From contig SEFT01000003.1 in the NCBI GenBank assembly GCA_004144175.1, forward strand, positions 220,501-284,500: a DNA stretch of 64,000 bases, in the 5' to 3' direction. Of this stretch, positions 1 to 64,000 are shown piece after piece (the first letter of the stretch is position 1; the number at the start of each line of letters is the position of its first letter). Both the position numbers and the translations under genes were made by a program. Under the pieces are notes generated by a model. It was not told where the DNA came from. It saw only the letters and a list, made by a program, of their open reading frames with translations, and ran no database searches. This DNA is from Sphingobacteriales bacterium (lineage in GTDB: Bacteria > Bacteroidota > Bacteroidia > Chitinophagales > Chitinophagaceae).

Positions 1-1
1 A

Positions 2-214
2 GGTAGCGTTGATAACGTGCTGCGGTTCACCATTCTGAAAAAACTGGGAGATGTACACCCCATCACTACTGCTTTGGGCATTATGGTGGGCATACCTATA
101 TTCGGTTTTATGGGCTTTATATTCGGTCCGTTGCTGGTATCTTACCTGCTACTGCTGGTTAAGATATATCGCGTTGAGTTTTCGCCGAGAAGCCAGCGGG
201 GTGGAGACTCCTGA
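2..214 (+). CDS. AI-2E family transporter, C-terminal fragment
   Basis: The window opens inside this gene, and the reading frame is open back to base 2, so the GTG at 17 in the ORF track is not the real start. The visible 70 residues contain the typical end of the AI-2E/PerM permease family: a DNVLR segment, then HPITTALGIMVGI, a last membrane helix around GFIFGPLLVSYLLLLV, and a short charged tail. Family members are polytopic inner-membrane proteins that export small molecules or ions; the substrate cannot be inferred here. It converges on nadD with three bases between the stop codons, and I see no terminator between them. Confidence 0.8.
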   Translation, partial: GSVDNVLRFTILKKLGDVHPITTALGIMVGIPIFGFMGFIFGPLLVSYLLLLVKIYRVEFSPRSQRGGDS

Positions 215-217
215 TAG

Positions 218-787
218 TTATTTATAATAACCGTTATCGGCTATGTAGCCTGCAACTTTCTCCGGAACAATGTATCTTATAGAGTTTCCGGCTTTTATTT
301 GTTTCCTTATATAAGTCGACGATATTTCCAGCAGTGGAGCGTCCAATATCTGCACGCGCGCATTGTATGTTTCCCTTACTTCGAACCCCGGCCTGTTGTA
401 CACAATAATAGGGTATTTGCTTACCAGTGTTTCAAAGTTTTTCCAGCGGTGTATGTTCTGGAAGCTATCTGCACCCATTATAATTGAGAACTGCTCTAAC
501 GGGAACTTTTCAGTTAGGTAAGTAAGCGTATCAATTGTATAGGATGGCTTCGGCATATGGAATTCCACATTACTGGCGCGGAACTTAGCATTATCGCCGA
601 TTGCAAGTTCTACCAGGTGCAGGCGGTCGTATTCATTCAGCAGCGAGTGGGAATCCTTTAGCGGGTTATGTGGCGACACCACGAACCAAAGCTTATCTAT
701 CTCCGAATTTTCTACTATATGGTTGGCTACTATAAGATGCCCGATGTGAATAGGATTAAAGCTGCCGAAATACAACCCGATATGCAT
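218..787 (-). CDS. nadD: Nicotinate-nucleotide adenylyltransferase
   Basis: NadD transfers AMP from ATP to nicotinate mononucleotide, giving deamido-NAD in cytosolic NAD synthesis. The 189-residue protein has the nucleotidyltransferase signature GSFNPIHIGH at residues 8-17, whose HIGH part binds ATP phosphates, and the second motif ISSTYIR at about 155-161. The length is normal for the family. The ATG at 787 lies five bases after a TAGTTTTG promoter-like element, so the mRNA may have almost no leader. feoA lies upstream on the same strand with a 50-base gap. Confidence 0.95.
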   Translation of the reverse strand: MHIGLYFGSFNPIHIGHLIVANHIVENSEIDKLWFVVSPHNPLKDSHSLLNEYDRLHLVELAIGDNAKFRASNVEFHMPKPSYTIDTLTYLTEKFPLEQFSIIMGADSFQNIHRWKNFETLVSKYPIIVYNRPGFEVRETYNARVQILDAPLLEISSTYIRKQIKAGNSIRYIVPEKVAGYIADNGYYK

Positions 788-792
788 ACAGG

Positions 793-800
793 CAAAACTA
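793..800 (-). promoter_or_regulatory. Candidate -7 element of nadD
   Basis: TAGTTTTG on the minus strand fits the Bacteroidota -7 consensus TAnnTTTG and ends five bases before the nadD ATG. No convincing TTTG -33 element sits at the right distance, so the assignment is tentative. Confidence 0.4.
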
Positions 801-837
801 GTAAAAACAGGGGAAAGCAGCAGTAGCTGCTATAAAG

Positions 838-1083
838 CTATTCTACCTCTACCAATATGCTCTGGGCATCGCGTTTGCGGATGCTGAGGTAGTAGCCCGC
901 AATCTGTATGGCCATCGGATCGCCCATTGGGGCTATCATTTCTATCCATACAGGCTCGCCGGGTATGCAGCCCATCTCCATAAGTGTAAGCTGAAAATCA
1001 CTTTGCTCGTGCTGTTTGATGACCGCACGCTTACCCGTAGGTAACTCTGACAACCTCAAATACTTATCCTGCGACAGCTTCAT
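838..1083 (-). CDS. feoA: FeoA-domain protein
   Basis: This small protein of 81 residues from the chosen start consists of one FeoA (SH3-like) domain, recognisable from LSELPTGKRAVI, LMEMGCIPGEPVWIE, PMGDPMAIQIAGY and the final LSIRKRDAQSILVE. FeoA domains act in the cytosol with the ferrous iron permease FeoB, or as domains of metal regulators. No feoB is next to it here, so a role in iron uptake is family knowledge rather than context. I chose the ATG at 1083 (MKLSQD) over the longer ORF at 1116 because a full TTTG-N21-TATATTTG promoter ends five bases upstream of it and would lie inside the longer version. Confidence 0.85.
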   Translation of the reverse strand: MKLSQDKYLRLSELPTGKRAVIKQHEQSDFQLTLMEMGCIPGEPVWIEMIAPMGDPMAIQIAGYYLSIRKRDAQSILVEVE

Positions 1084-1088
1084 TATCA

Positions 1089-1121
1089 CAAATATACGCC
1101 TGCCATACAGGTACACCCAAA
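1089..1121 (-). promoter_or_regulatory. Promoter of feoA
   Basis: On the minus strand TTTG (1121-1118) is followed after 21 bases by TATATTTG (1096-1089), matching the Bacteroidota consensus TTTG-N-TAnnTTTG. It ends five bases before the feoA ATG, which predicts a leaderless or near-leaderless transcript. Confidence 0.6.
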
Positions 1122-1159
1122 AAATGTTACGACCTTAGCAAAAATTTCTGATTTCTGTG

Positions 1160-1591
1160 ATGCCAGCAAAATTTCATGAACTGGAGGTAAATGCCCGGCT
1201 GAAAGACCGCCGAAAGTTGTCGGCCTTCCTAGACGAACTGGTGCACCACCACCTGGAGGATATTAAAAAGATAAGCCTTACCTATATTTTTTGCAGCGAC
1301 GAGCACTTGCTTCAGATCAACAAAGAGTTTCTGAAACACAATACATATACAGATATTGTGACTTTTGACCTGAGCGAAACAGGGCAAGACCTGACCGGCG
1401 AAATGTACATTAGTACCGACCGCATTACCGAAAATGCGGAAAAGTTTGGGGTGCCGTATCTGCAAGAGCTACACCGCGTAATATTTCATGGGGCCTTGCA
1501 CCTCTGTGGCTTTGGCGATAAAAAAGAAGCCGACAAGCAAGAGATGAGAAAACAGGAAGACAAGTGTCTGAAACAATATTTTAAAGACTAG
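1160..1591 (+). CDS. ybeY: Endoribonuclease YbeY (rRNA maturation factor)
   Basis: YbeY is a metal-dependent RNase involved in 16S rRNA 3'-end maturation and ribosome quality control. The 143-residue protein shows the family motif HGALHLCGFGD at residues 110-120, where the usual form is HGxLHLxGYDH. The first two zinc-binding histidines (110, 114) are present and the third position is Asp120. TDIVTFDLSE around residue 75 is also typical. The ORF track starts at a GTG one codon earlier; the ATG at 1160 is preferred. The pseudouridine synthase follows after four bases, so the two are probably co-transcribed. Confidence 0.92.
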   Translation: MPAKFHELEVNARLKDRRKLSAFLDELVHHHLEDIKKISLTYIFCSDEHLLQINKEFLKHNTYTDIVTFDLSETGQDLTGEMYISTDRITENAEKFGVPYLQELHRVIFHGALHLCGFGDKKEADKQEMRKQEDKCLKQYFKD

Positions 1592-1595
1592 AAGA

Positions 1596-2318
1596 ATGCA
1601 ACTGGATATATTATACGAAGACAACGACCTTATAATAGTAAACAAGCCTGCCGGAGTGCTGGTAATACCCGACAGGTTCAATAGCGATCTGCCATCGCTC
1701 AACAAGCTACTGGAAGCAAAACTGAAACAGCAGATATGGGTAGTACATCGCTTAGATCGTGATACCAGTGGTGTTATCTGCTTTGCCAAAAGCGAGGCAA
1801 GTCACAAATATCTATCTGCCCTGTTCCAGGAACATAATATTGGTAAATATTACTTCGGCATCGTTAATGGCAGGGTAATACCTGAAGAAGGACGGATAGA
1901 AAAACCAATAGCCGAGCACCCCGCCGTGAAGGGAAAAATGACCGTCGCTAAAAAGGGCAAGGCCTCCATTACCGACTACAAGGTGATAAAACAATGGCCT
2001 TTGTATTCGCTGGTGCAGTTCCAGATACATACAGGGCGCACGCACCAGATACGAGTACATATACAATCGATAGGCCATTCTATTATATGCGATGAGCTTT
2101 ATGGTGACGGCAAGCCGTTCCTTTTGTCCGGCATTAAGAAGAAGTTCCGTCTGTCGGATAATGACGAATCGGAAAGACCATTGCTGAGCCGACTGGCACT
2201 ACATGCCTCGAGGCTGGAGTTTAAAAAGGAAGACGGAACGGAGGTGGCGGTAGAAGCACCGCTGCCCAAGGATATGTCGGCCACTATAAAGCAGCTCGAT
2301 AAATGGGCCGGCGCTTAG
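1596..2318 (+). CDS. RluA-family pseudouridine synthase
   Basis: Enzymes of this family convert specific uridines in 23S rRNA or tRNA to pseudouridine. The catalytic motif HRLDRDTSG is at residues 51-59 with the nucleophile Asp54, and the RNA-binding GRTHQIRVHIQSIGH segment is intact. At 240 residues it has the catalytic domain only, without the N-terminal S4 domain of RluC/RluD, and resembles RluA-type short forms. Which uridine it modifies cannot be told from sequence alone. It lies four bases downstream of ybeY, so both likely serve ribosome maturation from one transcript. Confidence 0.9.
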   Translation: MQLDILYEDNDLIIVNKPAGVLVIPDRFNSDLPSLNKLLEAKLKQQIWVVHRLDRDTSGVICFAKSEASHKYLSALFQEHNIGKYYFGIVNGRVIPEEGRIEKPIAEHPAVKGKMTVAKKGKASITDYKVIKQWPLYSLVQFQIHTGRTHQIRVHIQSIGHSIICDELYGDGKPFLLSGIKKKFRLSDNDESERPLLSRLALHASRLEFKKEDGTEVAVEAPLPKDMSATIKQLDKWAGA

Positions 2319-2321
2319 TTT

Positions 2322-2352
2322 TTTGCATAGCTGTACCAACTTAGTACTTTTG
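2322..2352 (+). promoter_or_regulatory. Promoter of gldC
   Basis: TTTG (2322-2325), a 19-base spacer and TACTTTTG (2345-2352) match the Bacteroidota promoter consensus exactly. The gldC ATG follows 20 bases later. Confidence 0.65.
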
Positions 2353-2372
2353 CCGTCAACACAACAACAGAC

Positions 2373-2729
2373 ATGAGCCAAAAATCAAATATCAATATCC
2401 AGATAGAACTGGACGAAGAAAAGATGCCGGAGATAATAGAGTGGAATGCACCCGATGGTGGCGTTGACGGCATGCAAAAAGCCAAAGGCATGTTGCTGGG
2501 CCTTTGGGATGGTGAAGAAAAATCGGCACTGCGCATAGACCTCTGGACCAAAAAGATGATGGTAGACGAAATGAACGATTTCTTTTACCAAACCTTCCTC
2601 GGCATGGCCGACACGTACCTGCGCGCCACCCGCAACCAGGAACTGGCTACAGAGCTGAAAGAATTCGGAAAAAGCTTTCACAAGAAAGCCAGCGCTGCGC
2701 TTGAGAAAGAGAACAACCAAGGTAATTAA
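2373..2729 (+). CDS. gldC: Gliding motility protein GldC
   Basis: The 118-residue protein matches the GldC family along its whole length: an N-terminal beta-strand region with ELDEEKMPEIIEWNAPDGG, then KAKGMLLGLWD, the signature ALRIDLWTKKMMVDEMNDFFYQT, and a helical C-terminus. There is no signal peptide, so it is cytosolic or peripheral. GldC accompanies the gliding/type IX secretion apparatus of Bacteroidota, but its biochemical role is poorly defined and it occurs in non-gliding species too. It has its own promoter and is followed by yqeY after 33 bases. Confidence 0.9.
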   Translation: MSQKSNINIQIELDEEKMPEIIEWNAPDGGVDGMQKAKGMLLGLWDGEEKSALRIDLWTKKMMVDEMNDFFYQTFLGMADTYLRATRNQELATELKEFGKSFHKKASAALEKENNQGN

Positions 2730-2762
2730 TCCATTAATTGAATAGATAAATACAAGCCAATT

Positions 2763-3221
2763 ATGTCTTTGGAACAGAAAGTAATGGAAGATATGAAAAC
2801 GGCCATGCGCGCAAAGGATGAAGCCGGGCTACGTACGCTACGCGCTATAAAAGCTGCAATACTCATCGAAAAAACTTCGGGCAATGGTAGTGATGCCATG
2901 AGCGAGGCTGATGAGACAAAAATGCTGCAAAAAATGGCCAAGCAGCGTCGCGACTCGCTGGAGATATTCCAGCAGCAGAACCGCGAAGACCTGGCTGTAA
3001 AAGAAAGAGAAGAGCTGGAGATCATCGAGCGCTTCCTGCCCAAGCAGCTTTCTACCGAAGAGCTTCAGACTGAGCTGAAAGCAATCATTGCGCAAGCAGG
3101 CGCTACATCGCCGGCTGATATGGGCAAGGTTATGGGTATGGCATCGAAGCAACTGGCCGGCAAGGCAGACGGCAGAGCTATTTCTGAGAACGTAAAACAA
3201 CTGCTGGCACAAGGTGCCTGA
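2763..3221 (+). CDS. yqeY: GatB/YqeY domain-containing protein
   Basis: The 152-residue protein consists of a single YqeY domain: helical, with MKTAMRAKDEAGLRTLRAIKAAI near the N-terminus, ERFLPKQLS in the middle and a C-terminal segment ADMGKVMGMASKQLAGKADGRAIS. The latter resembles the tRNA-binding tail of the GatB amidotransferase subunit. A role in tRNA-dependent amidation is proposed for the family but not proven. Its stop codon is two bases before the cvpA start, so the two are co-transcribed. In many Bacteroidota a yqeY gene follows ftsZ; here it is instead near gldC. Confidence 0.9.
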   Translation: MSLEQKVMEDMKTAMRAKDEAGLRTLRAIKAAILIEKTSGNGSDAMSEADETKMLQKMAKQRRDSLEIFQQQNREDLAVKEREELEIIERFLPKQLSTEELQTELKAIIAQAGATSPADMGKVMGMASKQLAGKADGRAISENVKQLLAQGA

Positions 3222-3223
3222 TT

Positions 3224-3781
3224 ATGGTGCTGGATGTCATTGGCATATCACTTATAATTCTGTTTTTTATACGCGGCTACATAAAGGGTTTCATAGTAGC
3301 CGCTTTTTCTGTGCTGGCAATATTGCTGGGCATCGTTATATCGCTTAAGCTGTCTGAAAAGCTGGCTATGTACCTGCTGGAGCAGGATATTATTTCTTCA
3401 GGATGGGCGCCGGTGCTCAGCTATGTTGTGCTATTCATTTCTGTTATCCTACTGGTAAACCTTGTAGCTAAGTTAATAGAGAAATCGCTACAGGCAGTTA
3501 TGCTGGGCTGGGCCAACAGGGCAATCGGTGGGTTATTGTACACATTCCTCGCTGCTGTATTATGGAGTTCGTTATTGTGGCTGGGCAACAGACTAAATGT
3601 AATAAAGCCTGAAACCATCGCTGCATCCAAGACATACACTTATATCGAGCCCGTCGCTCCATGGTTTTTCGATAAAGTGGGCGTATTGTGGCCCATGGCC
3701 AAGGATGTTTTCGGCGATCTTGAGGTATTCTTCTCTGATGTGAATCAAAACCTATCCGAGGATGTGGATACTGATAGATAA
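3224..3781 (+). CDS. CvpA family membrane protein
   Basis: The 185-residue protein has about four hydrophobic helices: near 1-30 (VIGISLIILFF and VAAFSVLAILLG), 60-80 (SYVVLFISVILLV) and 95-120 (IGGLLYTFLAAVLWSSLLW). The FIRGYIKGF turn after the first helix is typical of the CvpA family. E. coli CvpA is needed for colicin V production and for purF expression and bile resistance; the molecular role is unclear. The last 20 bases overlap the start of the downstream glutamine amidotransferase in another frame, which suggests translational coupling. Confidence 0.88.
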   Translation: MVLDVIGISLIILFFIRGYIKGFIVAAFSVLAILLGIVISLKLSEKLAMYLLEQDIISSGWAPVLSYVVLFISVILLVNLVAKLIEKSLQAVMLGWANRAIGGLLYTFLAAVLWSSLLWLGNRLNVIKPETIAASKTYTYIEPVAPWFFDKVGVLWPMAKDVFGDLEVFFSDVNQNLSEDVDTDR

Positions 3782-4325
3782 TTACGATTCCTTTACCTAT
3801 ATATTGCACCACTACCTGCTGCAAACAGGCCACGAATGCACAGTTTATCGTAACGACGAGCTAACGCTGCAGGAGCTTATTGCACTACAGCCCGAGCGCC
3901 TCATTATCTCCCCCGGCCCCGAAACACCGCTACAGGCAGGTATTTGCATAGATGCAATTGCTCACTTTCACGACAAGATTCCCATTTTAGGCATCTGTCT
4001 CGGGCACCAAGCACTCGGCATGTACTTCGGCGCAAAATTGATACACGCTCCCTACCCGATGCATGGCAAAACCAGCAATGTGACGCATAATGGTCATCCG
4101 CTTTTTAAGGATATCCCTACTAAGTTTCAAGTGATGAGGTATCACTCGCTGGCCGTAGAAGACTTCGGCAATACAGGACTCATATCTCTGGCTATTGCGG
4201 ATGACAATACCGTCATGGCATTGGCGCACGAGAAGCACCTTGTTATTGGTATTCAGTACCACCCCGAGTCTATTGGTAGCCATTATGGTTTGCAGATATT
4301 GCAAAACTGGGCGGGTATGTATTAA
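3762..4325 (+). CDS. pabA: Anthranilate/para-aminobenzoate synthase glutamine amidotransferase subunit
   Basis: This class I glutamine amidotransferase hydrolyses glutamine and channels ammonia to a chorismate-using partner (TrpE or PabB). The nucleophile is Cys79 in GICLGHQ, and the His167/Glu169 pair is in the terminal YHPES motif. IDNYDSFTYIL at 5-15 is the usual family start. At 187 residues it is a standalone subunit. No trpE, pabB or other trp genes are nearby, so it probably serves folate synthesis, but TrpG versus PabA cannot be decided and amphibolic use is possible. The ATG lies inside the end of cvpA. Confidence 0.85.
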   Translation: MWILIDNYDSFTYILHHYLLQTGHECTVYRNDELTLQELIALQPERLIISPGPETPLQAGICIDAIAHFHDKIPILGICLGHQALGMYFGAKLIHAPYPMHGKTSNVTHNGHPLFKDIPTKFQVMRYHSLAVEDFGNTGLISLAIADDNTVMALAHEKHLVIGIQYHPESIGSHYGLQILQNWAGMY

Positions 4326-4328
4326 GCG

Positions 4329-5084
4329 TTACCACTTCCAGCTAATTGCGCCATGTGTATACCTGGTAAACATGCCATTTTCTTGTTGTACTTCTAATTG
4401 TCCATTGGATAACGCCTGTATGATGGTCGCCCCCCAAACGGAAGTACCATCTGTAAACAGTTGTTTTTCAGACCTCCGGTACAAGTTTTCGTTATAATCT
4501 TTCATGATATCGCTGACTGACGTGGCACTGTACACCTTTTCTAATATAGCAGCTCTTATTTGCCATCCCAGTTCAACTACGTCGAATAACTTGCCGGTTT
4601 GAAGATATACTGACGTGGCATTAGGCAAATCGGGCGCAAATTGCTCCTGCCTTACGTTCAACCCAAATCCTACTATGCTATATACCCACTCGCTGCCACG
4701 TAACACATTCTCTATCAACACTCCTCCTGCCTTTTTGTCATTCATTATCACGTCGTTAGGCCACTTGATACACACATCTACACTTTCACATAAGTTTTGC
4801 AATACCGCAGCTATGGCGCTCGTCACACATGCATTGTAGGCAAACTGGTCGCTCAAAGCATGTACCGGACTCACCACAATACTCATCAACAGGCTTTGTA
4901 AGGGTATATCATTCCAGTTATTTCCCCTCTGACCTTTACCACTTGTTTGCTCATCAGCTACAATGGTAAGACCTGCTTGTGCCGTATCGGCATCTATCAG
5001 GCGCATGGCATAGTTATTGGTGCTATCTATGGTATCAAGCCGTATTATAGGAGCATCCAAAATGGCTTGTAAGTTTACTGCCAA
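4329..5084 (-). CDS. birA: Biotin--[acetyl-CoA-carboxylase] ligase
   Basis: BirA activates biotin with ATP and attaches it to the biotin carrier protein of acetyl-CoA carboxylase. Visible motifs are the start of the catalytic domain (LDTIDSTNNYAM), the biotinyl-AMP loop variant GKGQRGNNW and the conserved KWPNDV followed by KKAGGVLIEN. At 251 residues it lacks the N-terminal helix-turn-helix of the E. coli repressor, so it is the enzyme only. The start is a TTG at 5084: an in-frame TAA lies two codons upstream and the next Met falls inside the catalytic domain. It converges on pabA with three bases between the genes. Confidence 0.93.
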   Translation of the reverse strand: MAVNLQAILDAPIIRLDTIDSTNNYAMRLIDADTAQAGLTIVADEQTSGKGQRGNNWNDIPLQSLLMSIVVSPVHALSDQFAYNACVTSAIAAVLQNLCESVDVCIKWPNDVIMNDKKAGGVLIENVLRGSEWVYSIVGFGLNVRQEQFAPDLPNATSVYLQTGKLFDVVELGWQIRAAILEKVYSATSVSDIMKDYNENLYRRSEKQLFTDGTSVWGATIIQALSNGQLEVQQENGMFTRYTHGAISWKW

Positions 5085-5099
5085 AGTTTCTTAATTTTG
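5067..5099 (+). promoter_or_regulatory. Candidate promoter of rsfS-ftsH
   Basis: TTG (5067-5069), a 22-base spacer and TAATTTTG (5092-5099) fit the Bacteroidota consensus, about 46 bases upstream of the rsfS start. It overlaps the start of the divergent birA gene. The -33 part is weak. Confidence 0.45.
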
Positions 5100-5145
5100 A
5101 AATATGGCGGTAAAGATATTACCAACTTAAACAGATATACAGCAT

Positions 5146-5544
5146 TTGGAGAAAATAATAACAGCACTGCAAGGAAGAAAAAAAGCGAATACGCGCCTTA
5201 CCCGCAATAGCAAACTTTTCAAATCTATACTGAAATCAATCAAAGACAAGAAGGGTGAAGAGATCGTTTCGCTTGATCTAAAAAAAATAGATGAAGCGGT
5301 TGCAGATTTTTTTGTGGTTTGCCAGGCAAACTCTAACATTCAGATAAAGGCAATTGCAGACTTTATTGAAGAGACTGTTTGGAATGAATGTGAAGAAAAG
5401 CCGTATCATGTAGAATATGGCAAGGATTGGACATTAATAGATTTCGTAAATATAGTTGTACACGTCTTCCAGAGTGAGCAACGTAAGTTTTATGATCTGG
5501 AAGGTTTGTGGGAAGATGCTGAGCGGATGGAGCATAAAGATTAA
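5146..5544 (+). CDS. rsfS: Ribosomal silencing factor RsfS
   Basis: RsfS (Iojap/DUF143 family) binds ribosomal protein L14 and blocks subunit joining in starved cells. The domain is clear from IVSLDLKKIDEAVADFFVVCQANS, IADFIEETVWNE and the C-terminal GKDWTLIDFVNIVVHVF followed by FYDLEGLWEDAE. The 132-residue length is usual. The reading frame has a stop at 5128-5130 and no ATG before the domain, so the TTG at 5146 is taken as start. ftsH follows after 39 bases on the same strand, an association common in Bacteroidota. Confidence 0.92.
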   Translation: MEKIITALQGRKKANTRLTRNSKLFKSILKSIKDKKGEEIVSLDLKKIDEAVADFFVVCQANSNIQIKAIADFIEETVWNECEEKPYHVEYGKDWTLIDFVNIVVHVFQSEQRKFYDLEGLWEDAERMEHKD

Positions 5545-5583
5545 ATCTCAGTTTAATAGACCAAAACGATTTTCAAAAGACAA

Positions 5584-7557
5584 ATGGAAGATAACAAACA
5601 ACGTTCCGGATCAGGAAATGAACGGACACCAAGAAAAGGCCCTAAATTCAATATATACTGGATATATGGCATTATGCTACTGCTGCTGATAGGCTTGCAG
5701 TTCTTTACCCCCGGCTTTAGCAGCAATGCAAAAAGCATCAGCTTCCAGGATTTTAAACGCCAGTACCTTGAAAAAGGGGTGGTGGAAAGACTGGTAGTTG
5801 TAAATAAGAGCGAAGTTGAAGTATACGCTAAGAACACACCCGCTGCTAGTAGTAAGGTGCCATTTTCTAAAAGCGAGAAATCGCCTGTGGTAACTTTCCG
5901 CATTGGCTCTGTAGAACAATTTGAACAGAACCTGCGCGACGCACAGGCAGCAGTACCCGAAGCACAGCAAGTAAGCGTTATATACGAAGACCGCGGCGAT
6001 TTTCTGAATGGCTTACTACAGTCGTTCCTGTTACCTGCTATTCTGCTTGTAGCTATGTGGTTCTTCATTATGCGCAAGATGGGGGGCGGTGCATCTGGCG
6101 GTGGTGCCGGTGGTATATTCAACATTGGCAAATCAAAAGCTCAGCTTTTCGAGAAAGGTACACGCGTAAATATCACATTCAACGATGTAGCTGGCCTCGA
6201 CGAAGCTAAAGTGGAAGTGATGGAGATCGTTGACTTCCTAAAGAACCCTAAGAAATATACTTCGCTTGGTGGTAAGATACCTAAAGGAGCACTGCTTGTA
6301 GGCCCTCCAGGTACAGGTAAAACCCTGCTTGCCAAGGCTGTAGCAGGCGAGGCTCAAGTTCCCTTTTTCTCTATGTCAGGTTCCGACTTTGTGGAGCTGT
6401 TCGTAGGTGTGGGTGCAAGCCGCGTACGTGACCTCTTCAAGCAAGCACGCGAGAAAGCGCCTTGTATTGTATTTATCGATGAGATAGATGCAATTGGCCG
6501 TGCCCGTGGTAAGAACGTGGTGATGAGCAACGACGAGCGCGAGAATACATTGAACCAACTACTGGTTGAAATGGATGGCTTTAGCGGCGATACAGGTATC
6601 ATTGTACTGGCAGCTACCAACCGCCCCGACGTATTGGATACAGCCTTACTCCGCCCGGGCCGTTTTGACAGGCAGATATCTATTGATGTTCCGGATGTGA
6701 AAGGCCGTCAGAAGATATTTGAGGTGCATCTGAAACCAATTAAGAAATCAGCAAATCTTGACATCTTAAAGCTGGCTACGCAAACACCTGGTTTTGCCGG
6801 TGCTGATATAGCCAATATTTGCAACGAAGCTGCACTGATAGCTGCACGCCAAGGCAAAACTGAAGTGGACATGTCTGACTTCAACGACGCCATTGACCGT
6901 GTAATAGGTGGCCTTGAGAAAAAGAACAAGATCATTTCTCCGGATGAGAAGAAAGTAATTGCATACCATGAAGCGGGCCACGCAGTTTGCGGCTGGTTCC
7001 TGGAGCATGCGCATCCACTTATCAAGGTATCGATCGTACCGCGTGGTGTTGCAGCGTTGGGTTATGCGCAGTATCTGCCCAAAGAGCAGTATCTGTATAC
7101 TACTCAGCAGATGAACGACCAGATGGTTGCGCTATTTGGTGGTCGTGCTGCTGAAGAGCTGATATTCGGACAGATATCTACCGGAGCCCAGAACGACCTG
7201 GAGCGTATTACCAAAATGTCTTATTCTATGGTAAGTATTTACGGTATGAATGCTAAGGTTGGTAACATTTCTTACTACGATGGCCAGCAAGAGTACGCTT
7301 CCAGCAAACCGTATTCTGAAGAAACAGCCAAGCTGATAGATGAAGAAGTTCGCGCGTTGATTGCAGAGCAATATGTTCGTACTAAAGAATTACTAAGCCA
7401 GCACATGCATCATCTGAAGGCACTGGCCGAAGAACTGCTGAAGAAAGAAGTGCTATATAAAGATGACCTGGAGCGCCTGATCGGTAAACGTCCATATGAG
7501 GACATGACTCCAAATGAAGGGATCCCACCAGTTGGCGGCAGCATTGTAAATGCGTAA
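5584..7557 (+). CDS. ftsH: ATP-dependent zinc metalloprotease FtsH
   Basis: FtsH is the hexameric membrane-bound AAA+ protease that extracts and degrades unassembled membrane proteins and some cytosolic regulators. The 657-residue protein has a first transmembrane helix at about 24-44, a periplasmic domain, and a second helix at about 143-167 followed by a Gly-rich linker. Walker A GPPGTGKT is at 240-247, Walker B is FIDEIDAIG, the second region of homology is [19 protein letters not shown], and the zinc site HEAGH is at 462-466. All catalytic features are intact. It is downstream of rsfS and ends in a strong terminator. Confidence 0.97.
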
Positions 7558-7580
7558 ACCACAGTAAAATAAATAAGAAG

Positions 7581-7609
7581 AAGCGATGGCTGATAACCAT
7601 CGCTTTTTT
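7581..7609 (+). terminator. Rho-independent terminator after ftsH
   Basis: Perfect 9-bp stem AAGCGATGG/CCATCGCTT with a 7-base loop, followed by a run of T, 23 bases after the ftsH stop codon. Confidence 0.85.
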
Positions 7610-7616
7610 AATTTTG
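7609..7616 (+). promoter_or_regulatory. Candidate -7 element of the LUD-domain gene
   Basis: TAATTTTG matches TAnnTTTG and begins at the last T of the ftsH terminator, 19 bases before the next ATG. No -33 TTTG is seen at a fitting distance. Confidence 0.35.
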
Positions 7617-7635
7617 ACAACATCATTGTAGCCAT

Positions 7636-8310
7636 ATGGATTCTCGTAGCGACAAATCAAGAAACAATATTCTGGACAAGATCAGAAATAGCTTGAATGA
7701 GCACAAGGTACCCAAACCATTTCCCGAGGTAGACAGTATTCCTACACCTTCGGTATTTGCTAAGCAAGATCTTTCGGCGGAAGAAAACTTTGCTGATGCC
7801 TTCATCAAGTTAGGCGGCAAGTTTATTTTTTGCGAGAACGAGCTGGATTTCCTGGAGAATATTGCTGTTTTATACGACGACCGCAATTGGCAACAGTTAC
7901 TTTGCGCTGAAGAGCATTTGCTTGAGCTTTTTCATCAAAATAAGATGAACGTAGTGCAAACGGCTGATCAGAAAGCCGAAGGAGCTGATGCCTGTATCAC
8001 AGGCTGCGAATTACTCGTCGGCCGTACCGGCTCTATTATCTTTAGCAGTAAGCAGCATTTAGGGCGCACATCGCCAGTATTTTACCCGGTACATATTGTA
8101 GTGGCCTATGCCGGGCAGGTGGTTGATGATCTTGGAGATGGAATAGATGCTATAAAGGGCAAATACAACAATGGCTTGCCATCAATGATAAACCTAAATA
8201 CAGGGCCCAGTCGTACAGCTGATATCGAAAAAACGCTGGTTGTAGGGGTACATGGGCCGGGCGAGGTGCTTTGCTTTTACATCAATAAACCTTATAAAAA
8301 CAAGAGCTGA
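7636..8310 (+). CDS. LUD domain-containing protein (LutC/YkgG family)
   Basis: The 224-residue protein belongs to the LutC/YkgG superfamily. Family marks are EENFADAFIKLGGKFIF near the N-terminus, ADACITGCELLVGRTGSII in the middle and the C-terminal GPSRTADIEKTLVVGVHGPGEV. LutC is one subunit of the LutABC lactate utilisation complex, but no lutA or lutB is adjacent. In Bacteroidota a lone LUD gene next to ftsH is common and its job is unknown. The stop codon lies inside the terminator stem, so transcription appears to end right at the gene. Confidence 0.85.
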   Translation: MDSRSDKSRNNILDKIRNSLNEHKVPKPFPEVDSIPTPSVFAKQDLSAEENFADAFIKLGGKFIFCENELDFLENIAVLYDDRNWQQLLCAEEHLLELFHQNKMNVVQTADQKAEGADACITGCELLVGRTGSIIFSSKQHLGRTSPVFYPVHIVVAYAGQVVDDLGDGIDAIKGKYNNGLPSMINLNTGPSRTADIEKTLVVGVHGPGEVLCFYINKPYKNKS

Positions 8311-8330
8311 TCTATCAAGATCAGCTCTTT
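8303..8330 (+). terminator. Terminator at the end of the LUD gene
   Basis: Perfect 11-bp stem AGAGCTGATCT/AGATCAGCTCT with the loop ATCA, followed by a short T tract. The left arm contains the TGA stop codon. Confidence 0.75.
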
Positions 8331-8466
8331 ATACAAATAGGATTAGGAGGTTTAATACGGGTAGATCAATTGAGGGGTAAATAAGGGCTGACCGTTTTAA
8401 ACGTCTGATACAAAATAACGTTATACCTGCCTACCCCTGTTTAGCCATATCTTGAACGGCCATTCT

Positions 8467-8500
8467 CATTCGACGAAAGTGCGTTTTCGTCCGCCGAATG
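8467..8500. repeat. Imperfect inverted repeat beyond the response regulator gene
   Basis: CATTC-GACGAAA, a 6-base loop, then TTTCGTC and, after four unpaired bases, GAATG. It lies 9 bases beyond the end of the minus-strand regulator gene. No T tract follows on the minus strand, so it may be an RNA 3'-end stabiliser rather than an intrinsic terminator. The rest of 8331-8509 holds nothing I recognise. Confidence 0.4.
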
Positions 8501-8509
8501 GAAATCGAA

Positions 8510-9289
8510 CTATTCGTTATCTTTTGCTTTGAAGCCTGCGGTCTTGCTTATTTTACCGAAGCTGGCAAGAAATTCGGTCTTAACTGTCTTAGAGATAGGT
8601 ATTTGCGTATTATCTTCCATCACGATGGAACCAGTGGTCTCATACCGCTTTACATATTGCATATTCACAATATAGGACCTGTGTACCTGGAAGAAAATAT
8701 GCTGATCAATAATCTTCTTAAACTCGCCCAAGTTATAAGAACTCATAATACTATACTCCTTCGTTACAACCTTGGTGTATTTGTTTACGCTCTCGAAATA
8801 TAGTATCTCATCGGCTCTGAGATAGTCAATGCCTTTGATATTAGGAATACCAATTTTTACAGAACCATTATGGCTTGATTGCGCAATAGCTTGTGCATTT
8901 GCTGTCGTTTGGTTTTTATTTTGGATCTTTTCTATAGCCTTATTTACAGCAAATGACAGCTCATAATCGTCTATTGGTTTCAATACATACCCTGCTGCAG
9001 AAAGCTTAATAGCCTGCAAAGCAAATTCGCTATGGGCAGTGATAAAAATGGTTTGAAATGGCGTTGACGGAAAAAGCTTTAACATATCAAGCCCTGTCTT
9101 TTCAGGCATAGATATGTCTAGAAACAGTATGTCTACAGGCGTTGTTTTAAGTGCCTCTAACCCTTTCTTCCAGTCCGTAAATGTTCCAGTTACATTAAAT
9201 CCCGGGAAAAGTATACCGAGCCGTTCTTTAAGTAATTCAATTGCCTTAGGTTCATCATCGATTATAATACAGGTGAGGTTATGCAACAT
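8510..9289 (-). CDS. LytTR-family response regulator
   Basis: The 259-residue protein has an N-terminal receiver domain: acidic pocket Asp11/Asp12, phospho-acceptor Asp58 in DILFLDISMP, a conserved Thr in FITAHS and Lys in VLKPIDD. After a Gln/Asn-rich linker (about 125-145) comes a C-terminal LytTR DNA-binding domain with YFESVNKYTKVVT and FFQVHRSYIVNMQYVKRYE. It is the expected partner of the LytS-type kinases directly upstream. Its ATG lies inside the last codons of the proximal kinase gene (11-base overlap), which implies translational coupling. The target genes cannot be read from the sequence. Confidence 0.93.
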   Translation of the reverse strand: MLHNLTCIIIDDEPKAIELLKERLGILFPGFNVTGTFTDWKKGLEALKTTPVDILFLDISMPEKTGLDMLKLFPSTPFQTIFITAHSEFALQAIKLSAAGYVLKPIDDYELSFAVNKAIEKIQNKNQTTANAQAIAQSSHNGSVKIGIPNIKGIDYLRADEILYFESVNKYTKVVTKEYSIMSSYNLGEFKKIIDQHIFFQVHRSYIVNMQYVKRYETTGSIVMEDNTQIPISKTVKTEFLASFGKISKTAGFKAKDNE

Positions 9290-12200
9290 ATCTCATGTTT
9301 CTGATAGTCAATTTTACTATGGTTCCTGTTTCCGGTGCTTGCTTGTCTATATAGTCTACCTCAATATCCATCTGCTCGTACTTCCGGAACAAATCTATTA
9401 ATTCTTCTGTCAATTTACTACCATAAGACTCATACTCTGCTACACTTTCCCGCTTCAATTCCTTCGCCCGCTCTCTACCAATTCCATTATCATCAATATA
9501 ACAATTTAACTCGTTACTTGACTTCCCTTGTTCAAACTTTAGTTTGAGTAGACCACCGTCTCCCCTATGAAAAAGTCCGTGATTGATTGCATTCTCTACC
9601 AATGGTTGTAGCAACAATGAGGGTATTTGTATGCTATCTACCGGGATACGCTTATCCACTTCTACTATATAATCAAATTTATTTTCGAAGCGTACGCGTT
9701 GCAATTCTACATAATTATTAAGTATTTCCAACTCTTCAGATAATACCGTATAACGGTTTCGCGACGCCTTTAAGTATGAACGTAATAACCTGGAAAATTT
9801 GCTGACATGATTGTACGCCTCATCAATTTTTTTCTTGTTTATGAAGTACAGCGCCGAACTAAGGGTATTGAAAATGAAATGCGGATTGATTTGCGCATGT
9901 ATTGCTCTCAACTCCAGCTCAACCTGCATTCTCTTCTTCTCATTTGAACTTGCTATTGTTGTCCGTGTGACCAATATTACCAACAGCAATATCACAACAA
10001 GAAGCACAATGCCCGCTAACAAGAATATAGTATGCCAAACAGATGTCTGATACCAATAGGGAACTTTGTAAATGTAAAAGCTATAGTGCTTGCTCTTCCA
10101 GATATTATCCTCTACTCTGCAATAAACCTTTTCGTACACACCCGGCGCTACCGACGCTATAAATAATTCACCGGAGGATGTCTGATGCCATTCACGATCT
10201 TTATTCAACATATAGCTATACATGCGTCCCCCTTTTCCCAAATAATTAATGTAATCAAGACTAATCCTATCCGTTTCAGACGTTACCCTAATAGTGTCGT
10301 CAACATCTACACGGACAACAGACGCAGACGTTTGTACGAACATTCTTTCGCTCCATATCTGTGACTTATTACCGGAGCCACTCTTCAGTTTCTGAATGTC
10401 AGTCGAAAAAAATCCTTTGTTTGTGTGCATAAGAAGCCCGCCACGCGCGCTATGGCAAAGGCTATGTAGCCGGTTGTAATATTGGGTTTTTACATTTGGA
10501 GTATAACGAAACTCTGATACACGCAACGGGCCATAAACGTCCGCTAACGCGACACCGAAAACATCTGCAATCAAAATAACATTGTTAACTATGGCCATCT
10601 TAGCATCTGCAATACTCGCATTTATAGCAATAACCTTATACAACCCTATGGCCGCGTTATATACTATAAGCTGATGAGCAAACTGCAGAAAGATATTTCC
10701 AAATCTGTCACCTGACACACCATTGAGCGCAAATAAATTAAGTGTATTAAGAATTTCATTATCCAGCACCTTAAACTCATCGGTGGCTGGGTTCAGTACT
10801 CCAAGCCTACCTTTGTTGTAAACCCAATAACGGTCGCTTGTACTATCGTAATAAAGCCCTGTATACCTAGATGCATCTATTACCTTTATTACCATGCTAT
10901 CCTGGTACGAGATTATTGAGCGGAGCCCATAGAACCCGATGCTATACATCTTGTCTTTTGAATAGCAATGGATGCTTGACATAGACTTTAGCGATTCATT
11001 TTTATTTACCCCGGTTAGTTCTCTTCGTTTGTTATAGTTTATACCACCTGTATTTATCTCATAAAATTGTTTCGAATGATCTATCCATGGTTCTAACGTC
11101 GCATTCCGGGTTATGCGCCTTATATCATCGATGAGGACAACAAGCACAGAATTATTTGGCCCGTCGGCGACAGCCATTACGTTCTCTCCAATATGTGTCC
11201 TCATTAAAATATTACCGGTACTATCCATCGCCATCAGTTGCAAATCCACCTCATCGTACCACCATGACGAACCATCTCTTAACTGGCCCACTTTGTGTGC
11301 GTTCGCGAGCGCTGCATTTAAGTCATGCTTTTGTGCAAATACATTTCGATTAGCATACACCAGATAACATCCTTTCGAAGATGTTGTATACCATTCATTG
11401 TTGCTCTTATCTGTGAAGTGATAAGTAAGTTGTGCATGGTTCGGTAGAATATTCTGATATGGTTTGGCTGATAGTAAATGAAACTCTTTGCTTAAGATGT
11501 ATTGCTTTCGATTTGTAATAACATTGAATCGGTCATTTAGAGCATATATCAAATATATCTTCTCCATTTCGCCTGCGCCAAACTCCCTAATACTTTTTGT
11601 AGCAGATTGACCAGTCTTTAGATCCAGCCACAACAAAGAATCTCCTCCCCTTTTGTAATGAATCCTATTGTAACCGACAAACTGCGAGGTTGATGTATTT
11701 GCTTTAGCGATACTGGCCCAGTCCTTTACTCTATGCACGCTCTTTATCCCCGCGGGTGTCGGTTTATAAAAGACAATGTCAGGTGCCTGCTGCATCAAGA
11801 CACTGTCACCAATTATGTTTGTAAGGTTCGTAATATCATGAAAAGTCTTTACAACATTGTTCGTACTATCTATAACGTATAGATCTTCGTTTATATGCAC
11901 ATTAGAGCTTGCAGTGATATACACATACCCTGCCTGTTCATTCAAGGTACGTATCTTAGTAGCTACACCCTTTGTTTCGATTGCCACTTTATTGTACACA
12001 TCATTTTTTATAAATCCCACCTCATAGCCGTAAGTACCCAACCACTTGCGACCATAAGAATCCTCATAGCAATTCCATACATCTGACGAGGGGAGGCCTG
12101 TTGACGAGTTGAATAATTTGAACGTATAACCGTTATACTTTACAATTCCATTATCAGTAAATATCCATATATACCCATGCCGATCCTGATAGACATAATA

Positions 12201-12326
12201 CACATGGTCTGATGGAAGATCATTTGTTATGCTCAGGTGTGTTAGGACTAGACTGTCCTGCGTATTTGCATGGACTCCACTTGCAACCAATTGCAACAAC
12301 AAAATAAAGATGAGCCTTAAACTCAT
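9279..12326 (-). CDS. Sensor histidine kinase with two-component regulator propeller (proximal copy)
   Basis: The protein has about 1015 residues. A signal peptide (MSLRLIFILLLQLVASGVHA) is followed by a long periplasmic region starting with propeller-type repeats (GYIWIFTDNGIVKYNGY, GRKWLGTYG). A Y_Y_Y-like domain follows, then one transmembrane helix (FLLAGIVLLVVILLLVILV) and a LytS-type kinase with phospho-acceptor His in NPHFIFNTL (about residue 816), N-box LVENAINHG and G-box DDNGIGRER. The track ORF starts at an ATG at 12359 that overlaps the upstream kinase stop codon. I prefer 12326 because it gives a clean signal peptide. It is a close paralogue of the next gene upstream and shares its response regulator. 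Confidence 0.88.
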   Translation of the reverse strand: MSLRLIFILLLQLVASGVHANTQDSLVLTHLSITNDLPSDHVYYVYQDRHGYIWIFTDNGIVKYNGYTFKLFNSSTGLPSSDVWNCYEDSYGRKWLGTYGYEVGFIKNDVYNKVAIETKGVATKIRTLNEQAGYVYITASSNVHINEDLYVIDSTNNVVKTFHDITNLTNIIGDSVLMQQAPDIVFYKPTPAGIKSVHRVKDWASIAKANTSTSQFVGYNRIHYKRGGDSLLWLDLKTGQSATKSIREFGAGEMEKIYLIYALNDRFNVITNRKQYILSKEFHLLSAKPYQNILPNHAQLTYHFTDKSNNEWYTTSSKGCYLVYANRNVFAQKHDLNAALANAHKVGQLRDGSSWWYDEVDLQLMAMDSTGNILMRTHIGENVMAVADGPNNSVLVVLIDDIRRITRNATLEPWIDHSKQFYEINTGGINYNKRRELTGVNKNESLKSMSSIHCYSKDKMYSIGFYGLRSIISYQDSMVIKVIDASRYTGLYYDSTSDRYWVYNKGRLGVLNPATDEFKVLDNEILNTLNLFALNGVSGDRFGNIFLQFAHQLIVYNAAIGLYKVIAINASIADAKMAIVNNVILIADVFGVALADVYGPLRVSEFRYTPNVKTQYYNRLHSLCHSARGGLLMHTNKGFFSTDIQKLKSGSGNKSQIWSERMFVQTSASVVRVDVDDTIRVTSETDRISLDYINYLGKGGRMYSYMLNKDREWHQTSSGELFIASVAPGVYEKVYCRVEDNIWKSKHYSFYIYKVPYWYQTSVWHTIFLLAGIVLLVVILLLVILVTRTTIASSNEKKRMQVELELRAIHAQINPHFIFNTLSSALYFINKKKIDEAYNHVSKFSRLLRSYLKASRNRYTVLSEELEILNNYVELQRVRFENKFDYIVEVDKRIPVDSIQIPSLLLQPLVENAINHGLFHRGDGGLLKLKFEQGKSSNELNCYIDDNGIGRERAKELKRESVAEYESYGSKLTEELIDLFRKYEQMDIEVDYIDKQAPETGTIVKLTIRNMRYVA

Positions 12327-12348
12327 ATTAGATGCCTTAGTATACACG

Positions 12349-15300
12349 TCATACCACATACTTCATATTTCGCAACACCAGTTTTACTATTGTGCCGGTA
12401 TCAGGAGCACTTTTATCTATGTACTCCATCTGAATATTCATCTTCTCGTATTTACTAAATAAGTCTATCAATTCTTCAGTGAGTTTAGATCCATAAGAAT
12501 GCCTGTAAACTTCACTGCCCTGTTTCATCTCTTTTGACCTTTCACGGCCTATACCATTATCTTCAATAAAGCATAATAGCTCATCACTGGAATGGCCTTG
12601 CAAAAACCTTATTTGCAAAAGCCCACCTTCCTCCCTATGAAACAAACCATGATTAATTGCGTTTTCTACCAATGGTTGAAGTAATAGCGAAGGTATTTGA
12701 ATACTATCAGTAGGTATGCGTTTATCTATTTCTATAAGATACTCAAATTTATCATTAAATCTGGTCTTTTGGAGATCGATATACTTGCTTAGCATGTCGA
12801 CCTCCTCTGAAAGAATAGTGTAACGATTGCGTGATGACTGAAGGTACAGGCGAAGCAGCTTTGAGAACTTACTGATATGCAGATAGGCTTGCTCAAAATC
12901 TTTCTTGTTGATAAAATACTGTGCAGAACTAAGTGTATTGAAAATGAAATGGGGATTTATCTGGGAATGGATTGCACGTAGCTCCAACTCAACTTGGAGG
13001 CTTCTCTTGGTATTTGCGCGCGCTATAATCTTTCTTGTTATTAATATTGCTATAAGTATAGCAGAGAAAAACAACAGAACCCCGCCTGCCCAGAAGGCAA
13101 TTCGCCAACCAATAGTTTGGTACCAATGTGGAATCCTGTAAACGTAAAATATTTGCTCATTGCTTTTAAATAACTCGTCTTTCACACTGCAGGTAAGTGC
13201 ACACAGCTTGCCAGGCTGCAACTCGGCCAATGATATTTCGCCTATCGAACTTTCACGCAAGGGCTCGTCGCCAAGCCTGTAGGTTATTGATCGATTTCCT
13301 TTACCATAGTAGTTAATATAATCTATGCTCAACTGGGTGATATTGGCATGTATCTTTATCGTATCACCGGCTGAAAGTCTTTTTTGATAAGGCCTTGTCA
13401 ATACTAAGTGGCCGAATGCGGTTGCAGAGGTAAAATGACTTGCCGAACGCAACTTGAACAAACCTTTATCTGTGTTTAGTAAAAGGGAATCTCCGACACT
13501 TAAAGCATCGTATATAAGGTTATAATTTTGAGACCTGATATTGGGTATTATCCTAAACCTGGAAAAAGATAATGGACCGTCTACTGTTGTATAAGCAACA
13601 CCAAATTTCCCTGCTATATAAACAGTGCTCTTACCTAAAATTATCCTGGAGTCGGTCAGGTTTGCTTTGATCTGAAGAAATTTGCAACTAAGCTTCTTCA
13701 AATTGACCACAAGTACCGATCTGCCGTCATAAACATAGATATTCCCAAATCTATCTGATGCAAGCTTCGAAATCGAATTGACACCAAGTGAACTTAGCGA
13801 TGAAACACTTATGCTCGTGAACTTGTTTGTACCCGGCTGCAGGACAAGGATGCCATTTTCGTGATAAGCAAAATAATTATTGCTGACGGAATCGTATACC
13901 AGGTCTTTATACTTGCTAAAGTCAAAACCCTGCGCGCGATAAGTTTTACCATCATACCTGATTTCCATAAAGCCAAATGCCGTAAGGAAATAAAAATGAC
14001 CTGGGCGATATTCATGTATTTTTTTAATACCGCCCCACAAAAACGATTCGGCACCATCTTTCATGCGTTCCCATCCGGCAGAGTCTGTGTTTACGTATGC
14101 CCGGTAAAAAGAACCGGCAATATTATGTACGATTACCGGTTTTGATGTGTCGAAGATGTAGTTCGCTATTGATAAACGTGGAGCAACCTCCACTGCATTA
14201 TCAGAGAGCCCCAAAAGAAGATTGCCGCTAAGGTTTGCACCTGTACCTATAATGTTAGACATACTTATATCGGAAATAACCTTACCACGCTTGTCTAAAC
14301 CCATCAGACGCAGAAGCTGCTCATTATACCACCAATAAACGCTATCACGGGACCTTCCCTTGTAGCTGTAGTCTTTCAAAGTTGGCATATCTCGTATAGG
14401 TACAAAGTCTGCTTCTGTTTTATATACGTGGAAGCATCCTGTAGCCTTGGTACTTATCCATTGGCTACCATCTTTGGAAAAATGCTGGAATGTTATTTGG
14501 CCCTGCCCTTCCAGCATTTTATTGCATGGTGTACGCCCGATAAACTTAAAGTTTTTGTCGAGCCTGATAACTGATTTGTTGGTGACTATATAAAATACAT
14601 CCGCCTTTACATATACAAGATATACCAGTTCATCATTATCAGCACCCCAGGCTGCTAACGGCACTTTTTTATATTCGCAACGATTGAGATTGGCTAAAAC
14701 TATTTCCTTAGCCCGTGCATCCGATGAACGAGAATAAAATACAATAGTTTTATTGGAGGTCCAACCGCAACGCGAATAGGCAAATTCCAAAACAGACCCA
14801 CATAGTGGTTTTCGCTTAATACCGGCGGGAGTGTAATAGTAGCTTGTATAAACGCGGTCTTCTCCCACCAATATCTGGGGAAAAAGGTTAAGCAAAAGCA
14901 CCCTGCCGTCGAAGGGGATTCTTTTAAGAAGCCGCTGTTTATCGAATACGCAAACGAAGTTTTCTTTTCCTACAAGAATGTGCACATAGGTTATCCCTTT
15001 GTTACTGAAAACTGCCCTCACCATTTTGGCTACGTTTTTGTCAGGCAGTTCTACACTATGGTACTTATCGTCTTTTATATAGCCAATCTCATGTCCATAT
15101 GTATGTATCCACAATCTCCCCACCGAGTCTTCACTGAGGTACCATATGTCATTTGTAGGCAAACCTGCTGACATATTAAACATAGTGAAACTATACCCAT
15201 TATACTTTACAATGCCCTTGTCTGTCAGTATCCAAATATAACCCTTCCGATCTTCTACAATACTATACACATAGTTAGATGGCAACCCATCGTCTGCTGT

Positions 15301-15519
15301 GAAGTGTGTATATTCTGCTTTGCCGTTATACCCTGCGTACACAGGCGTAGAAAACATCGCCACAAGGCAAAAAATGGCTGTAGTCGTTACCACTGGTACC
15401 CGATGATTGCAGTGATTGTCATAGCGTGCAAACAGGCATTTTATGTACGCGCTCAAGGTAATAACGAAGAGGGGGAAACACATGCTACAGAAAGGGATAA
15501 GGTAAATGATTCTGGTCAT
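12349..15519 (-). CDS. Sensor histidine kinase with two-component regulator propeller (distal copy)
   Basis: The 1056-residue paralogue of the following kinase has the same order: hydrophobic N-terminus, periplasmic propeller repeats (GYIWILTDKGIVKYNGY, GRLWIHTYG), Y_Y_Y-like domain, transmembrane helix (FWAGGVLLFFSAILIAILI), and LytS-type kinase domain with His857 in NPHFIFNTL, LVENAINHG and EDNGIGRER. The N-terminus has two hydrophobic stretches before TPVYAGYNG; the second looks like the real signal peptide, so a start within the first 45 codons is possible. It has no dedicated response regulator and must share the single LytTR regulator or act elsewhere. The two kinases likely heterodimerise or respond to different ligands (inference). 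Confidence 0.87.
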   Translation of the reverse strand: MTRIIYLIPFCSMCFPLFVITLSAYIKCLFARYDNHCNHRVPVVTTTAIFCLVAMFSTPVYAGYNGKAEYTHFTADDGLPSNYVYSIVEDRKGYIWILTDKGIVKYNGYSFTMFNMSAGLPTNDIWYLSEDSVGRLWIHTYGHEIGYIKDDKYHSVELPDKNVAKMVRAVFSNKGITYVHILVGKENFVCVFDKQRLLKRIPFDGRVLLLNLFPQILVGEDRVYTSYYYTPAGIKRKPLCGSVLEFAYSRCGWTSNKTIVFYSRSSDARAKEIVLANLNRCEYKKVPLAAWGADNDELVYLVYVKADVFYIVTNKSVIRLDKNFKFIGRTPCNKMLEGQGQITFQHFSKDGSQWISTKATGCFHVYKTEADFVPIRDMPTLKDYSYKGRSRDSVYWWYNEQLLRLMGLDKRGKVISDISMSNIIGTGANLSGNLLLGLSDNAVEVAPRLSIANYIFDTSKPVIVHNIAGSFYRAYVNTDSAGWERMKDGAESFLWGGIKKIHEYRPGHFYFLTAFGFMEIRYDGKTYRAQGFDFSKYKDLVYDSVSNNYFAYHENGILVLQPGTNKFTSISVSSLSSLGVNSISKLASDRFGNIYVYDGRSVLVVNLKKLSCKFLQIKANLTDSRIILGKSTVYIAGKFGVAYTTVDGPLSFSRFRIIPNIRSQNYNLIYDALSVGDSLLLNTDKGLFKLRSASHFTSATAFGHLVLTRPYQKRLSAGDTIKIHANITQLSIDYINYYGKGNRSITYRLGDEPLRESSIGEISLAELQPGKLCALTCSVKDELFKSNEQIFYVYRIPHWYQTIGWRIAFWAGGVLLFFSAILIAILITRKIIARANTKRSLQVELELRAIHSQINPHFIFNTLSSAQYFINKKDFEQAYLHISKFSKLLRLYLQSSRNRYTILSEEVDMLSKYIDLQKTRFNDKFEYLIEIDKRIPTDSIQIPSLLLQPLVENAINHGLFHREEGGLLQIRFLQGHSSDELLCFIEDNGIGRERSKEMKQGSEVYRHSYGSKLTEELIDLFSKYEKMNIQMEYIDKSAPDTGTIVKLVLRNMKYVV

Positions 15520-15589
15520 CTTTACAATGCACCCTAGTCTATTTATCTAACTTTACCCGACGCATTGCTAAGCAAAAATAAAAAATACA

Positions 15590-15988
15590 ATGATAAAGAA
15601 TGATATAACTACCGGAGAAGATATAGAGAACCTTGTGAATAGCTTTTATAGTAGAGCAAGAGCAGATGAAACCATAGGGCCTGTGTTCAATACGATCATC
15701 GGCGACAATTGGTCTCACCATCTCCCGGTGATGTATCAATTTTGGGAGATGATCGCTTTCGGTAAACAGGATTACAGTGGAAGCCCTATTGGAAAGCATA
15801 TTGCGGTAGATAGAAAAATGCCGTTGACAGAGGCGCATTATCAACGCTGGCTGGAGCTATGGCGCCGGACGGTAGACGATCTGTTTGAAGGAGAGAAGGC
15901 GGAAGAGGTAAAAAAACGAGCAATGCTCATGATACAATTGATAGAGCTGAAGGTGAATACAGCACGTGGCGGAAAATCACTATTTTGA
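15590..15988 (+). CDS. Group III truncated haemoglobin
   Basis: The 132-residue protein fits the TrHb3 (group III 2/2 globin) family: IENLVNSFYSRARADETIGPVF at the start, then DNWSHHLPVMYQFWEMIAFG, the GSPIGKHIAV segment and HYQRWLELWRRTVDDLF, where His of HYQRW is the likely proximal haem ligand. Such proteins bind O2 or NO in the cytosol, with proposed roles in NO detoxification. Adenine deaminase starts 23 bases after it on the same strand, so the two may be co-transcribed, though no functional link is known. I saw no complete promoter; TAACTTTA at 15548-15555 is a weak -7 candidate. Confidence 0.88.
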   Translation: MIKNDITTGEDIENLVNSFYSRARADETIGPVFNTIIGDNWSHHLPVMYQFWEMIAFGKQDYSGSPIGKHIAVDRKMPLTEAHYQRWLELWRRTVDDLFEGEKAEEVKKRAMLMIQLIELKVNTARGGKSLF

Positions 15989-16011
15989 CAAGTAATTGTA
16001 ACTAACCGCTT

Positions 16012-17655
16012 ATGAGCAGTAATACATTCACAATATCAGGCAGACTGATTGACATACTTGATAAGCGCATCTACCCTGTCGAAATCAGTGTCGTGGATGG
16101 CATCATTTCGTCAATAAAAGAGGTAGATGATGTGCCTGAGCGTTATATCATGCCTGGCTTCATCGATGCGCATGTGCATATCGAAAGCTCGATGCTGATA
16201 CCTACGGAATTTGCCAGGCTTGCCGTGGTACATGGTACTGTTGCTACGGCATCCGACCCTCATGAGATAGCCAATGTATGCGGCGTACCGGGAGTGCAAT
16301 ACATGATAGACAACAGTAAGAAGACTCCATTCAATTTCTTCTTCGGCGCCCCATCCTGCGTGCCGGCTACATTCTTCGAAACCGCAGGCGCGCATATAGA
16401 CTCAGCTGCCATTGAAGAGCTAATGGATAACCCGGATATTTGGTATTTAGCCGAAATGATGAATTATCCCGGCGTATTAAATAACGATAAAGAAATACGG
16501 AAGAAAATTGCAGCAGCAAAAAGAGTTAATAAACCTGTCGATGGACACGCGCCCGGTCTTAGAGGTCAGGATGTAGCAAAGTACGCTGCAGCCGGAATAT
16601 CTACCGACCATGAGTGCTTTACCATGGAAGAAGCGCTGGACAAGATAAAGGAAGGGATGCACATCATCATAAGAGAAGGTAGTGCAGCTAAGAATTTTGA
16701 AGCGCTTGCACCACTAATACCGCAATATCCTGATAAGCTGATGTTCTGTAGTGACGACAAACACCCTGATGAACTGGTATTGCATCACATCAATGAACTT
16801 GTGAAGAGAGCACTACAAAAAGGATATGATATTTTCGATGTGCTTCGTATTGCCTGCATCAACCCTATACTGCACTACAATATTCCGGTCGGTATGCTTA
16901 GGGTTGGCGATAAGGCGGACTTTATTGTAGCCTCAAACCTGGATGATTTTACGATTGAACGAACATACCTGAATGGCCAATTGGCTGCTGAAAATAGAGT
17001 GACTTTATTGAAAAGCACAGAAGAGGTACTGATCAACAAATTTAATACACAAAAAAGAAACGCTGCAGACTTTGTGATTGTATCAAACGGCGCGAAATCC
17101 ATCAGAGTGATTGAAGCACTGGAAGGGCAACTCATTACCAATGAGTTGGTACTGCCGGTTAAAGAAGAAGATGGTTTTTTGGTTAGCAATACTGAAAATG
17201 ACGCATTGAAAATATGCGTGGTAAACAGGTATACGCCTGATACTCGTCCGGCAGTCGCCTTTATCAAAAATTTCGGACTGAAACAAGGAGCATTAGCGTC
17301 TACCATTGCTCACGATTGCCATAATATAATAGTGGTAGGCGTAGATGATGCGTCAATAGCTGCGGCAGTAAATGCACTCATCGAGGTAAAAGGTGGCATC
17401 GCAGTAGCCAAAAACGGAGCGGAGGTTACAACTATGGCCCTACCGGTAGGCGGACTTATGAGCAATGCGGATGGCTACAAGGTGGCGGAAGAGTATTCGG
17501 CTATCGATCGTAAGGCAAAAGAGCTTGGCACAACACTACACGCACCCTTTATGACACTGTCGTTTATGGCGCTCCTGGTGATACCGGACCTTAAGCTAAG
17601 TGACAAAGGACTATTCAGTGGCAAGACATTTTCATTCACGCCGGTGCAAGTATAA
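16012..17655 (+). CDS. ade: Adenine deaminase
   Basis: This amidohydrolase converts adenine to hypoxanthine and ammonia for purine salvage. The 547-residue protein has the metal-binding HVH at residues 54-56 within [13 protein letters not shown], the [12 protein letters not shown] segment, [22 protein letters not shown] and [11 protein letters not shown]. These are the usual motifs of the AdeC family, and the C-terminal adenine deaminase domain ([21 protein letters not shown]) is complete. The length matches. It sits behind the globin gene and ends at a bidirectional terminator. Confidence 0.95.
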
Positions 17656-17675
17656 TAACCCTTATAGCATAAAAG

Positions 17676-17706
17676 CGAAGCCCCTCTTTGAGGGGCTTCG
17701 TCATCT
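17676..17706. terminator. Bidirectional terminator between ade and the aminotransferase gene
   Basis: Perfect 11-bp stem CGAAGCCCCTC/GAGGGGCTTCG with a TTT loop between two convergent genes. The T-rich tract on the plus side is slightly delayed; on the minus side it is GCTTTTAT. Confidence 0.8.
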
Positions 17707-18896
17707 TAGTTTTTATATTGCTTCAAGGCTGCTTCCAGGCAGTCCATCGCGCCGTCTATATCTTCTTTATTCAGTACATATGCAAGGCGCACTTCATTCT
17801 TACCCTTGCCCGGAGTGGCGTAGAAGCCTGCCGCAGGTGCCATCATTACGGTAGCACCATTATGGGAGAAATCTTCGAGCAGCCACTGGCAAAAACATTC
17901 ACTATCCTGTACCGGCAGTGACGCCATAGCATAGAACGCACCGCCCGGCGACGGGCACTTTACACCGTCCATAGCTTGCAGGCGTTTTACCAGCAGATCA
18001 CGGCGTGCATTATATTCAGCATGTACTTCGTCAAAGTAATCTGAAGGCAAGTCTACGGCAGCTTCACCCAGTATCTGCGCAAACGAAGGCGGGCTAAGGC
18101 GGGCCTGTGCAAACTTCATAGCAGCATCCAGCACCTGTTGGTTCTTCGTTACAAATGCACCGATACGGCCACCACATGCACTGTATCTTTTCGAGATGGT
18201 ATCCATCAGAATAGCATGGTCCTCCAGCCCTTCCAGCGAAAGAGCCGAGATATGCTTACGGCCATCGTAGCAAAATTCACGGTATGCCTCGTCGCTGAAT
18301 AGAAACAGGTCGTGTTTTAGACATATCTGCCTAAGTGTCTCCAGCTCATCTTGGCTATATAAGTAACCTGTTGGGTTATTGGGGTTGCATATCATGATAG
18401 CCTTTGTACGCGTAGTAACCGCTTTCTCAAAAGCTTCTATGGACGGCAAAGAAAATCCATCATCGATACCCGATGGTATCGGTACTATCTTAACACCTGC
18501 ACTGGTAGAAAAGCCATTGTAGTTAGCATAGAACGGCTCCGGTATAATGATCTCATCGCCCGGATCAAGGCAGCTCATGATGGCAAATGATATAGCCTCA
18601 GACCCGCCTGTAGTAACGATGATCTGATTATGATTCACCTCCACATTATTGCGCTGGTAGTATGTCACCAGCTTTTTTCGGTAGCTTTCAAAACCCGCAC
18701 TGTGGCTGTACTCGAGCACCTTCATATCGGTATGGCGCACTGCATCCAGTATCGACTGTGGTGTTTCTATATCAGGTTGGCCTATGTTTAGGTGGTATAC
18801 TTTTACTCCCTTTTTCTTTGCAGTTTCTGCGTAAGGAACAAGTTTCCGTATGGGGGACGGCGGCATCAGCGAGCCGCGGTGAGATATTACTGGCAT
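17706..18896 (-). CDS. Pyridoxal-phosphate-dependent class I aminotransferase
   Basis: The 396-residue enzyme has the fold type I signature of aspartate/aromatic aminotransferases: VYHLNIGQPDIETP near the N-terminus, VTTGGSEAISFA, CNPNNPTGYLYS, FSDEAYREFCYDG and the PLP-lysine motif TISKRYSACGGRIG. It is closest in feel to AspC/PatA-like enzymes that transaminate aspartate or other amino acids with 2-oxoglutarate; the exact substrate is not decidable. The ATG at 18896 is four bases after a TAATTTTG element, so the transcript may be nearly leaderless. Confidence 0.9.
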   Translation of the reverse strand: MPVISHRGSLMPPSPIRKLVPYAETAKKKGVKVYHLNIGQPDIETPQSILDAVRHTDMKVLEYSHSAGFESYRKKLVTYYQRNNVEVNHNQIIVTTGGSEAISFAIMSCLDPGDEIIIPEPFYANYNGFSTSAGVKIVPIPSGIDDGFSLPSIEAFEKAVTTRTKAIMICNPNNPTGYLYSQDELETLRQICLKHDLFLFSDEAYREFCYDGRKHISALSLEGLEDHAILMDTISKRYSACGGRIGAFVTKNQQVLDAAMKFAQARLSPPSFAQILGEAAVDLPSDYFDEVHAEYNARRDLLVKRLQAMDGVKCPSPGGAFYAMASLPVQDSECFCQWLLEDFSHNGATVMMAPAAGFYATPGKGKNEVRLAYVLNKEDIDGAMDCLEAALKQYKN

Positions 18897-18900
18897 GGCG

Positions 18901-18908
18901 CAAAATTA
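18901..18908 (-). promoter_or_regulatory. Candidate -7 element of the aminotransferase gene
   Basis: TAATTTTG on the minus strand, ending four bases before the ATG. No -33 TTTG at the right distance was found. Confidence 0.4.
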
Positions 18909-18945
18909 GAAAAGTATGCACTTATTTGCACATGCCTGAAATAAA

Positions 18946-18972
18946 AATAGCCTGCAACATGTGCAGACTATT
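18946..18972 (-). terminator. Terminator after the DUF1573 pair
   Basis: Hairpin AATAG-t-CTGCA, 5-base loop, TGCAG-g-CTATT on the minus strand, where the internal mismatch becomes a U-G wobble, followed by TTTATTT. It sits 23 bases after the stop codon of the distal DUF1573 gene. Confidence 0.7.
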
Positions 18973-18995
18973 TTAAAATATCTAAAGCGTATTGC

Positions 18996-19427
18996 TTAGT
19001 TCTTGTTGGTAGGTGCTCCCGGTTCGGCAGCTACTACAGTACCTTTAATGTGCAGTTCATAACGCTCTTTACCATCGGGTACAAATGCGTTTGATTGAAT
19101 GTATACATCTTTCGTAAAAGGAGATACGCGGCCTTGCGTATTGTAGTTTACAGTGATCTTACCTTTTTTACCAGGCAGGATCGGCTCTTTAGGCCATTCA
19201 GGAGTGGTACAACCGCAGCTTGCAGATGCGCTTTGGATGATCAAAGGCTCTTTACCTACGTTGGTAAACTCAAATACGTGCGTAGCTACCGGTCCTTCTT
19301 TCAGGGTACCGAAGTCATACGTATCATTCTTGTCAGTAAACTTAAACTGCGGCATGTTCTTGTTTGCCTGAGCATAAGCGCCCATAAATCCGATTGCCAG
19401 CAATAGTGTAACAAATAAACGTTTCAT
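18996..19427 (-). CDS. DUF1573 secreted protein (distal copy)
   Basis: The 143-residue protein has a signal peptide (MKRLFVTLLLAIGFMGAYAQ) and one DUF1573 Ig-like domain: YDFGTLKEGPVATHVFEFTN, SASCGCTTPEWPKEPILPGKKG, INVNYNT-like strands and KDVYIQSNA. The domain is widespread in Bacteroidota envelope proteins and has no established biochemical role. A CGC motif in a conserved loop could bind metal or form a disulphide. It lies 28 bases behind a paralogous gene, so both are one operon with a shared terminator. Confidence 0.85.
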   Translation of the reverse strand: MKRLFVTLLLAIGFMGAYAQANKNMPQFKFTDKNDTYDFGTLKEGPVATHVFEFTNVGKEPLIIQSASASCGCTTPEWPKEPILPGKKGKITVNYNTQGRVSPFTKDVYIQSNAFVPDGKERYELHIKGTVVAAEPGAPTNKN

Positions 19428-19455
19428 AAAAATCTATATATTCTTTTGTTTGTTA

Positions 19456-20013
19456 TTAATTCGTCTTAAGCATTGAAGTGTTCTGAGGAACCGAGGTTTC
19501 AGGTGCCTTCTCTACGTTACCTTTAATAGTCAGGATTTTAGTACCGCCATTCGTAAGTACGGTAATGTTCTTGGTAAACGGACCAGGACGACCTGTCGTA
19601 GCATAAGAAGCTTTGATAGCAGCTGTTTTACCGGGCAGAATCGGCTCTTTAGGCCATGTAGGAGTAGTGCATCCGCAGCTTGCGTGTACCTGGCTGATGA
19701 TAATTGGTTCCTTACCTTTATTGGTGAAGGTAAACTCATACTCAGCGGCCGGGCCTTCTGCTACAGTTTTAAAATCATGCTCTTCTGTATTGAAGCTCAA
19801 CATATTCACATCACCTGTAGTACCTGCAGGGTTGGGCGCTACAACCGGAGTAGCGGTAACAGCAGGAGCCTTTGCCGTAGCTTTTGCACCTTTTACCGGC
19901 TTTGCCGCCGGAGTACCATGATTATGTCCGTCATGTTCGTTATGCGCATGCTGCGCCATTGCTGCACTACCTGCAAGCAGCACTACACCAAGTGATAGAA
20001 GTACTTTTTTCAT
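19456..20013 (-). CDS. DUF1573 secreted protein with His-rich N-terminus (proximal copy)
   Basis: The 185-residue protein from the chosen start has a signal peptide (MKKVLLSLGVVLLAGSAAMAQ), a His-rich stretch right after the predicted cleavage site (HAHNEHDGHNHG), an Ala/Pro/Lys/Thr-rich linker to about residue 65, and a DUF1573 domain with HASCGCTTPTWPKEPILPG. The ATG at 20013 is preferred over the track start because it begins the signal peptide. The His-rich segment could bind transition metals (inference). The shared WPKEPILPG core shows that it and the next gene are tandem duplicates. Confidence 0.83.
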   Translation of the reverse strand: MKKVLLSLGVVLLAGSAAMAQHAHNEHDGHNHGTPAAKPVKGAKATAKAPAVTATPVVAPNPAGTTGDVNMLSFNTEEHDFKTVAEGPAAEYEFTFTNKGKEPIIISQVHASCGCTTPTWPKEPILPGKTAAIKASYATTGRPGPFTKNITVLTNGGTKILTIKGNVEKAPETSVPQNTSMLKTN

Positions 20014-20046
20014 ATTTTTCGAATTTTTTAGTTGTTTCGGGGAATA

Positions 20047-20088
20047 CAAATTTAATAACTAAGACATATTCAAACCACCTGGGGTTTG
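20047..20088 (-). promoter_or_regulatory. Candidate promoter and overlapping inverted repeat of the DUF1573 operon
   Basis: On the minus strand TTTG (20074-20071), 16 bases and TAAATTTG (20054-20047) form a slightly short-spaced Bacteroidota promoter 33 bases before the ATG. The -33 part lies inside an inverted repeat CAAACC-N6-GGTTTG (20071-20088), a possible operator. Confidence 0.4.
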
Positions 20089-20159
20089 TTAATCATTCCC
20101 AAAATTAGCATTTTTTTCTCCTATATATTAATAGCCAATTATCAATATTTACAGCCCAT

Positions 20160-20729
20160 ATGAACTTTGAAGAGGACATAAAAAAATGTGTGGAAACTAT
20201 TTCAGCCGGGGGTACTATACTATATCCTACCGATACAGTATGGGGTTTAGGCTGCGACGCGCTGAATGAAAACGCCATTGACAAGATATTTGACATAAAG
20301 AACCGCCCAAGAGAGAAAAGCCTGATTGTACTGCTAGCAGATGCCCGCTCGGTGATACAATATGTAGCTGCCCCCCACCCCGACATTATAGATATACTCG
20401 AAAATTTCGACCGACCTACTACGGTGATATACGACGGTGCGCTCAGCTTTCCGCTAAATGCAGTACATGCGGATGGCAGTATAGCCATCCGGGTCACTAG
20501 AGACCCTTTTTGCAAGGCACTGATCAAAAGACTGCAAACCCCGGTAGTTTCTACTTCTGCCAACCTAAGCGGCGAACCGACACCTGCCACCTTCGATGCC
20601 ATACAAGATGAGATAAAGCAGCGGGTAGATTATGTAGTAAAATACCGGCAAGATGACATGACTATAAAGCCGCCATCGCGCCTGGTGCGGATAAAGGATG
20701 ATGGTAGCCTCGAAATTATACGTCCCTAA
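20160..20729 (+). CDS. tsaC: L-threonylcarbamoyladenylate synthase
   Basis: TsaC (YrdC/Sua5 family) makes threonylcarbamoyl-AMP from threonine, bicarbonate and ATP, the first step of t6A tRNA modification. The 189-residue protein shows GGTILYPTDTVWGLGCDA at the N-terminus, the KNRPREKSLIVL motif, a PTTVIYDG strand and VSTSANLSGEPTP. It is the short form without the Sua5 C-terminal domain. The CCA-adding enzyme starts 19 bases later, so the two tRNA genes may be co-transcribed. Confidence 0.94.
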   Translation: MNFEEDIKKCVETISAGGTILYPTDTVWGLGCDALNENAIDKIFDIKNRPREKSLIVLLADARSVIQYVAAPHPDIIDILENFDRPTTVIYDGALSFPLNAVHADGSIAIRVTRDPFCKALIKRLQTPVVSTSANLSGEPTPATFDAIQDEIKQRVDYVVKYRQDDMTIKPPSRLVRIKDDGSLEIIRP

Positions 20730-20733
20730 TCTT

Positions 20734-20741
20734 TAGTTTTG
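20734..20741 (+). promoter_or_regulatory. Candidate -7 element of the CCA enzyme gene
   Basis: TAGTTTTG, seven bases before the ATG at 20749. No -33 match was found, so read-through from tsaC is equally likely. Confidence 0.35.
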
Positions 20742-20748
20742 CGCCGGT

Positions 20749-22167
20749 ATGGACATTTCATGCAGTAACGAAGAATTAGAACTATTTGAACGTATAGCGA
20801 CAGCCGCTGCCGGCCTTGGTGTGGAATGCTACCTGATAGGTGGATTTGTGCGAGACAAGATACTGGGGCGGTCAACTAAAGATGCCGATATAGTATGTAC
20901 CGGCGATGGAATTGCGCTGGCTCATGCCGTGGCGAAGTCGTTGTCTGAACGCCCATCGGTAAATTTCTTCAAGACATTCGGTACGGCGCAATTCAGGCTA
21001 AATGGCTTCGATGTAGAATTTGTAGGGGCGCGTAAAGAGTCTTACCAGCAACACTCGCGTAAGCCCGAGGTATCGGAGGGCACATTAGAGGATGACCAGA
21101 AACGCAGAGACTTTACCGTAAATGCACTGGCCATCAGCCTTAACAAAAATGATTATGGCAAACTGGCAGACCCATTCGATGGCATAGGCGACATGGAGAA
21201 AAAGCTGCTCCGCACACCGCTCGATCCGGATATTACCTTCTCAGACGACCCATTGCGAATGATGAGAGGGATACGCTTTGCAGCGCAGTTGGGCTTTACC
21301 ATCTATCCCGAAACATTCGAGGCAATCGCCCGCAATAAGGAAAGGATAAAAATCGTATCGCAGGAACGCATTACCGATGAACTGAATAAAATAATGCTCA
21401 CAGCGCGTCCGTCGGTAGGGCTGGACCTACTATTCCGCAGCGGACTACTTAAAGAGTTCTTCCCTCAGTTTACCGATCTTTCCGGTGTTGAGTTTGTGGA
21501 GGGAAAGGGGCATAAAGATAACTTCTACCACACGCTACAGGTAATAGACAATGTAGCAGCACGCAGCCACAACCTATGGCTACGCTGGGCTGCCTTGCTG
21601 CACGACATCGGCAAGCCAGCTACCAAAAAGTTTGAAAATGGCCACGGCTGGACTTTTCATGGCCACGATGCTGTGGGCGAAAGAATGACTCCGCGTATCT
21701 TCAAACAGCTACGCCTGCCGCAGAACGAAAAGATGAAGTATGTAGCCAAGCTGGTTGCGCTGCATCTTCGCCCAATAAGCCTTAGTAAAGAGGACATTAC
21801 GGACTCGGCCATGCGCAGGCTCCTGTTCGATGCAGGAGAAGACATAGATGACCTGATGATCCTCTGCGAGAGTGATATCACCTCAAAAAACAAAGTGAAA
21901 GTAAAACGCTACCTCGAAAATTTTGAGCTGGTAAAGGAGCGCCTGGTAGCAGTGGAAGAAAAAGACCGCATCCGCAATTGGCAGCCGCCTATCAGCGGCG
22001 AAGATATCATGCAGATATTCAACCTACAGCCATCGCGCAAGGTTGGCACACTTAAGACAGCAGTACGAGATGCAATACTTGATGGCATTATACCCAACGA
22101 ATACGACGCAGCTTACTCCTACCTTTTGCAAAAAGCGGAAGAATTGGGGATACAGAAGCCTTCATAA
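20749..22167 (+). CDS. cca: CCA tRNA nucleotidyltransferase / poly(A) polymerase family with HD domain
   Basis: The 472-residue class II nucleotidyltransferase has the G-motif [12 protein letters not shown], the catalytic acidic pair in [19 protein letters not shown], the [17 protein letters not shown] neck motif and a central HD domain (LLHDIGKP, with later conserved His residues). It should add or repair the 3'-CCA of tRNA in the cytosol. CCA addition and poly(A) polymerase activity are hard to tell apart in this family, though a single copy beside tsaC points to tRNA work. It ends at a bidirectional terminator. Confidence 0.9.
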
Positions 22168-22178
22168 GCTAAATAGTA

Positions 22179-22205
22179 AAACGGCCTCCAAAATGGAGGC
22201 CGTTT
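22179..22205. terminator. Bidirectional terminator between cca and the lipoprotein gene
   Basis: Perfect stem AAACGGCCTCCA/TGGAGGCCGTTT with an AAA loop, between convergent genes. Confidence 0.8.
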
Positions 22206-22229
22206 CCTTGCTATCTCTTTTCAGTATAA

Positions 22230-23579
22230 TTAGAACTTTGTCCAACCTTTCCACCATGTATCGCCTGCACCTACTGCTCCTCTGTAGTTAACAGACGTTA
22301 CAGAACCCTTGCCTACGGTAACAGCGCCCGAAGTAGCTATAGAGCCCGAAGCAGGAGTAGGATCGAAAGATGCACCGGCACCATAAGCCGCAGTCAGGCC
22401 GGCATCAGCAGTGCTCGATTTGATCTCATTCTTCCAGTCAGCATTAGTAAGACGCTCTGTAAGGTTAAAGCCCATGCTTGTAGTACCTGCCGTATCTACT
22501 GATTTACCCATACCTGCAATCACCAAGCCTTTCAGCTCCATTTGACCGTCAATCAGGTTTTGAGCAGCTTTAGATCCATCTACCAGGATACCTGTAGGGT
22601 AACCCATCAGGATAGAGTTAAAGATAGAAGTCCTTGTATTCCTTCTCAGGTGTGCAGCACGTTTAAAATCTTTGTGGATGGTAGTGTTAGCATCTTGCTT
22701 TGGGCCTATCAGCGTAACGTTAGCAAAAACAGGAGCAGTGATCGGAGTTGTTGTAGAACCGCTCGCATCGTTATCTTGCTCAAAACCGTTTGAACCGGAG
22801 ATATCGGCTTTATTAGCGTCACGTACAGCTATCGCAAACTGTACTGTACCACGGTAACCGTTATCGCAATCGAAATCGTCATCCAGACCTTTGTAAGCAA
22901 TGATGTGTTTCAGGTTTACAGTACCACCAAACATTTCGAAAGCATCATCCAGGCCATAAGAGCACTGTACATAATCGATCTGAGTACCGCTACCTACTGC
23001 GCCAAGCGTCAATGAGTTCAATTCTTTATCAGGCTGGAAAGCGTATCCGCCATATTCGATACGCACATACTTCAATACACCTGAGTTGTCGCCATCGTCT
23101 GTACCACCGTACAGGCCATCGCCTGCTGAGTTGTTCACACCACCTTCTATTTCGCCTTCGCCCGGCTTCTGGTTGAAAGAAGCATTGGTAGTCGCTTTAC
23201 CAAGTATTACGATACCACCCCAGTCACCATAAGAAGGAGTGCCTTCGTTTGAAGTAAACACGATCGGATTTTCAGCTGTACCCGAAGCGACTATTTTAGC
23301 ACCACGTGTTACAACCAGTGCATTTTTACCTTTCGCTACTTTGATGATAGCACCCGGCTCAATGGTAAGTGTAGCACCATTTTTTACATACACCATGTTG
23401 GTCATAGTGTAAGTTTTGCCTGAAAGTAATGTTCTGTTAGTCGTAATGTCAGACTTCAATTCATAACCCAGTTGATCTTCAGGAGTTACTACCGGATCCG
23501 GATCTTTGTCTTTTTTGCAGGATACAAATACTGTCGATGTAAGTGCCAGGAAAGAAAGGCCTAATAAAACTTTTCTCAT
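22230..23579 (-). CDS. Outer-membrane-associated lipoprotein with beta-helix-like repeats
   Basis: From the chosen ATG at 23579 the protein has 449 residues, a lipoprotein signal peptide with lipobox TSTVFVSC and a short acidic/Pro linker. The main domain begins with a VKNGATLTIEPGAIIKV motif, as in right-handed parallel beta-helix proteins, and contains repeated strand-turn units (GDWGGIVILGK, LKYVRIEYGG, QIDYVQCSYGLDDAFEMFGG) and Asp/Gly-rich loops. It ends with a WWKGWTKF-type tail. I do not know its function. It lies downstream of a TonB receptor on the same strand, separated by a terminator-like hairpin, so it is likely a surface partner of that receptor (inference). Confidence 0.78.
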   Translation of the reverse strand: MRKVLLGLSFLALTSTVFVSCKKDKDPDPVVTPEDQLGYELKSDITTNRTLLSGKTYTMTNMVYVKNGATLTIEPGAIIKVAKGKNALVVTRGAKIVASGTAENPIVFTSNEGTPSYGDWGGIVILGKATTNASFNQKPGEGEIEGGVNNSAGDGLYGGTDDGDNSGVLKYVRIEYGGYAFQPDKELNSLTLGAVGSGTQIDYVQCSYGLDDAFEMFGGTVNLKHIIAYKGLDDDFDCDNGYRGTVQFAIAVRDANKADISGSNGFEQDNDASGSTTTPITAPVFANVTLIGPKQDANTTIHKDFKRAAHLRRNTRTSIFNSILMGYPTGILVDGSKAAQNLIDGQMELKGLVIAGMGKSVDTAGTTSMGFNLTERLTNADWKNEIKSSTADAGLTAAYGAGASFDPTPASGSIATSGAVTVGKGSVTSVNYRGAVGAGDTWWKGWTKF

Positions 23580-23696
23580 TGTTGTTGAGCTTTTTTTGAT
23601 GATGCAAAAATGCCTGACTAGTATTACCAAATAGTTAAGGGAATATGAACTAACTGTGATGTTTCAACATGCATACATGGTAGGTCCCAAAGCAAA

Positions 23697-23725
23697 AGCG
23701 CCCGGCAAATGCCAGGCGCTTTTTT
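23697..23725 (-). terminator. Hairpin between the TonB receptor and the lipoprotein gene
   Basis: AGCGCCTGGCA-TT-TGCCGGGCGCT on the minus strand with one U-G wobble, 17 bases after the receptor stop codon and followed by TTTGCTTTG. It may attenuate read-through into the lipoprotein gene. The opposite strand has a six-T tail. Confidence 0.65.
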
Positions 23726-23741
23726 ATCTGTGTACTTCGAC

Positions 23742-26513
23742 TTATCTAAAGTTGTACAGGAACGACAATGTGTAGTTGCTACCAGCCCTTCTCGATATAC
23801 GAAGGAAGTCTGCATCTACATCATACTTACCATTTTCGTTTTTATCCTGGTAGTAGTTTGCTCTCTTATTCAACAGGTCGGATATCGTGAACTTGAACTC
23901 TGCCTTTTTGTTCAGCACTTTTTGTGAGATCGTAAAATCTATCACCGGGCGCGGAGCTTCCCATATATGCGGGTTCTGATCATTACCCACCAGGAATATC
24001 CTGCGGCCTACCATGTTAAACAAACCCGTTACACTGGTACCAATTTTCTCTGCATCGTATTGAAGTCCGCCGTTTATTACAAAAGGAGATTGTCCCTGCA
24101 TCGGCCTGTCGGCTTTCACTTCGTTACCTGCTGCATCCTTGATGTTAAATCTCACGTCATTAAAGATGTAGGTACCGTTCGCAAAGGCAGTAAAGTTTTT
24201 AAATGTATTGCCCATAGCATCCAGCTTCTTACGGAACTCTACCTCACCACCGTAGCTTAGCGCATCCGGAGCATTACCATAAGTAAATGAAATAGTGTTA
24301 ACGCCGGACTCATTGAAGAATTGTTCTATGGTGTTGGTAAACTTCTTGTAGAACAGACCGGCAGTGATCATTTCGCCCGCGCGTGGGTAAAACTCATAGC
24401 GCAGGTCCACGTTCATGATCTTTGTGCGCTCCAGGTCGGGGTTACCTTGTACGGCAGCCAGCAGTTCAAAGTCGTAGAATGTAAACGGAGAAAGCTCTCT
24501 AAACTCAGGACGAACTACCGTTTGTGATGCACTCAACCTCCAGTTTGTTTTCTCATTGAAACGGTACGTAAGGTTGAATGATGGCAAGATGTCGCCCACT
24601 TGTGTATTCACATTTACGGGCTGGTTGCTACGGAAACCATTCAGCTGCTGGTTGAAGTACTCATAACGTGCACCCCATACTAACCTGAAATTTTGGCCAA
24701 GCTGGTTATCCAGCATTACGAAACCGGCATGTAACATGCTGTTCGCATCGTAGTCATAGTCTTTGTCACTCAGTTCACTCAGGTTAAAGCCTGTGAGGCT
24801 AACATTTTCAGGAGCAAAGATATTTGCATTGTCAACCGACAGCAGATCAGAAGGATTACCTACCATACCAAACGGCCTTGACGTAAACACACGATCTTTA
24901 ACCTGCGTCATATATCCTACCTTAATAGTATGCTGGTTGCCAAACGCCTGGAATGGACGTGACAGATCGAAGCTACCCAGACCTATATTATCGGTAAGGT
25001 TTGAATAGAAACGGCTTGCCGAACGCAGTGAGGGCTGGAAGCCTTGTATTGTCGCACGGTAGATAGAATCGTCATCAGCCTTACGGTACTCCATACGGCG
25101 CAGGTTAGGCTGGTTTTGATACAGGCGCACGTAGCTACCGTTCCAGTTCAGTTTTATTTTCGATTTTGGCAGGTAGTGTGAACCTATCAACTGCGTAGTA
25201 AGATATTGCGTTGATTTGAAGCCAAGTTGGTAAGATCTTACATCAGCACCGTAGTCATTATCGCGACCTTCGCGCATTAACACGTTGTCAGAACCGTTGA
25301 TGTTATAAAGATTCTTAAGCGATATACGGTTATTCGCGTTCAACTCCATGCTCAGATTGGCAAGTGCGCCCACCAGTACATCTTCACCATAGAGATTCTC
25401 ATTAAAGTCAAGTGTCTTTTGAACTACACCTGCCTGGTTGAAGAAAGAACGCGTCATTTCTGTTCTCCTGTTCTGCTTATTATAATTTACCGCGAAGATG
25501 GCGCCCAATTTTTTACCAAACAGCATGGTGTTCAATCCGCCTGACGCCTGCATAGAAGCATTGATCGGCGTAGATTTCGTGTCGTAGGCCCAGTCGTTCT
25601 TGAAGCCTTTTGCCGCCGCCAGTCTTTGCTCTTCGGTCAGCTTGCGGAACTGGTCTTTATTCGGTACGGTAGAAGGAAGTGCCCTTGTTCCGTCATCCAG
25701 GCCTAAGAAATCAAGGCTACCACCTTTGTAATAATGGAAGTCTCTACCTACAGTTTGTGAGTTAACACCACCACCCAGTTGAATGGTGAAGAAATTTTCA
25801 GACGGGATGTCTTTCGTATTTACTTGTATCAAGCCACCTGCAAACTCACCCGGAAGGTCAGGCGTAGCTGCTTTGTTCACTACTATATTATCGATCATGC
25901 CCGAAGGGAATAGGTCGAAGGAGAATGTTTTACGGTCAGGCTCCGTGCTTGAAAGCAGCGTACCATTCAGGGTAGCCTGGTTATAGCGGTCAGCAAGGCC
26001 GCGAACGATCAGGTACTTACCATCTTGTATAGAAGCAGCAGATACGCGTTTCAGTACCTCACCCGTATTGCGGTCCGGAGACTTCCTGATCGCTTCAGCA
26101 GATACTACCTGCGCTACGGTATTTGTGTTCTTTTGATAAGTGATCATAGCGCTGATGTTTTCTTTTTTCAGCGTTGAGCGCACTACAATTTCCTGAAGTT
26201 GCGTGGATTTTGCTTCGGCAATAACAATATTAACGGTCGCAGTATTATTTCCTGTCACCTTTACATCTGCTACTTCTTTTGATTGATAGCCAACATACCG
26301 TACTTCAAGCGTGTAGGTTCCCGCTGCTGTTTCCAGCAAGAAGTTGCCGTCTACATCGGTAGCGGTACCGTTAGATGTACCTTTTATTACCACCATTGCA
26401 CCGATAATCGGATCACCTGTCTTTTCATCCGACACCTTACCCGTTATCTTTCCAGCTGCAAATGCTTGCAGGGAAATAAATAACATCATAAAAAACATTG
26501 TAATAACGCGCAT
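23742..26513 (-). CDS. TonB-dependent outer-membrane receptor with carboxypeptidase-regulatory-like N-terminus
   Basis: The 923-residue protein has a signal peptide (about 1-20), a CarboxypepD_reg-like domain at about 22-105 (GKITGKVSDEKTGDPIIGAMVVIKG, FLLETAAGTYTLEVRYVGYQ), a plug domain (about 125-240, with GEVLKRVSAASIQDGKYLIVRGLADRYN) and a 22-strand-type barrel ending in NYTLSFLYNFR with a C-terminal aromatic pattern. It is not a SusC protein, and no susD gene is nearby. Substrate is unknown. Upstream, six tandem 11-bp units resembling a Pho box suggest control by phosphate (inference). The lipoprotein gene follows on the same strand. Confidence 0.9.
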   Translation of the reverse strand: MRVITMFFMMLFISLQAFAAGKITGKVSDEKTGDPIIGAMVVIKGTSNGTATDVDGNFLLETAAGTYTLEVRYVGYQSKEVADVKVTGNNTATVNIVIAEAKSTQLQEIVVRSTLKKENISAMITYQKNTNTVAQVVSAEAIRKSPDRNTGEVLKRVSAASIQDGKYLIVRGLADRYNQATLNGTLLSSTEPDRKTFSFDLFPSGMIDNIVVNKAATPDLPGEFAGGLIQVNTKDIPSENFFTIQLGGGVNSQTVGRDFHYYKGGSLDFLGLDDGTRALPSTVPNKDQFRKLTEEQRLAAAKGFKNDWAYDTKSTPINASMQASGGLNTMLFGKKLGAIFAVNYNKQNRRTEMTRSFFNQAGVVQKTLDFNENLYGEDVLVGALANLSMELNANNRISLKNLYNINGSDNVLMREGRDNDYGADVRSYQLGFKSTQYLTTQLIGSHYLPKSKIKLNWNGSYVRLYQNQPNLRRMEYRKADDDSIYRATIQGFQPSLRSASRFYSNLTDNIGLGSFDLSRPFQAFGNQHTIKVGYMTQVKDRVFTSRPFGMVGNPSDLLSVDNANIFAPENVSLTGFNLSELSDKDYDYDANSMLHAGFVMLDNQLGQNFRLVWGARYEYFNQQLNGFRSNQPVNVNTQVGDILPSFNLTYRFNEKTNWRLSASQTVVRPEFRELSPFTFYDFELLAAVQGNPDLERTKIMNVDLRYEFYPRAGEMITAGLFYKKFTNTIEQFFNESGVNTISFTYGNAPDALSYGGEVEFRKKLDAMGNTFKNFTAFANGTYIFNDVRFNIKDAAGNEVKADRPMQGQSPFVINGGLQYDAEKIGTSVTGLFNMVGRRIFLVGNDQNPHIWEAPRPVIDFTISQKVLNKKAEFKFTISDLLNKRANYYQDKNENGKYDVDADFLRISRRAGSNYTLSFLYNFR

Positions 26514-26534
26514 GTATTATTCTTTAATTGCACG

Positions 26535-26542
26535 CAAAAGTC
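26535..26542 (-). promoter_or_regulatory. Candidate -7 element of the TonB receptor gene
   Basis: GACTTTTG on the minus strand has one mismatch to TAnnTTTG, lies seven bases after the 11-bp repeat array and 21 bases before the ATG. The lack of a -33 box fits an activator-dependent promoter. Confidence 0.35.
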
Positions 26543-26549
26543 CAACTTC

Positions 26550-26615
26550 AATGTTACCGATGTCTTACCGCAATGTTACGCCTGCATGAATTGAATGTTA
26601 AGTCCATATTAACTT
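26550..26615. repeat. Tandem 11-bp direct repeats (Pho-box-like) upstream of the TonB receptor
   Basis: Six consecutive 11-base units begin at 26550, 26561, 26572, 26583, 26594 and 26605. Units 1, 3 and 5 share AATGTTA exactly, and units 1, 2, 3, 5 and 6 keep T at position 3 and TTA at positions 5-7. Read toward the receptor gene, the units are TAACATT-like, similar in spacing and sequence to PhoB/PhoP-type operators. The array ends 37 bases before the receptor ATG. Confidence 0.65.
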
Positions 26616-26676
26616 TGCAATGCGAGCATATTTCGTGTTGTTTTTTTATTATCTAATTGTTATCTGTCGGCCCGCC

Positions 26677-26705
26677 TTTGAAAGTGCGTCTAAAGCCTAA
26701 CTTTG
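26677..26705 (+). promoter_or_regulatory. Promoter of the class III aminotransferase gene
   Basis: TTTG (26677-26680), a 17-base spacer and TAACTTTG (26698-26705) give both consensus elements. The ATG follows after five bases, predicting a leaderless or near-leaderless mRNA. Confidence 0.6.
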
Positions 26706-26710
26706 CCTCA

Positions 26711-27886
26711 ATGAATATCCGTCAGCTCTTCCAGCAACACGTGGCCCAAACGTCGCCTGCGCCAATTGCTTTAAATATTACTTCGGCCTCGGGCAACTAT
26801 TTGTTTGATGATAACGGTAAAAAATATCTCGATCTGATAGGGGGCATCAGCGTATGCAATGTGGGCCATTGCCACCCCAGGGTGGTAGCCGCCATTAAAG
26901 AGCAGGCCGAAAAGTACTTGCACGTAATGGTGTACGGTGAATTGATTCAAAGCCCGCAGGTAGCCTATGCGCAGCTGCTAGCCAAGCACCTGCCCCCATC
27001 GCTGGATTGTGTGTATTTCACCAACTCAGGGGCCGAGGCTACTGATGGTGCCATTAAACTAGCCCGTCGTGCAACCGGCAGACCGGATATCATTAGCTGC
27101 CATAACAGCTACCACGGCGCTACCCTAGGGGCACTTAGCCTGATGGGCGACGAGTACTGGCGCAATGCCTTTCGCCCGCTGATGCCCGGCATTCGGCGAC
27201 ATTATTATAACAGCCCCGAATTAATAGCGGCAATAGATAGTCAGACAGCCTGTGTCATTATCGAGACTGTGCAGGCCGAAGCCGGAGTGATAGAGCCGGA
27301 TATAAAATGGCTGCAACAGCTAAGGGGAAAATGTACGGAGACGGGAACGCTCTTAATATTTGACGAAATACAATGCGGTTTTGGGCGTACAGGTAAGTTG
27401 TGGGGGTTTGAGCACTACGGCGTAATCCCTGACATTGTTCTTTTGGGCAAGGCTCTGGGCGGCGGGATGCCGTTAGGGGCATTTGTATCGTCGCACATGT
27501 ACATGCAAACGCTGACCAATAACCCGGTGCTGGGGCATATTACCACCTTTGGCGGGCATCCGGTGAGCTGTGCCGCAGGTATGGCCGGTATGGAAGCCTT
27601 ACTTGAAGAGCAATTAGGCGAACAAGTGGCAGAAAAAGAACAACTTTTCCATTCTTTGCTTGTTCATCCATCTATAAAGGCAGTACGCAGCAAAGGGCTG
27701 CTAATGGCAATTGAGCTGGAAAGCCCTGACCATGTAATGCAAACTTTGCAGCACTGTTTAGAGAAAGAGCTATTTTTTGACTGGTTTTTATTCGCCCCTA
27801 ACTGTATCCGGATAGCTCCGCCGCTCACTATTACGAAAGACGAGATAAAAGAGGCTTGTAAAATAACACTTGAATGTCTTATATGA
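26711..27886 (+). CDS. Class III aminotransferase (acetylornithine/ornithine aminotransferase-like)
   Basis: The 391-residue PLP enzyme has LDLIGGISVCNVGHCHP near the N-terminus, FTNSGAEATDGAIKLARRATGR, SYHGATLGALSLMG, the Asp-containing LLIFDEIQCGFGRTGKLWGFEHYG and the PLP-lysine motif LLGKALGGGMPLGAF. This is the 4-aminobutyrate/acetylornithine subgroup. No arg or other pathway genes are adjacent, so the substrate stays open. The ATG at 26711 is chosen over the upstream TTG because the promoter's -7 element lies between them. Confidence 0.88.
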   Translation: MNIRQLFQQHVAQTSPAPIALNITSASGNYLFDDNGKKYLDLIGGISVCNVGHCHPRVVAAIKEQAEKYLHVMVYGELIQSPQVAYAQLLAKHLPPSLDCVYFTNSGAEATDGAIKLARRATGRPDIISCHNSYHGATLGALSLMGDEYWRNAFRPLMPGIRRHYYNSPELIAAIDSQTACVIIETVQAEAGVIEPDIKWLQQLRGKCTETGTLLIFDEIQCGFGRTGKLWGFEHYGVIPDIVLLGKALGGGMPLGAFVSSHMYMQTLTNNPVLGHITTFGGHPVSCAAGMAGMEALLEEQLGEQVAEKEQLFHSLLVHPSIKAVRSKGLLMAIELESPDHVMQTLQHCLEKELFFDWFLFAPNCIRIAPPLTITKDEIKEACKITLECLI

Positions 27887-28010
27887 CATAATCTACATGT
27901 TTAATTTGGCAGTGGCATCAATTTTGTCATTTTTTACAGAATAGGAGCGGCCATATCTAAGATCATAGCTAAACAATTGAAATTTAAGGAATAGATGCTA
28001 ATCATAATAT

Positions 28011-28035
28011 TATCCAGAAAGTATATTCTGGGATA
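28011..28035. repeat. Inverted repeat upstream of ugd
   Basis: TATCCAGAA, six bases, then TTCTGGGATA, which pairs except for one extra G. It is in the 250-base gap 27887-28136, which otherwise is AT-rich and holds no gene. Possible operator or hairpin; no clear promoter was found for ugd. Confidence 0.3.
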
Positions 28036-28136
28036 AGCCTTGCGGTTTAAATCATCCTTAAGTTTCTTTCGTTAGCCACTTTGTGTAGCATCTTTCTATT
28101 TAAAATAACTACTTTTACAACCATATTTTATTTTAT

Positions 28137-29516
28137 ATGCAATTAGCCATAATTGGAACAGGATACGTAGGCCTTGTAACAGGTACTTGCTTTGCCGAAA
28201 CCGGCAACAACGTAATGTGTATTGACATCAACGAAGACAAAGTCAATCAGCTGAAACAAGGTAAATCACCTATTTACGAGCCTGGACTTGATGTGTTACT
28301 CGACCGTAACATTAAAGAAGACCGTATACACTTCACTACATCTCTGAGAGAAGGTATTAAAGACGCCCAGGTTATCTTCCTGGCGCTGCCGACACCTCCC
28401 GGCAAGGACGGTTCTGCCGACCTGCAATATGTATTGGACGTAGCTGCTCAACTGAGCGAAATAATAACGGAATACAAGGTTATCGTAAATAAGAGCACTG
28501 TTCCCGTAGGCACTGCCGAAAAGGTGGCAGCTGTTATGGCTCAGAAGCTGGATAAAAATCTGTTTGATGTAGTGTCAAACCCCGAGTTCCTGCGCGAGGG
28601 CGTTGCTGTGGACGACTTCCTGAAACCGGACCGCGTTGTTATCGGTACATCATCTGACAGAGCTAAAAAGCTGATGGAAGAACTGTATCAGCCATTTGTA
28701 CGTCAGGGTAACCCGATCTACTTTATGGACGAGCGTTCATCAGAAATGACCAAATACGCTGCAAATGCATACCTGGCTATGCGTATCTCGTTTATGAACG
28801 AGATGGCAAACCTTTGCGAAAGAGCAGGTGCGAACGTAGATAACGTACGTATGGGTATGGGTAGCGATAGCCGTATCGGTAAGCGCTTCCTTTTCCCTGG
28901 TGTTGGTTATGGCGGTAGCTGTTTCCCTAAGGACGTAAAGGCGCTGGCACAAACTGCACGCGAGTACGACTATGAATACAGCCTGGTAACTACAGTAATG
29001 AATGTAAATGACAAACAAAAACTGATACTTGGCAGAAAAGTAAAAGATTGCTTTGGCAGTGACCTGAGTGGCCGCACATTCGGTATCTGGGGTCTTGCAT
29101 TCAAACCTGAGACAGATGATATCCGCGAAGCTCCGGCTCTTGAGCTGATAGACGAGCTGACTGCAGCAGGTGCTGAAGTAAAAGTATTTGATCCGGAAGC
29201 AATGGAAAACGTAAAACGCATCTTCGGCGACAAGATCGTTTATGCAAACGACCAGTACGATGCTATCGATGGCGTTGACGCGCTTATTATAGTTACAGAG
29301 TGGAGTGCATTCCGCACGCCAAACTTTGAGCGTATGAATGAGCTGATGAAAGCTCCGTTTGTGTTCGATGGTCGAAACATCTATACTGTTGAGAAAATGG
29401 AAGAGCTTGGCTACTACTACGAAAGCATCGGCAGGAAAACTGCTCATGCCAGCCAAAGGGAAAAAATAGCTGTGCCGACGGATACGATCGTAAGAGATCG
29501 CGGAAGCATCGATTAA
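28137..29516 (+). CDS. ugd: UDP-glucose 6-dehydrogenase
   Basis: Ugd oxidises UDP-glucose to UDP-glucuronate with two NAD+. The 459-residue protein begins with the NAD-binding GTGYVG at residues 8-13, has the NKSTVPVGTA motif, and the catalytic Cys262 lies in GYGGSCFPKD. The C-terminal domain with WGLAFKPETDDIREAPA is complete. It is followed after 40 bases by a UDP-glucuronate decarboxylase, so the pair makes UDP-glucuronate and then UDP-xylose for exopolysaccharide or glycan synthesis. Confidence 0.96.
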   Translation: MQLAIIGTGYVGLVTGTCFAETGNNVMCIDINEDKVNQLKQGKSPIYEPGLDVLLDRNIKEDRIHFTTSLREGIKDAQVIFLALPTPPGKDGSADLQYVLDVAAQLSEIITEYKVIVNKSTVPVGTAEKVAAVMAQKLDKNLFDVVSNPEFLREGVAVDDFLKPDRVVIGTSSDRAKKLMEELYQPFVRQGNPIYFMDERSSEMTKYAANAYLAMRISFMNEMANLCERAGANVDNVRMGMGSDSRIGKRFLFPGVGYGGSCFPKDVKALAQTAREYDYEYSLVTTVMNVNDKQKLILGRKVKDCFGSDLSGRTFGIWGLAFKPETDDIREAPALELIDELTAAGAEVKVFDPEAMENVKRIFGDKIVYANDQYDAIDGVDALIIVTEWSAFRTPNFERMNELMKAPFVFDGRNIYTVEKMEELGYYYESIGRKTAHASQREKIAVPTDTIVRDRGSID

Positions 29517-29556
29517 TCTGATTTCTCATTATAGCATAACACACTAACTAAGTTCA

Positions 29557-30507
29557 ATGAGCAAAAAACGCATACTGATAACCGGCGCTGCAGGCTTCCT
29601 GGGCTCTCACCTTTGCGATCGTTTCCTGAAAGAGGGATATGAAGTAATAGGTATGGACAACCTCCTTACCGGCAACATCAAAAATATCGAACACCTGTTT
29701 CCTGAAAAGGACTTCCAGTTCTATCATCACAATATAACTAAATTCGTGCATGTACCGGGCGATATCGATTATATACTGCACTTCGCATCGCCGGCCAGTC
29801 CTATCGACTACCTGAAGATGCCGATACAAACGCTGAAGGTAGGTGCAATGGGCACGCACAATCTGCTGGGCCTTGCAAAAGCTAAAGGCGCACGTATCTT
29901 GGTGGCTTCTACATCAGAAGTATATGGAGATCCGCTGGTTCACCCGCAGCAGGAAGAATATTGGGGTAACGTAAACCCGATAGGCCCGCGTGGTGTGTAC
30001 GACGAAGCTAAGCGCTTCATGGAAAGCATTACAATGGCCTACCACAACTTCCATGGTGTGGAGACGCGTATTATCCGCATCTTCAATACCTATGGTCCGC
30101 GTATGCGACTCGATGACGGCCGTGCATTGCCAACGTTCATGAGCCAAGCACTGAGGGGCGAAGATGTTACCGTATTTGGTGACGGTTCGCAAACACGCTC
30201 GTTCTGCTATGTGGATGACCTGGTAGATGGTATTTACAGATTATTGCTTTCAGACTACCACAAACCGGTTAACATAGGCAACCCGGTAGAGATCACGCTG
30301 AAACAGTTTGCAGAAGAGGTACTGGAACTGACCGGCTCAAAATCGAAGCTCGTTTACGAGCCACTGCCACAGGACGATCCGAAGCAACGTAAGCCGGATA
30401 TTACGAAGGCGAAAGCTATACTGGGCTGGGAGCCGAAGATAGACCGTCACGAAGGCCTGAAGAGAACACTCGAATACTTCAAACTACATATTAACGAACT
30501 AGTTTAA
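29557..30507 (+). CDS. UDP-glucuronate decarboxylase (UDP-xylose synthase), SDR family
   Basis: This extended SDR enzyme decarboxylates UDP-glucuronate to UDP-xylose. The 316-residue protein has GAAGFLGSH at 10-18, the [11 protein letters not shown] motif characteristic of the UXS branch, STSEVYGDP, the catalytic Tyr148/Lys152 in YDEAKR, and FNTYGPRMR plus [17 protein letters not shown]. Its place right after ugd supports the assignment. It ends at a strong terminator. Other UDP-sugar epimerases are less likely because of the ASPASP motif. Confidence 0.93.
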
Positions 30508-30511
30508 AATA

Positions 30512-30545
30512 AAAATCCCGGTAATTGATTACCGGGATTTTTTTA
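30512..30545. terminator. Bidirectional terminator between the UXS gene and tolC
   Basis: Perfect stem AAAATCCCGGTAAT/ATTACCGGGATTTT with a 2-base loop and T tracts on both strands, between two convergent genes. Confidence 0.88.
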
Positions 30546-31856
30546 TTCTTCGTCGTTTGTTCTTACTAATTGCCCTTCCAGTTCCAGCACCCTTGTCTCA
30601 TTTACCTTCACATTGTAGGCAGCGGTGTATAACCGCACCAGCGCTGTTACGTAGCTGGTCTCCGCCTCACGCGTTTCCAGTGTAGTGGCGACACCTACAT
30701 TGAATCTTGCCCTTTGTATGTCCATGTTCTCACGGGCGTAGTTAATATTCTCCTGTTCCAGCACGTATGCAGCAACTGACATCTCGTAGTTCTTCCAGGT
30801 ACTGCGGTATTGCCTGCCTATCTCTGTATTCTGCCGGCGGTATACCAATTCATCTTTAAACGCCTGCAGCGATGCCACTTTGGCCTGCCTCCTGATACTG
30901 CCGCTCTGGAATATCGGCAGGTTCAGGTTGAAGCCCCCACTTGGGCCGTAGCTCTGGTTCGATAGCGTGAGGCCCGCCTGGTTCTCCGACTTATTGTAAG
31001 CATATCCGCCATTGAAGTCTATCGTGGGCCAATAGCTTCTTTTAGCGATCCTGGCATTTATCTTCGATATTTCTGCATTCCTGCGGAATACATCCAGTGT
31101 CAGGTTTATGTCGTCTAATAAGTCCGGGTTCGTTGGCCTCAAACGCATATTCAGCTCCAGGCTATCGTCTACTATATAAGTCAGCTCGGGGTCTGTACTC
31201 ATCTGCACATTCAGGTTGGCAAATGCGCTGGTAAGGAACGACTGCTGATTCAATGAATCTGCACGGCGTTCATTGTAGTCTACCCTTGCCTGCAAGTAGT
31301 CTACCTTAGCAGATGTACCGGTCTCAAACTTCAATTGCGAAAGTGTCATACGCACCTTCGCCAGTGCAAGGCCTGTATCTATGGCCACCCCTTGTTGCTG
31401 CTGAAATACTACCTGCGCGTAGGCCTGTATTACCTGCGATACGGTTGTTTGTACCTGCTCCCTTAACTGCGCCTCGGTGAGTCGCTCCGTAGCACCCAGC
31501 TGTTTTTTTACCAGGAACATCCTGCCGCCATCAAATACCCTCCAACTGGCAAATACGCCTGCATTATAGGATCGTGTACCTGCATTAGGGTTAACGGTTG
31601 GTGGGCGGTTGGGGTCTGAGAACTCGATGCGCGTATTAGCAGTACCTTTGGTTACACCGGCGCTACCATTTATACTTGGCAACAAAGCAACCCAGGTATT
31701 ATTTATATCGGCTTGTTCTTCGGTTAGTTCTGCTATTCTTATATCGTAGTTTTTCTTCAGTGCCCTGGTAATAGCATCTTGCAGGGTCAGTCGTTTCTGG
31801 GCATAGGCGGCGGTGCAGCTAAGCGCCAGAAACAGTGTGAGCGATCTTTTGAGCAT
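30543..31856 (-). CDS. TolC family outer-membrane efflux protein
   Basis: The 437-residue protein from the chosen ATG has a signal peptide (MLKRSLTLFLALSCTAAYAQ) and the two long repeated helical halves of the outer-membrane efflux protein family (LTLQDAITRALKKNYDIRIAE at the start, TTLETREAETSYVTALVRLYTAAYNV near the end). It forms a trimeric exit duct across the outer membrane. An ATG at 31877 overlaps the stop codon of the RND gene by eight bases, but the signal peptide favours 31856. It is downstream of the RND pump in the same operon. Confidence 0.9.
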   Translation of the reverse strand: MLKRSLTLFLALSCTAAYAQKRLTLQDAITRALKKNYDIRIAELTEEQADINNTWVALLPSINGSAGVTKGTANTRIEFSDPNRPPTVNPNAGTRSYNAGVFASWRVFDGGRMFLVKKQLGATERLTEAQLREQVQTTVSQVIQAYAQVVFQQQQGVAIDTGLALAKVRMTLSQLKFETGTSAKVDYLQARVDYNERRADSLNQQSFLTSAFANLNVQMSTDPELTYIVDDSLELNMRLRPTNPDLLDDINLTLDVFRRNAEISKINARIAKRSYWPTIDFNGGYAYNKSENQAGLTLSNQSYGPSGGFNLNLPIFQSGSIRRQAKVASLQAFKDELVYRRQNTEIGRQYRSTWKNYEMSVAAYVLEQENINYARENMDIQRARFNVGVATTLETREAETSYVTALVRLYTAAYNVKVNETRVLELEGQLVRTNDEE

Positions 31857-31869
31857 GATACTATAGCAA

Positions 31870-34800
31870 TTAGTCATTCAGTTTATCAATAGCAGTTGCC
31901 GCAGCAGTCTTCCTGCGCGAAAGATAAGTATAAACCACCGGCAATATAAATAGCGACAGCACCAGGGAGAAGAACACCCCGAATACAATAACAATACCGA
32001 GTGGTATACGGCTGGTAGATGCCGCACCCAGCGACATGGCCAGCGGCAGTGCACCAAATATCATGGCAAGGCTGGTCATCAATATCGGGCGCAAGCGCAT
32101 GGTAGCCGCCTCAATAGCTGCTTCAAGCTTAGTATGTCCATTATCGCGGATGTGGTTTGCATATTCTACGATCAGGATACCGTTCTTGGTCACAAGGCCT
32201 ATCAGCATGATCATACCGATCTGCGAGAATATGTTCAGCGTTTGGCCGAATATCCATAAGGATAATACGGCACCGGCTATTGCCAGTGGTACGGTCAGCA
32301 TAATGATGAACGGATCGATAAAGCTCTCGAACTGGGCTGCAAGTATCAGGTATATCAGCGCCAAAGCTAGTATGAATGCAAACAATGTATTGGATGCACT
32401 CTCTGCAAAGTCTTTAGACGCACCACCCAATGAGGTAGTAAACGTGTCATCTATCACTTTTTCGTTTTTCAGCTTTGTCACGATACCCTCCATAGCTTTC
32501 AATCCGTCGGCAATTGTGTTGCCTGGTGCAAGGTTGGCAGATACCGTTGCAGACTTATACCTGTTGTAGTGATATATCTGTGAAGGGCTGGTTGTCTCAT
32601 CTACAGATATCAGGTTGTCGATAGATATCAGTGTGCCCTGATTATTGCGCACATACAAGGTCTTGAGGTCAAGTGGAGCCTCACGGTCGCGGCGGTATAC
32701 CTGGCCCAGCACCTGGTATTGCTTACCACTCTTGGTAAAGTACCCAAGCCTGCGGTTACTGAGCGCTAGTTGTAGTGTCGACGAAACATCTTGTATTGAT
32801 ACGCCTAACTGTGAAGCCTTGGCGCGGTCAATCTGCACAGTGAGTTCCGGTTTATTAAATTTCAAGTCCACATCCACACCTTGGAATACAGGGTTCTGGT
32901 TAGCCTCATCCAGAAATCTCGGTAGTACCTTAGATAGCTTTTCGAAGTCGATATTCTGCAGTATGTACACAATAGGAAACGCAGAACCGCTACGCTGTAC
33001 AGAGATGGTCTGCTCCTGTATGGCAAAGGCTTTACCAAAATTATACTTCGAAAAGTTGCGGTTCGCCATCTGCACGATATCATTTTGGCTTCGCTCACGA
33101 TCTTGCGGTTCTTTCAGCTTCACGTTTAGGAAACCCGTGTTTACTGCTCCCGACCCTGTGAAGCCCGGCGCTGTTACCGAAAGCACCACATCTCTTTCGC
33201 TTGCATCTACAGAGTCGAGCATCAGGTTTACCAAGTTGTCTACGTATTTGTCCATCGCGTCGTAAGAAGTACCCTCCGGTGCGCTCAGCTGCACCCGGAA
33301 ACGGCTGCGATCTTCCATAGGTGCCAGTTCGCTTTGTAATGACCCGCCTATAAGAAATATCATGGCAAAACACGCAACAACACCGGTTACCGCTATCCAC
33401 TTACGGCGCATAATCCATTCCAGCCCTCGGCGGTATTTGGTTTCCATACCTACGAAGAACGGCTCTGACTTAACGTAAAATTTTGAAGGCTTATGCACCT
33501 TGCGTGTGAGCAATACGTTGAGTACCGGGGTAAGTGTAAGCGACACGAATGCGGAGATCAATACCGCACCGGCTACCACAATACCAAACTCGCGGAACAG
33601 CCGCCCCGTAAATCCTTGTAAGAATACAATGGGCAGAAACACCACCGCAAGGGTGATGGAAGTAGCGATAACTGCAAAGTAAATCTCCTCGCTACCCTCC
33701 TTGGCTGCGCGGTGTTTGTCAAAACCCTGCTCTATTTTTTTGTATATATTTTCCGTCACCACGATACCATCATCCACCACGAGGCCCGTAGCCAGTACGA
33801 TAGCCAGTAGCGTGAGGATGTTGATGGTAAAGCCCATGAGGTACATAATGAAGAAGGCTCCGATAAGGCTCACCGGTATATCTATCAGTGGACGTACGGC
33901 AATAAGCCAGTCGCGGAAGAAGAGGTAGATGATAATAATTACCAGCAGGAAGGATATAAACAGCGTCTCCTCCACCTCTGCTATCGACTTTTTGATGAAT
34001 ACCGTTGTATCCATCGCAATGTCTACTTTAAAATCATCAGGCAGATCTTTTTTTAATGCTTCATATCGTTTATAAAACTCATCGGCAATGGCTACGTAGT
34101 TCGATCCCGGCTGCGGTGTCAATGCTACGGCGATCATCGGGATGCCACTTTCTTTCAGTACCGTTTCTTCATTCTCCGGCCCTAGTACGGCCTCACCTAC
34201 GCTGCGTAAACTGATATCTACCCCACCAACATTTTTTACAATCAGGTTGTTGAATTCTTCTTCTGTAAAGAGCCGGCCAAATGTGCGTACCGATAACTCG
34301 GTATTATCACCCGAAAGTTTACCCGCGGGTAGCTCAACGTTCTGCTTGGCAAGCGCCTGCTCTACATCCTGAAAGGTAATGCCATAGCCCGCCATCCGTA
34401 TAGGGTCGAGCCATAGGCGCATTGCATATCGCTTCTGTCCCCATATATTTGTACTACTTACGCCTGGTATCGTTTGCAGTTTTTCTACCAGTACATTCTC
34501 TGCATATTCCGTGAGTTCTAGTTGGTTCTTGGTCGTACTCTGTACGGTCATCGATATGATAGGCTGAGAGTTGGCATCGGCTTTTGATACCACCGGCGGT
34601 GCATCTATATCGGCAGGCAGATTGCGTATGGCTTGCGATACTTTATCGCGCACATCATTTGCTGCTGCTTCCAGGTCTATGCTCAGGTCGAACTCTACAG
34701 CGATGGAGCTTACCCCCTGCGCACTGGTAGAGGATATGGTACGTATACCTGCTATACCGTTGATAGACTTCTCGAGCGGCTCGGTTATCTGCGACTCGAT

Positions 34801-34974
34801 GATATCAGGGTTAGCACCTGCATAGGATGTCCTAACATTGACGATAGGTGGATCGATAGATGGATAGTCGCGGATACCCAAGAAGTTGAATCCGATAACC
34901 CCGAATACGATGATGATGATATTGAGAACGATAGCTAGAACCGGCCTACGAAGTGATAACGACGGTAAACTCAT
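31870..34974 (-). CDS. RND-family efflux transporter permease (HAE-1/AcrB type)
   Basis: The 1034-residue protein is a proton-driven inner-membrane drug exporter. It shows the N-terminal helix after LSLRRPVLAIVLN, two large periplasmic loops, about 12 membrane helices, the Asp-Asp proton relay in GLVVDDGIVVTENIYK, the FREFGIVVAGAVLISAFVSLTLTPVL segment and the C-terminal repeat GLVTKNGILIVEYANH and RLRPILMTSLAMIFGALPLA. Its substrates are unknown. Unlike most such operons there is no membrane-fusion (adaptor) gene upstream; only the 290-base gap to sodA lies there. tolC follows directly. Confidence 0.94.
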   Translation of the reverse strand: MSLPSLSLRRPVLAIVLNIIIIVFGVIGFNFLGIRDYPSIDPPIVNVRTSYAGANPDIIESQITEPLEKSINGIAGIRTISSTSAQGVSSIAVEFDLSIDLEAAANDVRDKVSQAIRNLPADIDAPPVVSKADANSQPIISMTVQSTTKNQLELTEYAENVLVEKLQTIPGVSSTNIWGQKRYAMRLWLDPIRMAGYGITFQDVEQALAKQNVELPAGKLSGDNTELSVRTFGRLFTEEEFNNLIVKNVGGVDISLRSVGEAVLGPENEETVLKESGIPMIAVALTPQPGSNYVAIADEFYKRYEALKKDLPDDFKVDIAMDTTVFIKKSIAEVEETLFISFLLVIIIIYLFFRDWLIAVRPLIDIPVSLIGAFFIMYLMGFTINILTLLAIVLATGLVVDDGIVVTENIYKKIEQGFDKHRAAKEGSEEIYFAVIATSITLAVVFLPIVFLQGFTGRLFREFGIVVAGAVLISAFVSLTLTPVLNVLLTRKVHKPSKFYVKSEPFFVGMETKYRRGLEWIMRRKWIAVTGVVACFAMIFLIGGSLQSELAPMEDRSRFRVQLSAPEGTSYDAMDKYVDNLVNLMLDSVDASERDVVLSVTAPGFTGSGAVNTGFLNVKLKEPQDRERSQNDIVQMANRNFSKYNFGKAFAIQEQTISVQRSGSAFPIVYILQNIDFEKLSKVLPRFLDEANQNPVFQGVDVDLKFNKPELTVQIDRAKASQLGVSIQDVSSTLQLALSNRRLGYFTKSGKQYQVLGQVYRRDREAPLDLKTLYVRNNQGTLISIDNLISVDETTSPSQIYHYNRYKSATVSANLAPGNTIADGLKAMEGIVTKLKNEKVIDDTFTTSLGGASKDFAESASNTLFAFILALALIYLILAAQFESFIDPFIIMLTVPLAIAGAVLSLWIFGQTLNIFSQIGMIMLIGLVTKNGILIVEYANHIRDNGHTKLEAAIEAATMRLRPILMTSLAMIFGALPLAMSLGAASTSRIPLGIVIVFGVFFSLVLSLFILPVVYTYLSRRKTAAATAIDKLND

Positions 34975-35201
34975 TAAAATTTATTCTATAGAGTGGAAAT
35001 CTCATCAAATATACTGACTTGCCATCTTTAAATGATGTGCGTACATGTATCACAACTGTTAGGAAAGTCTTAAAGCAAAGGAGCAACAGTTTTATTAATA
35101 CCGAACTAATTGATTTATAAGCACAAATATCAATCACAATTTTACTCGTTCTTATTTGTCCTATAATGGTATATCAATTTATTATGAAAGCCTATCTCTT
35201 A
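34975..35201. other. Intergenic region between the RND gene and sodA, no gene seen
   Basis: This AT-rich divergent region contains no supported gene; the 63-residue ORF on the minus strand has no recognisable features. It should hold the promoter of the RND-tolC operon, but I found no full consensus on the minus strand. Confidence 0.5.
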
Positions 35202-35233
35202 TTTGAGCTTTTGCAGGCTGGCGGTTAACTTTG
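35202..35233 (+). promoter_or_regulatory. Promoter of sodA
   Basis: TTTG (35202-35205), 20 bases, TAACTTTG (35226-35233): both elements match the consensus, with the ATG 31 bases downstream. Confidence 0.65.
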
Positions 35234-35264
35234 GCGCATCAATTAACCAAAACAATTAATAACT

Positions 35265-35867
35265 ATGGCACATTCACTTCCTGCACTACCGTATGCATTC
35301 GAAGCACTGGAACCACATATAGACGCACAAACAATGCAAATACACCATGGCAAGCACCACCAAGCTTACGTGGACAACCTCAATAAAGCACTGGCAGGTA
35401 CAGATGGCGAAAACAAATCGCTGGAAGAGTTGATGGCAAGCATCTCATCTTACCCACCTGCTGTACGCAACAACGGTGGCGGACATTATAACCATAGCCT
35501 TTTCTGGAGCATCCTGGGTGCTAACGGCGGACAGCCAACCGGCGAACTTGCGAATGCGATCAACGAAGCATTTGGCTCTGTAGACGGACTGAAAGAGAAG
35601 ATGAATGCAGCAGGCACTACCCGCTTCGGTAGCGGCTGGGCATGGCTTCTTGTAAAAGATGGTAAGCTGGAAGTATCTTCTACGCCTAACCAGGATAACC
35701 CATTGATGGATGTTGCTGAAGTAAAAGGCACACCAATACTGGGCATCGATGTATGGGAACATGCTTACTACCTGAAGTATCAGAACCGCCGCCCCGACTA
35801 CCTGGCTGCCATCTGGAATGTGATCAATTGGGACGCTGTTGCAGAAAGATATAACGCTGCTAAGTAA
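35265..35867 (+). CDS. sodA: Superoxide dismutase, Mn/Fe family
   Basis: The 200-residue enzyme converts superoxide to oxygen and hydrogen peroxide in the cytosol. Metal ligands are visible in [21 protein letters not shown] and [11 protein letters not shown]. The sequence [11 protein letters not shown] carries the Gln position typical of manganese-preferring enzymes, whereas iron enzymes usually have an Ala/Gly there, so Mn or cambialistic use is more likely. It stands alone between a full promoter and a very strong terminator, so it is a monocistronic gene. Confidence 0.96.
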
Positions 35868-35887
35868 TTAGCCGGGCTATACCATAT

Positions 35888-35931
35888 AAAAAAGATTAAG
35901 GGTTGTCGAAAGACAACCCTTAATCTTTTTT
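35888..35931. terminator. Strong bidirectional terminator after sodA
   Basis: 20-bp perfect stem AAAAAAGATTAAGGGTTGTC paired across a GAAA tetraloop, with A and T tracts in both directions. It serves sodA and the convergent gene. Confidence 0.92.
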
Positions 35932-35942
35932 ATATCGATTCT

Positions 35943-36533
35943 TTACAGCCCGAAAGAAAAGCCAAGTGCTAATATCAATCCGCCGGGAGCAAGCATTTTC
36001 ATAGCTCTTTCACCGTTTGCATTAAAATAGAATGCAGACTTCATGGTGTATATATCTTCAGTAAGCCTTGCCGAATACCCCCCTTGCAAATGAAATCTAT
36101 TCCGACCCGACTTACCAAGGTTAAAGTAATAGTAGGTAGAAAAATAAACATTCGTTACAGGATTAAGATCCATTGTAATATCCTGTTTGCCAATATTTGT
36201 TTCGGCACCCTTTAGTACAAAATCGGAAAGGCCAGTACTATGCGATGCACCAAGGCCAAATGCCAAACCTCTATTGCAGGGATTAAGGTAATAGCGGCCT
36301 TCGAGATATGCTTTGGCCCCCCATGAGCTTAGCCCCACGCCGGACCCGATTGACACAGCATCGAAAGGTAACTCTACATTTACACCCAATAATCCCGAAG
36401 GGTTTTCAAGACCAGTGCTCACACCGAGGTAAAACCTTGGACAATCATTTTTTGTTTTTTCATTCGCCCGTTGGGCTGATACCGTTGTGGCGCACATCGC
36501 TGCCATAGACAGGGTAAGTAGAATTTTTTTCAT
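35943..36533 (-). CDS. Putative outer-membrane beta-barrel protein, unknown function
   Basis: The 196-residue protein from the chosen ATG has a signal peptide (MKKILLTLSMAAMCATTVSAQ). It is rich in alternating aromatic/Gly strands (FYLGVSTGLENP, AKAYLEGRYYLNP, VYFSTYYYFNLG, RFHLQGGYSARL) and ends in LILALGFSFGL with a terminal hydrophobic residue pattern, which suggests an 8-strand outer-membrane barrel. I do not recognise a specific family. A TATCTTTG element lies 24 bases before the start. The track start nine codons earlier is less likely because it precedes the signal peptide. Confidence 0.65.
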   Translation of the reverse strand: MKKILLTLSMAAMCATTVSAQRANEKTKNDCPRFYLGVSTGLENPSGLLGVNVELPFDAVSIGSGVGLSSWGAKAYLEGRYYLNPCNRGLAFGLGASHSTGLSDFVLKGAETNIGKQDITMDLNPVTNVYFSTYYYFNLGKSGRNRFHLQGGYSARLTEDIYTMKSAFYFNANGERAMKMLAPGGLILALGFSFGL

Positions 36534-36557
36534 TGCAATATTTAATCTATTTGACCG

Positions 36558-36565
36558 CAAAGATA
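36558..36565 (-). promoter_or_regulatory. Candidate -7 element of the barrel-protein gene
   Basis: TATCTTTG on the minus strand matches TAnnTTTG, 24 bases before the ATG. TTTC 18 bases upstream is one mismatch from the -33 consensus. Confidence 0.4.
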
Positions 36566-36589
36566 TATCATGCGTATCGGGATGAAACA

Positions 36590-36611
36590 GCGATAAACAT
36601 ATTTTTATCGC
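36590..36611. repeat. Inverted repeat at the end of the cytochrome gene
   Basis: Perfect 8-bp arms GCGATAAA/TTTATCGC around six bases. The cytochrome stop codon lies in one arm. No T tract follows on the minus strand, so it is not a standard terminator. Confidence 0.4.
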
Positions 36612-38551
36612 AGATCTGCCAGCATGGCTTTCGCCTGTTCATTCCGCGGATGTTTCTTTATCAGGTGTTGCAGTGTTTTTTTAGCCTTGTCGTCTTGCCC
36701 ATTGTTATGGTACCACACCGCCATATTTATCAGCGTTTGCTCATTGTCCGGGTTTAGTCGCATAGCTTTTAGCAATAACTCATAGGCCATGGTCACATTC
36801 CCTTCCTGCATGTACAGAAATGCCAGGTTAGTGTTAGCACTTGCGTAGTCAGGGTTTTCGCTAAGTATAAATGAATAAACCTTTCGCGCTTCTTCGGTTC
36901 TGCCCATGCTCAACAGGCAGGTTGCATACTTGCTTTGGAAGTCGAGCGCATGTGGCCAAATAGCTACTGCACGCTGATACCATATAACTGCTTTATCTAA
37001 CTGCTGCAATTGGAAATAAGACTCGCCGCAACGATAGGCAGCCCAGGCATCAGTTATGTTTTCAGGCTTTAATGCAGCCGCGTATTCTACTACCTTCTTG
37101 TAGTTGTTGAGCAGGAAATATGCGCGGATATAGTCGCGGTTCTGTTTCTTATTTTCCTCGTCGTCTTTCTGTTTGGATAGATAATATAACACCGAATCGA
37201 TAAGGCCATTGTTAGAGTTATACCTTTCGAAGAACTCCATGAAAGCCCTTGCTGTAGTAATGTTATCTACCTTATCATTGTTAAAGCATTTCAGCCCCAG
37301 GAAAGCCGTGATCTTTTTCTGCAGGGTATCGGTTAGTGGTCGTTTACGTATATAGTGGTCCGTAACCGCTACGTGCGGTATATCGATACTGCCATTGCTG
37401 GGCATATGGCAGGTAGCGCAGTCGTCATTCTTCGTAGCCCTCACTTTCATATCCTCGGTGCAGTGCGGCTGCTGTGCGCCGCCATGGCAGCTTTGGCAGG
37501 CATTCAGATATTGTGTACGCGGTGTGAATTTCACACTCACATGCGGGTCGTGGCAGGTGATGCAGCTCATCTTGCCCGAGCTTACATAACAGGGGCTTTT
37601 CTTCATCCGCTCTACATGCGATGCCATGATCATCTTATCCTGCGCACCCTCGTACTGCGGCATAAAAACATTCATCACTTCCGACAGCTTCATACCCGGC
37701 CTGAAGTCGAAGAATGTTTTGCCGTCATTTAGCACGGCTATACCCTGTAAATGACAGCGCTGGCAAATGTTGTTTTGTAATTCTGTAGATAGCCTTCTAG
37801 GATTTACGATCGTATAGTCGGGGCCTTTAGAGGTATCTACAATATTGCCCGCCATCTTCTCCTTCACATGTAGCGCACCCGGGCCGTGGCAGCGTTCGCA
37901 GTCTATGCCTGTCTTTACATTTAGGTATTTGTTTTGGCTATTGGTTACAAACTCCGGCAGCCCGTTATGACAGCTCATACATTCCAACTCTATCAGGCGC
38001 TGGAAGCGAAGGTTGGTGCCGTTCTCAAAGCCCGGTGCCAGATCCCATTTACGCCTTTGCGTGTAGAATGTGATCGGTGCCTGGTACATATATCCATTTG
38101 CCGAGAAGATATGCGAATTGGTATGCTGCCCCGAGCCTACTATATAATTGATCTTCTGCGACCGTTTGTGTACCGTATCCTTTCCTTCGGTACGGTACTC
38201 CATAATGTATAGCGAATCGTTTTGCCAGTATGGCTTGTAGTAGAAGTCAAGGTCTGTATCGTACACTACCGCATGTGCCGAGAAATCGGCAGCCGACTTC
38301 TGCTTGGTGGCATAACCAAACGACTGCCCCATGCCCGTTTGTATATAAGTTTGATAGATGCCCTCGTGGCAGGTACGGCATTGCTGCATACCTACATATT
38401 GTATACTGGTATCGTACACATTATGCCAGGGCGAGCCTTCAGCCTCAGAGCTGCGCGCATCCTGCTCCGGCGAACTACAGAAGAACGCAGGTATTGTAAG
38501 CGCAGCAAGAAATAAGCTCAGTAATACCGTACGTAGATACCGGGGCGACAT
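36605..38551 (-). CDS. Multihaem cytochrome c lipoprotein with C-terminal TPR repeats
   Basis: The 648-residue protein has a lipoprotein signal with Cys25 (IPAFFCSS) and seven CXXCH haem-binding motifs: CRTCH at 58-62, then CMSCH, CERCH, CQRCH, CITCH, CQSCH and CATCH up to about residue 380. From about 470 to the end it consists of TPR-like repeats (AWAAYRCGESYFQLQQLDKAVIWYQRA, ASANTNLAFLYMQEGNVTMAYELLLKAM). The haem part resembles the cytochrome c554/doubled-CXXCH group. It is probably anchored at the periplasmic or outer-membrane face and handles electrons; donor and acceptor are unknown. TAAATTTG lies four bases before the ATG. Confidence 0.85.
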   Translation of the reverse strand: MSPRYLRTVLLSLFLAALTIPAFFCSSPEQDARSSEAEGSPWHNVYDTSIQYVGMQQCRTCHEGIYQTYIQTGMGQSFGYATKQKSAADFSAHAVVYDTDLDFYYKPYWQNDSLYIMEYRTEGKDTVHKRSQKINYIVGSGQHTNSHIFSANGYMYQAPITFYTQRRKWDLAPGFENGTNLRFQRLIELECMSCHNGLPEFVTNSQNKYLNVKTGIDCERCHGPGALHVKEKMAGNIVDTSKGPDYTIVNPRRLSTELQNNICQRCHLQGIAVLNDGKTFFDFRPGMKLSEVMNVFMPQYEGAQDKMIMASHVERMKKSPCYVSSGKMSCITCHDPHVSVKFTPRTQYLNACQSCHGGAQQPHCTEDMKVRATKNDDCATCHMPSNGSIDIPHVAVTDHYIRKRPLTDTLQKKITAFLGLKCFNNDKVDNITTARAFMEFFERYNSNNGLIDSVLYYLSKQKDDEENKKQNRDYIRAYFLLNNYKKVVEYAAALKPENITDAWAAYRCGESYFQLQQLDKAVIWYQRAVAIWPHALDFQSKYATCLLSMGRTEEARKVYSFILSENPDYASANTNLAFLYMQEGNVTMAYELLLKAMRLNPDNEQTLINMAVWYHNNGQDDKAKKTLQHLIKKHPRNEQAKAMLADLR

Positions 38552-38555
38552 CCTC

Positions 38556-38563
38556 CAAATTTA
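38556..38563 (-). promoter_or_regulatory. Candidate -7 element of the cytochrome gene
   Basis: TAAATTTG on the minus strand, four bases before the ATG. No -33 TTTG at a fitting distance. Confidence 0.4.
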
Positions 38564-38584
38564 ACCTTAAAAACCCTAAATCCG

Positions 38585-39862
38585 CTAGCTGAATATAGCC
38601 AGTGTATAGTTCTTACCTTTTTGTATCAGCATATAATGGTCATTCAGCAGGTGTTCTTCGGTAATAATGAAATCGATTCCCGTAACTTTTTGCTTATTAA
38701 TGCTTACACCACCATTTTGTATCATTTTACGCGCTTCGCCCTTAGAAGAAAATACGCCTCGGTCAGCCAGGAAGGTGATCAGGTCTACACCTTCATTAAG
38801 TGCATCTTTTACAGCCGTTACTTGCGGCACGCCATCCATTACTTCCAGTAGTTGCTTTTCGTTTAGAGCAAGTAATGCTTCGATCGGAGCCTTACCGTGT
38901 AGGATTTCCGTGGCTTCCTGCGCCAAGGCAAGCTCTTCCTTGTTATGCACCATTTCGGTCATCTCTTCAGCTAGTGCTTTTTGTAGCTTACGCTGATTTG
39001 GCATCTGTTGATGTTCCATTATTAATGCCCTTATCTCTTCTACCGGTTTAAACGAAAAGATGAACGCCATACGCTCCGCATCGACATCGGTAAGCTTCAT
39101 CCAGAATTGATAAAAAAGATATGGAGAAGTTCTTGCTGGGTCAAGCCATACGTTACCCCCTTCCGATTTACCGAATTTGGTACCATCGCTTTTGGTTATC
39201 AGCGGGCAGGTGAATGCGAATGCTTCGCCACCATTTCCTTTTTTTCTGATAAGCTCCGTACCTGTTACCATATTACCCCACTGGTCGGCACCACCCATTT
39301 GCAATCTTACATCATGACTGTTGAACAGGTAATAGAAATCGTAGCCTTGTATCAGTTGGTAAGTAAATTCTGTAAAAGAAAGACCTGTCTCCAGCCTCTT
39401 CTGAACAGAATCTTTCGACATCATATAGTTAACCGTGATCAGCTTGCCTATTTCGCGGATGAAATCGAGGAAAGAGTACTCTTTGAACCAGTCATAGTTA
39501 TTGACCATCACGGCGGCATTAGGCTCCTGCTCGCCAAATTTCAGAAACTTCTCGAGCTGGCTGCGGATGCCGTCGCAATTCTTTTGTATCGTTTCCAGGT
39601 CCAGCAGGTTACGTTCCGCTGATTTTCCGGATGGATCACCGATCATACCGGTAGCGCCGCCTACCAATGCATAAGGCTTGTGGCCTGCCTGCTGTAAACG
39701 CATGAGTAAAGTAATAGGCAATAGATGGCCTACGTGCAGGCTATCGGCCGTAGGGTCAAAACCGACATAGGCACTGGTCATTTCTTTTTCCAGTTGCTCT
39801 TCGGTGCCCGGCATTATATCTTGTATCAGGTTGCGTTCCTGTAGTTCCTGTATCAGGTTCAT
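38585..39862 (-). CDS. tyrS: Tyrosine--tRNA ligase
   Basis: The 425-residue class I synthetase has the HIGH-type motif HVGH at 43-46, the tyrosine-pocket segments GGADQWGNMVTG and YQLIQGYDFYYL, the KMSKS-equivalent KFGKS, and a C-terminal S4-like RNA-binding domain (FSSKGEARKMIQNGGVSINKQKV). It charges tRNA-Tyr in the cytosol. The length and domains are normal. A TATTTTTG element is found 19 bases before the ATG on the minus strand, without a clear -33 box. Confidence 0.97.
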   Translation of the reverse strand: MNLIQELQERNLIQDIMPGTEEQLEKEMTSAYVGFDPTADSLHVGHLLPITLLMRLQQAGHKPYALVGGATGMIGDPSGKSAERNLLDLETIQKNCDGIRSQLEKFLKFGEQEPNAAVMVNNYDWFKEYSFLDFIREIGKLITVNYMMSKDSVQKRLETGLSFTEFTYQLIQGYDFYYLFNSHDVRLQMGGADQWGNMVTGTELIRKKGNGGEAFAFTCPLITKSDGTKFGKSEGGNVWLDPARTSPYLFYQFWMKLTDVDAERMAFIFSFKPVEEIRALIMEHQQMPNQRKLQKALAEEMTEMVHNKEELALAQEATEILHGKAPIEALLALNEKQLLEVMDGVPQVTAVKDALNEGVDLITFLADRGVFSSKGEARKMIQNGGVSINKQKVTGIDFIITEEHLLNDHYMLIQKGKNYTLAIFS

Positions 39863-39881
39863 AAAAAATCAGCTAGTGGCG

Positions 39882-39889
39882 CAAAAATA
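39882..39889 (-). promoter_or_regulatory. Candidate -7 element of tyrS
   Basis: TATTTTTG on the minus strand, 19 bases before the tyrS ATG. The -33 element was not identified. Confidence 0.4.
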
Positions 39890-39992
39890 AGGTTTCACTT
39901 TTAGTATTGCCTATCCGCTTTATCAGTACGGCTCCCGGCACAAATACCACAAATATTTATATTTCAGCAAGTAGCAACTTCTGTCGAAAGCT

Positions 39993-40022
39993 TTTGTTTT
40001 TCAAAAATTGTTTTTATCTTTC
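39993..40022 (+). promoter_or_regulatory. Candidate promoter of the PorG-like gene
   Basis: TTTG (39993-39996), 18 bases, TATCTTTC (40015-40022, one mismatch), 28 bases before the TTG start. Confidence 0.45.
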
Positions 40023-40050
40023 GGTAGACTATTAACAAAAAATTAAGGCC

Positions 40051-40920
40051 TTGAAACGTTTTATACTATCGTTAGCAATGCTATTGCCTGTTTGTCTTAT
40101 GGCACAGCCACACCACGAAGTGGGCCTGGCAGCTGGTATTGCCAGCTACTATGGCGACCTGCAGGACAAATGGTTCCCCGACTACGGCACTAAACCAATG
40201 GGCGGTATTCTCTATAAATACTTTATGAATCCGCACGTAGGCTTCCGCCTGGGTGCTTCATACAGCAGGCTCACTGCTGCCGACAGCCTTTCCGAATCAG
40301 CTGTAAGGCGTGCACGCAACCTGCGCTTCGAAACGCATATAGTAGAAGTACATGGTGGCCTGGAGGTAAACTTCCTGCCGATAGAGATGGACCGCATGAA
40401 GGTATCGCCTTATGTTTTTGCAGGTGTTGGTATTTTCCATTTCAATCCGTTCACGGATGCTCCTGACTATAGCAGGGTGTATCTGCGTCCGCTGGGTACC
40501 GAGGGACAAAACATCCCTACCTACCCCGACCGTAAGGAATACAAACTGGTGAACGTATCATTCCCGATAGGTGGTGGTCTTAAGTTCTTCATTGGTAATA
40601 CCATTATGCTGGCTCCTGAGATCGGGTTCCGCTATACCAATACCGACTACCTGGATGACGTGAGCAAATCTTATGTAAATATGGATACGCTTGGCGCTTA
40701 CAGAGGCAACCAGGCTGTTGAATATTCATTCCGCACCGACGAAAGAAGAGGCTGGGATGGCAACTATCCTAACTACAAGTATCAGCGCGGCGATAATAAA
40801 TCGAACGACTGGTATTGGTTCGGCAGCCTTACTGCTACTATCTACTTCCCTGCATTTGGTAACGTAGGCCAGTACCTGCAAACACACTGCCCGGCTTTTT
40901 TCCAGCGTCAAACGAGATAA
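40051..40920 (+). CDS. DUF6089 / PorG-like outer-membrane protein
   Basis: The 289-residue protein has a signal peptide (KRFILSLAMLLPVCLMAQ) and a barrel-like body beginning with HHEVGLAAGIASYYGDLQD, a hallmark of the DUF6089/PorG group, followed by VGFRLGASYSRL, VSPYVFAGVGIFHFNP and APEIGFRYTNTDYLDDVS. PorG is an outer-membrane component associated with the type IX secretion machinery in Porphyromonas. Whether this homologue has that role is inference. The start is a TTG, since no ATG precedes the signal peptide. It stands alone and ends at a bidirectional terminator. Confidence 0.8.
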   Translation: MKRFILSLAMLLPVCLMAQPHHEVGLAAGIASYYGDLQDKWFPDYGTKPMGGILYKYFMNPHVGFRLGASYSRLTAADSLSESAVRRARNLRFETHIVEVHGGLEVNFLPIEMDRMKVSPYVFAGVGIFHFNPFTDAPDYSRVYLRPLGTEGQNIPTYPDRKEYKLVNVSFPIGGGLKFFIGNTIMLAPEIGFRYTNTDYLDDVSKSYVNMDTLGAYRGNQAVEYSFRTDERRGWDGNYPNYKYQRGDNKSNDWYWFGSLTATIYFPAFGNVGQYLQTHCPAFFQRQTR

Positions 40921-40934
40921 GACATTCTTATTAT

Positions 40935-40974
40935 AAAAAAGTAAAGCGGCTCAATCGAGCCGCTTTACTTTTTT
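40935..40974. terminator. Bidirectional terminator between the PorG-like gene and hisS
   Basis: Perfect 12-bp stem GTAAAGCGGCTC/GAGCCGCTTTAC with loop AATC, flanked by six A and six T, between two convergent genes. Confidence 0.9.
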
Positions 40975-40989
40975 ATGTACTGATGTATA

Positions 40990-42375
40990 TTATTTAAGCC
41001 TTTCCATACAGTCTGCCAGTGCTATCATTTCCTGTGCACCACTGGTAAAGTCTTTAAGGCTTACCATCTGCTTTTCTCGCTCTTCATCACCAGCCAGTAT
41101 CACATAGGCGAAGCCGCGCTTATTCGCATACTTCATTTGCTTATCAAACTTAGCCGCATCTGGGTATATCTCTGCTGCTATACCTGCTGCTCTTAATTGC
41201 TTTAATACACTGAGTGCATAGGTCTCATTCGCACCACCAAAATTGGTTAGCATCACTTTAGAGCCACCTACCGATGCAGGGAAAAGCTCCAGCTCTTCCA
41301 TTACATCATAAGTACGATCGATACCAAACGATACTCCAACACCCGATAACCCCTTCACACCAAATAACCCGGTGAGATCATCATACCTGCCGCCACCGCC
41401 TATGCTACCGATTTTTACGGCGCGACATACTACCTCTACAATAACTCCTGTATAGTAATTCAATCCACGGGCCAGGCTTATGTCTACTTCAATAGCTGCC
41501 TGCCAATTAGCATCAGCTAATTCATTATGGTAGGCCAGTGTTTGTCTTATTTCTTCAATGCCCTTCATGCCTGTTTCACTGGTTGCCATTATCTGTTCCA
41601 GCGATGCAAGTTTCCCCTCATTCGTTCCAGTTACTTCGATAACCTTTTTTATACTGCTGATACCATCATCGCTGATGCCCCGTTGTTGTAGTTCATTTGC
41701 TACGCCGTCCCATCCTATCTTATCCAGCTTATCCAGCGCAATGGTTATATCCATCATCATTTCAGGTGCGCCACATACCTCTGCCAGTCCTGCCAACAGC
41801 TTACGGCTGTTTACTTTGATGGCAACCTGCGGCAATTTTAATTGATGAAATGCACTTTGATAGATGCATAATAATTCGGCCTCATTGATAAGCGAAGTAC
41901 TGCCTACCACGTCCGCATCGCACTGCCAGAATTCACGATACCTGCCCTTCTGCGGACGGTCAGCACGCCATACCGGTTGCATCTGATAGCGGCGGAAGGG
42001 TAATGCCAGTTCGTGCTGGTGCATGACCACATAACGTGCGAAAGGAATAGTAAGATCGTAGCGCAATGCGCGCTCGGTGATGGCGGGTGTAGAATAAGGC
42101 TTGCTCAATACCTTATTCCATTCGTCGTTCAGCTTTCCCTTGTCTGCATCCTTCTTTTCATGCAGGCCGTTATTGAGTACTTTAAATATTAGGCGGTCTC
42201 CCTCTTCACCGTACTTGCCTGTGAGCGTCACAAGGTTCTCCATCGAAGGGGTCTCCAATGGCTGAAAACCGTATTGCTCAAATATATTGCGCAGCGTATT
42301 GAATATATATTGCCGCTTCCTCACTTCTTCAGGCGAAAAATCGCGGGTACCCTGCGGTATAGATGGTTTAGACAT
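40990..42375 (-). CDS. hisS: Histidine--tRNA ligase
   Basis: The 461-residue class II synthetase starts with PSIPQGTRDFSPEEVRKR, has motif 2 in RALRYDLTIPFARYV and RREFWQCDADVVG-like context, the histidine-specific SLARGLNYYTGVIVE, motif 3 GVSFGIDRTYDVM and a C-terminal anticodon-binding domain. It is at the longer end for the family but without an obvious extra domain. A phosphatase gene lies nine bases upstream on the same strand, so the two share a transcript. Confidence 0.96.
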   Translation of the reverse strand: MSKPSIPQGTRDFSPEEVRKRQYIFNTLRNIFEQYGFQPLETPSMENLVTLTGKYGEEGDRLIFKVLNNGLHEKKDADKGKLNDEWNKVLSKPYSTPAITERALRYDLTIPFARYVVMHQHELALPFRRYQMQPVWRADRPQKGRYREFWQCDADVVGSTSLINEAELLCIYQSAFHQLKLPQVAIKVNSRKLLAGLAEVCGAPEMMMDITIALDKLDKIGWDGVANELQQRGISDDGISSIKKVIEVTGTNEGKLASLEQIMATSETGMKGIEEIRQTLAYHNELADANWQAAIEVDISLARGLNYYTGVIVEVVCRAVKIGSIGGGGRYDDLTGLFGVKGLSGVGVSFGIDRTYDVMEELELFPASVGGSKVMLTNFGGANETYALSVLKQLRAAGIAAEIYPDAAKFDKQMKYANKRGFAYVILAGDEEREKQMVSLKDFTSGAQEMIALADCMERLK

Positions 42376-42384
42376 AATCTCTTG

Positions 42385-42840
42385 TTACTTATACTTTTTA
42401 ATAATAGCATCGCAGGTACGGTCTATCAGCTCATATACCGGCAGGTATCCTTCCTCTGTGCCATACCATGGGTCGGGTACCGAACCGTTACTACCCTCCT
42501 CCAGCTCATTCAGGAAGTATTCTACCTTGCTCATATCTACCTTCCTGCCCCCTATTCTTTTTATCTCATCATATACATCCCCGGCCATCGCATATATCTT
42601 ATCGTACCGCTCAAAATCGGCAGCGCTAAACTGCTTTGCGCGCTGCATAGATATATCTACACCATTGGCATGACATAACTTCTGCGAAAAACGATGCGGC
42701 GCCGAACCAATATGGTAAGACTCTGTACCGGCCGATGTTACTTCCCAGTCCAGACCGTGCTGCTGTATCTTATGCCGCATCAGCCCTTCGGCTATCGGCG
42801 ATCGGCAGATATTCCCCAAACATACCATCAGTATCTTCAT
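42385..42840 (-). CDS. Low-molecular-weight protein-tyrosine phosphatase
   Basis: The 151-residue enzyme has the P-loop CLGNICRSP starting at Cys7 and the general-acid loop VPDPWYGTEEGY. Such phosphatases dephosphorylate tyrosine kinases of capsule and exopolysaccharide export, or act on arginine phosphate in some bacteria. No cognate kinase is adjacent; the divergent neighbour is a glycosyltransferase. It lies just upstream of hisS and is probably co-transcribed with it. Confidence 0.92.
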   Translation of the reverse strand: MKILMVCLGNICRSPIAEGLMRHKIQQHGLDWEVTSAGTESYHIGSAPHRFSQKLCHANGVDISMQRAKQFSAADFERYDKIYAMAGDVYDEIKRIGGRKVDMSKVEYFLNELEEGSNGSVPDPWYGTEEGYLPVYELIDRTCDAIIKKYK

Positions 42841-42856
42841 AGCTCCTGCAAAGCGG

Positions 42857-42864
42857 CAAAACTA
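42857..42864 (-). promoter_or_regulatory. Candidate -7 element of the phosphatase-hisS operon
   Basis: TAGTTTTG on the minus strand, 16 bases before the phosphatase ATG; -33 not identified. Confidence 0.4.
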
Positions 42865-42922
42865 TTCCATTTAAATCTTTTTTCTACATCACTGCACCGT
42901 TATTACTATTTTTAGCAGCTTG

Positions 42923-44038
42923 ATGGAGCCAAAAAATTGTAGCATTCTTACTATTGCCCCTTACCGGATCCTGCCCCCGCGCAATGGCGGGCAGCTCAGT
43001 ATTACCTACCTGCACCACTACCTGGGTATGGCTTGCTCTACCAATGTAGTGAGCACAAAAGATAATGACCCGGCGGACAACTACTCTTTTCAGTTACATC
43101 CCGTTTTTAATACATCGGCTACCCGGTATGTGCCGTTCAACCAGTTCCAGAAGCTGAGTAGTATTGCCAAAGCTTACGATGCCACCTCCATTATTTGCGA
43201 GCATCCGTATATGGCCATCACGGCAGCTGCACTTGCCCGTAAGCTCAAGATCAACTGGTACCTCCGAAGCCAGAACATTGAGTCGGAACGTTTCCGCCAG
43301 CTAGGCAAGCCCTGGTGGAAGATGCTGGCGCTGTATGAACGATACGCCATGGAACTTTCTAATGGTGTACTATTCATTACACAGGAAGATGCCGACTGGG
43401 CCATGCGCAACTACCGCATACCTGCCAGCAAAGCACACGTGGTACCCTTCGGCACTACCCTAGCTGCAAAGCCGGAAATGACAAGTGGCAGGAAAGAAAA
43501 AATAGCGCAGGAGCTAAACCTGGATGCAAACAAAAAGTGGATATATTTTCTGGGGGTGCTGGATTACAAGCCTAATGAAGACGCAGTGCGATTCATACTG
43601 GACCATGTATTGCCCGGACTAGGCGAAGATGCATCTAACTATGAAGTACTGATAGGTGGCAAAGGGCTTTCCGAAGAGTTACAGCAGCGCATTGCACGTA
43701 CAGAAGGTATCAACTACCTGGGCTTTGTACCCGACCTCGACCTGTTCTTAAAAGCTTGCGATATTATGGTAAATCCAATCCTTTCAGGCGGAGGTATTAA
43801 AACCAAACTGGTAGAGGCGCTGGCTTATAATAAACTGGTAGTGAGTACAGAGAACGGAGCGGCAGGGATCATCCGGAGCGCTTGCGGCAACAATATGAAA
43901 GTAACTAACGACTGGAAAGCATTTGTCGATGCTATCAAAAGCATTAGTACACAGGTGCCGGATATAGCAGATGATTTTTATAAAACTTACTTCTGGGGTA
44001 ATATCGCGCGGAAAGTTATCTCCATAGTTCACTGCTAG
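42923..44038 (+). CDS. Glycosyltransferase, GT4-like (group 1)
   Basis: The 371-residue protein has two Rossmann-like halves. The N-terminal part opens with ILTIAPYRILPPRNGGQLSITYLHHYL, where the Gly-rich loop contacts the acceptor. The C-terminal part has KWIYFLGVLDYKPNEDAV, EGINYLGFVPDLDLFLKACDIMVNP and the E-x7-E-like SGGGIKTKLVEALAYNKLVV. It should transfer a sugar from a nucleotide donor to a cell-surface glycan; donor and acceptor are unknown. The start is the ATG at 42923, one codon into the track ORF. It overlaps the convergent DUF4159 gene by four bases. Confidence 0.87.
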   Translation: MEPKNCSILTIAPYRILPPRNGGQLSITYLHHYLGMACSTNVVSTKDNDPADNYSFQLHPVFNTSATRYVPFNQFQKLSSIAKAYDATSIICEHPYMAITAAALARKLKINWYLRSQNIESERFRQLGKPWWKMLALYERYAMELSNGVLFITQEDADWAMRNYRIPASKAHVVPFGTTLAAKPEMTSGRKEKIAQELNLDANKKWIYFLGVLDYKPNEDAVRFILDHVLPGLGEDASNYEVLIGGKGLSEELQQRIARTEGINYLGFVPDLDLFLKACDIMVNPILSGGGIKTKLVEALAYNKLVVSTENGAAGIIRSACGNNMKVTNDWKAFVDAIKSISTQVPDIADDFYKTYFWGNIARKVISIVHC

Positions 44039-44706
44039 GCACCTGCGCCATTAAATACATACTGTATAATGTTGGCCCCCATCTGCAGCGACTGCACATG
44101 TTTCTCCTGCTCGTCATTATGCACTTCGGGGTCTTCCCAGCCATCACCAAGATCGGTTTCGGTAGTGTAGTAGCATACCAATCGGCCTTTATATATCAAG
44201 CCATAACCTTTAGGCGGCTTCTTGTCGTGGTCATGTATCTTGGGCACACCGTTCGGGAATTTAAACTTCTGTGCATAAATAGGATGCGAGAAGGGCAGCT
44301 CAACCAATGCCAACTCGGGAAATACTTTCTTTAATGCAGGGCGTACATATTCATCCAACCCGTAGTTATCGTCAATATGCAGGAAACCGCCGCCCTCCAG
44401 ATACTTACGCAGGTTCTGTGCTTCCGCATCGGTAAGCACCCAGCGCCCATGACCGGTCATGTGTACAAAAGGATAGTTGAAAATATCAGGACTGGCTGCC
44501 TCTACCTGTGCTTCCTGCGGATCGAAGCGGGTACCCAACTGCTGATTGCAAAAGACAGCAAGATTCTTCAGTGCAGTAGGGTTAGCATACCAGTCGCCAC
44601 CTCCGCCATATACTAATAGCCCCAACTTCAAGTTCTGAGCATAAGAGCCTGCAAAGCAAAACATCAATGCGGCCAGCGCCACTATCTTTCGTATCCTATT
44701 ATGCAT
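44035..44706 (-). CDS. DUF4159 domain protein, secreted
   Basis: The 223-residue protein has a signal peptide (IVALAALMFCFAGSYAQ) followed by one DUF4159 domain: LGLLVYGGGGDWYANPTALKNLAVF, FVHMTGHGRWVLTDAEAQNLRKYLEGGGFLHIDDNYG and GRLVCYYTTETDLGDGWEDPEVHND. The fold resembles glutamine-amidotransferase-like/ThuA domains that bind sugars or other small ligands; there is no proven activity. It overlaps the upstream rsmE gene by eight bases, so it is translated from the same transcript, although a functional tie to rRNA methylation is not apparent. Confidence 0.85.
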   Translation of the reverse strand: MHNRIRKIVALAALMFCFAGSYAQNLKLGLLVYGGGGDWYANPTALKNLAVFCNQQLGTRFDPQEAQVEAASPDIFNYPFVHMTGHGRWVLTDAEAQNLRKYLEGGGFLHIDDNYGLDEYVRPALKKVFPELALVELPFSHPIYAQKFKFPNGVPKIHDHDKKPPKGYGLIYKGRLVCYYTTETDLGDGWEDPEVHNDEQEKHVQSLQMGANIIQYVFNGAGA

Positions 44707-45415
44707 TGTTTATCAGGTTAAAGTACGCACAGGCAGCCATGGCTGCTGTCTCCGTGCGCAGGCGCTGTTCTCCCAGGGAAATACCCATGTAACCTTTCGC
44801 CTCACATAAAGTTACTTCCTCTTCGGTAAAATCTCCCTCAGGACCTATCAATAAAATGGTTCCCTTATCGCGATTTAACATTTTGGTGACCGGAGTGCGT
44901 TCTTTCTCATCGATGCAATGGGCTACCAGCTTCTGTGGCTCGTTGTATTGCTCCAGCACTTTTTCCAACGTTGTTGCTTCGGCAAGTACAGGCAGATGGC
45001 TCTGTTGCGATTGCAGCATGGCCGACACAAGGATGTTGTTCCACCTGTCAAAGCGCGTCTTTTCGCGTTCGGTGCGTTTGGTTATGAGTGGGATGATTGT
45101 GCGGACGCCTAGCTCCGTTGCCTTTTCCAGCAGCCATTCATTGCGGCTGGCATTTTTGGTGAAGGCTATCCCCAAATGAAAAACGTGAGCCTTTAGCGGA
45201 ATAAAGCTCACATCTTCAATTATTACTTTACATTTTTTCTTTTCGGCCGTGGCTATACTTACTATTGCTGTATAGCCCCTGCCATTGGTAAGACGGATAC
45301 GATCATTCACCTGCATGCGCAATACCTGTACAATATGTTTTGCCGTGTCTTCGCTTAGCCATATCTCTTTACCCGCCTCCAGGTCTGCATCATAATAAAA
45401 TAATGGTAACGCCAT
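44699..45415 (-). CDS. rsmE: 16S rRNA m3U1498 methyltransferase RsmE
   Basis: RsmE is a SPOUT-class methyltransferase that methylates U1498 of 16S rRNA. The 238-residue protein has an N-terminal PUA-like domain (HIVQVLRMQVNDRIRLTNGRGY) and the knotted catalytic domain with KNASRNEWLLEKATELGV, QSQQSHLP and LIGPEGDFTEEEV followed by SLGEQRLRTETAA. The ATG at 45415 is used rather than the upstream TTG in the ORF track. It lies 26 bases downstream of the ECF sigma gene on the same strand. Confidence 0.94.
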   Translation of the reverse strand: MALPLFYYDADLEAGKEIWLSEDTAKHIVQVLRMQVNDRIRLTNGRGYTAIVSIATAEKKKCKVIIEDVSFIPLKAHVFHLGIAFTKNASRNEWLLEKATELGVRTIIPLITKRTEREKTRFDRWNNILVSAMLQSQQSHLPVLAEATTLEKVLEQYNEPQKLVAHCIDEKERTPVTKMLNRDKGTILLIGPEGDFTEEEVTLCEAKGYMGISLGEQRLRTETAAMAACAYFNLINNA

Positions 45416-45441
45416 AGGAGACAAAGTAACTAAATAGATAA

Positions 45442-46026
45442 CTAACGCAAAACCATCTGCTTCTCTGTGATCATTTTCCTAAGGTTGATAAGGCCATAGC
45501 GCATACGGCCCAGCGCCGTATTGATGCTTACCGAAGTAAGATCAGCTATCTCTTTGAAACTGAGATCACCATACATGCGCAGCACAATCACCTCACGCTG
45601 GTCTTCCGGAAGCTGCTCTATTAACTGCCTTACGCTTTGGTCTACCTGCCGGCGCTCCATTTTATCAGATGCTGACTCCACCATATCTGAAAACAGATGG
45701 GAGATATCCGAACCATCGGGCAGTGTTACAGGCACCTGGTTTTTTACCTTGCGAAAGTGGTCCATACATAGGTTATGCCCTATACGGATGGCCCATGGCA
45801 GGAACTTACCCTGGTCGGAGTAACGCCCCTCCCGCATTGTTTTGATCAGTTTCAAAAAGGTGTCCTGGAAAATATCTTCGGCAAGATACTTGTCCTTCAC
45901 CATCATGTAAATAGACGTATATATCTTATCCTTATAACGATAAATAAGGGCTTCAAGTGACTGATCATCTCCATTAAGAAAAGAATGAATCAGTTCCGAA
46001 TCGGACTGTTGGTGGATTAATTGCAT
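45442..46026 (-). CDS. RNA polymerase sigma factor, ECF-like sigma-70
   Basis: The 194-residue protein has sigma region 2 (SLEALIYRYKDKIYTSIYMMVKDKYLAEDIFQDTFLKLI, then WAIRIGHNLCMDHFRK) and region 4 (LPEDQREVIVLRMYGDLSFKEIADLTSVSINTALGRMRYGL), with a linker of about 45 residues. No anti-sigma factor gene is adjacent, unlike classical ECF units, so control may be by expression level or an unlinked partner. It precedes rsmE and DUF4159 on the same strand. A stress or housekeeping role cannot be decided from sequence. Confidence 0.92.
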   Translation of the reverse strand: MQLIHQQSDSELIHSFLNGDDQSLEALIYRYKDKIYTSIYMMVKDKYLAEDIFQDTFLKLIKTMREGRYSDQGKFLPWAIRIGHNLCMDHFRKVKNQVPVTLPDGSDISHLFSDMVESASDKMERRQVDQSVRQLIEQLPEDQREVIVLRMYGDLSFKEIADLTSVSINTALGRMRYGLINLRKMITEKQMVLR

Positions 46027-46367
46027 ATACTTCTACTTTTTAAAGCGTATAGCTTCAGGCCATGCCGTAAAATATTTTAAGTAGAAATATTGCTTATAAG
46101 CGAGCGTTTTTGAGATTATTTAACGTACCAGCTAAAATATTATTGCGCAAACGTTGTAAAAAAGTTAAAACAAATACTGAGCCAAATATTAAAGTGGGAG
46201 ATAAATTTACTGCTATTTGTAAAGAAAGACAATGGTCTGTTAAAAAGAGTTGGCGTTTTTCGGCCTTTAACATGATTTTGTGATTTCTGCATGACAAACC
46301 TATGCGCATCCATTCTGCCAGGCTTAGTATTAAGATGCAATTGCGATAACGATTAGACTATAAAATC
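46027..46367. other. AT-rich intergenic region, no gene seen
   Basis: This 340-base gap upstream of the sigma gene contains only short unsupported ORFs. A 10-bp palindrome GCTTATAAGC lies at 46092-46101. The sigma factor promoter should lie here, but no full consensus was found. Confidence 0.5.
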
Positions 46368-46400
46368 AAAATCCCGGACACCTAGTGATCCGGGATTTTT
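46368..46400 (-). terminator. Terminator after the small basic secreted protein gene
   Basis: Stem AAAATCCCGGA/TCCGGGATTTT, extended by CAC/GTG across a bulged base, 20 bases beyond the stop codon. T-rich tracts are present on both sides. Confidence 0.75.
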
Positions 46401-46419
46401 ATGCAGACAAAAAGGAACC

Positions 46420-46830
46420 TTATTTGTGACGGAACTGCCTTTCGTTGTAGCGGCCATTGTTCCAGCTACTACCGCCGCCGTTGTTGTTATATCTTCCGTA
46501 ACCCTTGCCTCTGAACTGACGGTCGTGTTTTTGGGCATATATGTTGCGGCCCATATGCTTCTGTTGCTTGCGGATGAACATACGTTCTTTACGGCTCATC
46601 CTTCCATCGGCCATAGCCATTTGCTTATAGTGGCGTATGCGCGACTGATCGTTTCGCAGTTGCATGGCCTCTCGCTTAGTGAGCGATCCATTTCTTACGC
46701 CGTGCTGTATACGGTGCCTTTGGTCTTGCTGTGCGCGATTGATGTTTCTTCTGCTGTGTGGCTGCGCTTCGGCTACAGCGCTTATGAATAAGGCGCCGAC
46801 CAGTGAAGCAATAAAAATGATCTGTTTCAT
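46420..46830 (-). CDS. Small basic secreted protein, unknown function
   Basis: The 136-residue protein has a signal peptide (MKQIIFIASLVGALFISAVAEAQ) and a highly basic mature part rich in Arg, Gln, His and Lys, with two similar helical segments (GSLTKREAMQLRNDQSRIRHYKQMAMADGRMSRKERMFIRKQQKHM), each led by a turn of the form G-x-(L/M)-(T/S)-(K/R)-(K/R)-E. The tail is Gly/Asn/Arg-rich. I do not recognise a family. The repeats could form a helical hairpin with a polyanion such as polysaccharide or DNA as partner (inference). An AGGAG sequence lies just before the ATG, unusually SD-like for this genome. Confidence 0.7.
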   Translation of the reverse strand: MKQIIFIASLVGALFISAVAEAQPHSRRNINRAQQDQRHRIQHGVRNGSLTKREAMQLRNDQSRIRHYKQMAMADGRMSRKERMFIRKQQKHMGRNIYAQKHDRQFRGKGYGRYNNNGGGSSWNNGRYNERQFRHK

Positions 46831-46901
46831 AACTCCTCGTTTCGTTTTATATACAATAGACCGCTTATTGAAACAACAGTTTAATAGACTGGTGTTAAAG
46901 A

Positions 46902-46931
46902 AAACAAAAAGCTCCCGTAGATACGGGAGCT
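46902..46931 (-). terminator. Terminator of the dcw operon after ftsZ
   Basis: Perfect 10-bp stem AGCTCCCGTA/TACGGGAGCT with a 2-base loop; on the minus strand it is followed by TTTTGTTTTC. It lies 36 bases beyond the ftsZ stop codon. Confidence 0.85.
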
Positions 46932-46966
46932 GTTACGCAATATGAATATATAACAAAAGAGAACCC

Positions 46967-48586
46967 TTAGTCCGGCTTCTTACCATCAAGGAATGTATTG
47001 ATGGTTTGAATGCTTGCCTGGCCATTCTGCTGGTCGTTGTAACCAACTGTATAGCCGCTGTAATAAGTGTCGGTAGCTGAAGGCGGTGTATCGTTGCCTA
47101 GCTGCATGTTGCGGCGTACATAGGCCGGTACATTTTCTACGTCATCGTTTCCTTCGCTTCCTTTTATATTGAAGCTCATGCGGCGCAGGCGCTCTGCACG
47201 GTCTTCCAATGCACGTTTCTGCTCTTCAAATCTTCTTTTCTCTTCCATCTCGTCTGCCGACAGTACATGGTCGCCTATCTTCATAGAAGGCTGCTGCTGA
47301 GGTGTTTCATTTTTTATTACCAGTTGCATAGGTATTTCATCCGGCGCTTCATTTACAGCACTTGCCTGAGCGGCACTAGCTGTAGGTGTTTCATTACCAG
47401 CCAGCGTGAATTGCTCACGGCCACTATTAGCTTGCGGATTGAAATAAGACTGAGGTGCAGGATTAGCTTGTGCCTGTGGCGCTTCTACCAGTGTAGGCGC
47501 CATGGCATCTTTCCTTTCAACAGGTTGTGGCGCTGGTGCCGATGCAGCATTGTTCTCACCTAGTCTTACCACAATTTTCTCCGGCTCTGCATTCCTTACC
47601 GGGAAGTCAGCAGCTACTTCTTTATAGTTGAAGCCTGTAGCAATAACGGTTACAGCTATCTTATCGCCCAGGTTCGGGTCGTGGCCCATACCTAGGATAA
47701 CATCGCAGTTGTCGCCGGCTTGTTGCTGTACGTATGCCTGTATCGCTTCTGCTTCATCCATCGTATGCTCAAACTCACCCGCTGCCGATGTAATGTTCAG
47801 CAACAGCCATTTAGCACCGCGTATGTCGCTATCGTTCAGTAGCGGAGAGTTTAGCGCCTGCTCTACTGCATGCAGTGCACGGTTTTCGCCTGATACAGCA
47901 GCCGCACCCAGTATGGCTACACCACCGTTCTTCATTACCGTACACACGTCAGCAAAGTCAACGTTGATCTGGCCTGTTGTGTTGATCACATCTGTGATAC
48001 ATTTAGCAGCAGTAGCCAGTATGTCATCAGCTTTAGCAAATGCCTGAGTGAAAGGCAGGTTGCCGAATTGCTGACGCAATTTGTCGTTCGAAATGATCAG
48101 GATCGTATCTACATGCTCGCGCATACGGTCGATACCTTCCTGCGCCTGCTTCATACGCTTACGGCCTTCGTAAGTAAATGGCGTAGTAACGATACCTACG
48201 GTGAGGATGCCCAGGTCGCGGCATATCTTAGCTACTACAGGTGCACCACCTGTACCGGTACCACCGCCCATACCGGCAGTGATGAACGCCATGCGCGTAT
48301 TTACCTTCAATATTTTTGCAACATCATCCAGGCTCTCTTCGCAAGACAGCTTGCCGATCTCCGGATTAGCGCCTGCGCCAAGGCCTTGTGTAAGATGTGG
48401 CCCCAGTTGAATTTTGTTTGGTACCGGGCTCAGTGCAAGTGCCTGAGAATCGGTGTTACAGATCACAAAGTCTACCGCCTCTATATTAAGACTGTGCATG
48501 TAGTTTACGGCATTGCCGCCACCACCACCTACGCCTATCACTTTAATGATAGACGACTGATTTTTCGGAATTTCAAAATGTATCAT
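46967..48586 (-). CDS. ftsZ: Cell division protein FtsZ
   Basis: FtsZ is the tubulin-like GTPase that polymerises into the division ring. The 539-residue protein has KVIGVGGGGGNAVNYM, the tubulin signature GGGTGTG at 107-113, the NxDFADV-type T7 loop in QINVDFADVCTVMKNGG, and an intact GTPase and C-terminal core to about residue 330. A long Gln/Ala/Pro-rich linker follows (about 340-490), making it longer than the 380-400 residues of E. coli FtsZ, as is usual in Bacteroidota. It is the last gene of the dcw operon and lies 74 bases after ftsA. Confidence 0.97.
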   Translation of the reverse strand: MIHFEIPKNQSSIIKVIGVGGGGGNAVNYMHSLNIEAVDFVICNTDSQALALSPVPNKIQLGPHLTQGLGAGANPEIGKLSCEESLDDVAKILKVNTRMAFITAGMGGGTGTGGAPVVAKICRDLGILTVGIVTTPFTYEGRKRMKQAQEGIDRMREHVDTILIISNDKLRQQFGNLPFTQAFAKADDILATAAKCITDVINTTGQINVDFADVCTVMKNGGVAILGAAAVSGENRALHAVEQALNSPLLNDSDIRGAKWLLLNITSAAGEFEHTMDEAEAIQAYVQQQAGDNCDVILGMGHDPNLGDKIAVTVIATGFNYKEVAADFPVRNAEPEKIVVRLGENNAASAPAPQPVERKDAMAPTLVEAPQAQANPAPQSYFNPQANSGREQFTLAGNETPTASAAQASAVNEAPDEIPMQLVIKNETPQQQPSMKIGDHVLSADEMEEKRRFEEQKRALEDRAERLRRMSFNIKGSEGNDDVENVPAYVRRNMQLGNDTPPSATDTYYSGYTVGYNDQQNGQASIQTINTFLDGKKPD

Positions 48587-48660
48587 ACTACTTTAATTTT
48601 TTTGATTGGGGGTTAGTAAAGTGTGTGAATTGGTTTTGTCTCTTTTGCTATTGTGTTTTG

Positions 48661-50076
48661 TTATTTTATTTCCTCGTCCTCTACTTCTTCAAAGAAGCTC
48701 ATGAACTTTCCTTTCAGCCCGTCAAACAAGCGCTTCAGGTTCTCGTTGCGCTTCTTTTGTTTGTGCTGCACTTGTTCATCTATATCATCTTCTGTTTCTT
48801 CTTCCACCTGCGGTGTTACATTGGCTACAGCTTCCGCTACTACGGGCTTCATAGCCTCTTCGTTGAAGTGAATGTAGTTGCCGCCATCGCCGATAAAGCG
48901 CATACGACCGTTCTCAAAGTCGTGGTAGCCTCTCAGGATAAGACCAATACAGGTTGAGTACATCGGGTTCATCAGCGACTCGGTATGACCGCCTGCCAGA
49001 TGCTCGTTCGGGTGACCGATGCGTGCTCCAAGGCCGGTTACATACTCTGTAAGCTGTATGATGTGCTTCATCTGAGCGCCACCACCTGTCAGGATGATAC
49101 CGCCGTATAGTTTCTTATCCAGGTCTATCTGTTTAAGATGATACACTACGTAGTCGAGTATCTCCTGCATACGCGCCTGTATGATGTGCGCCAGGTTCTT
49201 CACCGATATTTCCTTCGGCGGAAGACCACGCAGGCCCGGGATGGTGATGTAGGCATTGGCATTGGCCTCATCAGCCAGTGCGGTACCAAACTGCACCTTC
49301 ATCTGCTCGGCCTGTGCACGCAGTACGCCGAGTCCGTTGCGTATATCATTTGTAATGTTTACACCTGCATATGGTATCACCGCAGTATGCTTCAGCATAC
49401 CATCGTAGAACACCGCCATGTCGGTAGTACCACCGCCTATATCCACGATAGCCACACCTGCTTCCAGGTCTTCATCGTTCATTACAGCGGCAGCCGATGC
49501 CAGTGGCTGCAATACAAGATCTCTTGTATTGAGGTTCGACTTGTCTACACAACGTTTGATGTTGCGTATGGCATTGCGGTCACCGGTAATGATGTGGAAA
49601 TTAGCGCCGATCTTCACCCCGCTCATCCCGATCGGGTCCAGCACGTTCGATGTATTGTCTACATTGAACTCCTGTGGAATAATATCGATGATCTGGTCGC
49701 CGGCAGGGATATAAGTTTTATACTGATCGCGCACCAGCAGATCAATATCTTCCTTATTGATTTCTTCCTCAACGCGTGTGCGCACACGGTCGCCACGGGT
49801 TTGCAGGCTCTTGATATGCTGGCCGGCAATGCCAACATATACTTCCTTGATCTCCAGGTTCGGATTCGATTGCAGGCATTTCTCAATTGCCTGCTCGATA
49901 GAGCGGATACATTGCTCGATGTTCATCACCACACCATGGCTGACACCGGCCGACTCCGCCCGTCCCATTCCCAGGACCTCAAGCTTGCCAAACTCGTTTT
50001 TCCGGCCCGCTATCGCAACTACTTTCGTCGTCCCGATGTCGAGGCCTACAATTACTGGTTGTTCTTTTTTACTCAT
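48661..50076 (-). CDS. ftsA: Cell division protein FtsA
   Basis: The actin-like protein tethers FtsZ to the membrane. The 471-residue sequence has VGLDIGTTKVVAIAG (phosphate 1), the 1C domain with VGIAGQHIKS, the phosphate 2 motif VAIVDIGGGTTDMAVF and the adenosine motif GGIILTGGGAQMK. The C-terminal amphipathic membrane-targeting helix is in KKRNENLKRLFDGLKGKFMSFFEEVE, preceded by an acidic stretch (EEETEDDIDEQ). Position between ftsQ and ftsZ is canonical. Confidence 0.96.
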   Translation of the reverse strand: MSKKEQPVIVGLDIGTTKVVAIAGRKNEFGKLEVLGMGRAESAGVSHGVVMNIEQCIRSIEQAIEKCLQSNPNLEIKEVYVGIAGQHIKSLQTRGDRVRTRVEEEINKEDIDLLVRDQYKTYIPAGDQIIDIIPQEFNVDNTSNVLDPIGMSGVKIGANFHIITGDRNAIRNIKRCVDKSNLNTRDLVLQPLASAAAVMNDEDLEAGVAIVDIGGGTTDMAVFYDGMLKHTAVIPYAGVNITNDIRNGLGVLRAQAEQMKVQFGTALADEANANAYITIPGLRGLPPKEISVKNLAHIIQARMQEILDYVVYHLKQIDLDKKLYGGIILTGGGAQMKHIIQLTEYVTGLGARIGHPNEHLAGGHTESLMNPMYSTCIGLILRGYHDFENGRMRFIGDGGNYIHFNEEAMKPVVAEAVANVTPQVEEETEDDIDEQVQHKQKKRNENLKRLFDGLKGKFMSFFEEVEDEEIK

Positions 50077-50102
50077 ACTGCGTCCCCTTTAAAAATGTAT
50101 TA

Positions 50103-51260
50103 TTAGTTGTTATTCTTTCCCGGATATACGTACTTAGGTTTTGCCGGTTCTTTCTTAGCGTCTGCTTTTTTAGCATCTGCTTTCTTATCTGCCGGTTTTG
50201 CTTTACTCGCTACATCTGCTTTTGTTATTGCTTGTCTTTTCTCTTTCTCTTGTTTCGGTTTCACAGTTGGCTTAGGCAGTTCCTTCTTTACTACAGGAGT
50301 TGCTTTTGCCTGAGGCGCAGCTTTAGCCGCTGTGGGCTGTAGTGCAGGTTTAGTTGCTGTAGGCTGTGGTATCGGCTTCATTATTGGTATGGCGGCAGTG
50401 GCACTGTCTTTCTTGCCGCCGTCAATGATTGCTTTTACCCAGTCCATATTACTCAGCCCTTTGTTCGATGGCATCTTCCAGGGCAGTGCCGGGGATGCTA
50501 CTACTTGTCCTTTATAACGCAGGTCCAGCACTTCGTATTTGTCCCAACCTACACGGTTCAGTACTTTTTTATAGAAGGCAAATAAGTTGTCAAACTTAGC
50601 TTTCATGTTGCTGGTATCACCCAGTATAATGCGCTGATTGCCCAGCACAGGCACTACTTCAAATGTGCGGTCATCCGTCACCACTAGTTGCGACACCTGC
50701 GCATTCCAGAAGCTATCGCGCTCTATATGTCTTACCAGCGCTACTATTTGCCCTTTCAAAGCCATAGCCGCACTGTCATCTTTCAGCACCGGCACATTCG
50801 TAACTACCGTAGTATAGTGTATGTACTGCCCTGAGAGTGGCATCGCCTGTAACGAACGATCGAGGTAATAGCTATTCCCGCTTTGATCGAACAGGCGCGC
50901 TACGGGTATACGTTGCGTAACGTTAGCATGCAGCACCTTTTGGTTGTCGATGTACACCTGCGCATCTTCTACCCAAGGGTTGGCGTTGATCACCTTTTCC
51001 AGGCGGTTGATGTCGATATTATTCAAGTCTGCATTCTGCCCGTTGACGCTATTCCCATTTATCAGCACCTGCTTTATGTCCTGCTTATCTACAAAGTGAT
51101 ACTGTGGATTTTTGATATTAATGCTCAATCCATCTACACTTCTGTCATTCTGTATTTTAGTAGCGCTCGATATCGCCATGACGCATCCGGTGGTCAATAT
51201 GATTGTAACCACCAGTTGCAGCACTTTACGGATCGATATTTTGCGCTTCTTCTGTTCCAT
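50103..51260 (-). CDS. ftsQ: Cell division protein FtsQ with long Lys/Ala/Pro-rich C-terminal tail
   Basis: FtsQ is a single-pass membrane protein that links divisome assembly with FtsB/FtsL. A short basic cytosolic start (KKRKISIRKVLQ) precedes a transmembrane helix at about 12-32, a POTRA-like domain and the beta-domain with PWVEDAQVYIDNQKVLHANVTQRIPVARLF and LVVTDDRTFEVVPVLGNQRI. From about 290 to 385 the protein is a low-complexity tail with PTATKPALQPTAAK-like repeats and KADAKKADAKK. E. coli FtsQ has no such tail; it would lie in the periplasm and may bind the wall (inference). Start and stop abut murC and ftsA. Confidence 0.9.
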   Translation of the reverse strand: MEQKKRKISIRKVLQLVVTIILTTGCVMAISSATKIQNDRSVDGLSINIKNPQYHFVDKQDIKQVLINGNSVNGQNADLNNIDINRLEKVINANPWVEDAQVYIDNQKVLHANVTQRIPVARLFDQSGNSYYLDRSLQAMPLSGQYIHYTTVVTNVPVLKDDSAAMALKGQIVALVRHIERDSFWNAQVSQLVVTDDRTFEVVPVLGNQRIILGDTSNMKAKFDNLFAFYKKVLNRVGWDKYEVLDLRYKGQVVASPALPWKMPSNKGLSNMDWVKAIIDGGKKDSATAAIPIMKPIPQPTATKPALQPTAAKAAPQAKATPVVKKELPKPTVKPKQEKEKRQAITKADVASKAKPADKKADAKKADAKKEPAKPKYVYPGKNNN

Positions 51261-52619
51261 CTATTTACTTGCCAGTATTTCGCCTATCGGTTTTACAAGT
51301 TGATCTATATCACCGGCACCTGCTGTTATGAACAGGTCGGGCTTTGCAGCCTTTACATATTCCAGCAGTCCCTCTTTCGAAAGAATGGTCTTGCTCGGGT
51401 TTGCCATTTTATCCGCTATCATTTGCGATGAAACCCCTTCGATCGGCAATTCGCGCGCAGGGTATATATCCAGCAGTATCACTTCATCGGCCATATCCAG
51501 GCTATGCGCAAAGCCATCTGCCAGGTCGCGGGTACGGGTAAACAAATGCGGCTGGAATGCCACTACACACTTGCGCCCATGGAACAGGCGCTTGGCACTG
51601 CTTATCAGCGCAGCCAGTTCTTCAGGATGGTGTGCATAATCATCTATATAAACCGCCTTATCATTCTTTACCACATATTCAAAACGGCGCTTAACCCCTC
51701 TGAATGCAGCTAGCGCCTCTCTTATCTTATCAGAATCGATCTTCAGCAGATGCGCTATGGTAATAGCAGCAACCGCATTCTCCACGTTGTGCATGCCGCC
51801 TATCGGCAGGTGTAGCTTTTCAATGCTCCAGTCTTCACCTACTACATCGAACACATATCCGCCTGACTTCTGTACAATATTGGCAGCATATATATCTGCC
51901 GCATCGTTTTGCAGGCTATAGGTAAGTATGCTCGATGCCGACAGATCGCTTGCTCTTTTCAGTCCGTGTTTGGCCAGCAGTGTGCCACCTGGTTTAATGT
52001 TCTTTGTATACTGAATGAATGCTTTCTCCATTTCTTCAGCAGTGCCATAGATATCCAGGTGGTCAGGGTCCATAGCTGTAAGTACAGCTACATCGGGGTG
52101 CAGCTTCAGGAAGCTCCTGTCGTATTCATCGGCTTCTATCACGGCTACATTGTTATCACTGCTCCAGTAGTTGCGCTCATAGTTAACAGACACACCACCC
52201 AGAAACGCGTTACAACCCAAACCGGTCTCACGCAGCAGGTAAGCGGTCATGGTGCTGATGGTGGTCTTGCCATGCGTACCTGCTACTGTAATAGCAAATG
52301 AGGTCTGCGTGATCCATTGCAATACATCGCTGCGTTTATAAACAGGATAGTTATTATCGCGGAACCAATTCAGTTCTTTATGATCCGCAGGTATAGCAGG
52401 AGTATACACTACCAGCTCTGCTTCTTTATCTATTAGTGATACATCATCTGCGTAATGTATCTCCATGCCCTCTTCTGCCAGTTTCATCGTCAGCTCCGTT
52501 TCGGTTTTGTCGTAACCGCTGACAGCAGCACCTCTCTGGCGGAAATAGCGTGCCAGGGCGCTCATACCGATGCCGCCTATGCCTACGAAATAGATCCTTT
52601 TTAGTTCGAGTACGTTCAT
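51261..52619 (-). CDS. murC: UDP-N-acetylmuramate--L-alanine ligase
   Basis: MurC adds L-alanine to UDP-MurNAc using ATP, the first peptide-stem step of peptidoglycan. The 452-residue enzyme has YFVGIGGIGMSALARYF at the N-terminus, the ATP loop GTHGKTTISTM, the EADEYDRSFLKL motif and DDYAHHPEELAAL. Its ATG overlaps the murG stop codon by one base (TAATG) and its stop is directly before ftsQ, so expression is tightly coupled within the dcw operon. Confidence 0.97.
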   Translation of the reverse strand: MNVLELKRIYFVGIGGIGMSALARYFRQRGAAVSGYDKTETELTMKLAEEGMEIHYADDVSLIDKEAELVVYTPAIPADHKELNWFRDNNYPVYKRSDVLQWITQTSFAITVAGTHGKTTISTMTAYLLRETGLGCNAFLGGVSVNYERNYWSSDNNVAVIEADEYDRSFLKLHPDVAVLTAMDPDHLDIYGTAEEMEKAFIQYTKNIKPGGTLLAKHGLKRASDLSASSILTYSLQNDAADIYAANIVQKSGGYVFDVVGEDWSIEKLHLPIGGMHNVENAVAAITIAHLLKIDSDKIREALAAFRGVKRRFEYVVKNDKAVYIDDYAHHPEELAALISSAKRLFHGRKCVVAFQPHLFTRTRDLADGFAHSLDMADEVILLDIYPARELPIEGVSSQMIADKMANPSKTILSKEGLLEYVKAAKPDLFITAGAGDIDQLVKPIGEILASK

Positions 52620-53725
52620 TAGTTTTTCACTTTTGCTATTTCCATTACTTTCCGCGCTATCCGCTCGTCCGCATCCTTTATTGCCAGCGCCAGCAGGTTG
52701 CGCGACATGATGTCTTGCATCGGCTGGTCAGTCAATAGTTTCTTTATCTTTTTTATCAATTCTGTTTTTGCTTCATTGTCCTTTACCATCAGCGCGGCAT
52801 TGTGCTGCACCAGCGCCATGGCATTGCTCGTCTGGTGGTCTTCTGCCGCAAACGGATATGGCACAAACACTACGGGCTTCGCTGCGATACACAATTCTGC
52901 TATTGCTAAAGCTCCCGCACGTGACACTACCAGGTCGGCAGCAGCATAAGCGTAGTCCATCTGGCGTATAAACTCAAACACTTTTACACTGCCTTTAAAT
53001 GCCTCAGCCCTTTTTTGTGCCTGCTCGTAGTACAGCTTACCTGTCTGCCAAACGATCTGCACACCTTCTTTTATCAGTTCATCCAGGCTCTCGTCTATCG
53101 CTTCGTTTATCGACTTTGCGCCAAGACTGCCACCTACCACAAGGATAGTCGTTTTACGCTCGTCCATACCCAGCCATGCCTGCCCTTCTGCTCTTGTTAT
53201 GTTCGACTGTGAGATATTTTTTCTCACAGGGTTTCCGCTGTGTATTATTCTGTCTTTCGGGAAGAACTTATCCATCTGGTCGTAAGCGACACATATGGCT
53301 TTTGCCTTCTTACCCAATATCTTATTGCTCTTACCTGCGTATGAGTTCTGTTCCTGTATTAATGTTGGTATGCCTGCACCCTGTGCCGCATTCAGCATCG
53401 GAAAGCTGGCATATCCGCCCACACCTACAACTGCATCCGGCTTAAAGTCCTTCAGTATGCTCTTGGCCTTCCACATACTCTTCAACATCTTATAGGGCAG
53501 CAACAGGTTCTTCAGCATATTGCTCCTGTTGAAGCCTACTATATCCAGCCCTATTATTTCGAAACCTTCCTGCGGCACTTTCTCCATCTCCATCTTGCCC
53601 TTCGCCCCCACGAACAATAGCTGCGTACCCGGCGCAAGGCGCTGCAGCGCCTGCCCTATGGCAACTGCGGGAAAGATGTGCCCACCTGTTCCGCCCCCGG
53701 CTATTATGACGCGCATGCTACTCAT
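52619..53725 (-). CDS. murG: UDP-GlcNAc--lipid I N-acetylglucosaminyltransferase
   Basis: MurG transfers GlcNAc from UDP-GlcNAc to lipid I, forming lipid II on the inner face of the membrane. The 368-residue GT28 enzyme shows VIIAGGGTGGHIFPAVAIG, the VVGVGGYASFPML segment, TLIQEQNSYAGKSNK, VVGGSLGAKSINEA and the donor site SRAGALAIAELCIAAKPVVFVPYPFAAEDHQ. The ATG at 53725 is used; a second ATG three codons later is possible. The stop codon overlaps the murC start. Confidence 0.97.
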   Translation of the reverse strand: MSSMRVIIAGGGTGGHIFPAVAIGQALQRLAPGTQLLFVGAKGKMEMEKVPQEGFEIIGLDIVGFNRSNMLKNLLLPYKMLKSMWKAKSILKDFKPDAVVGVGGYASFPMLNAAQGAGIPTLIQEQNSYAGKSNKILGKKAKAICVAYDQMDKFFPKDRIIHSGNPVRKNISQSNITRAEGQAWLGMDERKTTILVVGGSLGAKSINEAIDESLDELIKEGVQIVWQTGKLYYEQAQKRAEAFKGSVKVFEFIRQMDYAYAAADLVVSRAGALAIAELCIAAKPVVFVPYPFAAEDHQTSNAMALVQHNAALMVKDNEAKTELIKKIKKLLTDQPMQDIMSRNLLALAIKDADERIARKVMEIAKVKN

Positions 53726-53731
53726 GTTATG

Positions 53732-54979
53732 CTATGCAGGTAATGTTTGTTTTTTTGTTGCTCTTTTCTTTTTATCAGCCGGTTCTTCTTCAATTGCCTC
53801 CGTTGCTGCTTCTACAGCCACACCTTCTACTTCCTGTCCATCACCCTCCATTTCATCTACATAGCGGCTTACGCTTAGTATCACTCCTATAGCTATACTA
53901 TTAAACCATATAGACGAACCACCCATGCTCACCAGCGGCAGGGTAAGACCTGTAACTGGCACTAAGTGCACATTTACTGCCATGTTCAGCATAGCCTGGA
54001 ATACCAGTGTAATGCTTAGCCCCACTGCCAGGAATGCCCCAAATGCATAAGGACATCGCCTGAATATCAAAATGCTTCGCCAGAGGAACAGCAGGTACAG
54101 TCCTACCAGTCCGGCTCCGCCTATCAGACCGTATTCTTCTATGATGATGGAATATATAAAGTCGGAATAAGGGTGCGGCAGAAAGTTGCGTTGCTGGCTG
54201 TTGCCGGGACCGAGGCCCGTAACACCACCATTCGCGATGGCGATCTTTGCCTGAAGCACCTGGTATACATCTTCTTTCTTCTTTCCGTCTTCGCTCTTGC
54301 CTACGAAGTCGTGTATACGCTGCTCCCATGTAGCGGCGCGGCCAAAGCCTGTGATCTTCGACACCGTAAACAGCAGCACTACACCAATGATACCCGCCAG
54401 GGCCAGCAAAGCAATATGCTTCACCTGCACACGACCAATAAAGAACAGGATGCAGCAGGTAAACCCAAGCATCATAGCCGTCGAAAGGTTGGCCGGTGCA
54501 ATCAAGGCACAAGTAGCAAATACCGGTATCAGTACAGGCATAAAGCCTTTCTTCCAGTCTTTAATTACATTTTGCTTAATGCTCAGTATCCGCGCCAGGA
54601 ACATGAACAAGGCCAGCTTAGCCAGGTCCGATGTCTGGAAGGTAATATTTACGACGGGCAGGCGTATCCAGCGCGAACCTTCGTTGAGCGTAGTACCGAA
54701 GAATAGCGTATAGAATAGTAGCGGCAGACTTATGAGGTACAGCAGCACAGCTATTTTCGCAAACTTGGTGTAGTTCAGGTTGTGTATCCAATAGATAACG
54801 CCGAGACCAACACCCAATACCATCAATTGTTTAATCAGGTAGTAGCTTCCGTTCTTATCCATGCGATAAGCAAGCGAACCCGTGGAGCTATATACAGCCA
54901 GCATGCTTACGAACGATAGTATCAATACTACCGCCCATATCACTTTATCCCCCTTTATCCTATCAAGCAACTGTTGCAT
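53732..54979 (-). CDS. ftsW: Lipid II polymerase FtsW (SEDS family)
   Basis: FtsW is the septal peptidoglycan glycosyltransferase partner of FtsI. The 415-residue protein has about ten membrane helices, the WIRLPVVNITFQTSDLAKLALFMFLAR region, PANLSTAMMLG with conserved polar residues, the extracellular loop GLGPGNSQQRNFLPHPYSDFIYSIIIEEYG and a final LPLVSMGGSSIW. A charged C-terminal tail of about 40 residues (GDGQEVEGVAVEAATEAIEEEPADKKKRATKKQ) extends beyond the core and is acidic then basic. Location between murD and murG is standard. Confidence 0.95.
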   Translation of the reverse strand: MQQLLDRIKGDKVIWAVVLILSFVSMLAVYSSTGSLAYRMDKNGSYYLIKQLMVLGVGLGVIYWIHNLNYTKFAKIAVLLYLISLPLLFYTLFFGTTLNEGSRWIRLPVVNITFQTSDLAKLALFMFLARILSIKQNVIKDWKKGFMPVLIPVFATCALIAPANLSTAMMLGFTCCILFFIGRVQVKHIALLALAGIIGVVLLFTVSKITGFGRAATWEQRIHDFVGKSEDGKKKEDVYQVLQAKIAIANGGVTGLGPGNSQQRNFLPHPYSDFIYSIIIEEYGLIGGAGLVGLYLLFLWRSILIFRRCPYAFGAFLAVGLSITLVFQAMLNMAVNVHLVPVTGLTLPLVSMGGSSIWFNSIAIGVILSVSRYVDEMEGDGQEVEGVAVEAATEAIEEEPADKKKRATKKQTLPA

Positions 54980-55015
54980 GTGAGTGTATATGAGTATTTC
55001 TAAATTCTTTTTATA

Positions 55016-56371
55016 CTACAGCGTGTGTACCGCTTCTTTGAACTGCTTGCCCCTGTCTTCGTAGTTTTTGAACAGATCGAAGCTGGCACACGCAGGCGAC
55101 AGCAGTACAGCATCACCTTTATCAGCCAGTGAGTAGGCGGCAGCTACGGCGTCCATTGCACTTTGTGTATCTATGATATTTTCCACCACTCCATCGAACG
55201 CGGCGTGAATCGGTGCATTGTCGATGCCCATACATACGATGGCTTTCACTTTCTCCTTGACCAGTTCCATTATCTCGTTATAGTCGTTGCCCTTATCCTG
55301 ACCGCCCAATATCAGCACCGTAGGTTGCTTCATGCTTTCCAGCGCAAACCATACCGAATTCACGTTTGTAGCCTTGCTATCGTTAATGAACTCGACACCA
55401 CGCACGGTAGCTACGAACTCCAGTCTATGCTCCAGCCCCTCGAACGAAGCAAAGCTTTCCCTGATCTTTTCTTTCCTGATGCCTGCGATACGTGCAGATA
55501 TACCCGCTGCCATGCTGTTATATTGATTGTGCTTACCTTTTATGGATAGATCGTGGATAGACATGCTGAGGTCTTCTCCGCCGTGTTGTATATGCATGAT
55601 GTCTCTGCTGATGTATCCGCCTTCGTTCAAGTTTTGATCGCTCATCGTGAAATAAATTTTTTGTGCGTTAGTGGAATGGCCCTTCAAATAATCCGTAATT
55701 ACGCTATCGTCAAGGTTTACTATGAAATACTGTTCTGTTGTCTGGTTTTCTGTTATACGGAACTTTGATGCTACGTAGTTCTCAAACTTGTAATCGTACC
55801 TGTCCAGGTGATCAGGGGTAATATTCAGCAGCACTGCCACATCTGGGCAAAACTGATGGATATCATCCAGCTGAAAACTGCTCACTTCTATCACATACCA
55901 CTCAGCAGGCTTTTCGGCTATCTGCCTGGCAAAGCTGTAGCCTATATTACCTACCATTGCCACATCATAGCCTGCTTTTTCCAGCAGGTGATACGTAAGC
56001 TTGGTGGTAGTACTTTTTCCGTTGCTGCCTGTTATGGCTATTATCTTGCTATCACCTTTATATCTATATCCAAATTCTATCTCGCTGCATACTTCGATAT
56101 CGGCTTTTCTGATCTCTTTCATCACAGCCACCTTCTCGCTTATGCCCGGGCTTTTTACTATGCATTGGGCATTTAGTATTTGCTCCATGCTGTGGCCACC
56201 ATCTTCGTAGGCTATACCTGCTTGCTCCAGTTCTTTCTTCGTAGCTTCTTTTATCTTTCCGCCATCTGTTACAAACACATCCCAGCCCTGCTGCTTGCCC
56301 AGCAATGCAGTACCTATACCGCTTTCGCCGGCACCCAGTATCACGAGTCTTTTATCTGTGTTCGCGTCCAA
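55016..56371 (-). CDS. murD: UDP-N-acetylmuramoylalanine--D-glutamate ligase
   Basis: MurD adds D-glutamate to UDP-MurNAc-L-Ala. The 451-residue protein has LVILGAGESGIGTALLG at the N-terminus, the ATP loop ITGSNGKSTTTKL, EVSSFQLDDIHQFCPDVAVLLNITPDHLDRY and FINDSKATNVNSVWFALES. The only start codon before the N-terminal Rossmann domain is the TTG at 56371, directly after the mraY stop codon, so translation is probably coupled to mraY. It is otherwise of normal length. Confidence 0.95.
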   Translation of the reverse strand: MDANTDKRLVILGAGESGIGTALLGKQQGWDVFVTDGGKIKEATKKELEQAGIAYEDGGHSMEQILNAQCIVKSPGISEKVAVMKEIRKADIEVCSEIEFGYRYKGDSKIIAITGSNGKSTTTKLTYHLLEKAGYDVAMVGNIGYSFARQIAEKPAEWYVIEVSSFQLDDIHQFCPDVAVLLNITPDHLDRYDYKFENYVASKFRITENQTTEQYFIVNLDDSVITDYLKGHSTNAQKIYFTMSDQNLNEGGYISRDIMHIQHGGEDLSMSIHDLSIKGKHNQYNSMAAGISARIAGIRKEKIRESFASFEGLEHRLEFVATVRGVEFINDSKATNVNSVWFALESMKQPTVLILGGQDKGNDYNEIMELVKEKVKAIVCMGIDNAPIHAAFDGVVENIIDTQSAMDAVAAAYSLADKGDAVLLSPACASFDLFKNYEDRGKQFKEAVHTL

Positions 56372-57643
56372 CTATTGCAGTTTTAATGTCACGATGCTCA
56401 ATATGGCAAGCAATATGCCCACGATCCAAAACCTTGTTACTATTTTACTTTCATGATATCCTAGTTTCTGGTAGTGGTGGTGCAGCGGAGACATCAACAG
56501 TATCCTGCGGCCCTCACCATACTTTTTCTTTGTGTATTTGAAATAACTCACCTGCAATACCACCGACAGATTTTCTACGAGGAATATGCCGCAGATAATA
56601 GGCACTAAAAGCTCTTTTCTTACAATGATTGCCAGCGATGCTATAATACCGCCCAGCGCCAGGCTACCTGTATCGCCCATAAATACCTGTGCCGGATAGG
56701 CATTGTACCAAAGGAAGCCTACACATGCACCTATGAATGCACCAATAAATATCGATAGCTCACTAAGGTTTGGTATGTGCATAATACCCAGGTAGTCGGC
56801 AAAAATGTAGTTACCAGACACATAGGCAAATACCGCAAGGCAAACGCCAATGATAGCCGATGTGCCCGTTGCCAGTCCGTCTATACCATCTGTAATATTG
56901 GCACCGTTCGACACAGCTACAATTATGAAGATCACGAACAGGATATAGATAATAGGCGTAACAATACCTACATTGCTTTCACCAAACCAGCGGGCAATGC
57001 CTTCGTAGCTCATCTCGTGGCTCTTCACGAATGGTATAGTCGTCGTAACACTCTTCACAGTAGTGTATTTACGCTCGTTTCCGTTTTGGTCTTTACGAAC
57101 GTATGGCTGCGAAACCACCTGCTCCGTTTTATTACGGATCGTCGGCTGCCCTTCTACAACTTCTCGTGTAGTCACCACGTGCTGATTGTAATACATGGTG
57201 GTGCCTACTATAATACCCAGCCCTATCTGACCCAGTATTTTAAACCTTCCTGCCAGTCCTTCTTTATCTTTCTTAAATACTTTGATATAGTCATCCAGAA
57301 AGCCTACCAGCCCAAGCCATATAGTAGATACCAGCATCAAAATGATGTATACATTGATAACGCGTGCAAACAATATGGTAGGTATCAGTATGGCTGATAT
57401 GATGATGATACCACCCATGGTAGGAGTACCATGCTTTTGCTTTTCGCCTTGCAAACCAAGATCGCGTACCGTTTCGCCTATCTGCTTGCGCTGAAGATAC
57501 TTGATCAGCCCCTTGCCCATAAAGGTGGAGATGACCAGGGAAAGTATGATGGCCATAGCTGCGCGGAAGCTGATATAGTAGAACACCCCGGCCCCGGTGA
57601 GTCCGAAATGTTCGCGCAGATATGTAAATAAGTAGTACAACAT
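56372..57643 (-). CDS. mraY: Phospho-N-acetylmuramoyl-pentapeptide transferase
   Basis: MraY transfers phospho-MurNAc-pentapeptide to undecaprenyl phosphate, giving lipid I. The 423-residue membrane protein has [11 protein letters not shown], the Asp-rich [34 protein letters not shown] and the His motif [16 protein letters not shown] periplasmic loop after the fourth helix carries about 55 extra residues ([21 protein letters not shown] and [17 protein letters not shown]) before IPFVKSHE. E. coli MraY is about 360 residues; this insertion is known for Bacteroidota as far as I can judge. It lies ten bases from murE. Confidence 0.95.
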
Positions 57644-57653
57644 ATTTCTTTCC

Positions 57654-59120
57654 CTATTTATTTAATGTCTTAAATGCTTCTGTCAGCACTGCCCTGTCAT
57701 CAAAAGGGTGTTTCACTCCTTTTATCTCCTGGTAAGTTTCATGGCCTTTACCGGCTATCAGTATGATGTCCTGCTGGCCGGCTAATGCACATGCTGTCTT
57801 TATTGCCTCTCTTCTGTCTGTTATTCTCAACACTTTTCTCTTATGCGCGCCCGTAAGGCTCGCCTCCATATCATTCAGTATATCTTCAGGGTTTTCGCTT
57901 CTCGGGTTGTCCGATGTCAGTATCACGCGGTCGCTGTGCTCACATACCACTTCTGCCATTACCGGGCGCTTGGTTTTATCACGGTCGCCGCCGCAGCCTA
58001 CTACGGTGATGATCTGCTGGCCATCTACTCTTAGCTGCTTTACGGTAGCCAGTACATTTATCAGCGCATCGGGCGTATGTGCATAGTCCACTATACCCAG
58101 CACCTTGTCGTTCGGCGACATGTATGTTTCAAACCGGCCCGGCGCTCCGTGCAGGTTGCTCAGCACCGACAATACCTTCATTTCATCCTCGCCCAGCAAC
58201 GTTGCTGCGCCGTACACCGCCAGCAGGTTATAGGCATTGAATGTTCCTATCATCCTGAAATGCGCTTCATGTACGCCTACCAGCATCACAAGGCCGGTCA
58301 GGTTGTTCTCCAGTATCTTGCCTTTGATGTTGCCCGGCGCTTTCAGGCTATATGCATTCTTACTTGCATTGGTGTTTTGCAGCATCACCATACCGCGCTT
58401 ATCATCGGCATTGGTCAGTGCAAATGCTTCTTTAGGCAACCCGTCAAAGAATGCTTTCTTTACGCGTATGTATTCGTCAAAGGTTTTATGATAATCTAAG
58501 TGATCGTGCGTGATGTTCGTGAAGATGCCACCGGCGAATTGTATACCGTCTATACGGTGTTGATGCACCGCATGGGAGCTTACTTCCATAAATACATACT
58601 CGCATCCCGCATCCGCCATCTTAGCCAGCAATGCCTGTATCGATACAGCATCAGGCGTGGTATGCGTAGATATTTCTACCGCGTCGTCAATATGGTTCTG
58701 TACGGTCGATATCAATCCTGTTTTGTAACCCAGTGCTTTATATAGCTGGTACAGCAGCGTGGCGGTTGTAGTTTTACCGTTGGTACCCGTAACACCCACT
58801 ATCTTCATTTGCATAGATGGATCGCCATAGAATGAGCTGGCAATAAGGCCTGCTACCGCTGCACTATCTTTTACCTGTATATAGGTTACGCCGTCTTTAC
58901 GATTCTCTGGCAACTGCTCGCATACGACAGCCGATGCTCCCATATCGACAGCTTTATCGATGAACTGGTGCCCATCGACAGCCGTACCGCGTAGCGCGAT
59001 GAACAGCGTACCGGCCGCTACTTTGCGCGAGTCGATACAGATACTGTTTACCTCAACAGCAGTATCGCCCAATACTTGCACCGGTTGTATGCGTATCAAT
59101 ATGTCTTTTAGTACGGCCAT
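57654..59120 (-). CDS. murE: UDP-MurNAc-L-Ala-D-Glu--2,6-diaminopimelate ligase
   Basis: MurE adds the third residue of the peptide stem. The 488-residue protein has [26 protein letters not shown] at the N-terminus, ATP loop [48 protein letters not shown] and the specificity motif [15 protein letters not shown] indicates meso-diaminopimelate rather than lysine, so the wall is of the mDAP type. Its start abuts the ftsI stop codon. murF, which often follows murE, is absent from this cluster. Confidence 0.96.
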
Positions 59121-61208
59121 TTAGCTTAGTTGCAATACAATTGTTTGACCCTTCATTACACGGTTGCCCGGTGCCACCGATTGTTGCTGCACCTTGCCTT
59201 TTCCTTTTACATGCACCTGCAGTCCTTCTTTCTCCAGCAGGTACACGGCATCCTTTAACCCCATACCGTTTACATCAGGCATCATGCCTTTGTATATAGC
59301 TTTAGGTGTTATGTCGATTTTCCTGCTCGAGTCAGAGGTTAGCTGTGCTATATAGTTGTCCTGCCCGATGTTTGCTTTCTGGCCAATGGCATTCAGCAAT
59401 ACCCTGTAGCTACCGGCAGTTGCCTGCTGTGCATACATTCTGCTTTTCGTAGCCTTGGCAATACTATCCAGCGGGCCATCCCAGCCTTTGCCCGATGCGA
59501 ATATCTTATCGGCTATCATCCTGAAAACAGGTGCGGCAATGGTACCACCATAATAGGCACCAGAGCGCGGCTTGGTACGTATCACTACCGCAATGGTATA
59601 GCGTGGCTTTTCTGCCGGGAAATACCCTACGAAAGAACCCTGGTATACGCCATCGGTATATTTGATTCCTTTGTCGGCCACCTGCGCGGTACCGGTCTTA
59701 CCGGCTATATTGTAGAAAGGCCCTTGTATGTGTTTACCGGTTCCGCTCACAGCTACCTCGCGCGTGCAGGCTTGCAGCTGCCTGATGGTGCTGCTGTCAC
59801 CTATTGCTTCTTCTACCACTTCCGGCTTGAAGTTCTTGATAGACCTTCCGTATTCGCGGATGGAGCTGATCAGGTAAGGTCGCATCATCTTACCGTTGTT
59901 GGCAACTGCATTATACACCATAGCGGTATGCAACGGTGTTACCTGTATAGAGTATCCCGTAGCCATCCATGGCAGTGTAGTTGCACTCCATGTTTTGCTT
60001 TTCGGTGTTACCAGTACCGGCCTGCGCTCGCCGGCCAGGTCTATGCCCGTACGCTCATGCAGGTGCAGCTTCTTTATATTATTTATGAACCTGTCCGGCT
60101 CTTTGTAATAGTATTGATATGCCAGCTTAGCCATAGCTGCATTAGAAGAATGTGCAAAGGCATCTCTGATAGACAATACGCCAAGGCCCAGGTGTGAATC
60201 CCTCATGGTACGATTGCCAAAGCGGATAGCTCCACCTTCGCAGTTCACCATATCATTTACGTTGATGTATTTATCATTCAACAATGATATAAGCGTCACG
60301 AGCTTGAATGTAGAACCCGGCTCGGTTGGTATCATTGCATAATTGAAGTCTTCCCAATAGCTGCCATCCTTTTGGCGGCCCAGGTTCACCAGTGCTTTTA
60401 TCTTGCCGGTTTGCACTTCCATTACGATCACCGTACCGTACAGGCACTCGTATTGCTGCAGTACGCTCATCAGCCCGTGCTCTGCTACTTCCTGTATGCC
60501 TACATCCAGAGTAGTTACCAAGTCGCGGCCATTTTGCGGGTCTACTTCCGAGCCCTCTACCGGCGCCCATACACCACCTGTCAGCTTCTGCTCTATACGG
60601 CTGCCGCTTTCACCATTCAATACTGTATCATAGGTAGCTTCCATACCTATGGTTTGGCTGTTCTCACGATACAGTCCGATGGTACGGTAAGCAAGCATAC
60701 CATATGGGTTGATGCGCTTGATCTTAGGGTCTTCAATAAACCCACCCTTTCTTTTTCCTTTATTAAAGATGGGATAAGAGCGCAATGCCTGGTACTGATA
60801 ATAAGGCAGATTCTTCTTTAACAACCAGTAGCGCGACTTTTTATTAAAACCTTGCGTTAGCCTGTTTTTATATGTTTCAGGAGAAGCATCACCAAACAGT
60901 TCAGACATACGGAAAGCCAGACTATCGACTTTCTCATGGAATGTCTCAGGTTTTATTACCGTAAAGTCAACATGCACATCAAACTGCGGAAGTGAAGAAC
61001 AAAGCAGCGCCCCGTCCTCCGTATATATATTACCACGCTCGGCAGGCAGCGTTGTGCTGCGCATGTGCATTTGCTCGGCCAGCCTGCGCAGCTCGGGACC
61101 TTCGCCGCTTTGTATGCTGGCCGCTTTTATAATAACAGCGATGCCCAGCAAGCAAATGCAGACGAATGCCACATATACCCTAAACCGTATGTCCTTTTTT
61201 ACGTTCAA
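59121..61208 (-). CDS. ftsI: Penicillin-binding transpeptidase FtsI/PBP3 with PASTA domain
   Basis: FtsI cross-links septal peptidoglycan. The 695-residue protein has an N-terminal membrane helix (VYVAFVCICLLGIAVII), a dimerisation domain with LPAERGNIYTEDGALL, and the transpeptidase domain with catalytic Ser299 in STFK, the SSN motif (FAHSSNAAMAK) and KTGTAQ. A single PASTA repeat closes the protein (MPDVNGMGLKDAVYLLEKEGLQ, VAPGNRVMKGQTIVLQ). The start is a TTG at 61208 that overlaps the ftsL-like stop codon (TTGA), with no ATG available before the membrane helix. Confidence 0.94.
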   Translation of the reverse strand: MNVKKDIRFRVYVAFVCICLLGIAVIIKAASIQSGEGPELRRLAEQMHMRSTTLPAERGNIYTEDGALLCSSLPQFDVHVDFTVIKPETFHEKVDSLAFRMSELFGDASPETYKNRLTQGFNKKSRYWLLKKNLPYYQYQALRSYPIFNKGKRKGGFIEDPKIKRINPYGMLAYRTIGLYRENSQTIGMEATYDTVLNGESGSRIEQKLTGGVWAPVEGSEVDPQNGRDLVTTLDVGIQEVAEHGLMSVLQQYECLYGTVIVMEVQTGKIKALVNLGRQKDGSYWEDFNYAMIPTEPGSTFKLVTLISLLNDKYINVNDMVNCEGGAIRFGNRTMRDSHLGLGVLSIRDAFAHSSNAAMAKLAYQYYYKEPDRFINNIKKLHLHERTGIDLAGERRPVLVTPKSKTWSATTLPWMATGYSIQVTPLHTAMVYNAVANNGKMMRPYLISSIREYGRSIKNFKPEVVEEAIGDSSTIRQLQACTREVAVSGTGKHIQGPFYNIAGKTGTAQVADKGIKYTDGVYQGSFVGYFPAEKPRYTIAVVIRTKPRSGAYYGGTIAAPVFRMIADKIFASGKGWDGPLDSIAKATKSRMYAQQATAGSYRVLLNAIGQKANIGQDNYIAQLTSDSSRKIDITPKAIYKGMMPDVNGMGLKDAVYLLEKEGLQVHVKGKGKVQQQSVAPGNRVMKGQTIVLQLS

Positions 61209-61588
61209 TTCACTGCCACTTTAGCGGTACTGGTATCTATTTCTATACTGTATGCGGGAAGCATCAATGGCTTCAGCCCGAATGCTGCTGCGTTACGGAT
61301 CACCTGCGATTCCATACGCGTATATAGCAGTTGGGTTTTGATATCCATATATTTCCAGCGCAATTCTTTAATGATCTTGTGCTTCTGGTTCAGCTCGCGC
61401 TGCATCTCTACAGAGCGCTGATTATTGCTGATGTAGAGCACACACAAAAACGCTATAAATGCCAGGTAAGGAACGTTACTTACCACTGCCCTGTAAGACA
61501 ACTTATCCATCAACGCCTTCCAGTCGTTGCGGACGCGCTCCGAAGATTTCGGCTCCTGTGCGCTGTTCGTGTCTTTCTCTCTGCTCAT
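61205..61588 (-). CDS. ftsL: FtsL-like divisome protein
   Basis: The 127-residue protein has a polar cytosolic N-terminus of about 35 residues, one transmembrane helix (VPYLAFIAFLCVLYI) and a periplasmic coiled coil (SVEMQRELNQKHKIIKELRWKYMDIKTQLLYTRMES). This architecture and its location between rsmH and ftsI mark it as the FtsL counterpart, though primary-sequence similarity to E. coli FtsL is low. It should form the FtsQLB complex with FtsQ. The stop overlaps the ftsI TTG start. Confidence 0.85.
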   Translation of the reverse strand: MSREKDTNSAQEPKSSERVRNDWKALMDKLSYRAVVSNVPYLAFIAFLCVLYISNNQRSVEMQRELNQKHKIIKELRWKYMDIKTQLLYTRMESQVIRNAAAFGLKPLMLPAYSIEIDTSTAKVAVN

Positions 61589-61596
61589 TATTGTTT

Positions 61597-62508
61597 CTAT
61601 ATCTTTTCTGCTATGCGCAACCGTGCACTGCGTGCGCGGGGATTATTTTTTATTTCTTCTTCCGTTGGTTCCATCGGCTTGTTATTGACCGCCCTAAGGG
61701 TGCTTTTATTTGTCGATACTCCAAATATGTCTTTCTCTGCTTCTTCCCATCCGCCCTGCTTAATGAACTGCTTCACTATGCGGTCTTCCAGCGAGTGGAA
61801 GGTGATGACACTTAGCCTGCCACCGGGCTTCAGGCTCATTGCTGCCTGTTGCAAAAATTCTTTCAGCGCCCCAAACTCATCGTTCACCTCTATACGTAGT
61901 GCCTGGAACAACTGCGCCAGGTAGCGTTGCGGTAAACCCTTTACTACCGGGGCTATCATACTTTTCAAAGACTCTATCGTCGTCAGCTTTACTTTATTCC
62001 GCTCGGTTACAATATGTTTTGCCAGCTGCCTCGCGTTGCGCACTTCTCCGTATTGCTCAAAGAGCTTGTGCAGCTGCTGCTCGCCATAAGTTTGCAACAC
62101 ATCTGCCGCAGTCATCTCTATCCGTTTGTCCATCCGCATATCCAGCGGGCCGTCGAACCGGATGGAAAAACCGCGCTCTGCCGTATCAAATTGAAAAGAA
62201 CTTACTCCAAGATCTGCCAGTATACCATCCACTTCAGGGTGGCCATGCAGCCGCAGAAAACGTTTTATATACCGGAAGTTTTCAGTTACCGGCACCAGCC
62301 TTTCGTCGTCAGGCTTATTTCTCCAGGCATCCGCGTCGTGGTCGAAAGAAAGCAACTTCCCTTCCCGGCCCAATTGCTCCAGTATCAACCGGCTGTGCCC
62401 ACCGCCACCAAAAGTGGCATCGACATAGACACCATCTTTTTTGATGTCCAGTCCGGCTACTGTTTCCTGTAAAAGAACTGTTGTGTGGTAAAAAGTGGGA
62501 TTACCCAT
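61597..62508 (-). CDS. rsmH: 16S rRNA m4C1402 methyltransferase RsmH
   Basis: RsmH (MraW) methylates N4 of C1402 in the ribosomal P site. The 303-residue protein begins with FYHTTVLLQETVAGLDIKKDGVYVDATFGGGGHS, including the SAM-binding Gly loop, then FDHDADAW, ILADLGVSSFQFD, and ends with LSVITFHSLEDRIVKQFI and NPRARSARLRIAEKI. The length is usual. It follows mraZ after five bases in the dcw operon. Confidence 0.97.
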   Translation of the reverse strand: MGNPTFYHTTVLLQETVAGLDIKKDGVYVDATFGGGGHSRLILEQLGREGKLLSFDHDADAWRNKPDDERLVPVTENFRYIKRFLRLHGHPEVDGILADLGVSSFQFDTAERGFSIRFDGPLDMRMDKRIEMTAADVLQTYGEQQLHKLFEQYGEVRNARQLAKHIVTERNKVKLTTIESLKSMIAPVVKGLPQRYLAQLFQALRIEVNDEFGALKEFLQQAAMSLKPGGRLSVITFHSLEDRIVKQFIKQGGWEEAEKDIFGVSTNKSTLRAVNNKPMEPTEEEIKNNPRARSARLRIAEKI

Positions 62509-62513
62509 TTCAT

Positions 62514-62981
62514 CTAGCTTTCAAATGGGTTAATGAAATCGCCACCGGCCACCTCTGCTGCCAGGCTGCTGAAGTCAGCAGCATGCTTCTGTATATACGC
62601 GTAATACGTATCTTTATCCCACAACTCTACTTTATTGCCCTGCGCAGAAATTATCATGTCTTTTTTAATGTTTGAATACTCCTGCAAAGGCTTAGATAGC
62701 AACAAGCGGCCTGCGCTGTCTGCTTCCACAATAGTTGCTCCGTTTAGGAACAACCGTTTAAATTCCCTGACTTTTGGATTGAAATCGTTGAGCTTGTTGA
62801 TTTTTTCGGATAAGGCATTCCATGTATCCATCGGATACAAAGTGAGGCAGTTCTCAAACCCACGGTTAATAACGAAGCGCTCAGCAGCCCCTTCCGGAAG
62901 CTGCTTGCGAAACCCTGCAGGCAGCAAAAAGCGGCCTTTAGAGTCTATCGCTACTTCATATTCACCGAGAAAACCAGTCAT
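62514..62981 (-). CDS. mraZ: Transcriptional regulator MraZ
   Basis: MraZ is an AbrB/SpoVT-like DNA-binding protein with two tandem copies of the domain, forming ring-shaped oligomers; it represses its own operon in E. coli and acts on the dcw cluster in mycoplasmas. The 155-residue protein shows the two DxxGR motifs: AIDSKGRFLLPAGFRKQ and VEADSAGRLLLSKPL. It is the first gene of the dcw operon. Upstream lies a four-fold 10-bp repeat that overlaps the proposed promoter, consistent with autoregulation. Confidence 0.96.
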   Translation of the reverse strand: MTGFLGEYEVAIDSKGRFLLPAGFRKQLPEGAAERFVINRGFENCLTLYPMDTWNALSEKINKLNDFNPKVREFKRLFLNGATIVEADSAGRLLLSKPLQEYSNIKKDMIISAQGNKVELWDKDTYYAYIQKHAADFSSLAAEVAGGDFINPFES

Positions 62982-62996
62982 GGGTATGGAACCTGT

Positions 62997-63028
62997 AAAA
63001 TGTACTTATAACCACAAAGTAACACAAA
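62997..63028 (-). promoter_or_regulatory. Candidate promoter of the dcw operon (mraZ)
   Basis: On the minus strand TTTG (63028-63025, the third TTTGTG repeat), 20 bases, TACATTTT (63004-62997, last base mismatched). It lies 15 bases before the mraZ ATG. The -33 element is embedded in the repeat array. Confidence 0.5.
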
Positions 63029-63048
63029 CTCCCACAAATTCACACAAA
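63013..63048 (-). promoter_or_regulatory. Four TTTGTG direct repeats at 10-bp period, putative MraZ operator
   Basis: Read toward mraZ: TTTGTGTGAA, TTTGTGGGAG, TTTGTGTTAC, TTTGTGG. The conserved six bases occur at 63048-43, 63038-33, 63028-23 and 63018-13, an exact 10-base spacing. Known MraZ operators are short direct repeats at about one helical turn, e.g. TGGG-type in E. coli and AAAGTG-type in mycoplasmas. Confidence 0.7.
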
Positions 63049-63063
63049 CGGATTTCGACATAT

Positions 63064-63072
63064 TTTTCCACA
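63064..63072 (+). promoter_or_regulatory. Near-match DnaA box
   Basis: TTTTCCACA differs at one base from the DnaA-box consensus TTATCCACA and is oriented opposite to the two perfect boxes downstream. Confidence 0.35.
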
Positions 63073-63144
63073 ATAAAATATGAGGGTAGAAGCTTGTCCT
63101 GCAAAGGATTCCAGCCTTGAGCGCACATGTTGTTGATACTCAAT

Positions 63145-63173
63145 TGTGGATAACCGTAAATTTCTGTGGATAA
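63145..63173 (-). promoter_or_regulatory. Pair of perfect DnaA boxes, 20 bp apart
   Basis: TTATCCACA on the minus strand at 63153-63145 and again at 63173-63165, as part of a 12-base direct repeat TGTGGATAACCG. Both match the high-affinity DnaA consensus. They lie in the divergent region between mraZ and bamD. Confidence 0.55.
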
Positions 63174-63233
63174 CCGCAACAAGGACCTGGAAATCGGTTA
63201 CATAGTTGATTTTAACATAGTTTTACGCGCATA

Positions 63234-63266
63234 TTTGTCAATTAGTCTTGTGTTTATGTATTTTTG
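63234..63266 (+). promoter_or_regulatory. Promoter of bamD
   Basis: TTTG (63234-63237), 21 bases, TATTTTTG (63259-63266). The ATG of bamD follows after nine bases. Confidence 0.6.
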
Positions 63267-63275
63267 TCGCCCACT

Positions 63276-64000
63276 ATGCATTTCCGCGTAAAGAATTTAC
63301 TGTTCATATTTCTCAGTATTATACTACTGAGCGCCTGTACCGGCTACGAAAAAGTGCTGAAAAGCAATGACGTAAACTATAAGCTGGTAAAGGGTAATGA
63401 GTTTTACGATAAGAAGCTCTATCCCCAGGCCAACGCCATATACGAGAGCTTGCTGCCTGTAATGAAGAACACCCGTAACTACGAGGCTCTTTATTATAAG
63501 TATGCTTACAGCTTCTATTATATGAAGGACTATCTGTCGGCGTCATATCACTTTAAAAACTTTACCGAGTTCTTCCCTACTAGTAAAGATGCTGAGGAAG
63601 TAGAGTTTATGCACGCACTATGCCTCTACAGGATGTCCCCTAAGGCATCGATGGAGCAGACCTACACGGCAAAGGCGCTGGATGCATTACAGAATTTCAT
63701 CAACACCCATCCTGACTCTAAAAGGCTGGATGAAGCCAACAAGTATGTAGACGAATGCCGTAAGAAGCTGGAGGAAAAACAGGCGCTGGCGGCAGAGCTA
63801 TATTATGACATTGGCCAGTATAGGGCTGCAGGTATTGCCTACCGTGCCCTGATGCGCGACTACCCTGAATCGACCAGCAGCGATAAGTACCAGTATATGA
63901 TCATAAAGTCCTGGTACAACTTTGCCAAGGTGAGCATCGCGGAGAAGCAGGAGGAGCGCTACGCTACCGCCCTCAACGCCTATCAGGAATTAGTAGATAA
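63276..64000 (+). CDS. bamD: Outer membrane protein assembly factor BamD, 3' truncated by the window
   Basis: This gene is missing from the ORF track because it runs off the window end. From the ATG at 63276 the frame is open for 241 codons. It encodes a lipoprotein signal with lipobox LLSAC (MHFRVKNLLFIFLSIILLSAC) followed by TPR-like repeats: LVKGNEFYDKKLYPQANAIYESLL, YEALYYKYAYSFYYMKDYLSASYHFKNFTEFFP, and ALDALQNFINTHPDSKRLDEANKYVDECRKKLEEK. This is the BamD/YfiO architecture; BamD is the essential lipoprotein of the BAM complex that inserts barrels in the outer membrane. It is divergent from mraZ. Confidence 0.88.
   Translation, partial: MHFRVKNLLFIFLSIILLSACTGYEKVLKSNDVNYKLVKGNEFYDKKLYPQANAIYESLLPVMKNTRNYEALYYKYAYSFYYMKDYLSASYHFKNFTEFFPTSKDAEEVEFMHALCLYRMSPKASMEQTYTAKALDALQNFINTHPDSKRLDEANKYVDECRKKLEEKQALAAELYYDIGQYRAAGIAYRALMRDYPESTSSDKYQYMIIKSWYNFAKVSIAEKQEERYATALNAYQELVD

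Follow-up and report, generated by a model that had tools for sequence, protein, structure and literature searches.

What is the function of the tandem array of 11-bp units that lies upstream of a TonB-dependent receptor gene in a Sphingobacteriales bacterium, and which regulator would bind it? We analysed the array within a window of 64,000 nucleotides, the whole stretch of DNA under study, and in the genome from which the window comes (G000). The initial annotation of the locus had likened the array to a Pho box and proposed that an OmpR-family regulator induces the receptor, possibly under phosphate starvation. The evidence set out below, drawn from sequence comparison, makes it very probable that the array forms the upstream part of a Pho promoter of Bacteroidota type, which PhoB would activate under phosphate starvation.

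The array ends 4 bp before a weak -7 element

The heptamer AATGTTA begins at 26550, 26572 and 26594, in steps of exactly 22 bp as had been noted, and is the sole heptamer in the 64-kb window with three copies at spacing 22; over spacings of 10-44, one further heptamer triple occurs, at spacing 21. Six 11-bp units are in register, which, read toward the receptor (26612-26547, minus strand), are TTAATATGGAC TTAACATTCAA TTCATGCAGGC GTAACATTGCG GTAAGACATCG GTAACATTGAA. The in-between units retain the T..A positions, in agreement with the earlier description of intermediates that keep part of the pattern, and intermediate units of the TTCAT/TTCAC type are also found in other promoters. While the number of units stood, the ends of the array moved by a few bases, since it had been placed at 26550-26615 (Table 1). 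Similarly, a weak -7 element is indeed present, but the gap of seven bases reported before it had been counted from 26550, and counting from the end of the full unit gives four. The -7 consensus of the Bacteroidota is TAnnTTTG (PMC4747536), and the receptor ATG is at 26513.

Table 1. Features of the receptor locus in the window; the promoter score is from the 67-position model described in the text
Feature	Position	Strand	Detail
FII-type (pectin-lyase-fold) lipoprotein gene, 449 aa, partner of the receptor	22230..23579	-	
Shorter second composite promoter before FII	23605..23671	-	TTCATATTCCC TTAACTATTTG GTAATACTAGT + CAGG + CATTTTTG; score 25.0
TonB-dependent receptor gene, 923 aa	23742..26513	-	CarbopepD_reg_2, Plug, OMP_b-brl_3
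-7 element GACTTTTG	26535..26542	-	one mismatch to TAnnTTTG; weak
4-bp spacer GTTG, array to -7 box	26543..26546	-	
Six tandem 11-bp units, predicted PhoB-binding array (three dimer sites)	26547..26612	-	consensus K-TAAYA-N5
Ordinary -7 box TAACTTTG of the divergent aminotransferase gene	26698..26705	+	outside the array
Divergent aminotransferase gene	26711-27886	+	own TTTG at 26676

Because the array is placed between the receptor gene and the divergent aminotransferase gene, and because PhoB is also capable of repression, the array might control the aminotransferase gene, instead of or besides the receptor gene. However, both the units and the -7 box point toward the receptor, the aminotransferase gene has a complete TTTG/TAACTTTG promoter of its own just before its ATG, and the array is retained by receptor homologues whose divergent neighbour differs. 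Control of the aminotransferase gene is thus improbable, and we treat the array as part of the receptor promoter.

The FII lipoprotein encoded next to the receptor has no Pfam match. Its AlphaFold model (pLDDT 92.4) is a beta-strand-rich, helix-like solenoid whose best PDB match is the pectate lyase Pel9A (E 9e-4, with a low TM of 0.35), and the protein is accordingly predicted to be a parallel beta-helix. The FII-type class is defined by a pectin-lyase-like beta-helix and a gene position 3' of a low-Pi TonB receptor (PMC8115612), and the protein fits it by predicted fold and position; among relatives, FII comes after the receptor in 74 of 80 loci. A GC-rich hairpin followed by a run of T's lies between the two genes on the minus strand (approximately 23697-23720); since it separates FII from the receptor gene, FII probably has a transcript of its own, driven by the Pho promoter at 23605-23671. 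Judged by domain content, order and fold rather than by direct alignment, the pair appears to match Fjoh_0545/0546 of Flavobacterium johnsoniae, likewise a receptor (with the same three Pfam domains) and, encoded 3' of it, a lipoprotein with a pectin-lyase fold (FII, IPR011050). The expression of Fjoh_0545/0546 rises under Pi depletion with log2FC of 8.0/9.9, and the pair is inside the PhoBR cluster of F. johnsoniae, whereas phoBR of our genome is on another contig (PMC8115612 for F. johnsoniae).

Register and distance are conserved upstream of receptor relatives

About 110 relatives of the receptor were compared: 30 homologues of the same order and 80 further loci from named genomes. Upstream of the 30 homologues, 103 of 163 TAA[CT]A pairs are separated by multiples of 11, compared to about 15 expected for even spacing and to a mean of 1 (maximum 5) in 300 dinucleotide shuffles. 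The 80 loci yield a similar result, with 235 of 365 core pairs at multiples of 11. Counted from the final core in phase, TTTG is 7, 18, 29 or 40 nt away in 59 of 71 cases; these distances fall in one phase modulo 11 and correspond to a 4-bp spacer before TAnnTTTG. The receptor promoter in the window has no TTTG at the canonical -33 distance, as the initial annotation held, and neither does any of the in-register receptor promoters of relatives that were checked (0/63).

Could the array be a chance or neutral tandem repeat with no regulatory role? Its single units are degenerate, and general repeat finders barely detect it (Tandem Repeats Finder score of only 34). But register, strand and -7 distance are conserved before orthologues across genera although the sequence itself diverges, and G198, a genome of the same genus, keeps all six units and the same spacer distance. 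This conservation, in conjunction with the control on unselected DNA described below, refutes the idea of a neutral repeat, to which we give virtually no weight, and favours a Pho promoter.

The genes around the receptor in other genomes point in the same direction as the promoter. PhoBR is encoded near the receptor-lipoprotein pair in 13 of the 80 loci and DUF47-Pit in 10 of the 80. In a relative that keeps pst (locus L129), the receptor pair adjoins porin O/P and pstSCAB-phoU; here the composite promoter match at pstS is weak (16.1) and that at the adjoining receptor is strong (43.2). One receptor-FII locus with the gene order of Fluviicola (L152) comes from CP034120.1 (L153), a record labelled as the gammaproteobacterium Glaciecola amylolytica; a wrong label or a misleading record name is the probable explanation.

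A composite model finds the same promoter at other phosphate genes

We built a model of 67 positions (five units, 4-bp spacer, -7 box) from 60 receptor promoters of other genera, with the window's own genus excluded. The receptor promoter in the window scores 45.6, a value that is not fully independent, because this promoter is orthologous to those used for training. The maximum over 677,756 background positions, from 17 unselected 20-kb stretches (340 kb) of the same genome, is 10.4. These control stretches were picked blindly and the stretches with pho genes deliberately, and statements about the whole genome combine whole-genome pattern searches with sampled stretches. The case rests mainly on non-orthologous genes, as the scores of phoX, plcP and FII are independent of training. 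Across the 80 loci of relatives, a score of 20 is reached by 67 of 79 receptor promoters, by 28 of 75 FII promoters (absent from training) and by 13 of 358 other genes; among the strongest of these others are porin O/P genes and five genes of plcP-like phosphoesterases (39-42).

The initial annotation had suggested a search for the repeat near pstSCAB, phoU or alkaline phosphatase genes of the same genome, and the composite promoter is found at a phosphatase gene and at plcP. The gene of a PhoX-family phosphatase, with a MauG-like gene after it as in the pair Fjoh_2478/2477, has a promoter that scores 32.8. Since few genomes of the order encode a PhoX homologue (5 of 199), a proper comparison of phoX promoters was limited to G198 of the same genus, in which the promoter scores 35.4 and has a spacer and a GACTTTTG identical to those of our genome. 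The plcP homologue, with an adjoining glycosyltransferase gene, has a promoter that scores 32.4; by comparison, an unrelated non-PlcP metallophosphoesterase scores -13. A second receptor/lipoprotein pair is also marked, with 35.3 for the lipoprotein gene (FII2) and 20.2 for the receptor gene. The spacer is 4 bp in the receptor, phoX, plcP, FII and FII2 promoters, and the receptor, phosphatase, lipid-recycling and uptake genes of this genome share one layout of 4-6 units of 11 bp, exactly 4 bp and the promoter core. Under Pi depletion, F. johnsoniae PhoX-MauG respond with log2FC of 12.5/9.6 and PlcP with 8.6, and both PlcP and glycosyltransferases belong to classes reported as lipid remodelling (PMC8115612).

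A whole-genome pattern search that was blind to gene function matched the upstream regions of FII2, the second receptor, phoB and plcP. With a four-unit pattern we obtained 40 hits, compared to 15 for the reversed control, and the -7 box is needed as well. Three KTAACA units with 3 mismatches allowed discriminated too poorly, giving 52 hits against 34 in the reversed control, and this pattern was set aside.

As in a Pho box, then, the receptor array consists of 11-bp direct repeats with an OmpR-type core, stands in place of the -35/-33 element at a fixed distance from the core promoter (as the TTTG phase and the missing -33 box indicate) and recurs upstream of phosphate-starvation genes of the same genome, namely phoX-mauG, plcP and the second receptor/FII pair. 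The earlier Pho-box reading thus gains support from the promoter shared with phoX and plcP, from the Pi-responsive counterpart in F. johnsoniae and from the TTTAACA core of the Riemerella PhoP motif discussed below.

Other phosphate genes differ. The promoter of phoB has a partial array that is offset by 5 bp and only partly in register. DUF47-Pit was rejected as a Pho-box gene, as the three TTAA units upstream of it in our genome do not keep phase with the -7 box, and relatives have none; the DUF47-Pit transporter operon of relatives lacks the composite promoter, contrary to expectation. The genome has no PhoU hit, no PstB above the curated cut-off and no PhoA, in line with the reported lack of PstSABC in plant-associated Bacteroidetes.

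PhoB is the best candidate to bind the array

Eight OmpR-type regulators are encoded in the genome. One of them, on contig C72, is encoded with a HisKA kinase as a PhoB/PhoR-like pair, and shares 52-55% identity with the PhoB that relatives encode immediately after the receptor, compared to at most 34-35% for the remaining regulators. PhoB models rank first for the C72 regulator and PnpS/PhoR-type models are in the top three for the kinase, in both cases with scores below the curated cut-offs; ‘PhoB’ is therefore the best assignment rather than a formal one.

Other OmpR-family regulators likewise bind 11-bp direct repeats, and one of the eight regulators (L083) matches RprY best, so that a different regulator, for example an RprY-like one, might bind the array in response to another stress, with the phosphate genes included incidentally. 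In addition, Riemerella PhoP, which has an ArcA-like motif, was linked mainly to aerotolerance genes (PMC9603813). Such a regulator would not readily explain why the arrays stand before phoX-mauG, plcP, FII and receptor genes, the counterparts of which in F. johnsoniae are responsive to Pi depletion and reported to be tightly repressed under N and Fe limitation (PMC8115612), or why PhoB is encoded beside the receptor in the 13 loci noted above. We thus consider a different regulator unlikely and PhoB the probable one.

The mechanism we propose is modelled on E. coli, in which PhoB binds head-to-tail, takes over the -35 region and keeps a strict spacing to the core promoter (PMC3348028, PMC10294691), and from this model we infer binding, activation and the phosphate response. 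Under phosphate starvation, the sensor kinase PhoR would phosphorylate PhoB (the C72 pair), and PhoB dimers would bind the 11-bp units head-to-tail, so that six units would accommodate three dimers. With its end exactly 4 bp from the -7 box, the last unit, on the receptor side, would place PhoB at the position of the -33 contact. PhoB could then bring RNA polymerase, carrying the primary sigma factor, to the weak -7 box and turn on the receptor gene, while the smaller copy of the promoter would switch on the adjacent beta-helix lipoprotein. The receptor/FII pair probably scavenges phosphorus at the outer membrane, in a genome that lacks Pst, and the literature suggests organic phosphorus as the transported compound.

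Relation to known Pho boxes

The E. coli Pho box has repeats with an 11-bp period and a TGTCA-type core, and the PhoP boxes of B. subtilis have a TTAACA-like core every 11 bp. In comparison to E. coli, the core here is K-TAAYA-N5, there are 4-6 units where E. coli usually has two, and the Bacteroidota -7 box TAnnTTTG follows after a 4-bp spacer. The B. subtilis boxes resemble the array in both core and period but differ in phylum, sigma factor and -10/-7 element. Within the phylum, the motif obtained by DAP-seq for PhoP of Riemerella anatipestifer has TTTAACA as its most conserved part, similar to the core here, and a mobility shift showed binding; its regulon is linked to aerotolerance and virulence, and the available part of the report describes no 11-bp tandem array or fixed -7 distance (PMC9603813). 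The F. johnsoniae paper does not describe a Pho box (PMC8115612), and in the open literature on a Bacteroidota Pho box we found just the Riemerella motif and a gel shift of B. fragilis PhoB with pstC. The Bacteroidota-type Pho promoter is thus of a known kind; its arrangement of several units and the 4-bp rule, however, do not appear to be described in the open papers that we searched.

We think it reasonably likely that the layout is a phylum-wide Pho code, in which 4-6 K-TAAYA-N5 units are followed by 4 bp (+ n x 11) and TAnnTTTG, and PhoB fully replaces the -33 contact. If so, one could deduce from sequence the phosphorus-scavenging regulon of any genome or metagenome of the Bacteroidota, along with receptor/beta-helix lipoprotein pairs as possible substitutes for Pst. 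Bacteroidota play a major part in the recycling of organic phosphorus in soil, plant roots and water; standard Pst is missing from many of those examined, and the papers found leave their Pho box undefined. The promoter rule distinguishes phosphate genes against a background of hundreds of kilobases and would tie an uncharacterised receptor/lipoprotein pair to PhoB. Which genes make up the phosphorus-scavenging set of the phylum would thereby be answerable from sequence and easily tested in laboratory strains such as F. johnsoniae.

Further matches in the genome

Several additional matches were noted in G000. At C88:72515 (L196, 1489-1555), a score of 26.9 occurs before a gene of the PHA synthase subunit E family (PF09712), which may be due to chance or may tie polyester storage to phosphate starvation. 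The genome's best five-unit array (35.9 on the units alone) is at C78:6072-6131 (L032/L195), between a Porin_O_P-like gene and the gene of a 428-aa secreted protein that has neither a Pfam nor an NCBIfam match; its -7 box is out of the usual register. Five clean in-phase units, TTAACAAACGG ATAACAACTGA ATAACGAACGG CTAACAACCTA CTAACAATTCA, lie without a -7 box at C72:39984-40043 (L038), ∼500 bp before the gene of a T9SS-sorted protein. An array-like match, TATTTTCG, which scores 27.0 at C70:78879 (L033), stands immediately 5' of a histidine kinase gene, which may also belong to the regulon. Finally, near-identical GTAACACTTTAGTAACA stretches occur at C72:80073 and C89:28493 (L002-L004, L034, L035), one of them at a contig end, and probably mark the termini of a repeated element rather than Pho promoters.

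Follow-up and report, generated by a model that had tools for sequence, protein, structure and literature searches.

GTG repeats at a 10-bp period upstream of mraZ, conserved across Bacteroidota, as the very probable MraZ operator of a Chitinophagaceae-type bacterium

RESULTS

An array of four short direct repeats located immediately upstream of mraZ in the 64-kb window (the whole 64,000-nucleotide stretch of DNA analyzed here) is very probably the MraZ operator of this Chitinophagaceae-type bacterium, through which MraZ would autoregulate its own operon. The assignment to MraZ is made because GTG repeats with a 10-bp period are kept at the same position throughout the phylum. The array consists of four TTTGTG units on the minus strand, spaced exactly 10 bp apart and located 32 to 67 nt before the mraZ ATG (62981), and the coordinates bear out the first-pass annotation on each of these points. 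On the plus strand the units read CACAAA and occupy positions 63013–63018, 63023–63028, 63033–63038, and 63043–63048; the minus strand from 63048 down to 63009 reads TTTGTGTGAA TTTGTGGGAG TTTGTGTTAC TTTGTGGTTA. Box 1, the distal one (63043–63048; TTTGTG, GTG core at 63045–63043), was found in about half of nonredundant family loci. Box 2 (63033–63038; TTTGTGGGA) is the most canonical unit, and its GTGGGA is kept in family relatives. It is followed by box 3 (63023–63028; TTTGTGTTA) and by the proximal box 4 (63013–63018; TTTGTGG). From the GTG onward, the four units read GTGTGA, GTGGGA, GTGTTA, and GTGGTT, with G or T after each GTG.

The array is singular in the genome. The 4.34-Mb assembly contains the TTTGTGN4TTTGTG pattern exactly three times, each time within the mraZ array, and three GTG at 10-bp spacing with A/T flanks are present in the window at this array alone. 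A search of the whole assembly for the three-unit pattern with up to three mismatches revealed no other convincing site, the remaining matches being about as numerous as those of a reversed-pattern control. A wider MraZ regulon was rejected on this ground, since genome sites at this tolerance did not exceed the control. An RNA structure or a riboswitch was also considered and dropped: a search of the segment against Rfam gave no match, and its folding is no better than that of shuffled versions.

The gene behind the array encodes a 155-residue MraZ (62514–62981, minus strand; PF02381, E value of 2.2e-32) with a DSKGR loop and a second repeat, DSAGR. Alignment with E. coli MraZ gave 35% identity, with D-x-K-G-R and D-x-A-G-R invariant, and the protein matches the solved MraZ structures 1n0e, 9qlr, 9sx6, and 9qlg. 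The DNA-contact loop of MraZ is DxKGR (R15 in the E. coli protein), and according to the alignment, the cognate MraZ of the window retains it. Next on the minus strand are rsmH (mraW; 61597–62508; PF01795, E value of 8.9e-95), a gene for a small 127-residue ftsL-like protein taken from the open reading frame list and named by position only (61205–61588), a gene for an ftsI-type penicillin-binding protein with a PASTA domain (59121–61208; PF00905, PF03717, and PF03793), and a murE-like ligase gene from the same list that was recognized from its translation only (57654–59120). As judged from sequence, the order mraZ-rsmH-ftsL-like-ftsI is that of a dcw operon headed by a genuine mraZ. On the other side of the array, a bamD-like lipoprotein gene diverges on the plus strand (63264–63998, to the end of the window, where the contig also stops, with its start unsettled; PF13525, E value of 2.7e-13). 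Elsewhere in the phylum, none of the six genomes sampled from one Bacteroidota family, f42 (G217, G247, G273, G287, G291, and G299, each at least 99% complete), has a PF02381 match, an apparent loss of mraZ across that whole family.

To estimate how widely the repeats are kept, we collected mraZ upstream regions from the same family, from other families of the order, and from the wider class and phylum, and reduced them to 87 nonredundant loci. At least two GTG at exactly 10 bp were present in 82 loci and at least three in 60, compared to about 4 and 0.1 expected by chance. Among the 32 nonredundant loci of the family, 31 had at least two, 30 at least three, and 16 at least four period-10 GTG; for the 55 loci outside the family (other families of the order, class, and phylum), the corresponding numbers were 51, 30, and 6. 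Dinucleotide shuffles gave 2.3 (family) and 1.8 (others) loci with at least two copies and 0.07 and 0.02 with at least three. When other periods were assessed, three copies were found in at most two loci at every period apart from 20, where the increase follows from 20 being a multiple of 10. Five occurrences of three A/T-flanked GTG at 10-bp spacing were found in a 900-kb sample of relatives' DNA, one for each sampled mraZ and none away from mraZ.

With the loci aligned on their last GTG, column counts showed GTG at or near 100% at offsets 0 and −10 and, in the family of the window, at −20 as well. The conserved unit, as read from these sequences, is GTG, usually GTG[G/T], and not TTTGTG. Units of relatives read AAGTG, AAAGTG, or ATGTG; the typical repeat form is GTGGGAAAAAGTGTTATTTTGTG in the family of the window and GTGGTAAAAAGTGGTAAAAAGTGGTA in other families. 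TTT ahead of GTG is well kept across the family only at the last box. TTTGTG was therefore ruled out as the recognition unit, since the letters flanking GTG vary across loci, and the TTT before GTG is, on this alignment, a spacer of the window’s lineage. The first-pass annotation had proposed TTTGTG as the local MraZ box and suggested aligning the mraZ upstream regions of Bacteroidota; in this alignment the 10-bp spacing is kept and GTG is invariant, so the operator is strongly supported by the phylum-wide GTG repeats, but TTTGTG itself varies and is not the conserved unit. Several loci (L012, L014, L019, L023, and others) also have, ~110 to 150 nt before the mraZ start, a palindrome-like CCTTTACWGTAAAGG with TTTCAG after it; as such, the palindrome is absent from the window and the samples of G023 and G087.

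The published promoter consensus of Bacteroidota consists of TAnnTTTG at −7 and TTTG at −33, the latter often weak (PMC7366714 and PMC2483708). The best-conserved −7 candidate in the window is TTACTTTG (63015–63022, minus strand), which overlaps box 4. It fits TAnTTTG, which has one base fewer than the published element, and TAYTTTG is found exactly at the same offset, −6 from the last GTG and overlapping the last box, in 20 of 31 family loci. The TTTG of box 1 is the best-placed −33 candidate; in relatives, a −33 TTTG is poorly kept and lies near −33/−32 only in part of them. The most likely layout, then, would have the box 1 TTTG near −33, TTACTTTG at box 4 as the −7 element, and boxes 2 and 3 between them. 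The distance from the last GTG to the start codon (a median of 35 nt in the family versus 46 to 47 nt in the order and class) differs in the direction expected if the promoter had moved upstream in the family. TTAYTTTG over the last box suggests a family-specific promoter threaded through the repeats.

The first-pass annotation had placed the promoter differently, taking the box 3 TTTG (63028–63025) as the −33 element and TACATTTT (63004–62997, minus strand) as the −7 element, so that MraZ at its operator would occlude the −33 region alone. The 20 nt between the two elements are as it described, and this spacing fits a promoter. Loci beyond the family also speak for such an arrangement: past the last GTG, TAnnTTTG is exact at +16 in four class loci and at +15 in one, and in the order, it is exact at +15 in two loci, with six scoring at least 5 of 6. 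An operator over the −33 region thus appears to be the arrangement elsewhere in the class. In the family of the window, however, the TAnnTTTG position 15 to 16 nt past the last GTG is empty, and TACATTTT lies at +11, an offset at which a score of 5 of 6 or better is reached by only 1 of 31 family loci, that of the window. The element is not conserved even in the nearest relatives (L005–L008; 78 to 84% MraZ identity), where no −7 element was seen at +11 by eye, and TAYTTTG at −6, exact in most family loci, is the better −7 candidate. We therefore consider the box 3 promoter unlikely for the window. Both placements put the operator over the promoter.

Readings that do without MraZ fare much worse. 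The repeats could serve another DNA-binding protein or act as a phased helical or bent promoter element, with the proximity of mraZ incidental, and the A/T-rich, helically phased spacers would fit either role. Against this, across the phylum and in E. coli the repeats are almost invariably found ahead of mraZ, conservation falls on GTG and not on A-tracts, and the array pattern has no second occurrence in the genome; we regard this reading as very improbable. A chance or low-complexity repeat without function, for which local A/T-richness alone speaks, is refuted by the shuffle controls, the controls at other periods, and the phylum-wide conservation, and its probability is negligible.

Matches to the DnaA box lie beside the operator. 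The proximal one, TTTTCCACA (63064–63072, plus strand), is conserved upstream of the operator; the distal one, TTATCCACA (63165–63173, minus strand), is inverted relative to it at a distance of 101 bp, and another copy of the distal box is found at 63145–63153 on the minus strand. These are the three TTWTCCACA sites of the window, all within 110 bp between mraZ and the divergent bamD-like gene; the assembly contains 54 such sites, and no other 1-kb stretch of it has three. A TTWTCCACA falls within the 70 nt that precede the first GTG box in 26 of 31 family loci (0.14 expected). In the same region, a strict DnaA box was present in 7 of 19 loci of the order (0.08 expected) and 3 of 10 of the class (0.0 expected) and in none of the 22 phylum loci. 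Eleven of 31 family loci carry a second, inverted box 101 to 104 bp farther out; in the window, the same-genus G096, G303, and G019, the two boxes are 101 or 102 bp apart. In other Bacteroidia families, the DnaA-like element takes the form TGTGGAAAACTTTT, and in some class members, AAGTTATCAACA; loci with such a variant element just upstream of the GTG array include L125, L132, L136–L138, L152, L153, and others.

Since the only three DnaA-box matches of the window sit within 110 bp of each other, a replication origin was suspected in the mraZ-bamD region. This candidate was rejected on two relatives: G019 has a five-box DnaA cluster 388 kb from mraZ, and in G023, the GC-skew minimum lies near 0.7 Mb and mraZ at 41 kb. 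The G019 cluster (G019:C1:2375680–2375887) comprises five TTATCCACA boxes in ~200 bp, with orientation tending to flip on either side, and is probably the oriC of that genome; it lies far from both mraZ and dnaA (4316 kb). For the boxes beside mraZ, the simplest reading is that DnaA could control dcw transcription.

DISCUSSION

We infer autorepression of the dcw operon from the behavior of MraZ homologs. By analogy with them, a ring-shaped MraZ multimer would bind the GTG units through the DxKGR loops of successive subunits; a ring-shaped oligomer reading repeats is known from the Mollicute and Burkholderia literature (PMC7761207). The four GTG units lie on one face of the helix. Bound MraZ would exclude RNA polymerase because the repeats appear to span the interval from the likely −33 TTTG in box 1 to the likely −7 element, and the result would be negative feedback on mraZ and on the division and cell wall genes behind it. 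In M. genitalium, expression of the dcw genes rises upon mraZ deletion (PMC8475190). MraZ need not be a pure repressor everywhere.

It is possible, and we propose it tentatively, that the mraZ operator is one half of a composite cell-cycle switch, in which DnaA and MraZ together set the level of dcw expression in Chitinophagaceae and perhaps in a wider range of Bacteroidia. In such a switch, DnaA would provide the input from replication initiation and MraZ the feedback from division. The pair of DnaA boxes makes it possible to test for a connection between replication initiation and the expression of division genes, and such connections are little studied in Bacteroidota.

The analysis extends the MraZ rule, by which GTG recurs with a 10-bp period ahead of mraZ, to essentially all of Bacteroidota, with statistics; it suggests an ancient origin for the feedback loop on the division operon and provides a ready search rule. 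No paper on MraZ sites of Bacteroidota was found in open-access text, so an earlier description is possible.

Eraso and colleagues reportedly described, in 2014, an E. coli MraZ box at the mraZ/dcw promoter. In the E. coli K-12 sequence, which we checked ourselves, the region upstream of mraZ contains CAGTGGGAAATTGTGGGGCAAAGTGGGA, that is, three GTGGG with a 10-bp period. The window array shares with this site the GTG core and direct repeats that stand immediately before mraZ with a period of exactly 10 bp, and box 2 has the full GTGGG. It differs in that E. coli has three uniform GTGGG, whereas the window has four units with TG, GG, TT, and GT after the GTG; the full E. coli–type sequence in only one unit of four is a point against the assignment to MraZ. 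The boxes of E. coli and Burkholderia are located downstream of −10 (PMC7761207), whereas those of the window probably lie across the −33 to −7 interval.

Mollicutes have AAAGTG[T/G] repeats (Fisunov et al. 2016, as cited in PMC8475190). The two sites are alike in having GTG followed by G or T, an A/T flank, direct repeats, and one site per genome; they differ in AAAGTG versus TTTGTG and in the full dcw operon, with cell wall genes, behind the window array. The MraZ-binding fragment of Burkholderia cenocepacia, PmraBc, comes close to it with four 7-nt repeats of the repeated-GTG kind separated by 3-nt spacers and found by the GTG rule (PMC7761207); it differs in position relative to −10 and in organism. 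A repeated GTG is stated to be shared by the MraZ sites known from E. coli, B. subtilis, and mycoplasmas (PMC7761207). The idea of a special Bacteroidota box, put forward in the first-pass annotation, is thus not upheld: E. coli carries GTGGG with this same period, and GTG repeats have been described in E. coli, B. subtilis, mycoplasmas, and Burkholderia. The window array is a further example of the known repeated-GTG MraZ box and not a new type of switch.
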